DNA from: a virus | Reading direction: 5' to 3' (one strand) | Virus record (IMG/VR): IMGVR_UViG_3300008267_000589 | Location: 1-22,698 of that record | DNA length: 22,698 bases | Shown here: positions 1 to 22,698 of the stretch, piece after piece | Position numbering within the stretch: the stretch's first letter is position 1 | How the letters are laid out: each line of letters begins with the position of its first letter | The notes under the pieces: generated by a model | The model's database searches: none | Told to the model about the DNA's origin: nothing | The model's input: only the letters and a program-made list of their open reading frames with translations | Made by a program: the position numbers and the translations under genes

Positions 1-33
1 TTCTATTCTTTCCTGCAAACAGGAGATTCATTA

Positions 34-1746
34 ATGTCAGATTTGTTACAACAAGCCATGATCGATGCAAAAGCATTGAAAGAAGTAGCTATGAAAAATG
101 CTGAAAACGCATTGATTGAAAAATACAGTGCAGAGTTTAATCAAACAGTTCAAAAGTTATTAGAACAAGAAGATTTAACAGCTCAACCGGAGCAACAACA
201 AGCCGCTCCTCCTGATTTAAATGCACAATCAGATTTAAATGCTCCTGCCGCAGATTCTACTCAAACTCCTGATTTATCAGCCGGTGCTGCTGATCCATTA
301 GCTAATAATGATTTATCTGCCGATATGACAGGTGAAAAAAATGCGTTTTCAAAAGTTCCCGGTTCTTTTTCAGGCGATGATGAAGAAATGATCACAATTA
401 ATTTTGATCAAATTCGTGCTACCCTAAATGAAATGTTGGGTGAAAGATATGACACTGGTTTGAAACAAGATACGACTTCAGATAGTCTTCATAGCGATCC
501 AGAAGAAGGAAATAATCCAGTGAAAATAAAAGTTAAAAGTTCAAAAAATTCTGTTACCGAAAAATGGGAAGAATTAGAAGAAGAAGGCGGCATGGCCGGT
601 AGCGAAGAACAAGGTGAATTAGAAGAAGTTGAATTGATGGATGAAGAACCACAACAAACCCCAGCACAACCTACTTCTCAAACCCCAGCACAACCAGCAG
701 CACAACAACAATCTGCTGCTACTTCTGCACAAGCTGGAAAAGATAAAGAAAAGCAAATTATTGATAATTTCTTAGCTAAAGCAAAGAAAAAAGATCCAAA
801 TGCAGATAAACAATTAATTCAAGATATGAGAGCTGCCGGTTTATTAAAAACCCCAGTAGAAAAGTTTATGAATGCTCTCAACAAATTAAAAACTTCTGCT
901 CCATTTATATTAGCTGGAACAGCTGGAACATTCGCTTATACAGTTTTATTACAAATGGCTATCAATCCTCAATTCGCTGATGGCGTTTTAGGAATGATTG
1001 GTCTTAAAGAAGAAGAATTACAAGAAGATGAAAAGTCTGCTGCAAATCTTGAAGCGCAAGGATATAGTCAAATTGCTCAAGCATCTAAAATGAGAGCGGC
1101 TGATAAAGCTGCTGTTGCTTCAAAAGAACAAAAGCCTTCTACTATGGAAGAAGAAATTGAATTAACTGAAGAAGAACTTCAAGAATTAGCTGAAGAGCTT
1201 CGTGTTGATTTAAAGGTTGGTAATTTAAGTGATGGCTATATGGGTTCTACAGAAACACAAAAACGCGAACAACGTACTGTAGAATTAGCAGCAGCCCGTG
1301 ACGAAAAAGCAGCCGAAGAACGTGCAGCAGAATTAGAAAAGATGAAAGATTTAATGCAAGAAAATAAAAAGCTTCAAGCATTATACGGTAACACAACAAA
1401 GACTTTATCAGCATTAAAAGAACAATTAGAAAAGATGAATCTTGTTAATGCTAAACTTTTGTACACTAATAAAGCATTGGGTAATACCTCCTTGAATGAG
1501 CGACAAAAAAATCAAATTGTCGAATCAATTTCCAAAGCAGATAGTGTATTAGCGGCGAAGACAATTTATGAAACGGTTCAAAATGCTGTAGAGAATAAAA
1601 AAGAGAGCGAAGCTCCACAATCTCTACGCGAAACGTTAAATAGAGCAGCTACGCCTTATGCAGTAAAAAAGACTGCCTCAAATTCATTAAACGATTTAAT
1701 GGCAGAACGTATGAAAGCCCTAGCGGGTATAAAACAAACTAAATAA
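34..1746 (+). CDS. Prohead core / scaffolding protein (gp22-like)
   Basis: Probable internal scaffold around which the capsid shell assembles and which the prohead protease later degrades. This 570-aa protein is highly charged and rich in Glu, Lys, Gln and Ala. It has an N-terminal helix (about 1-48) of the kind seen in T4-like prohead core proteins, a low-complexity Pro/Gln/Ala stretch (about 50-98 and 206-235), and long coiled-coil-like helices (about 370-475). The C-terminal region (about 485-570, beginning near SLNERQKNQIVESISKADS) resembles gp22-type scaffolds. Its position directly upstream of the major capsid gene matches the T4 gene 22-23 order. A hydrophobic stretch at about 288-324 is unusual for a scaffold. 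It is much longer than T4 gp22 (about 270 aa). ATG start with AGGAG nine bases upstream. The assignment rests on composition, context and recalled family pattern. Confidence 0.75.
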   Translation: MSDLLQQAMIDAKALKEVAMKNAENALIEKYSAEFNQTVQKLLEQEDLTAQPEQQQAAPPDLNAQSDLNAPAADSTQTPDLSAGAADPLANNDLSADMTGEKNAFSKVPGSFSGDDEEMITINFDQIRATLNEMLGERYDTGLKQDTTSDSLHSDPEEGNNPVKIKVKSSKNSVTEKWEELEEEGGMAGSEEQGELEEVELMDEEPQQTPAQPTSQTPAQPAAQQQSAATSAQAGKDKEKQIIDNFLAKAKKKDPNADKQLIQDMRAAGLLKTPVEKFMNALNKLKTSAPFILAGTAGTFAYTVLLQMAINPQFADGVLGMIGLKEEELQEDEKSAANLEAQGYSQIAQASKMRAADKAAVASKEQKPSTMEEEIELTEEELQELAEELRVDLKVGNLSDGYMGSTETQKREQRTVELAAARDEKAAEERAAELEKMKDLMQENKKLQALYGNTTKTLSALKEQLEKMNLVNAKLLYTNKALGNTSLNERQKNQIVESISKADSVLAAKTIYETVQNAVENKKESEAPQSLRETLNRAATPYAVKKTASNSLNDLMAERMKALAGIKQTK

Positions 1747-1768
1747 ACTATCTTAAGGAGATATAAAT

Positions 1769-3544
1769 ATGAGTAACGTATTAGAACGCTTGACAGAAGG
1801 TTCTGTCGAACGTAACATGTTAGTAGAAACACAAGCGGTAGTAGGTAAGTGGGAAAAGTCTGGTCTTTTGGAAGGTTTAAAGACAGAACGTGAACGCAGC
1901 ACAATGGCAGTATTATTAGAAAACCAAGCTAAGGAATTACTCCGCGAAGCCAACACAATGTCAAGCGGTGACGTACAAGGTTTCGCAGCAGTAGCTTTCC
2001 CTATCGTTCGTCGTGTATTTGCTGGCTTAATTGCTAACGATCTCGTAAGCGTACAACCAATGAGCTTACCATCCGGTCTTGTATTCTTCATGGATTTCAA
2101 GCGCGGTACAGATGTAGGTAATGCTGGTGATCGCGTATTCAAGAAAGGCGAAAGTTTCTTCGGTGATCGTCTTGGTGTAGAAATCACAGCCGGTGTTCGT
2201 TTAGATGGCGAACAAACTGAAAAGGGTTTCTATAACTTAGCAAATGGTTATAACACTTCACGTTATCACGATTATGTAGGCACCGGTAGCGTAGATACAT
2301 CTGCTCTTTCAAACGTAACAATTGCTACAGCAACCGATGCACAAAAAGCATTAGTACGCTGGGATCCAGACGTATTGGGTGATGCTGTTTATACCAAGGC
2401 AACTGTATTACGTGTACCTCTTTCTGCTCTTTCACAAAGCGCATTATTAGCTGAAAAAGATGTATACGCCGTATCTTTAGCACAAGCTGCTGCTGATGGC
2501 GGTTCTGGTGAATTAGATGTAACCGGTTCTTCAGCACTAGAAAACAGTGCTAAGTTGGTTCGTCGCTTAACCACAGTTGTAGAAGTAAGTGGTACCAAGT
2601 ATCTACAAATGGTATTAGTAGCACAAACTTCTGCTGCTCTTTCAGCTGTAGTAACTGGCTCACACGTAGCTTTGTCTTACCCAATCAAGGATAATCTCCA
2701 AACTGTTGGTACAAACGCTCTTGGCGCAATCAAGGGTGCAACACCTTGGACATTTGAAGGTTCTGCCGAAATTCCAGAAATCGAATTAAAGGTTGACTCC
2801 TTCTCAATTACAGCCCGTACACGTAAGTTGAAGGCTCAATGGACCCCAGAATTAGGTCAAGACTTAAATGCTTATCACAATTTGGATGCAGAAGTAGAAT
2901 TAACATCCATGTTGTCTGAACAAATCGGTCTTGATATCGATCAAGAAATCTTGAACGATCTTATCAAGGGTGCAACTGCTGGTGTTAAGTATTGGAGCCG
3001 CCGCCCCGGTAAGTTTGTAAATCGTGCAACTGGCGTTGATTTAGCTGGTGGCGTATTAGCAAACTATGCAGCACCACCAGATTTCACTGGTAACGTAAGC
3101 ATGTGGTACGAAACACTTGTTGAAACAATCAATGAAGTATCTGCACTCATTCACCGTAAGACATTGCGCGGCGGTGCAAACTTCCTTGTTTGCTCACCAG
3201 AAGTTGCAAACGTTCTTGAATTCACCAGCGGTTTCCGTGCATCCGTAACAAACGATGCTGAAAAGGGTACTGTAGGTGCTGTCAAGGTTGGCGATATGAA
3301 TAAGAAGTGGGACGTAATTGTTCACCCATACTTCCTCCGCAACGTAATTCTCGTTGGCCGTAAGGGTGGTAGCTTCTTAGAAAGCGGTTACGTATATGCA
3401 CCATACGTACCACTACAATCCACACCAACCATCTTCGATCCAAACAACTTTACACCACGTAAGGCTGTTTTGACCCGTTATGGTAAGGCAATGGTCCGTC
3501 CAGACATGTACGGCTTGGTTGTAGTAGAAGACTTAGAAGGTTAA
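1769..3544 (+). CDS. Major capsid protein (gp23-like)
   Basis: Forms the hexameric shell of the head. This 591-aa protein shows gp23 landmarks. Residues 70-98 (VRR, LIAN, VQPM) match the block that T4 gp23 has as MVRR...LIA...VQPM. The C-terminal block at about 545-591 has YAPYVPLQSTPTIFDP, then PRKAVLTRYGK and MYG. In the first 60 residues GLLEG aligns with T4 PLLEG. LLRE|A at residues 57-61 matches the prohead protease consensus (I/L)-X-E and lies where T4 gp23 is cut (E65|A66), so the mature protein probably starts near Ala61. Residues about 200-315 look like an extra surface domain (Ala/Ser/Val-rich), explaining the length above T4's 521. Lysine is almost always AAG here, unlike most neighbours, consistent with very high expression. 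Strong AAGGAG ribosome site; a terminator follows. Confidence 0.95.
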   Translation: MSNVLERLTEGSVERNMLVETQAVVGKWEKSGLLEGLKTERERSTMAVLLENQAKELLREANTMSSGDVQGFAAVAFPIVRRVFAGLIANDLVSVQPMSLPSGLVFFMDFKRGTDVGNAGDRVFKKGESFFGDRLGVEITAGVRLDGEQTEKGFYNLANGYNTSRYHDYVGTGSVDTSALSNVTIATATDAQKALVRWDPDVLGDAVYTKATVLRVPLSALSQSALLAEKDVYAVSLAQAAADGGSGELDVTGSSALENSAKLVRRLTTVVEVSGTKYLQMVLVAQTSAALSAVVTGSHVALSYPIKDNLQTVGTNALGAIKGATPWTFEGSAEIPEIELKVDSFSITARTRKLKAQWTPELGQDLNAYHNLDAEVELTSMLSEQIGLDIDQEILNDLIKGATAGVKYWSRRPGKFVNRATGVDLAGGVLANYAAPPDFTGNVSMWYETLVETINEVSALIHRKTLRGGANFLVCSPEVANVLEFTSGFRASVTNDAEKGTVGAVKVGDMNKKWDVIVHPYFLRNVILVGRKGGSFLESGYVYAPYVPLQSTPTIFDPNNFTPRKAVLTRYGKAMVRPDMYGLVVVEDLEG

Positions 3545-3569
3545 TAATTAAAAGAGGTTAAAATCTCTG

Positions 3570-3599
3570 CCCCGGAATCGAAAGGTTCCGGGGTTTTTT
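3570..3599 (+). terminator. Intrinsic terminator after the major capsid gene
   Basis: A perfect 8-bp GC-rich stem (CCCCGGAA at 3570-3577, TTCCGGGG at 3586-3593) with an 8-nt loop is followed directly by six T residues. It lies 25 bases after the capsid stop codon, so it probably ends or attenuates the capsid transcript and separates its expression level from that of the neck genes. Confidence 0.92.
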
Positions 3600-3634
3600 A
3601 TTTGTGAAGAAAGAAGATAATAATAACTAATTAC

Positions 3635-3640
3635 TATACT
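3635..3640 (+). promoter_or_regulatory. Possible -10 element upstream of the neck genes
   Basis: TATACT lies 20 bases before the gp13-like start and downstream of a strong terminator, where a new promoter would be useful. No convincing -35 box or T4 late octamer sits at the right distance, so this is only a weak candidate. Confidence 0.18.
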
Positions 3641-3659
3641 ATTTCCCGAGGAATAAATA

Positions 3660-4820
3660 ATGGCGATTCCTAATTTTTCACCTGTTTCACAAATGAGCAA
3701 AGTTGAACAAGTTGCTTTTACATATAAAAAACTTGGTGGTGATGTTTTAGATATTGAGTTAGTAGAAACACAAATACATACAGCATACGAAGAAGCATGT
3801 TTAGAATATTCTTATCTTGTTAATATTCATCAAGCAAAAAATGCTTTACCATTCATGCTTGGTCAAGACACAGGCTCATTTAATAGCGATGGACAATTAA
3901 CTGGCAGCAACGCAGAGCAATTAGCAAATGCTTCTCTTGCATTTCCAAAAATGCAATTTACATACGCAAAAAATGTTTCACTTGGAATTAATACATTAGT
4001 TGGCGTTAACGGTGATGAGCCGGTATATTCTGCTTCTATTACAACCTCGCCAAGTGTTCAAGATTATGATTTACAAGCAGCTGTAGAAGCAGCTGCATCA
4101 CAAAATGGTTGGGATGTAGCCGGTAAAAGAATAAACGTATTAAAAGTATACTATAAAACTGCCGGTGCATCTTGGAATTTTTACGGTTATTTTGGAGGTC
4201 TTAATGTAGTAGGTAATTTATCTACTTATGGACAATATGCAGATGATAGCACGTTTGAAGTTATTCCAGCATGGCAAAATAAATTACAAGCAATGGCATA
4301 TGAAGATGCCATTAAAACCCGTGTAAGCGATTGGTCATATCAATTGCGTAATAATATGTTAAGATTGTATCCAACACCAAATCCTGCTTCTCCAACAAAA
4401 TTCTGGTTCGATTTTACTGTTTCTACTAATGCATGGAGTTCTACTAGCGGTTCTAATACTATTACTGGAGTAAATGGTATAAATAACATGAATTCATTAC
4501 CATTTCAAAATCTACCATATGATAAAATAAATAGTATTGGCAAACAATGGATTCGTCGTTTTGCGTTAGCAAGCGCAAAAGAAATGTTAGGTCATGTACG
4601 CAGCAAGTTTGATAAAATTCCAATTCCCGGCGATAGCGTCACGTTGAACGGAGATAAATTAATTGCAGAAGGAAAAGAAGAAAAAGATAAACTTCGTGAA
4701 GAATTAAAAACACAATTAGCAGAAATGACATATGTTAAAGTTGGCGAAGACAGCGCTAAAATAATGGATGATACTGCTAAAACACAGCAATATATTCCAA
4801 ATCTTATTTTCGTAGGATAA
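3660..4820 (+). CDS. Neck protein / head completion protein (gp13-like)
   Basis: Probable neck (head-completion) protein joining the portal vertex to the tail. The N-terminal motif at about residues 25-50 (LGGDVLDIELVETQI, then AYEEACLEYSY) follows the T4 gp13 pattern of a short LG segment, an I-x-V-E-L strand, then a QI helix rich in Ala, Leu and Tyr. The C-terminal part (about 315-350, KFDKIPIPGDSVTLNG followed by a charged helix) also parallels gp13 (KFEG...PGG...FNG...). Length is 386 aa against 309 in T4; the extra length appears to be in the middle, around the Ser/Asn/Gly-rich stretches. It is directly followed by a gp14-like gene, as gp13-gp14 are in T4. GAGGAA ribosome site. The assignment is from remembered family pattern and gene order. 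Confidence 0.65.
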   Translation: MAIPNFSPVSQMSKVEQVAFTYKKLGGDVLDIELVETQIHTAYEEACLEYSYLVNIHQAKNALPFMLGQDTGSFNSDGQLTGSNAEQLANASLAFPKMQFTYAKNVSLGINTLVGVNGDEPVYSASITTSPSVQDYDLQAAVEAAASQNGWDVAGKRINVLKVYYKTAGASWNFYGYFGGLNVVGNLSTYGQYADDSTFEVIPAWQNKLQAMAYEDAIKTRVSDWSYQLRNNMLRLYPTPNPASPTKFWFDFTVSTNAWSSTSGSNTITGVNGINNMNSLPFQNLPYDKINSIGKQWIRRFALASAKEMLGHVRSKFDKIPIPGDSVTLNGDKLIAEGKEEKDKLREELKTQLAEMTYVKVGEDSAKIMDDTAKTQQYIPNLIFVG

Positions 4821-4825
4821 TTTAA

Positions 4826-5344
4826 ATGGCTAGAAAAAAGAAACCCACAAAAACTAGCATAGCAGAAAATATTGCCAAGCAACCTGATGCCCCCCCACCG
4901 CCATTATTTCTTGGTGAAAAAGAGCGTAATCTTGTCAAGCAAATTAATGATGAAATTATTGAGCGTGTTGTTGGACAAGTGATAACTTATTATCCAATGA
5001 GTCGTGAAGCAACAAATTATAATTTATACGGTGAAGCAATACAAAAAACTTTTCTTTCTCCAGTAGAAGTTCAAGCGATGGTTGAATGGGAAGGTAGTAA
5101 AACAGAAACTAAAGTTTTTGGCATTGATCGTGTTACAAACATTACAGTAAAATTTCATCGCAGACGTTTAACAGAAGATCAAGATTTATTTGTTCGTGAA
5201 GGAGATTATGTTCTTTACGGCGATACATTTTATGAAATTATTACTATAGCAGAAAGCAAAAACTTATTTGGTCAGATAGATCATAAGTTTGAAATTATAG
5301 CAAAGTGCATTAAGGCAAGAGAAAATGTATTTAATGCCAAATAA
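4826..5344 (+). CDS. Neck / head-closure protein (gp14-like)
   Basis: A 172-aa protein starting 5 bases after the gp13-like gene and probably translated with it; a TAGGAT ribosome site lies inside the end of that gene. After a basic Lys-rich N-terminus (2-10) and a proline run (about 22-27) comes a helical segment (about 30-50). A YYPMSREATNYNLYGEA stretch and a beta-rich C-terminus (about 125-165, with EGDYVLYGDTFYEI) follow. The layout of a Lys-rich start, YYP segment and a final strand block ending in F/Y-E-I recalls the gp14 neck family, but T4 gp14 is 256 aa, so this is a compact version if correct. A generic head-closure or head-tail joining role is the alternative. There is no gp15-like gene between this and the sheath. 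Confidence 0.5.
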   Translation: MARKKKPTKTSIAENIAKQPDAPPPPLFLGEKERNLVKQINDEIIERVVGQVITYYPMSREATNYNLYGEAIQKTFLSPVEVQAMVEWEGSKTETKVFGIDRVTNITVKFHRRRLTEDQDLFVREGDYVLYGDTFYEIITIAESKNLFGQIDHKFEIIAKCIKARENVFNAK

Positions 5345-5444
5345 AACAATTATTTATAGCATTTTGCAAAATAGAACTACTATTTATATTAAGTCAAAAC
5401 GACTAAAAATTTCTATGTTTCAACTCCCAAAGGAGAATTAAATA
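5345..5444. other. 100-bp intergenic leader before the tail sheath gene
   Basis: This AT-rich gap holds a 12-bp perfect palindrome (ATTTTGCAAAAT, 5361-5372). Two copies of TATTTATA flank it (5351-5358 and 5381-5388), which read as the T4 late-promoter octamer TATAAATA on the - strand. A strong AAAGGAG ribosome site sits just before the sheath ATG. No + strand promoter is convincing. Confidence 0.4.
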
Positions 5445-8252
5445 ATGTCAGTTTCCAAGTTTAGATTTGTATCCCCCGGTGTTTTTATTAACGAAATCGA
5501 CAATTCGCAGTTACCAAGATTGCCAAGTCAAATGGGGCCTGTTATTATCGGTCGTTCGCTTCGCGGACCAGCTATGCGTCCTGTTCAAATTCAAAGCTTT
5601 TCAGATTTCGTTGAAGTATTTGGTGAGCCTATTCCGGGTGGAAAAGGCGGTGATGTATGGAGAGATGGTAATAAAACCGCTCCTACATATGGCGCTTATG
5701 CAGCACAAGCGTACCTCCGTAATTCAAATCCTATAACTTTCGTTAGATTAGCTGGTTTTGAACATCCAGAAGCCGGTGGACAAGGAAAAGCTGGTTGGAA
5801 TACAAATTATGCTTACGGCTTATTTGTTGCGCCAATTGTAAGTAGCTCGGAAGATGTTTATAGTATGGATGCAACTGCTTCTTTGGCAGCAGTTCTTTAT
5901 TCTGACAGTCAATCTAACACTTTTGGTCTTACTGGTAAACCATTAAGTGGTTCTAATCAATTAGTTGGTCAATTTAATACTTGGATTCGCGCAAATGGCA
6001 CAGAATTAGAATTCAAAATTGTAACTGCAAATATAACTTCAAGCATTAATTTTGATGAAAATTCTAAGAAATATATTCGTAACATTTTAAATACAAATCC
6101 TATTTTAACCAACGATAATGTTACAGATAAGCCAGCCGGTTATTTCTTAGGTGAAACATTTAAAAGCTGGGTACAAAAGAATTCAACAACTTTATCTACA
6201 AAAGATTTTGCGGGCATTCTTGTACCATTAAAAGATTTAAGCAGTTCAGTTGGTTTCTCAGATTTTAATTATGGTGCCCGTGATGCTGAAACTGGTTGGA
6301 TTGTCTCTCAACACAGAGAGGACTCAGGATCATTTATTGCAGATCCAGAAACTGGCAAATATCCAGTAACTGAATTATTTAAGTTTGTATCTCTTTCAGA
6401 AGGTGAATGGAATAGCCAAAACTTAAAGATTTGTATTGAAGACATTAAAGAACCAACCAACATTTATGTTAAGTATGGTACTTTCACTGTTTCCATTCGT
6501 AAAATGGACGATACAGATTCTAATCCAGTATATGTTGAAAGATTTACTGGTCTTACTTTAGATCCTTCTTCAGAAAACTTTATTTCTAAAAAAATTGGTG
6601 ATAAGTATACTGTTTGGGATTATAATAAGAAAGCATACGTAGAATTTGGTTTACACGCCAATCAATCAAAATATGTTCGTGTTGTTGTAAATCAAGACGT
6701 AGAAAATGGTTTAACAGATGCATCGTTATTACCATATGGTTTCTATGGTCCTAAAGTATATACAATGGGCACATTAGAAAAAGAAAGTGGTTCTTATACT
6801 CTTTCTGAAGGCTTTATTGATGATGCTATTGCAGGTAATAATACATTTACTGCTAGTTTTGCATTACCACAACTTCCGTTGTTAGAAACAACCGATGATT
6901 CCACTGTGCCTTCTTTAAGTGCCGTATATTGGGGCTTAAAAACAAATGTAGGAAATACAAAGAAATTTAATAAAGATCTCTTTGATTATGTTAGACCACA
7001 AGCAAATGGTTATGCTGCTTCTAAATATCAATTCTTATTTACATTAGACGATGTAAGTGCATCTGTTACTACTGGTTCATATAGTGGCGGCACAGGTACC
7101 TATTGGAAAATAGACAATAACGTAGCAGCTACATGGAAAATGGGAAATCGTGCTTCTGGCGATTCTTTAACTTCATTAGGTTACACAGGAAGTGACGGCA
7201 GTTCTTTGATGTTAACAAGGTTTAATAAGTTTACAGTACCATTAGTAAACGGCTTCAACGGTGTTGATATCACTGAAAAAGATCCATTTAACAGAAGAAG
7301 ATTAGCCGAAGATCCCACAGAAACAACAAACTATGCTTATAATTCTATTAAGGTAGCAGTTGAAAGCATCTCAGATCCAGAAGTAGTTGAAATGAATCTT
7401 GCTTGCATGCCCGGTATTGACAATGAAGGTTTAACTTCTTTATTGATTGAAAAATGTGAATCACGCGGTGATGCGTTAGCAATTATTGATTTGAGCGGTG
7501 ATTATGTGCCAGAAGAAGGTAAAGCAACTGCCATTACCACAACTGCACAACGTAAGCCAGATGTAGATCGTACAGTATTGAACTTAAAGAATCGTGCATT
7601 AAACAGCAGCTATGGTTGTGCATACTTCCCTTGGGTATTAGCTAAGGACACATTAAACAACAATACTGTTTGGTTACCACCCTCTATTGCCGCTCTTGGT
7701 ACATTCTCAAGCGCACAACGTAGCACAGAATTATGGTTCGCTCCAGCAGGATTTAATCGTGGCGGCTTAAGCGATGGTGCAGCTGGCTTACCAGTTATTC
7801 AAACAGCATTACGTTTAAGTTCTAAAGATCGTGATGCGCTTTATGAAGCAAACATTAATCCAATCGCAACCTTCCCATCAGAAGGTATCGTAATCTTTGG
7901 TCAAAAGACATTACAAGTAACACCAAGTGCGCTTGACCGTATCAATGTTCGTCGCTTAATGATTTACGTTAAGAAAGAAATTAGCCGTATGGCTACCACA
8001 GTTCTCTTCGATCCAAATATCGACGTAACTTGGAAGCGCTTTACAAACTTGGCAGAACCTTTCTTGGGTAGCGTACAGTCACGTTTTGGCTTATCAGAAT
8101 ATAAGGTTGTATTAGATAATACAACAACTACTCCTGATTTAGTAGATCGTAACATTGTATATGCGAAGATTTTGTTAAAGCCAACCCGTGCTATTGAATT
8201 TATCGCAATCGACTTCGTTATCACAAATAGCGGTGCATCATTTAATGATTAA
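5445..8252 (+). CDS. Contractile tail sheath protein (gp18-like)
   Basis: Forms the contractile outer sheath of the tail. The N-terminus (residues 7-20, RFVSPGVFINEIDNS) is the standard sheath opening, which in T4-like sheaths donates a strand to the neighbouring subunit. The C-terminal domain (about 800-935) has the conserved sheath layout: INVRRLMIYVKKEI, then FDPN, TWKRF and a final PTRAIEFIAIDFVIT strand. Residues about 640-800 also fit the core sheath domain (for example LNNNTVWLPPSIAALG). At 935 aa it is far longer than T4 gp18 (659 aa); the excess lies between about 120 and 600, probably surface-exposed insertion domains. Codon use changes along the gene: lysines in the last third are mostly AAG, whereas the middle mixes AAA and AAG. 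ATG start with AAAGGAG. Confidence 0.95.
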   Translation: MSVSKFRFVSPGVFINEIDNSQLPRLPSQMGPVIIGRSLRGPAMRPVQIQSFSDFVEVFGEPIPGGKGGDVWRDGNKTAPTYGAYAAQAYLRNSNPITFVRLAGFEHPEAGGQGKAGWNTNYAYGLFVAPIVSSSEDVYSMDATASLAAVLYSDSQSNTFGLTGKPLSGSNQLVGQFNTWIRANGTELEFKIVTANITSSINFDENSKKYIRNILNTNPILTNDNVTDKPAGYFLGETFKSWVQKNSTTLSTKDFAGILVPLKDLSSSVGFSDFNYGARDAETGWIVSQHREDSGSFIADPETGKYPVTELFKFVSLSEGEWNSQNLKICIEDIKEPTNIYVKYGTFTVSIRKMDDTDSNPVYVERFTGLTLDPSSENFISKKIGDKYTVWDYNKKAYVEFGLHANQSKYVRVVVNQDVENGLTDASLLPYGFYGPKVYTMGTLEKESGSYTLSEGFIDDAIAGNNTFTASFALPQLPLLETTDDSTVPSLSAVYWGLKTNVGNTKKFNKDLFDYVRPQANGYAASKYQFLFTLDDVSASVTTGSYSGGTGTYWKIDNNVAATWKMGNRASGDSLTSLGYTGSDGSSLMLTRFNKFTVPLVNGFNGVDITEKDPFNRRRLAEDPTETTNYAYNSIKVAVESISDPEVVEMNLACMPGIDNEGLTSLLIEKCESRGDALAIIDLSGDYVPEEGKATAITTTAQRKPDVDRTVLNLKNRALNSSYGCAYFPWVLAKDTLNNNTVWLPPSIAALGTFSSAQRSTELWFAPAGFNRGGLSDGAAGLPVIQTALRLSSKDRDALYEANINPIATFPSEGIVIFGQKTLQVTPSALDRINVRRLMIYVKKEISRMATTVLFDPNIDVTWKRFTNLAEPFLGSVQSRFGLSEYKVVLDNTTTTPDLVDRNIVYAKILLKPTRAIEFIAIDFVITNSGASFND

Positions 8253-8298
8253 AAATAGTTTAGAGACTATATAATATAGATCTTAGGAGAATAAAAAA

Positions 8299-8841
8299 AT
8301 GTCATTTTGGAGCAATTTAAAAGCAGAACCATTAAGACAGCACAGATGGTATGTTACTTTTAACGGCAATAATCCGTTTTTAAATAACATGAGATATGCT
8401 GTAAAAAAAGTAAGTAAGCCATCAGCAAAAGTTGGTTCTATCCAGCACAAATATTTAAACCATTTCTTTAATTTTCCGGGTCGTCTTGAGTGGAATGATG
8501 TAACTATGACTTTTGCTGCTATTATTGCTTCTCAAGAATCTAATGGCGCAACTGCGTCACAATTAATTGATGCAATCAATAATTTATCTGGCTATCAGTT
8601 ACCAAAAAAACAAGAAGATCGTGAAACAATTGGTAAATTAAAAGCAGATGGCGCTATTGGTCGCGTGGATATTATACAAGTAGATCCTGACGGCGAAACA
8701 GTAGAAACTTGGTCACTATATCGTCCATTCTTTACAGAAATAAAATATGGCGATTTAGATTATTCTAATGAAGAAATTGTTGAAATAAGCTGCACAATCA
8801 AATACGATTGGGCTTCATTAAACGGCAATAGAACGCCATAA
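8299..8841 (+). CDS. Tail tube protein (gp19-like)
   Basis: Inner tail tube subunit through which DNA passes. This 180-aa protein follows the sheath directly, as gp19 follows gp18 in T4, and its length is close to that of T4 gp19 (163 aa). The N-terminal block FWSNLKAEPLRQHRWYVTF and the central LNHFFNFPGRLEWNDVTMTF are the typical tube-fold strands; the C-terminal IVEISCTIKYDWASLN closes the barrel. The next gene encodes a second protein with the same pattern, so the two are paralogues. Strong TTAGGAG site 12 bases before the ATG. A TATAAT-like stretch upstream (about 8270) lacks a good -35 partner. Confidence 0.92.
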   Translation: MSFWSNLKAEPLRQHRWYVTFNGNNPFLNNMRYAVKKVSKPSAKVGSIQHKYLNHFFNFPGRLEWNDVTMTFAAIIASQESNGATASQLIDAINNLSGYQLPKKQEDRETIGKLKADGAIGRVDIIQVDPDGETVETWSLYRPFFTEIKYGDLDYSNEEIVEISCTIKYDWASLNGNRTP

Positions 8842-8856
8842 TATTTGTGAGGAACA

Positions 8857-10119
8857 ATGGCATTTTGGTCAGACGATAGAACTCCAGAGCCTTTACGTTC
8901 TCATAGATGGTTTATTAGATTTACCAAAGGCGGTATGGAAAAGTTCACTTATGCTCTAAAAGAGTGTAAGAAGCCAGAATATGAAGTTACCGTTACTGAA
9001 CATCGTAGGCTTAATCATTATATTAAGCTTCCCGGTTTAGTTAAATGGAAACCAATAACTGTTAAATTTGCCTCTGTACGAGATACAAGCGATTTAGCTT
9101 CAAAAACTATTCTTGATAGACTGTTAACTGGTGGATATACAATTCCAGCAGACGGTGATTTTTTAAATTCTGCTGTTTCTAAAGATAAAATGATAGAAGC
9201 AGTTGGAAATGATTTAGAAATTATTCAATTAGATCCAGATGGAAAAGAAATAGAAATTTGGAAGTTACATAATCCATTAATCACAAGTACTAACTTTGGC
9301 TCTTTAAGCTATGAAAGCGAAGATATAGTTAATATTGAATGTACAATTAATTATGATTGGGCTACATTAAATTCAAAAGATATTGTTCAGGACGTTAACG
9401 AAGTTAGCACTCTTATAGCTTCTGGAAGTATAAAAGGCTATGGAGATAAACCAGAAGATACAAATATAAAATTTGATGGAACAGATTCAACAAAGTTAAT
9501 TAAAAATGAATTTAGTGATCCAAAAAAGAAAAGTAATATTTCTACTAAAATTAATGTTCCAATCGAAAATAAATCTAATAAATTAAAAAGACGTTTTACG
9601 CAAAGAGATTTAGAAAATAGAGATATTTTTACTACATTATTAAATTTTAATGATTTTCTTGTTAGATCTCAACAAGAAATCTTGGCTGCTAAAGAGGCAG
9701 AAGAAATAAGAAGAGCGTCTATAACCGATGAACAAAGATTATTTCAAGCAGAAGCAGAAGAAAGAATACGTGAATTGGAAGAAGGTTTAGCACAAAGAAC
9801 TGCCCTAGAGCGTGAACGTGCAGCAGCAGCATTAAAAAAAGAACAAGATGCTCAACAAGCAACAAGAGCCGAAGCTGATCGTCAACAAAAAGAAAGAGAA
9901 ATTGCTGAAAGAGAGCGCTTAAAAAATGAACAAGTTATATTAGATGCCGAAGCAGAAGCGGCAAGACAAGATGCTGCTCGTCGTAATGCTCAAGCTCTTT
10001 TAGACGAACAAAATAGAAATGCTGCTCAACAACAACAAAAGAAAGACGAACAACTTAATAAAACTTTAACAGAAAATGCAAATAGAGTTTTTGGTTCGTT
10101 GCCAGATCAAGAAGATTAA
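8857..10119 (+). CDS. Tail tube paralogue fused to a long coiled coil
   Basis: Residues 1-174 repeat the fold pattern of the preceding tube protein: FWSDDRTPEPLRSHRWFIRF, then LNHYIKLPGLVKWKPITVKF, and IVNIECTINYDWATLN at the end. A polar linker (about 175-250) and a basic stretch (KLKRRF, about 242-247) follow. Residues about 265-405 are almost purely Glu, Lys, Arg, Gln and Ala with heptad-like spacing, so probably one long coiled coil. The gene starts 15 bases after the tube gene with GAGGAA. Likely a specialised tube ring at one end of the tube (tube initiator, terminator or an adaptor), with the coiled coil either inside the lumen or reaching a partner such as the tape measure. The exact role is inference; the tube relationship is directly visible. 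Confidence 0.75.
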   Translation: MAFWSDDRTPEPLRSHRWFIRFTKGGMEKFTYALKECKKPEYEVTVTEHRRLNHYIKLPGLVKWKPITVKFASVRDTSDLASKTILDRLLTGGYTIPADGDFLNSAVSKDKMIEAVGNDLEIIQLDPDGKEIEIWKLHNPLITSTNFGSLSYESEDIVNIECTINYDWATLNSKDIVQDVNEVSTLIASGSIKGYGDKPEDTNIKFDGTDSTKLIKNEFSDPKKKSNISTKINVPIENKSNKLKRRFTQRDLENRDIFTTLLNFNDFLVRSQQEILAAKEAEEIRRASITDEQRLFQAEAEERIRELEEGLAQRTALERERAAAALKKEQDAQQATRAEADRQQKEREIAERERLKNEQVILDAEAEAARQDAARRNAQALLDEQNRNAAQQQQKKDEQLNKTLTENANRVFGSLPDQED

Positions 10120-10143
10120 TTTAATTTATCTTCTACTTATGTT

Positions 10144-10160
10144 ATACTCACTATGAGTAT
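10144..10160. promoter_or_regulatory. 7-bp perfect inverted repeat upstream of the gp26-like gene
   Basis: ATACTCA and TGAGTAT flank a 3-base centre, 26 bases before the gp26-like ATG. The left arm overlaps a TATACT -10-like hexamer (10143-10148). It could be an operator-like site or a short mRNA hairpin; no T tract follows, so it is not a terminator. Confidence 0.3.
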
Positions 10161-10185
10161 TTCACCAAGAAAGCGTAGGTTATAA

Positions 10186-11064
10186 ATGCGAAACAATGAA
10201 GAACGTCTAGGCGCACAAATGCAACGCCAAGATGCAGTACCTTTACCACAACAATTATCTCCACAGGCAGTACCTTTGCCAAATACAACAGCAGCGCCTC
10301 TTAACTTTATCACACCAACAGAATTTGTCCCTCTTCCATCAAAAGGTAAGTTTTATCCTGAACATCACCCATTACATGGTAAAGATGTCATTGAAGTAAA
10401 ACAAATGACCGCAAAAGAAGAAGATATTCTTACATCACGCAGCCTATTAAAAAAGGGGGTGGCATTAGATAGGCTTATTCAATCTTTGATTGTAGATCAA
10501 AGCTTAAATCCCGATACATTAACAATAGAAGATCGTAGTGCTATTATTGTAGCCGCTCGTATTTCAGCATATGGTCCAGAATATACTACAAGCGTTACAT
10601 GTCCTAATTGCGGAGAAAAAAATAAGTCTACATTTGATTTGTCAGAAAAACTTGAACCAGAAGAAAAAGAAGAAAAACAATTATTACCTGTAGACAGTAA
10701 TGGACATTTTACTGTTCAACTTCCATCAACTAAATGGACAGTTGTTTGCAGAGTGTTAAATGGTTATGATGAAAAAGAATTAGCTAAGACTGAAACTACA
10801 AAAAAGAAAAATGACTTAGTTGGTGATTCTTTATTGCTACAACAATTAAAATCTATGGTTGTTTCTGTAGAAAATGTAACAGACAAAGCTATGATTGAAC
10901 GTGCATTAAGCGTGCTTCCAGCGGCTGATTCAAGGTTTTTACGAAAAACATATAGTGATAATGTTACAGGCGTAGATATGCGCCACTCATTTAATTGTAA
11001 ATCATGTGATAACTCAGCGGAGTTGGAGGTGCCGCTGACGGCAGACTTTTTTTGGTTTAAGTAA
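10186..11064 (+). CDS. Baseplate hub / tail assembly protein (T4 gp26-like), zero-frame product
   Basis: Resembles the T4-like gp26 hub assembly family. Residues 46-57 (EFVPLPSKGKFY) and 68-90 (V-I-E-V-K-Q-M-T, then EEDILTSRSLLKKG) are the family's signature. They are followed by a helix (about 91-125) and an RISAYGPEY block. There are two CxxC pairs, C139/C142 (CPNC) and C271/C274 (CKSC), likely forming one zinc site across the domain; the segment between them is acidic then beta-rich. In zero frame it ends ...ADFFWFK (292 aa). T4 gp26 is 208 aa and acts in hub assembly. The gene lies just before the tape measure, the place where many tail phages carry an assembly chaperone pair made by frameshifting, and this one shows the same design (see next entries). 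The ATG has no strong Shine-Dalgarno; AGGT lies 6 bases before it. Confidence 0.75.
   Translation: MRNNEERLGAQMQRQDAVPLPQQLSPQAVPLPNTTAAPLNFITPTEFVPLPSKGKFYPEHHPLHGKDVIEVKQMTAKEEDILTSRSLLKKGVALDRLIQSLIVDQSLNPDTLTIEDRSAIIVAARISAYGPEYTTSVTCPNCGEKNKSTFDLSEKLEPEEKEEKQLLPVDSNGHFTVQLPSTKWTVVCRVLNGYDEKELAKTETTKKKNDLVGDSLLLQQLKSMVVSVENVTDKAMIERALSVLPAADSRFLRKTYSDNVTGVDMRHSFNCKSCDNSAELEVPLTADFFWFK
11014..11055 (+). promoter_or_regulatory. Putative programmed frameshift site with upstream hairpin
   Basis: Seven consecutive T residues (11047-11053), read in zero frame as GAC TTT TTT TGG, would let a tRNA-Phe in the P site slip +1 from TTT (11050-11052) to TTT (11051-11053) and then read GGT. The frame entered is open for 59 codons. 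Just upstream, TCAGCGG (11014-11020) pairs perfectly with CCGCTGA (11032-11038), and the loop carries a GGAGGT Shine-Dalgarno-like sequence (11025-11030). Eight successive codons here (11017-11040) end in G, unlike the rest of this AT-rich gene, suggesting selection on the RNA itself. A -2 shift would reach the same frame. Confidence 0.65.
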
Positions 11065-11233
11065 TGAATATCAACAAAACATCTACGAAACTTTTTTCTA
11101 TCTAAAGTATTATGGTGGATTCTCAATATTTGAAAGTTATAATCTGCCAGTTGCATTAAGAAAATGGTTTGTAGAAAAATTGGTTGATCATCTAAAAGAA
11201 GAAAGCGAAGCAGTGAAAAGAGCTAGTAAGTAA
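11054..11233 (+). CDS. Frameshift-expressed C-terminal extension of the gp26-like protein
   Basis: A 59-codon segment from GLSNEYQQNIYE to the stop at 11231-11233, in the +1 frame relative to the gp26-like gene. It has strongly protein-like composition: FFYLKYYGGFSIFESYNL, then LPVALRKWFVEKLVDHLKEE, probably two or three helices. The open frame begins only at 11039, inside the gp26-like gene, and contains no ATG; the first GTG or TTG codons come far into the conserved part. Independent translation is therefore unlikely. A +1 slip at the T run would give a fusion of about 348 aa. By analogy with the frameshifted G/GT-type tail assembly chaperones encoded upstream of tape measures, this extension may bind the tape measure protein. 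The analogy is inference; the reading-frame geometry is observed. Confidence 0.65.
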   Translation, partial: GLSNEYQQNIYETFFYLKYYGGFSIFESYNLPVALRKWFVEKLVDHLKEESEAVKRASK

Positions 11234-11236
11234 TTG

Positions 11237-11269
11237 AAACGACAAGGAATATTATCCTTGTCGTTTTTT
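11237..11269 (+). terminator. Intrinsic terminator before the tape measure gene
   Basis: AAACGACAAGGA (11237-11248) pairs with TCCTTGTCGTTT (11255-11266) over a 6-nt loop, and the right arm runs into six Ts (11264-11269). It lies immediately after the frameshift extension, so transcription of the tape measure either reads through or starts anew between here and 11313. Confidence 0.9.
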
Positions 11270-11285
11270 CTTTTCATCTCTAATT

Positions 11286-11297
11286 AAGTTATAACTT
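11286..11297. promoter_or_regulatory. Palindrome upstream of the tape measure start
   Basis: AAGTTATAACTT is a perfect 12-bp palindrome, just upstream of the GAGGT ribosome site (11300-11304). It sits between a terminator and the tape measure ATG, and its centre resembles a -10 box. A regulatory role is only a possibility. Confidence 0.2.
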
Positions 11298-11313
11298 TTG
11301 AGGTAATTTTTTT

Positions 11314-14193
11314 ATGTCTAATGGTCAAGGAAATAGTCCCGGTGGTTCAGGCGGTAATACTCCACCGCCAGCAAATCCAGCACCAGATGCTGTTTTACAA
11401 GCTTTAAAAGATATTAATGATGCTTTAAAACAGCAATATGATTTATCCGTAAAGATCAATGAGCAAGCTAGACAAGAATCAAACTCTCTTCGTGCTCAAA
11501 AGATAGCCTTGAAAGAAAGATTATCTGCATTAAATGATGAATCTCGATCTTTACTAGAAATAGAAGGGATAGTAGGAAAAATTGCTTCTACTGAACAAAG
11601 AAGATATGAAGCTTTATTAACAGCACAAAAAATAGATGAAACTAATGTTGAAATAACTAAAAACAAAATTAAAGCTAAAACTGAAGAAATTGAATTATTA
11701 AAAGCTAGTGGAAAATTAACTGAAGCGGCACAAGAAGAAAAAAAACTTAAAGAACTTACTGCATTATATTTTAAAATGCAAACAACTCTTAAGTCCAACA
11801 ATGAAGCTAGATCGGTAGAAATTAATTATTTAGAACAAAATTTAAGAATCAATAGACAACAAGAAGCAGTTTTAACGTCTATAACTTTAAAGTTAAGAGA
11901 ACAGATTGGTAGCTTATTGGGCATGCCCGATTTGTTAAATAATATTCTTAATGGTTGGAACCCGATTCTAGCTATTTCTTATGAATTAGTCTCTCAAGCA
12001 ATTAAAATGACAAGCGTTCTAGCTCAAGCTAATGCTACGTATGCCGCTACTACTGGAAGAGTAGCAGAAAATTTCCAAAATTTTGGCTCTGGAATGTCAC
12101 AATTTGGTATTGGCTTTAAAGAAATGGCAGAAGCTAATTTAGCGCTATATCAATCAATGACAGGTTTTACAGAACAAACTGTAGAAGTTCGCAAAGAGTT
12201 AACCGAATCAGCAGCAAAGATGAAAAATCTTGGTGTTGAGGTTACAACTACTGGTAAAAATTTTGATATCCTTACAAAAACATTAAGAATGTCTTCTAAC
12301 GAGGCAATGGTTGCACAAGACAGAATAGCAAAACATGCGATTGCTGCTGGTATAGCACCAAAACAAATGTTACAAGAATTTGCCACTAATATGCCTAAAT
12401 TAGCTGGCTACGGTCAGCAAGCAATCGATGTATTTATAAAATTAGAAAAACAAGCTAAATCTTTAGGAATGTCCGTACAAGAATTAAATGGTATCGTTGG
12501 TGATCAATTTGATACTTTTGATGGTGCAGCAACAGCAGCGGGAAAATTGAACGCTATATTAGGCGGTAATTATCTTAACTCTATCGAAATGATGAATGCC
12601 ACAGAATCAGAAAGAATTCTGATTATGAAGAAGGCGATAGATGCGGCTGGTTTACAAGCTGATGGAATGAATAAATTCCAATTAATTGCTTTTGCTAATG
12701 CAGCTGGTATAAAAGATTTAAATGCAGCAAAAAATCTTTTAAGTAAAAATACTACTCAATTAACGATGGACATGGAAAAAGAAGCGGCCTCTCAAAAAGA
12801 ATTACAAGCAGCACAAGAAGCAGCTGCCTTAGCATCGCAAAAAATGCAAACAGCTCTTCAGTCAGTTATGGTTATAGCACAACCATTATTATATATAATA
12901 AATTCTTTTGCTAAATCTGTTTCTTTTATAGCTGATGCTATGGATAAAGTTCACCCTTCAATTAAGCCGGTCGTTTCAGTTTTACTATTGTTGGTTATTG
13001 CAAAACAAAAAGCAGCATTAGCGGCAAACCTTTTAGGTAAAGCGTGGACTAATATGAGTACTGGCGGTAAGATAGGAGCTATCATAACCTTATTAGCTAT
13101 TTTAGTTCCTATGCTAATAGATTTAAGTAATGCAATTACAAAACCAAGATCTCCTCCTTTATATTTGGCTGTTCCGATGCTATCTAAGGCTTTTGATGTT
13201 TTTGGAGAAGTAATAGAAAAAAGGATGGGAACATTTATTCAAATTGGATTAGTTGTATTAGCACTTGCATTAGCAGTCAAACTAGCTGCTTCTGGTTTAG
13301 CAGAATTAGTTAAAGCATTTGCTGGTTTAACCGGTCCACAAGCATTAGCGGCCTTTGGAGCTATAGTAGTTGTTATGGCGGGATTTATAGTAGCACTAGT
13401 AATATTAACAAAAGTAAGCACCGTAGCAGCTATACCTATTTTAGCGGTTGGTGCCGGTATCGCATTGATTGGTGCTGGTATATTTATGGCTGCTACTGGT
13501 ATGGCTAAATTGATAGATTCAATCAAAAGTTTAGCTTCCGGTTTAACAGGTGAAGCAGTTGCTAATCTTTATGGCGTTGCTACAGCTATTGGTGTTTTAG
13601 TTGCCGCATTTGCTGGAGCGGGATTTGGAGCTATTGGAATGGCTATTGGAGCTTTTGCACTAGCAGGTTCTCTCATTATCATTTCAAAAGCTTTAGGCGA
13701 TTTAAATGAAACAAAAATAACAGCATTTAATACTTTAATAAAGAATTTTGCTGATACATTAAAATTATCTGGCATTGAAGCAATATCGGAACAAATTGCA
13801 AAAGCCATAAATAATATTAGTGAAGCAATAAACAAGATGCCAGAAGGTAAAACTGTTAATTTTGCAACCACTATGGATTCGATTAATAGAACATTCTCTT
13901 CTATTGCCCAATCAGACCCAGCAAAAATTGATTCTGCTAAACAGTTTGTTGAAACCGCAAAGGATTATTATACCGTTCAAAAAGATTCTAAAAATGCTGA
14001 TAATGATGCTTTAGTAGCCGCTATAACAAAAGCCTTAAATAACGTTGCTGCTGGTGCTACAACAAAAGAAACAAAAGGCGGTGCAGCTGGAAATGCTACA
14101 GTTACATTACAAATCGATGGACAAGAAATGGGCAAAGTTTTATTGCCATACTTAGATTCTAAATTGGCTAGCAAATATAAGGGAAGCTTCTAA
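11314..14193 (+). CDS. Tail length tape measure protein
   Basis: Sets tail length and is carried inside the tube. This 959-aa protein has a flexible Gly/Pro/Asn-rich start (1-25), long helical heptad-type stretches (about 30-190), and a central helical region of the tape-measure type (about 215-500, rich in Ala, Gln and Met). Several strongly hydrophobic segments follow (about 548-570, 585-605, 639-658, 682-698, 704-727 and 758-790), thought in this class to insert into the host membrane during DNA entry. A soluble C-terminal part (about 800-959) ends in a basic tip. Position after the assembly-chaperone gene and before tube/baseplate genes agrees. At the usual figure of about 0.15 nm per residue, tail length would be near 140 nm, longer than T4's. 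ATG start with GAGGT. Confidence 0.9.
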   Translation: MSNGQGNSPGGSGGNTPPPANPAPDAVLQALKDINDALKQQYDLSVKINEQARQESNSLRAQKIALKERLSALNDESRSLLEIEGIVGKIASTEQRRYEALLTAQKIDETNVEITKNKIKAKTEEIELLKASGKLTEAAQEEKKLKELTALYFKMQTTLKSNNEARSVEINYLEQNLRINRQQEAVLTSITLKLREQIGSLLGMPDLLNNILNGWNPILAISYELVSQAIKMTSVLAQANATYAATTGRVAENFQNFGSGMSQFGIGFKEMAEANLALYQSMTGFTEQTVEVRKELTESAAKMKNLGVEVTTTGKNFDILTKTLRMSSNEAMVAQDRIAKHAIAAGIAPKQMLQEFATNMPKLAGYGQQAIDVFIKLEKQAKSLGMSVQELNGIVGDQFDTFDGAATAAGKLNAILGGNYLNSIEMMNATESERILIMKKAIDAAGLQADGMNKFQLIAFANAAGIKDLNAAKNLLSKNTTQLTMDMEKEAASQKELQAAQEAAALASQKMQTALQSVMVIAQPLLYIINSFAKSVSFIADAMDKVHPSIKPVVSVLLLLVIAKQKAALAANLLGKAWTNMSTGGKIGAIITLLAILVPMLIDLSNAITKPRSPPLYLAVPMLSKAFDVFGEVIEKRMGTFIQIGLVVLALALAVKLAASGLAELVKAFAGLTGPQALAAFGAIVVVMAGFIVALVILTKVSTVAAIPILAVGAGIALIGAGIFMAATGMAKLIDSIKSLASGLTGEAVANLYGVATAIGVLVAAFAGAGFGAIGMAIGAFALAGSLIIISKALGDLNETKITAFNTLIKNFADTLKLSGIEAISEQIAKAINNISEAINKMPEGKTVNFATTMDSINRTFSSIAQSDPAKIDSAKQFVETAKDYYTVQKDSKNADNDALVAAITKALNNVAAGATTKETKGGAAGNATVTLQIDGQEMGKVLLPYLDSKLASKYKGSF

Positions 14194-14195
14194 AA

Positions 14196-14984
14196 ATGGC
14201 TAATATAACTATTAAATTAGAAAATGATTCTAAAAAGACAGTTTTAGTGTTTAAAGCTTTTGTGACTTCTTTAACAGATTCATTTAAATCTAATCCAACA
14301 ACGATAGATAGTAATTTAAATCCTCTTCCCGGTCAATTTATGGGCTTAGGTGGCAATGCACCTACAAGAGATACAAATATAGCTTTTGATGTTTTATCTG
14401 AAAATATCAATGAATCAATCAATAATTTATACAAAGTAAGTTTATTATCAAATTATGCTTTAGGAGCAAAAGTAGAAACAGAAAATGCAAATAGTTCCTA
14501 CATGTCTAATACTCCTCCTTTGTTGCCAAAAATAAAAATAAAATTTTATAATATTTTAGCTGACATAACTACACAAGATAAATATATGGAAGGCATGATT
14601 AACGGTTATGAGTTTAAACCAGAATTAGAAGCCGGTTTTTATGAAAATGGCTCTTTTATTTATCCTAAATTAATTAAAGTTAATCTTAATCTAGTATTAG
14701 TTAATAATTCTACAGATTTTAGAGGTAAAGCTGGTTGGCCTTATATAGTTGGCGCTAAACCAAATGCTGGTACAGGGGGTGGTGGTCAAGCAGGTCAAAA
14801 TGGTAAAACAGAAACTCCAAAACCAACCAAAGCAGGCGCTGCCAAAGAAGAGTCTAAAGACACAGCAGCTGGCGCTACAGGCGCTACTGGAACTACTAAT
14901 ACAGGCGCTCCCGGTGGTGCTAATGCAGGATCAGCAAATAGTGGACCCGCTCCGGAAGCAGATGAATTTCCAAATCTTCAATAA
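14196..14984 (+). CDS. Baseplate / tail tube-associated protein (gp48/gp54-like candidate)
   Basis: A 262-aa protein starting 2 bases after the tape measure stop; AAGGGAAG inside the end of the tape measure gene can serve as ribosome site. In T4 the tape measure gene (29) is followed by 48 and 54, which cap the baseplate with tube-like domains. Residues about 105-180 here have the alternating strands expected of such a tube domain (PKIKIKFYNILADI, then MINGYEFKPELEAGFYENG, IKVNLNLVLVNNS), ending FRGKAGWPY. From about residue 185 to the end it is a low-complexity tail of Gly, Ala, Thr and Lys that is probably disordered. The fold match is from pattern and position only, so the gp48/54 name is tentative. 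Confidence 0.5.
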   Translation: MANITIKLENDSKKTVLVFKAFVTSLTDSFKSNPTTIDSNLNPLPGQFMGLGGNAPTRDTNIAFDVLSENINESINNLYKVSLLSNYALGAKVETENANSSYMSNTPPLLPKIKIKFYNILADITTQDKYMEGMINGYEFKPELEAGFYENGSFIYPKLIKVNLNLVLVNNSTDFRGKAGWPYIVGAKPNAGTGGGGQAGQNGKTETPKPTKAGAAKEESKDTAAGATGATGTTNTGAPGGANAGSANSGPAPEADEFPNLQ

Positions 14985-14999
14985 TAGTTAGGAAAATAT

Positions 15000-15338
15000 A
15001 TGGTTAATAGATATTCTACAAGATATAAATTATTAAATAAATCAGAAATGTATAATAATGTTTTTTTAAAAAAAGGTGTAAAATATTTAAATCATTATTC
15101 AACTGCAAAATTTGATTTTCCAAGTGCAGAAGATATGAATAAAATTAGAACATTTTCTCATATTTGGTCTGTCGGAGATAGATATTATAAATTATCAGAA
15201 AAATTTTATGGCAATCCAAATGATTGGTGGGTTATTGCTCTTTTTAATAACAAACCAACTGAATCTGATATAATACTTGGAGAAGAAATTTTAATTCCTC
15301 TTCCTCTAGAGACTGTAATACAATATATTAAATATTAA
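15000..15338 (+). CDS. Baseplate wedge protein with LysM-like domain (gp53-like)
   Basis: A 112-aa protein. Residues 52-102 (HIWSVGDRYYKLSEKFYGNP, then DWWVIALFNN, and GEEILIPLP) form a LysM-like module: W-x-x-GD-x-Y, a helix, a YG turn, WWVIA, and a final IL-IP strand. T4 gp53 and the phage tail X-type proteins share this pattern and act in baseplate assembly. T4 gp53 is 196 aa, so this is a shortened version or a LysM-only relative. TTAGGAAA ribosome site; the next gene starts 2 bases after its stop. The LysM pattern is clear; the gp53 equivalence is likely. Confidence 0.75.
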   Translation: MVNRYSTRYKLLNKSEMYNNVFLKKGVKYLNHYSTAKFDFPSAEDMNKIRTFSHIWSVGDRYYKLSEKFYGNPNDWWVIALFNNKPTESDIILGEEILIPLPLETVIQYIKY

Positions 15339-15340
15339 TT

Positions 15341-18148
15341 ATGGCACAAGAAATACAAAATCAAAATGAGCAATTTAAACTTAATGCTCAAGCTGCTCTT
15401 ATATATTATGTAGAAGAAATTCTGCAAAAATATAGAGAAACATTTAAAAGTGAGAGAGGGCTTAGTCAGTTACTTTTTGAAGGCGTAGCAGATACATCTG
15501 CTGCAACTTCAGGTAGAGAATATTTTCCTTATGAAAATTTTGTCACTATAAGACATGACCAATTTTTCCCCTTTCCAGCTTCTGTTAGTGGTGAAAGTCC
15601 TGTACAGCCAATAGATTATTCTGCTAAAGGATCTTTTTCTGTTAATTCTTTGGACATGAATCCAAAAATTCAGGAAATTTTTGATATTTTTCCTGCAAGT
15701 TTATCGCAACATGTCACCGTTCAAGTTAAAATTTATAAAACATTTTTAATAAATGGGCTAGAATATGATTGGGAAGTACCTACCCTTATTAATCCAAATA
15801 TTGATATTACAACGGGTAAGCCATTTATTAATGATAAAACACAAAAAGAAGAAGATAACGCGACACAGCAAGCGGTTAAAATAATAAAAGCACAAAAATT
15901 ATATGCTGGCGTTGGTTTAACTTCTTTTTCATTTGATTATAAAGGCACCAACACAGCAGACACCGATGTTAATCTTGAGGCTCAATTAGAATTAATCATA
16001 ACTGAACCCAATGCACTATTAACAAAAATAAATCCATTTGTTGGAGAATATGCCTCTAGATGGTTAGCCAAACCTCCAGAGTCTTCTCAAACAACTTTTT
16101 GCTATTCAGATTTATTAACTAACGCACCAAACTCTTCTGAAAAAAAACGTTTTAATAATTTAGATTACAGAATAAAGGTATTAATAAATTATAATATAAA
16201 TGAACCTGCTTTAAGAGCGGAATACGATAATTTCGTTAAAAATTCTGCTAATTCTAATATTCCTATAGCCTCTGTAGATACCTTTATTGAAATTTTTAAA
16301 AGTTTTAAAAAAGTTCTTTATCTTGTTCCTCATAATCATGAAATGATTATTGAAAATATAAATTTTATTAAAGTAAGAATAAATTATATTGCTAGTATTA
16401 ATAGTATTTTAAATTCTGACAAAGCTGATATTTTAAATATCACAACTGCAAAATCTACTTTAAAAGGATTACAAGATCAATTAGATGAACAAAGAAAAGA
16501 AATAGAAAAACAAAAACAATTAATTCTTGGTGAAAAGATAGAAGGAAACACAGAAGAAGCTAAACAAAAAAGATTAGAGCAATTTGAAAAAGACAGTCCA
16601 TTAGTAAAAGATTTAGAGGATATAAAAAATAAAATTTTGTTAGCACAAGCAGAAGTTTATTCTTCTGTTTTAAATAAAATTTTATTTGATAATAAAAATA
16701 AAATGAATGGTATTAGAGGTCTTTATAGTGTTGAATTACCATCGCCATCTCTTGGAATGTCTTTGCAGCCTAAACCTATGACTTTACCTCCTACTGCTGC
16801 TGGAGGTGGCGGTGCTATTGGACAACAACAGCAGCAGCAAAATAAAGTTACTACTACTAATGTTGCTAATCCTTTAGTGCAAAAGCAAATAATTAGCTTT
16901 AATCGAATTGGTTTTGGAGAATATAGAAAAAAACTTGAAGAAGGCGGCGGATCTCTTATTAATTTGCGCGGAAATTTAATTGGCGGTACGGGTGTAAGAA
17001 CCGCTCAAGGAAGTGTTCTTAACCCAGTAGGTGTACAGGCTGCTAATGGACAAGAAATAAATAGTGCAGTTCAAACAGCCACTAATAGAGAAGTTAGTGC
17101 TGATACTATAAATGTGAGTGGTAACCAAAAAATAAGTTTTATATTTCTTGGAGATATATTAGATGTTTTATTAGAAGGCTTAAAAGCAGGAGATAAAAGT
17201 TCTAACCCGCCTCAATCAAGACCAAGAATAGTGTTGGGAGATATAAAATTAAAAATTCCAAAAGAATCCATAACGCTAACTTCAGACGAACCAAGAGAAA
17301 TAAATATTAATTTAGCTGATATACCAATATCTTTAGATCTATTCATGAAATTTTGGAGAGGTATTATAGAAAACAAACCAAGTAGTATCACTTTACATAC
17401 ATTCATGCAACTTTTATTAGATCGTTTGCTAAGACCAGTTTTAGCGCCACAATATTTTGATATGCCAACTGAATTTTCTAATAATAAATTAAAAATAGGC
17501 ACCAAACACTTAACAGTACCTTTTATGCAAGATTATGGAGGCTTAGTAGATTTTATAACTAGACGTAAAAAATCCTCAGATCTTTTTTTCGGCACCATTA
17601 GTCAAAGTGATTTTTCTAATAGACTTAAAACGGCATTAACAAATAATATTTCTAATGGCGTTGGAGATTATTTCATTCTTTACGATGCTACGTCTGCACC
17701 GGGAGAAATATTTAATAATAATGGAACTAAAGATTTGGATGTTAAAAAAGGTATTTTTCACATTGCCTTAAGACAATATAGTAGTATAGTAAAAAAAATT
17801 ACTTTTTCACGTATAGATTCACCCGGAACAAAAGAAGCTATAGCATCACAAGAAGGACAAACTACTAATTTAATTACTTTAAAACAATTATATCAATGTG
17901 AAATTACAACAGTACCAGCTTTAACATTTTTAAAACCGGGCGATACTATCTTTATTGATCCTTATTTATATATGTCTGGTAGAAATTTTGATTTAGCTAG
18001 CAGATTAGGAGTAGTAGGATATTTTCAAGTTATGACATCAAAATTTTCTTATAATAAGTCCGATATTCTTACTAAAAGTACAATAAAATGCAAGCAAATA
18101 GCTTGGATAGATGAATCTGGTAAGGTCGCTTCTCCAATGGGCAAATAA
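15341..18148 (+). CDS. Large baseplate / hub-type virion protein, function unproven
   Basis: A 935-aa protein between a LysM baseplate gene and another virion-type gene. No confident family name. The N-terminal third is beta-rich (about 60-230; for example YAGVGLTSFSFDYKGTN). A coiled coil spans about 373-446, then a Gly- and Gln-rich linker (about 485-502, including six glutamines). A C-terminal globular region (about 600-935) includes LTFLKPGDTIFIDP (about 860) and GVVGYFQVM (about 892), which recall phage baseplate hub domains with a final strand-rich, Cys-containing segment (IKCKQIAWID). It lacks its own Shine-Dalgarno: only TT separates the previous stop from its ATG, so translation is probably coupled. 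Best reading: baseplate hub or wedge component. Confidence 0.5.
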   Translation: MAQEIQNQNEQFKLNAQAALIYYVEEILQKYRETFKSERGLSQLLFEGVADTSAATSGREYFPYENFVTIRHDQFFPFPASVSGESPVQPIDYSAKGSFSVNSLDMNPKIQEIFDIFPASLSQHVTVQVKIYKTFLINGLEYDWEVPTLINPNIDITTGKPFINDKTQKEEDNATQQAVKIIKAQKLYAGVGLTSFSFDYKGTNTADTDVNLEAQLELIITEPNALLTKINPFVGEYASRWLAKPPESSQTTFCYSDLLTNAPNSSEKKRFNNLDYRIKVLINYNINEPALRAEYDNFVKNSANSNIPIASVDTFIEIFKSFKKVLYLVPHNHEMIIENINFIKVRINYIASINSILNSDKADILNITTAKSTLKGLQDQLDEQRKEIEKQKQLILGEKIEGNTEEAKQKRLEQFEKDSPLVKDLEDIKNKILLAQAEVYSSVLNKILFDNKNKMNGIRGLYSVELPSPSLGMSLQPKPMTLPPTAAGGGGAIGQQQQQQNKVTTTNVANPLVQKQIISFNRIGFGEYRKKLEEGGGSLINLRGNLIGGTGVRTAQGSVLNPVGVQAANGQEINSAVQTATNREVSADTINVSGNQKISFIFLGDILDVLLEGLKAGDKSSNPPQSRPRIVLGDIKLKIPKESITLTSDEPREININLADIPISLDLFMKFWRGIIENKPSSITLHTFMQLLLDRLLRPVLAPQYFDMPTEFSNNKLKIGTKHLTVPFMQDYGGLVDFITRRKKSSDLFFGTISQSDFSNRLKTALTNNISNGVGDYFILYDATSAPGEIFNNNGTKDLDVKKGIFHIALRQYSSIVKKITFSRIDSPGTKEAIASQEGQTTNLITLKQLYQCEITTVPALTFLKPGDTIFIDPYLYMSGRNFDLASRLGVVGYFQVMTSKFSYNKSDILTKSTIKCKQIAWIDESGKVASPMGK

Positions 18149-18155
18149 TTAATTT

Positions 18156-19496
18156 ATGAGTTATGATAATGATATAATACAGCAAATAAAATTAGATGGA
18201 TATCCAGAATTTTCTAATAATAATACTAAATCTATTAGTGTTTTATATAATGCTAGACAAAAATATATTACAGAATCAATAAGTGTTATAGAAAATATAA
18301 ACTTTAGACAAAATCCTGATTTTAATATACCTTTTGGTGATATATATAATGAAAATCTATTATACGGAATTTTAGATGATGAAAACGACATAGTTTTACC
18401 AAGAGCAGATGCTATCGTAGACGTAAAACAATTTTTCAATTTTTCTAATCAATCATTATTATTGCAAGATTTTTGTGCAGAAGCAATTCAAAAAATGAAA
18501 GCTTATTATCACGAAGGATCATTATTAGGAAAATTTTCACAAGAGTCTAAATATGGAAATTTTCAAATTATTAAAACATATAGTGATGTAGCTAGCGAAC
18601 ATAAGGGAATGCATGCTGTTTTTGCAATAAATTTTAAAGAAAATATTTTAGCACAGCAAAATTTAAACTCACAAATAACAGATCATAAAACATTTATTGA
18701 TAAGTATGTTAATTTTTTAAAAGCAGCTTCTAGAAATTATGCTATTACTTTATCTCAAGCAGTTTTATACAGTAACATAAATCGTTTTTCTAGTGGTATT
18801 ATGTTTACTATTGATGAAAATGATGCTGGCGATGATACTATAAAATATGAAGAATATTTATTTAGTCCTAACTTTTTTGCATTTGCTGAAATGTGTAAAA
18901 GATTTGGATTTAAAATTGATAAAAATATTCCTTGGTTACTATATGCCGACATAAGCTCGCCAGCTATGTTAGGAAATGTTGGCGGTCATAAAGGATATCT
19001 AGCAAAAAGAAATATTTTTAATATAAAACAGTTTTTTCAACAAAGATATACAAAAGTATATAAATTAGATTTGGAATTTTTAAAGACAAATTTATATCTT
19101 GCATATCTAACTTTTATTTCTGAAGGAAATAATTTTTATAAAGAAAGTGATAACAAGCTTTGTCAAGCGGATGCTAAAATATATAATGTAAAAGAAAGAA
19201 AAATAGTTACTTTTGATCAATTTACAAAAGATTTTCCGGATACTTTTTGGTTAAGACTGTATACGTATTTTAGAAATGTTGAAACCAAAAGAGGCTTGAC
19301 GCAAACGCAATTTGATAATATAGTAAGAGAAGCTAATCAGTATGTAAAATATAATCGAAATAATGATGCGATGAAATATATTAATGATTATTTTAAAGAC
19401 TATAAATATTTGGCATATGTTTCCTCTTTACAAAAAAATGAAGAAGTAGTACAAGATAAAGTATCTAATGCCGGTGAACCAATAATACATTTATAG
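18156..19496 (+). CDS. Virion-type structural protein of unknown function
   Basis: A 446-aa protein that I do not recognise with confidence. It is rich in Asn, Tyr, Phe, Lys and Ile, with no signal peptide or membrane segment. Notable blocks are FGFKIDKNIPWLLYADISSP (about 249-268), a conserved-looking segment of the kind I associate with uncharacterised virion proteins of T4-like phages, and a basic helical stretch around 280-300 (IKQFFQQRYTKVYKLD). It follows the large baseplate-type gene by 7 bases and lacks a good ribosome site (GGG about 16 bases upstream), so it is probably translated by coupling and co-assembles with it. It is the last particle-type gene before the replication module. 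Lysine is mostly AAA, the opposite of the capsid gene. Confidence 0.45.
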   Translation: MSYDNDIIQQIKLDGYPEFSNNNTKSISVLYNARQKYITESISVIENINFRQNPDFNIPFGDIYNENLLYGILDDENDIVLPRADAIVDVKQFFNFSNQSLLLQDFCAEAIQKMKAYYHEGSLLGKFSQESKYGNFQIIKTYSDVASEHKGMHAVFAINFKENILAQQNLNSQITDHKTFIDKYVNFLKAASRNYAITLSQAVLYSNINRFSSGIMFTIDENDAGDDTIKYEEYLFSPNFFAFAEMCKRFGFKIDKNIPWLLYADISSPAMLGNVGGHKGYLAKRNIFNIKQFFQQRYTKVYKLDLEFLKTNLYLAYLTFISEGNNFYKESDNKLCQADAKIYNVKERKIVTFDQFTKDFPDTFWLRLYTYFRNVETKRGLTQTQFDNIVREANQYVKYNRNNDAMKYINDYFKDYKYLAYVSSLQKNEEVVQDKVSNAGEPIIHL

Positions 19497-19504
19497 GTAC
19501 TAAT

Positions 19505-20719
19505 TTGCTATTTCAAACTCTTGACGATAAGAATGAATGCGTAGGATTTTACGCAGAAGAAAAATTACAATTTCATAAACCATTACCAAATAATCTTTCA
19601 GCTACATGGTCATATTCTGGATTCTTGAAGGGAAAAAATATTGACTACGCACAATTATATTGTGATGGTAAAAATTTAGATGAAGTTTGTCCAGAATATC
19701 TAAAAGAAGATTGGACAAACATTAATAAAAAACTTAAGAGCATTGTTGCATCTTGTATTGAGTCAAAAGTTTCTCTTCGTGAAAACTGTTTTTTTGATTT
19801 GACGCCGCAACGTTTTCTTATTGAATATTGCCATTTACGTAATCAAATTACACAGCATATTTTTGACACGGTTCCAAGACCAGCAGAATATGCATTCTAT
19901 AAAAGATTTAATGAATTATTACATGATATTAAAAGCCGTGATCTAAATATTGATCTTGAAGGTATCAAAAACAAACTAGCAAAAGAAAATGCTATGGCTT
20001 TTTATAAAAAGATTGCCAACGGCACAAACCATATTTCCTATGATATGTTTTCGTCCATCACAGGACGTTTGACGGTTAACAAAAATAGCTTTCCTATATT
20101 GACTTTCCCAAAACAATATCGTAGTATCTTAAGGCCACAAAATGATTGGTTTGTTGTTTTTGATATGAATGCCGCCGAACTACGCACAGCTTTGGCTTTA
20201 AACGGTAAAGTGCAACCAGAAGGGGACTTGCACGGTTGGAGTGCCGAAAACGTTTTTAAAGGGCAGCTAGACCGCTCTAAAGCGAAAGAAACAGCAACAG
20301 CTTGGTTGTACAACTCACATTCTCCTCTTTCCGTGCAATATGATAAGGAGTTATCTGCCTTATATGATAAGCAGGCATTACTTAATAAGTATTGGATTGA
20401 TGGGTATGTAGAAACGCCATTTAATAGGAAGATTCAGGCAGACGAACATCACGCTATATCTTACCTAAATCAATCTACTTTTATTGATATGTTCCACCGT
20501 CAAATTATTAAGATAGATGATTTCTTGCAGGGTAAGAAAAGTTTTGTTTCTTTTCTTGTTCACGATGAATTTGTTTTGGACGTAACAAATGATGAGAAAA
20601 ATGATATAGTCGAAATAATTAAGATATTGCAGAATACACCATATGGTAAGTTTCCAGTAAATGTTAAAGCTGGAAAGAATTATGGTGAATTAAAGAAACT
20701 AAATTTAAAGGTAGAATAA
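19505..20719 (+). CDS. Compact family A DNA polymerase lacking a 3'-5' exonuclease domain
   Basis: Template-directed DNA synthesis. All three family A motifs are present. Motif A is FVVFDMNAAELR (D220, E225, R227, equal to DYSQIELR of Pol I). Motif B has R257, K261 and Y269 in the spacing of R754/K758/Y766. Motif C is VHDEF (H353, D354, E355). TGRLT (186-190) and GYVETPFNRK (300-309) are also family features. Catalytic aspartates and the O-helix Arg/Lys are intact, so activity is likely. Oddities: Thr265 replaces the Phe/Tyr that governs dideoxynucleotide choice, Asn270 replaces the usual Gly, and the fingers are shortened. No exonuclease domain fits in the first 180 residues. At 404 aa it is about the size of an isolated polymerase domain. 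Start: TTG, with AGG seven bases upstream; no ATG is available before residue 164. Confidence 0.88.
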   Translation: MLFQTLDDKNECVGFYAEEKLQFHKPLPNNLSATWSYSGFLKGKNIDYAQLYCDGKNLDEVCPEYLKEDWTNINKKLKSIVASCIESKVSLRENCFFDLTPQRFLIEYCHLRNQITQHIFDTVPRPAEYAFYKRFNELLHDIKSRDLNIDLEGIKNKLAKENAMAFYKKIANGTNHISYDMFSSITGRLTVNKNSFPILTFPKQYRSILRPQNDWFVVFDMNAAELRTALALNGKVQPEGDLHGWSAENVFKGQLDRSKAKETATAWLYNSHSPLSVQYDKELSALYDKQALLNKYWIDGYVETPFNRKIQADEHHAISYLNQSTFIDMFHRQIIKIDDFLQGKKSFVSFLVHDEFVLDVTNDEKNDIVEIIKILQNTPYGKFPVNVKAGKNYGELKKLNLKVE

Positions 20720-21543
20720 TGAAAACTGTTATTTGTCTAGGACCAAAAGCATGTGACGTTGGAGAACTTTTTGAAGAAAAAGAGGGATTCCAAGTTAAAC
20801 TGATTGATAAAGAAATTGAAGGTGAAAATTGTTATGGTTTACAGAGACAAAAGATACCAGAAGATTATGAAAAAAATGTACCAGATTTAAGTGATTTTTT
20901 CAAAGATGTTCATAATGAAATACTATTTATTACAAGCGGAGATTGTGACGTTTTAAGTTGTTCTTTGAAAGTTTTAGAACAGATAAAATATAAAAATATT
21001 TCTGTTGTTTATCTACGACCAGAGAGAATGTTTCTTGGTAAAAATGGAGCACTTCAAGATAAATTAGCTTTTAATGTTTTTCAAGAATATGCACGTTCTG
21101 GTTTATTTAAACGACTATATTTAGTTGATGAAACATTGACAGAATTAATAATGGATGATACTCCTATAACAGAAATATATGAAGAGTATTTAAAACTATT
21201 ACATAATATAATTATTTATATTAATTCATTAAACGATGATTCGCTAATAGATCATTATTCTCCTCCAAGCGATGCAGCCAGAATAAGTACATTTGCCTTT
21301 TATGATTTAAAGACGGACAGCGAAAGGCAAATGTATACAATGGAAATGATAGAGCATAAAGAATATCATTTTTTCTTTACCGAAGAAACAATTAATTCAA
21401 ACAAAAAATTGATGCGAGAAATAAAAGAAAAATTAAAAAACAAAGTTGCAAACGGTATGAAGGCTTGTTATACTATTCGGAGAACAAATAGCAGTGCAGA
21501 TTTTTGTTTTGTAGTTCATAATAGCAAAGCAGTTCAACTATAG
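20719..21543 (+). CDS. Unknown protein, possible tubulin/FtsZ-like fold
   Basis: A 274-aa protein whose ATG overlaps the polymerase stop (TAATG), with AAAGG upstream; the two are probably translated together. I do not recognise it firmly. The N-terminus (TVICLGPKACDVGELF, then FQVKLID, residues 3-30) looks like a nucleotide-binding Rossmann-type strand-loop-helix-strand. It is followed by LFITSGDCD (69-77), VVYLRPERMFLG (96-107), a helix (114-128, LAFNVFQEYARSG) and LYLVDE. This order matches the tubulin/FtsZ layout, and the last 90 residues are beta-rich as in its C-terminal domain. The GGGTGTG signature is not present, so GTP use is doubtful. Alternative: an unrelated Rossmann-like accessory replication factor. 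Confidence 0.35.
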   Translation: MKTVICLGPKACDVGELFEEKEGFQVKLIDKEIEGENCYGLQRQKIPEDYEKNVPDLSDFFKDVHNEILFITSGDCDVLSCSLKVLEQIKYKNISVVYLRPERMFLGKNGALQDKLAFNVFQEYARSGLFKRLYLVDETLTELIMDDTPITEIYEEYLKLLHNIIIYINSLNDDSLIDHYSPPSDAARISTFAFYDLKTDSERQMYTMEMIEHKEYHFFFTEETINSNKKLMREIKEKLKNKVANGMKACYTIRRTNSSADFCFVVHNSKAVQL

Positions 21544-21550
21544 GTGAATA

Positions 21551-21793
21551 ATGAAAAGTTATCATGCAACTTATAAAAAGAAAAATGGCGATGTGCGAAA
21601 TATGCATTTTGCAAAATTAAATGATTTGCCAAGCCAGTTTGTTTCTGATAAGATTAAGGGCGGAAATCAACAACATAATTTAGATGAAGGCATGGAACTA
21701 GTTTGGGATCTTGATGCAAATGGATTCCGAATCTTCAATTGGAAAACAGTTGAAGGCGCTGTAAAAGAAGAAGAAGTAAATTTTGTACTTTAA
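21551..21793 (+). CDS. Small protein, DUF2693 / WYL_2-like (SH3-like barrel) candidate
   Basis: An 80-aa protein 7 bases after the previous stop with an AGGTGA ribosome site. The pattern (YKKKNGDVRNMHF at 8-20, later ELVWDLDANGFRIFNW at 49-64) matches the strand order of short phage proteins of the DUF2693/WYL_2 type, which have K-x-x-G-x-x-R-x-M near the start and VWD...W/F-R-x-F near the end. These are predicted SH3-like barrels with no settled function, common in T4-like phages. Its stop codon is the first base pair region of a hairpin in the gp32 leader. Family membership is from memory of the pattern. Confidence 0.4.
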   Translation: MKSYHATYKKKNGDVRNMHFAKLNDLPSQFVSDKIKGGNQQHNLDEGMELVWDLDANGFRIFNWKTVEGAVKEEEVNFVL

Positions 21794-21864
21794 CTGTAGC
21801 GCAGACCGTGTTACAGTTCATAACAGTTAGCGGGAGATTTACCGACTAACAAGGAGATAAACAC
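21791..21864 (+). promoter_or_regulatory. Structured mRNA leader of the gp32-like gene
   Basis: Two tandem hairpins precede the gp32 start. Hairpin 1 is AACTGTA (21792-21798) with TACAGTT (21812-21818), extendable inward by G-U and C-G pairs to a 5-nt loop AGACC. Hairpin 2 is GTTAG-CGG (21826-21833) with CCG-A-CTAAC (21842-21850), with one bulged A and loop GAGATTTA. The left arm TAACTGT (21791-21797) can instead pair with ACAGTTA (21823-21829), which breaks both hairpins. The AAGGAG ribosome site follows directly. T4 gp32 controls its own translation through a leader pseudoknot, so a related role is plausible but unproven. Confidence 0.5.
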
Positions 21865-22641
21865 ATGGGTATCGACGTAAAGAAAATGAAAGCAAAGCTT
21901 CAAGCACTACAAAACAAGGGCGGTTCTGGCAGCAAGACTCTTTTCTGGAGTCCAAAAGAAGGTCAAAATTATTCACTCCGTATTGTTCCAACACCAGACG
22001 GTGATCCATTCAAGGAATATTGGTTCCATTATGAACTAGGCACACAGGGCGGTTTCCTCTGTCCAAAGAAGAACTTTGGCGATCAATGCGCTGCTTGTGA
22101 TTTTGCTAGCAAGCTCTACAAGGAAAAGGATGAAGAATCATCCAAGATGGCAAAGAAGTTCCTTCCACGCCAACGCTTCTTCTCTCCTGTGCTTGTACGC
22201 GGCGAAGAGAAGGAAGGTCTAAAGGTTTGGGGTTATGGCAAGAATGCCTACCAAGATCTTATCAATCTTGTTCTAAATCCAGATTACGGCGATATTACGG
22301 ATCCAGAAGCTGGAACTGATTTGTCCATTCATTCAGCTAAGGCTCCCGGTCAATCTTTCCCAACCACAAAGATTACTCCTGCTCGTAAGACTAGCAAGCT
22401 TTGTCAAGGTACTGATGTAGAGTGCAAGGAATTACTTGAGACTCTTCCAGATTTTGAAAAGCTCCATACCCGTAAGTCTTCACAAGAAGTATCAACCATT
22501 CTTGATGAATATCTTGCTGGCGCAGATAATGATGCCGATGCAGAAGCTTCTTCAAGCGAAACCAAGAAGTATTCTGCTGCAACACCAGTAAAGTCTAAGA
22601 GCGCTGTAGATTCTGCATTTGAAGAGTTAATGTCTAATTAA
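21865..22641 (+). CDS. Single-stranded DNA-binding protein (gp32-like)
   Basis: Coats single-stranded DNA during replication, recombination and repair. This 258-aa protein has the gp32 layout. A short basic N-terminal segment (MGIDVKKMKAKLQAL) serves in cooperative binding. A core OB-type domain carries the zinc site H55, C66, C75, C78 (H-x10-C-x8-C-x2-C; T4 has H-x12-C-x9-C-x2-C). An acidic/serine-rich linker (about 218-232) leads to a final SAVDSAFEELMSN tail, equivalent to the acidic C-terminus that recruits other replication proteins. It is shorter than T4 gp32 (301 aa). Lysine codons are mostly AAG, as in the capsid gene, consistent with high abundance. Strong AAGGAG site 9 bases before the ATG; a structured leader precedes it and a terminator follows. 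Confidence 0.93.
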   Translation: MGIDVKKMKAKLQALQNKGGSGSKTLFWSPKEGQNYSLRIVPTPDGDPFKEYWFHYELGTQGGFLCPKKNFGDQCAACDFASKLYKEKDEESSKMAKKFLPRQRFFSPVLVRGEEKEGLKVWGYGKNAYQDLINLVLNPDYGDITDPEAGTDLSIHSAKAPGQSFPTTKITPARKTSKLCQGTDVECKELLETLPDFEKLHTRKSSQEVSTILDEYLAGADNDADAEASSSETKKYSAATPVKSKSAVDSAFEELMSN

Positions 22642-22664
22642 CAAAGTGAATAGAGTATAGTATA

Positions 22665-22698
22665 AAGAAGGGAACAGGGTAAAACTTGTTCCCTTCTT
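22665..22698 (+). terminator. Intrinsic terminator after the gp32-like gene
   Basis: AAGAAGGGAACA (22665-22676) pairs perfectly (12 bp) with TGTTCCCTTCTT (22687-22698) across a 10-nt loop. The window ends on the stem, so the T tract cannot be seen. It lies 24 bases after the gp32 stop. Confidence 0.8.

Follow-up and report, generated by a model that had tools for sequence, protein, structure and literature searches.

A conserved +1 overlap at the end of a gp26-like gene points to a frameshifted long form of a predicted phage tail assembly chaperone

How could a ribosome enter an open reading frame that offers it no start codon? The question is raised by IMG/VR virus record IMGVR_UViG_3300008267_000589, of which the whole stretch analysed here (positions 1 to 22,698; 22,698 nucleotides) is called the window. 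A gp26-like gene ends there with ...GCA GAC TTT TTT TGG TTT AAG TAA (stop at 11062-11064), and across this end the +1 frame is open and remains so well past the stop. An earlier note had described the end of the gene at 11064, the open +1 frame from 11039 to 11233, its lack of an ATG or usable early start and a seven-T run (11047-11053) inside the overlap; all of this was confirmed from the sequence, and no GTG or TTG in the +1 frame is usable as a start either. The chance that 59 codons of one given frame stay open is approximately 0.007 (composition-matched Markov model, window alone), which is evidence for a real second frame that is suggestive only. The features of the locus are listed in Table 1.

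Table 1. Features of the gp26-like locus, with positions in the window
Feature	Position	Strand	Basis or remark
gp26-like 0-frame ORF, 292 aa; predicted tail assembly chaperone, short form (TAC-N)	10186..11064	+	PF12322 and phrog_150 matches; model
+1-frame ORF	11039-11233	+	64 codons including RQTFF; 59 codons from GGT at 11054
+1-frame extension, 59 aa plus stop, GLSNEYQQNIYETFFYLKYYGGFSIFESYNLPVALRKWFVEKLVDHLKEESEAVKRASK; predicted TAC-C-type domain	11054..11233	+	conservation; three-helix model; weak gp51 C-terminus profile matches
Predicted frameshift product, 348 aa, long form (TAC-NC)	10186..11233 (10186-11052 joined to 11054-11230)	+	prediction
Shift site TTT TTT TGG	11047..11055	+	slipping-codon conservation; site variants
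GAC codon preceding the Phe pair	11044..11046	+	no T in third position ahead of TTT TTT
GGAGGT, Shine-Dalgarno-like motif, putative role	11025..11030	+	19 nt upstream of the slipping UUU; constraint in clade A
Likely tail tape measure gene, 959 aa	11314..14193	+	position and length

Two tail tube genes, recognized by profile, and a sheath gene lie upstream of the gp26-like ORF. Downstream, 80 nt past the end of the +1 ORF, is an ORF of 959 aa that has no Pfam or PHROG match and only weak similarity to an annotated tape measure protein of the immuto phages (22%, E 0.011). This ORF is probably the tail tape measure gene, an assignment made by size and position, and the gene following the overlap is annotated as such in the immuto and LIS04 phages. 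The gp26-like ORF is thus placed between the tail tube genes and the ORF taken for the tape measure by its length and position.

The proposal that related phages be compared for the overlap, the T run and the second frame was followed up with a scan of IMG/VR, which returned 80 relatives (44-72% identity). All three were kept in all close relatives. The site is visible in 79 sequences, the window included, and among their +1 extensions, which measure 56-91 aa, 54 are distinct. The site reads GAC TTT TTT TGG in 68, GAC TTC TTT TGG in seven and GAA or GAG followed by TTT TTT TGG in four. Fifty codons past the site, the +1 frame is still open in every distinct sequence of clade A (57/57) and of clade B (65/65), compared with 2/57 and 0/57 (clade A) and 0/65 and 3/65 (clade B) for the other two frames. 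This conservation settles the reality of the second frame, for which the open-frame chance was suggestive only. Many close relatives, like the window, have no +1-frame start codon ahead of the conserved residues, and a stop immediately 5' of the site often interrupts this frame.

The set was widened with further scans and with annotated phages, which brought in divergent loci with identities down to about 25%. Of 108 such loci, an extension profile detected the +1-frame extension in 101, and the same arrangement is found in Microcystis phage Mel-JY01, the Flavobacterium immuto phages, Bacillus phage SP-15, Listeria phage LIS04 and Streptococcus phage SagM-GXN1, with weak profile matches (13-18 bits) in SP-15, LIS04 and SagM. 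The +1 overlap is also present in all eight usable contigs from bacterial or archaeal MAG bins, which are mostly of Flavobacteriales or other Bacteroidota. Judged from these sequences, the +1 overlap is the predominant mode among the relatives examined, which number well over a hundred.

Selection at the nucleotide level was assessed in clade A with 29 disjoint sequence pairs. Synonymous changes are most strongly depleted, for the whole gene, in the 11 codons through TGG (46 vs 112 expected, z -8.9). In the extension they are at a normal level (551 vs 573 expected), so it behaves as a coding frame should, and the earlier description of the segment as protein-like can be upheld: it is conserved in the +1 frame and evolves as coding sequence. 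Independently, clade B shows constraint around the Phe pair (z -3.9), the two Phe codons having no synonymous changes where 8.4 and 8.2 were expected. The slipping Phe codon is TTT in 137 of 137 sequences, against 101 expected from each gene's own usage, and the codon before TTT TTT ends in T in 0 of 112 (70.9 expected), compared with 4 of 15 before TTC TTT; these counts come from related sequences and are hence not independent events. The avoidance of T can be read in more than one way: it removes the -1 heptamer T TTT TTT or, alternatively, caps the run at seven T. A -1 shift on a heptamer of the form X XXY YYZ was considered for the window and rejected, the sequence there being C TTT TTT T and the extension lying in the +1 frame.

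Other possible signals were sought around the site. GGAGGT is present in 53 of 57 clade A sequences, and its Glu codon GAG has no synonymous changes vs eight expected; in clade B it occurs in 1 of 65, and its candidacy as a universal stimulator was rejected on that count. No conserved RNA structure was found around the site (RNAalifold -0.7 kcal/mol, no compensatory pair). The predicted A-site codon is UGG, a sense codon that is not strictly conserved: TAC takes its place in TTT TTT TAC at L185 (near 2265) and L187 (near the gp26 stop).

Based on these results, it is very probable that one gene encodes a short and a long tail assembly chaperone by means of a +1 frameshift. The majority of ribosomes would terminate at 11062-11064 and yield the 292-aa short form. 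In a minority, peptidyl-tRNA-Phe would sit on UUU 11050-11052 with UGG waiting in the A site, slip +1 onto the overlapping UUU 11051-11053 and resume decoding at GGU 11054. The slipped ribosomes would produce 289 + 59 = 348 aa, a long form that ends in the 59-aa domain modelled as three helices. If the pair works as lambda G and GT do, the tape measure protein would be coated by the short form, and tail tube subunits would be recruited through the extension of the long form. The occurrence of the shift, its rate and the chaperone role are all three what we infer, for the shift step from conservation and constraint.

The variants of the site bear on how the two frames are joined. TTC TTT TGG (15 distinct sites), TTT CTT TGG and TTC TTT CGT keep the same frame relation, allow no -2 re-pairing and contain no long T run; for these reasons neither a -2 slip nor transcriptional slippage can explain the loci in general. 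Nearly all of the tabulated variants let the P-site Phe tRNA (or Leu tRNA on CUU) re-pair at +1, the next base being U or C; only the -1-type record CM1 and the separate-ORF locus L110 do not. As far as sequence can tell, nearly all loci share just one possible mechanism, a +1 slip of tRNA-Phe on UUU-U/C.

Slippage of RNA polymerase on the seven-T run, which would give a fraction of mRNA one base shorter that encodes the fusion in frame, is very unlikely. Most loci do have the seven-T run, but only four consecutive T occur in those with TTC TTT TGG and six in those with CTT TTT TGG, the frame relation being unchanged, and what is conserved is the Phe codon UUU followed by U or C, not the length of the run. 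A -2 ribosomal slip on the T run, the other direction that the earlier note had allowed, has been reported for Mu-type tail genes. On TTT TTT TGG it would lead to the same frame with UUU re-pairing and give 349 aa, but at variant sites it would set the Phe or Leu anticodon against UCU or some other codon that does not match, while the frame stays the same, which makes such a slip hardly credible. Of the two directions only +1, with its product of 348 aa, was upheld, as the TTC TTT TGG relatives cannot re-pair at -2.

The extension could instead be translated on its own as a small protein, after re-initiation or from an internal start. In three distant relatives (L084, L104 and L110) it begins with an ATG that overlaps or closely follows the stop, and the +1 ORF is a gene of its own in the Mel-JY01 annotation. 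For the window such separate translation is scarcely to be expected, however, since both the window and many of its close relatives lack a +1-frame start preceding the conserved residues, a stop just 5' of the site often interrupts the frame, and the conserved shift codons would be left unexplained. Such a gene with its own ATG is the arrangement that the earlier note had named as speaking against a shift; it does occur, in those three distant relatives alone. That a sequencing error (at a homopolymer run) or gene decay broke a formerly fused gene is extremely improbable, as the same break is found in more than 130 distinct sequences from many assemblies, sequenced phage genomes included, with coding constraint on both sides, and no uninterrupted in-frame fusion was seen in close relatives.

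The gp26-like ORF matches PF12322 (T4_baseplate; E 9.7e-14, 52 bits vs a curated cut-off of 24.5) and phrog_150 (baseplate hub; E 5e-16); it contains a zinc-ribbon-like CPNC motif and is not related to lambda G by sequence. Its 292-aa model (pLDDT 87) gave modest best structural matches, the top two of 379 chains, to 3FGX (Z 5.2) and HK97 gp13 (2OB9, Z 4.5), the remaining, unrelated chains having Z scores of 2.8 and below. Both 3FGX and 2OB9 have been termed tail assembly chaperones (PMC9603447), and the models thus suggest a modest but pointed fold kinship of the N-terminal part with these proteins. The extension is modelled as three helices (pLDDT 90.8) for which the PDB held no credible match; in BFVD, matches had E > 0.2 only, among them a baseplate protein of Klebsiella phage KPV15 and a 246-aa protein of a Campylobacter phage. 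A tblastn search of phage records with a marine extension gave no match. Of 49 extensions, 21 have a weak match to DUF6760 (PF20546; best E 6e-4), that of the window not being among them; many extensions, such as L095:2225-2425 and L042:3851-4105, weakly resemble this family and phrog_20255, both of small proteins.

The arrangement resembles that of lambda gpG/gpGT and other TAC-N/TAC-NC pairs, in which a short and a long form likewise come from one gene through a shift near its 3' end. The lambda gene likewise lies between tail tube and tape measure genes, and the N-terminal model here bears a modest resemblance to the HK97 chaperone fold. The earlier suggestion of a G/GT chaperone design ahead of the tape measure is supported by the conserved overlap, the constrained slippery site and the gene position. 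In lambda and most other phages, however, the shift is -1 on a heptamer, whereas +1 on UUU-U is predicted for the window. Programmed +1 shifting is uncommon, and most cases involve a stop codon. In the RF2 gene (prfB), the +1 frameshift takes place on CUU UGA with a close Shine-Dalgarno sequence at a spacing of 3 nt. There too the tRNA in the P site moves forward by one base to a codon overlapping the first, and the immuto phages even have CUU U; in contrast to RF2, the window has no in-frame stop at the shift site, and its motif is 19 nt away and clade-specific.

A 2022 study of T4-like chaperones by Vladimirov reportedly proposes, in its title, a mechanism other than frameshifting. Another poly-T motif is found in Vandenendeviridae phage Adele, a myophage in which a chaperone extension likewise precedes the tape measure gene; there, however, the extension is in the -1 frame and the motif is GTTTTT (PMC12846349). 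That paper cites Vladimirov 2022 for poly-T signals, and part of the present finding may already be published. Ribosomal +1 frameshifts are on record for phage tail genes, namely the tail chaperone of the myovirus HSTV-2 and genes of Listeria phages PSA, A118 and A500 (Atkins review, PMC5009743). HSTV-2 is an archaeal virus that has in common with the window a +1 frameshift in a tail gene, predicted in the latter; in PSA, A118 and A500, structural genes shift on CCC (in the tail gene tsh, CCC_UGA before the stop), as opposed to Phe UUU here (PMC5009743). In the literature examined on +1 shifts in phage tails, no description of a Phe UUU +1 site before a sense codon was found. As +1 frameshifting in phage tail genes is already known, the UUU-U/C site would be a variant of it. 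The site is kept over a large set of mostly uncultured contractile-tailed phages, which provides many natural variants of one recoding signal, and the predicted long chaperone form has been overlooked in annotated genomes such as those of immuto, SP-15, LIS04, SagM-GXN1 and Mel-JY01.

T4 gp26 and gp51 both belong to PF12322 and are encoded by separate genes across the Straboviridae. The two align over 191 residues (probability 99.3), gp51 continuing for about 45 further residues, and it is with these that the extension aligns weakly. The extension of one relative (L156) matches phrog_634 with E 0.0096 at profile positions 71-119 of 121, and a comparison of the extension profile with the gp51 C-terminus was weak (hhalign P 0.0085, probability only 5%). 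Direct BLAST of the gp26-like protein against T4 gp51 was not significant, nor was the first extension profile, so the likeness rests on arguments of profile position and length; an alignment including T4 gp26 and gp51 was too divergent for a genome scan. With these data, T4 looks to encode as genes 26 and 51 what corresponds to the short/long pair, in two genes where the window has one gene and a predicted frameshift. The earlier note had thought that a +1 or -2 version in a T4-like gp26 gene would be a notable variant; the +1 version is supported, though as the predominant form among relatives and not an isolated one, while T4 itself splits genes 26 and 51.

Two further routes were seen in relatives. 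In L084, L104 and L110 the extension is a separate ORF whose ATG overlaps or just follows the gp26 stop (TAATG, TAGAAATG, TAGAAATCATG). In L200 (PA5oct, near 2810), L198 (Stenotrophomonas phage CM1, near 2768), L201/L202 (near 2325) and L196 (near 2160), reading by eye revealed T_TTT_TTC or T_TTT_TTT ahead of the gp26 stop, with an extension-like segment in the -1 frame, and in these sequences the direction of the shift has apparently switched at the same Phe-Phe site. The family appears to reach one protein architecture in four ways (+1 shift, -1 shift, separate ORF and duplicated genes), and this opens the origin of T4 genes 26 and 51 to testing. Tentatively, and with the balance leaning somewhat against it, UUU-U/C with the A site occupied by a sense codon, and lacking any stop, nearby Shine-Dalgarno sequence or 3' structure, might form a distinct and deeply conserved class of +1 signal that was also the ancestral route to gp26/gp51-type pairs, the -1 shifts, the separate ORF and the T4 duplication having come later.

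Other structural genes of the window have unusual proportions. The tail tube genes (gp19-like) are in tandem at 8299-8841 and 8857-10119, and the second (420 aa) has a long extra C-terminal part. The tail sheath protein (5445-8252) is very long at 935 aa; the strongest stretch of its best sheath profile covers residues 391-933 only, and its N-terminal part looks like an addition. Similarly, the best-matching stretch of the 591-aa major head protein (phrog_138, 1769-3544) starts at residue 325, which suggests a long N-terminal region.
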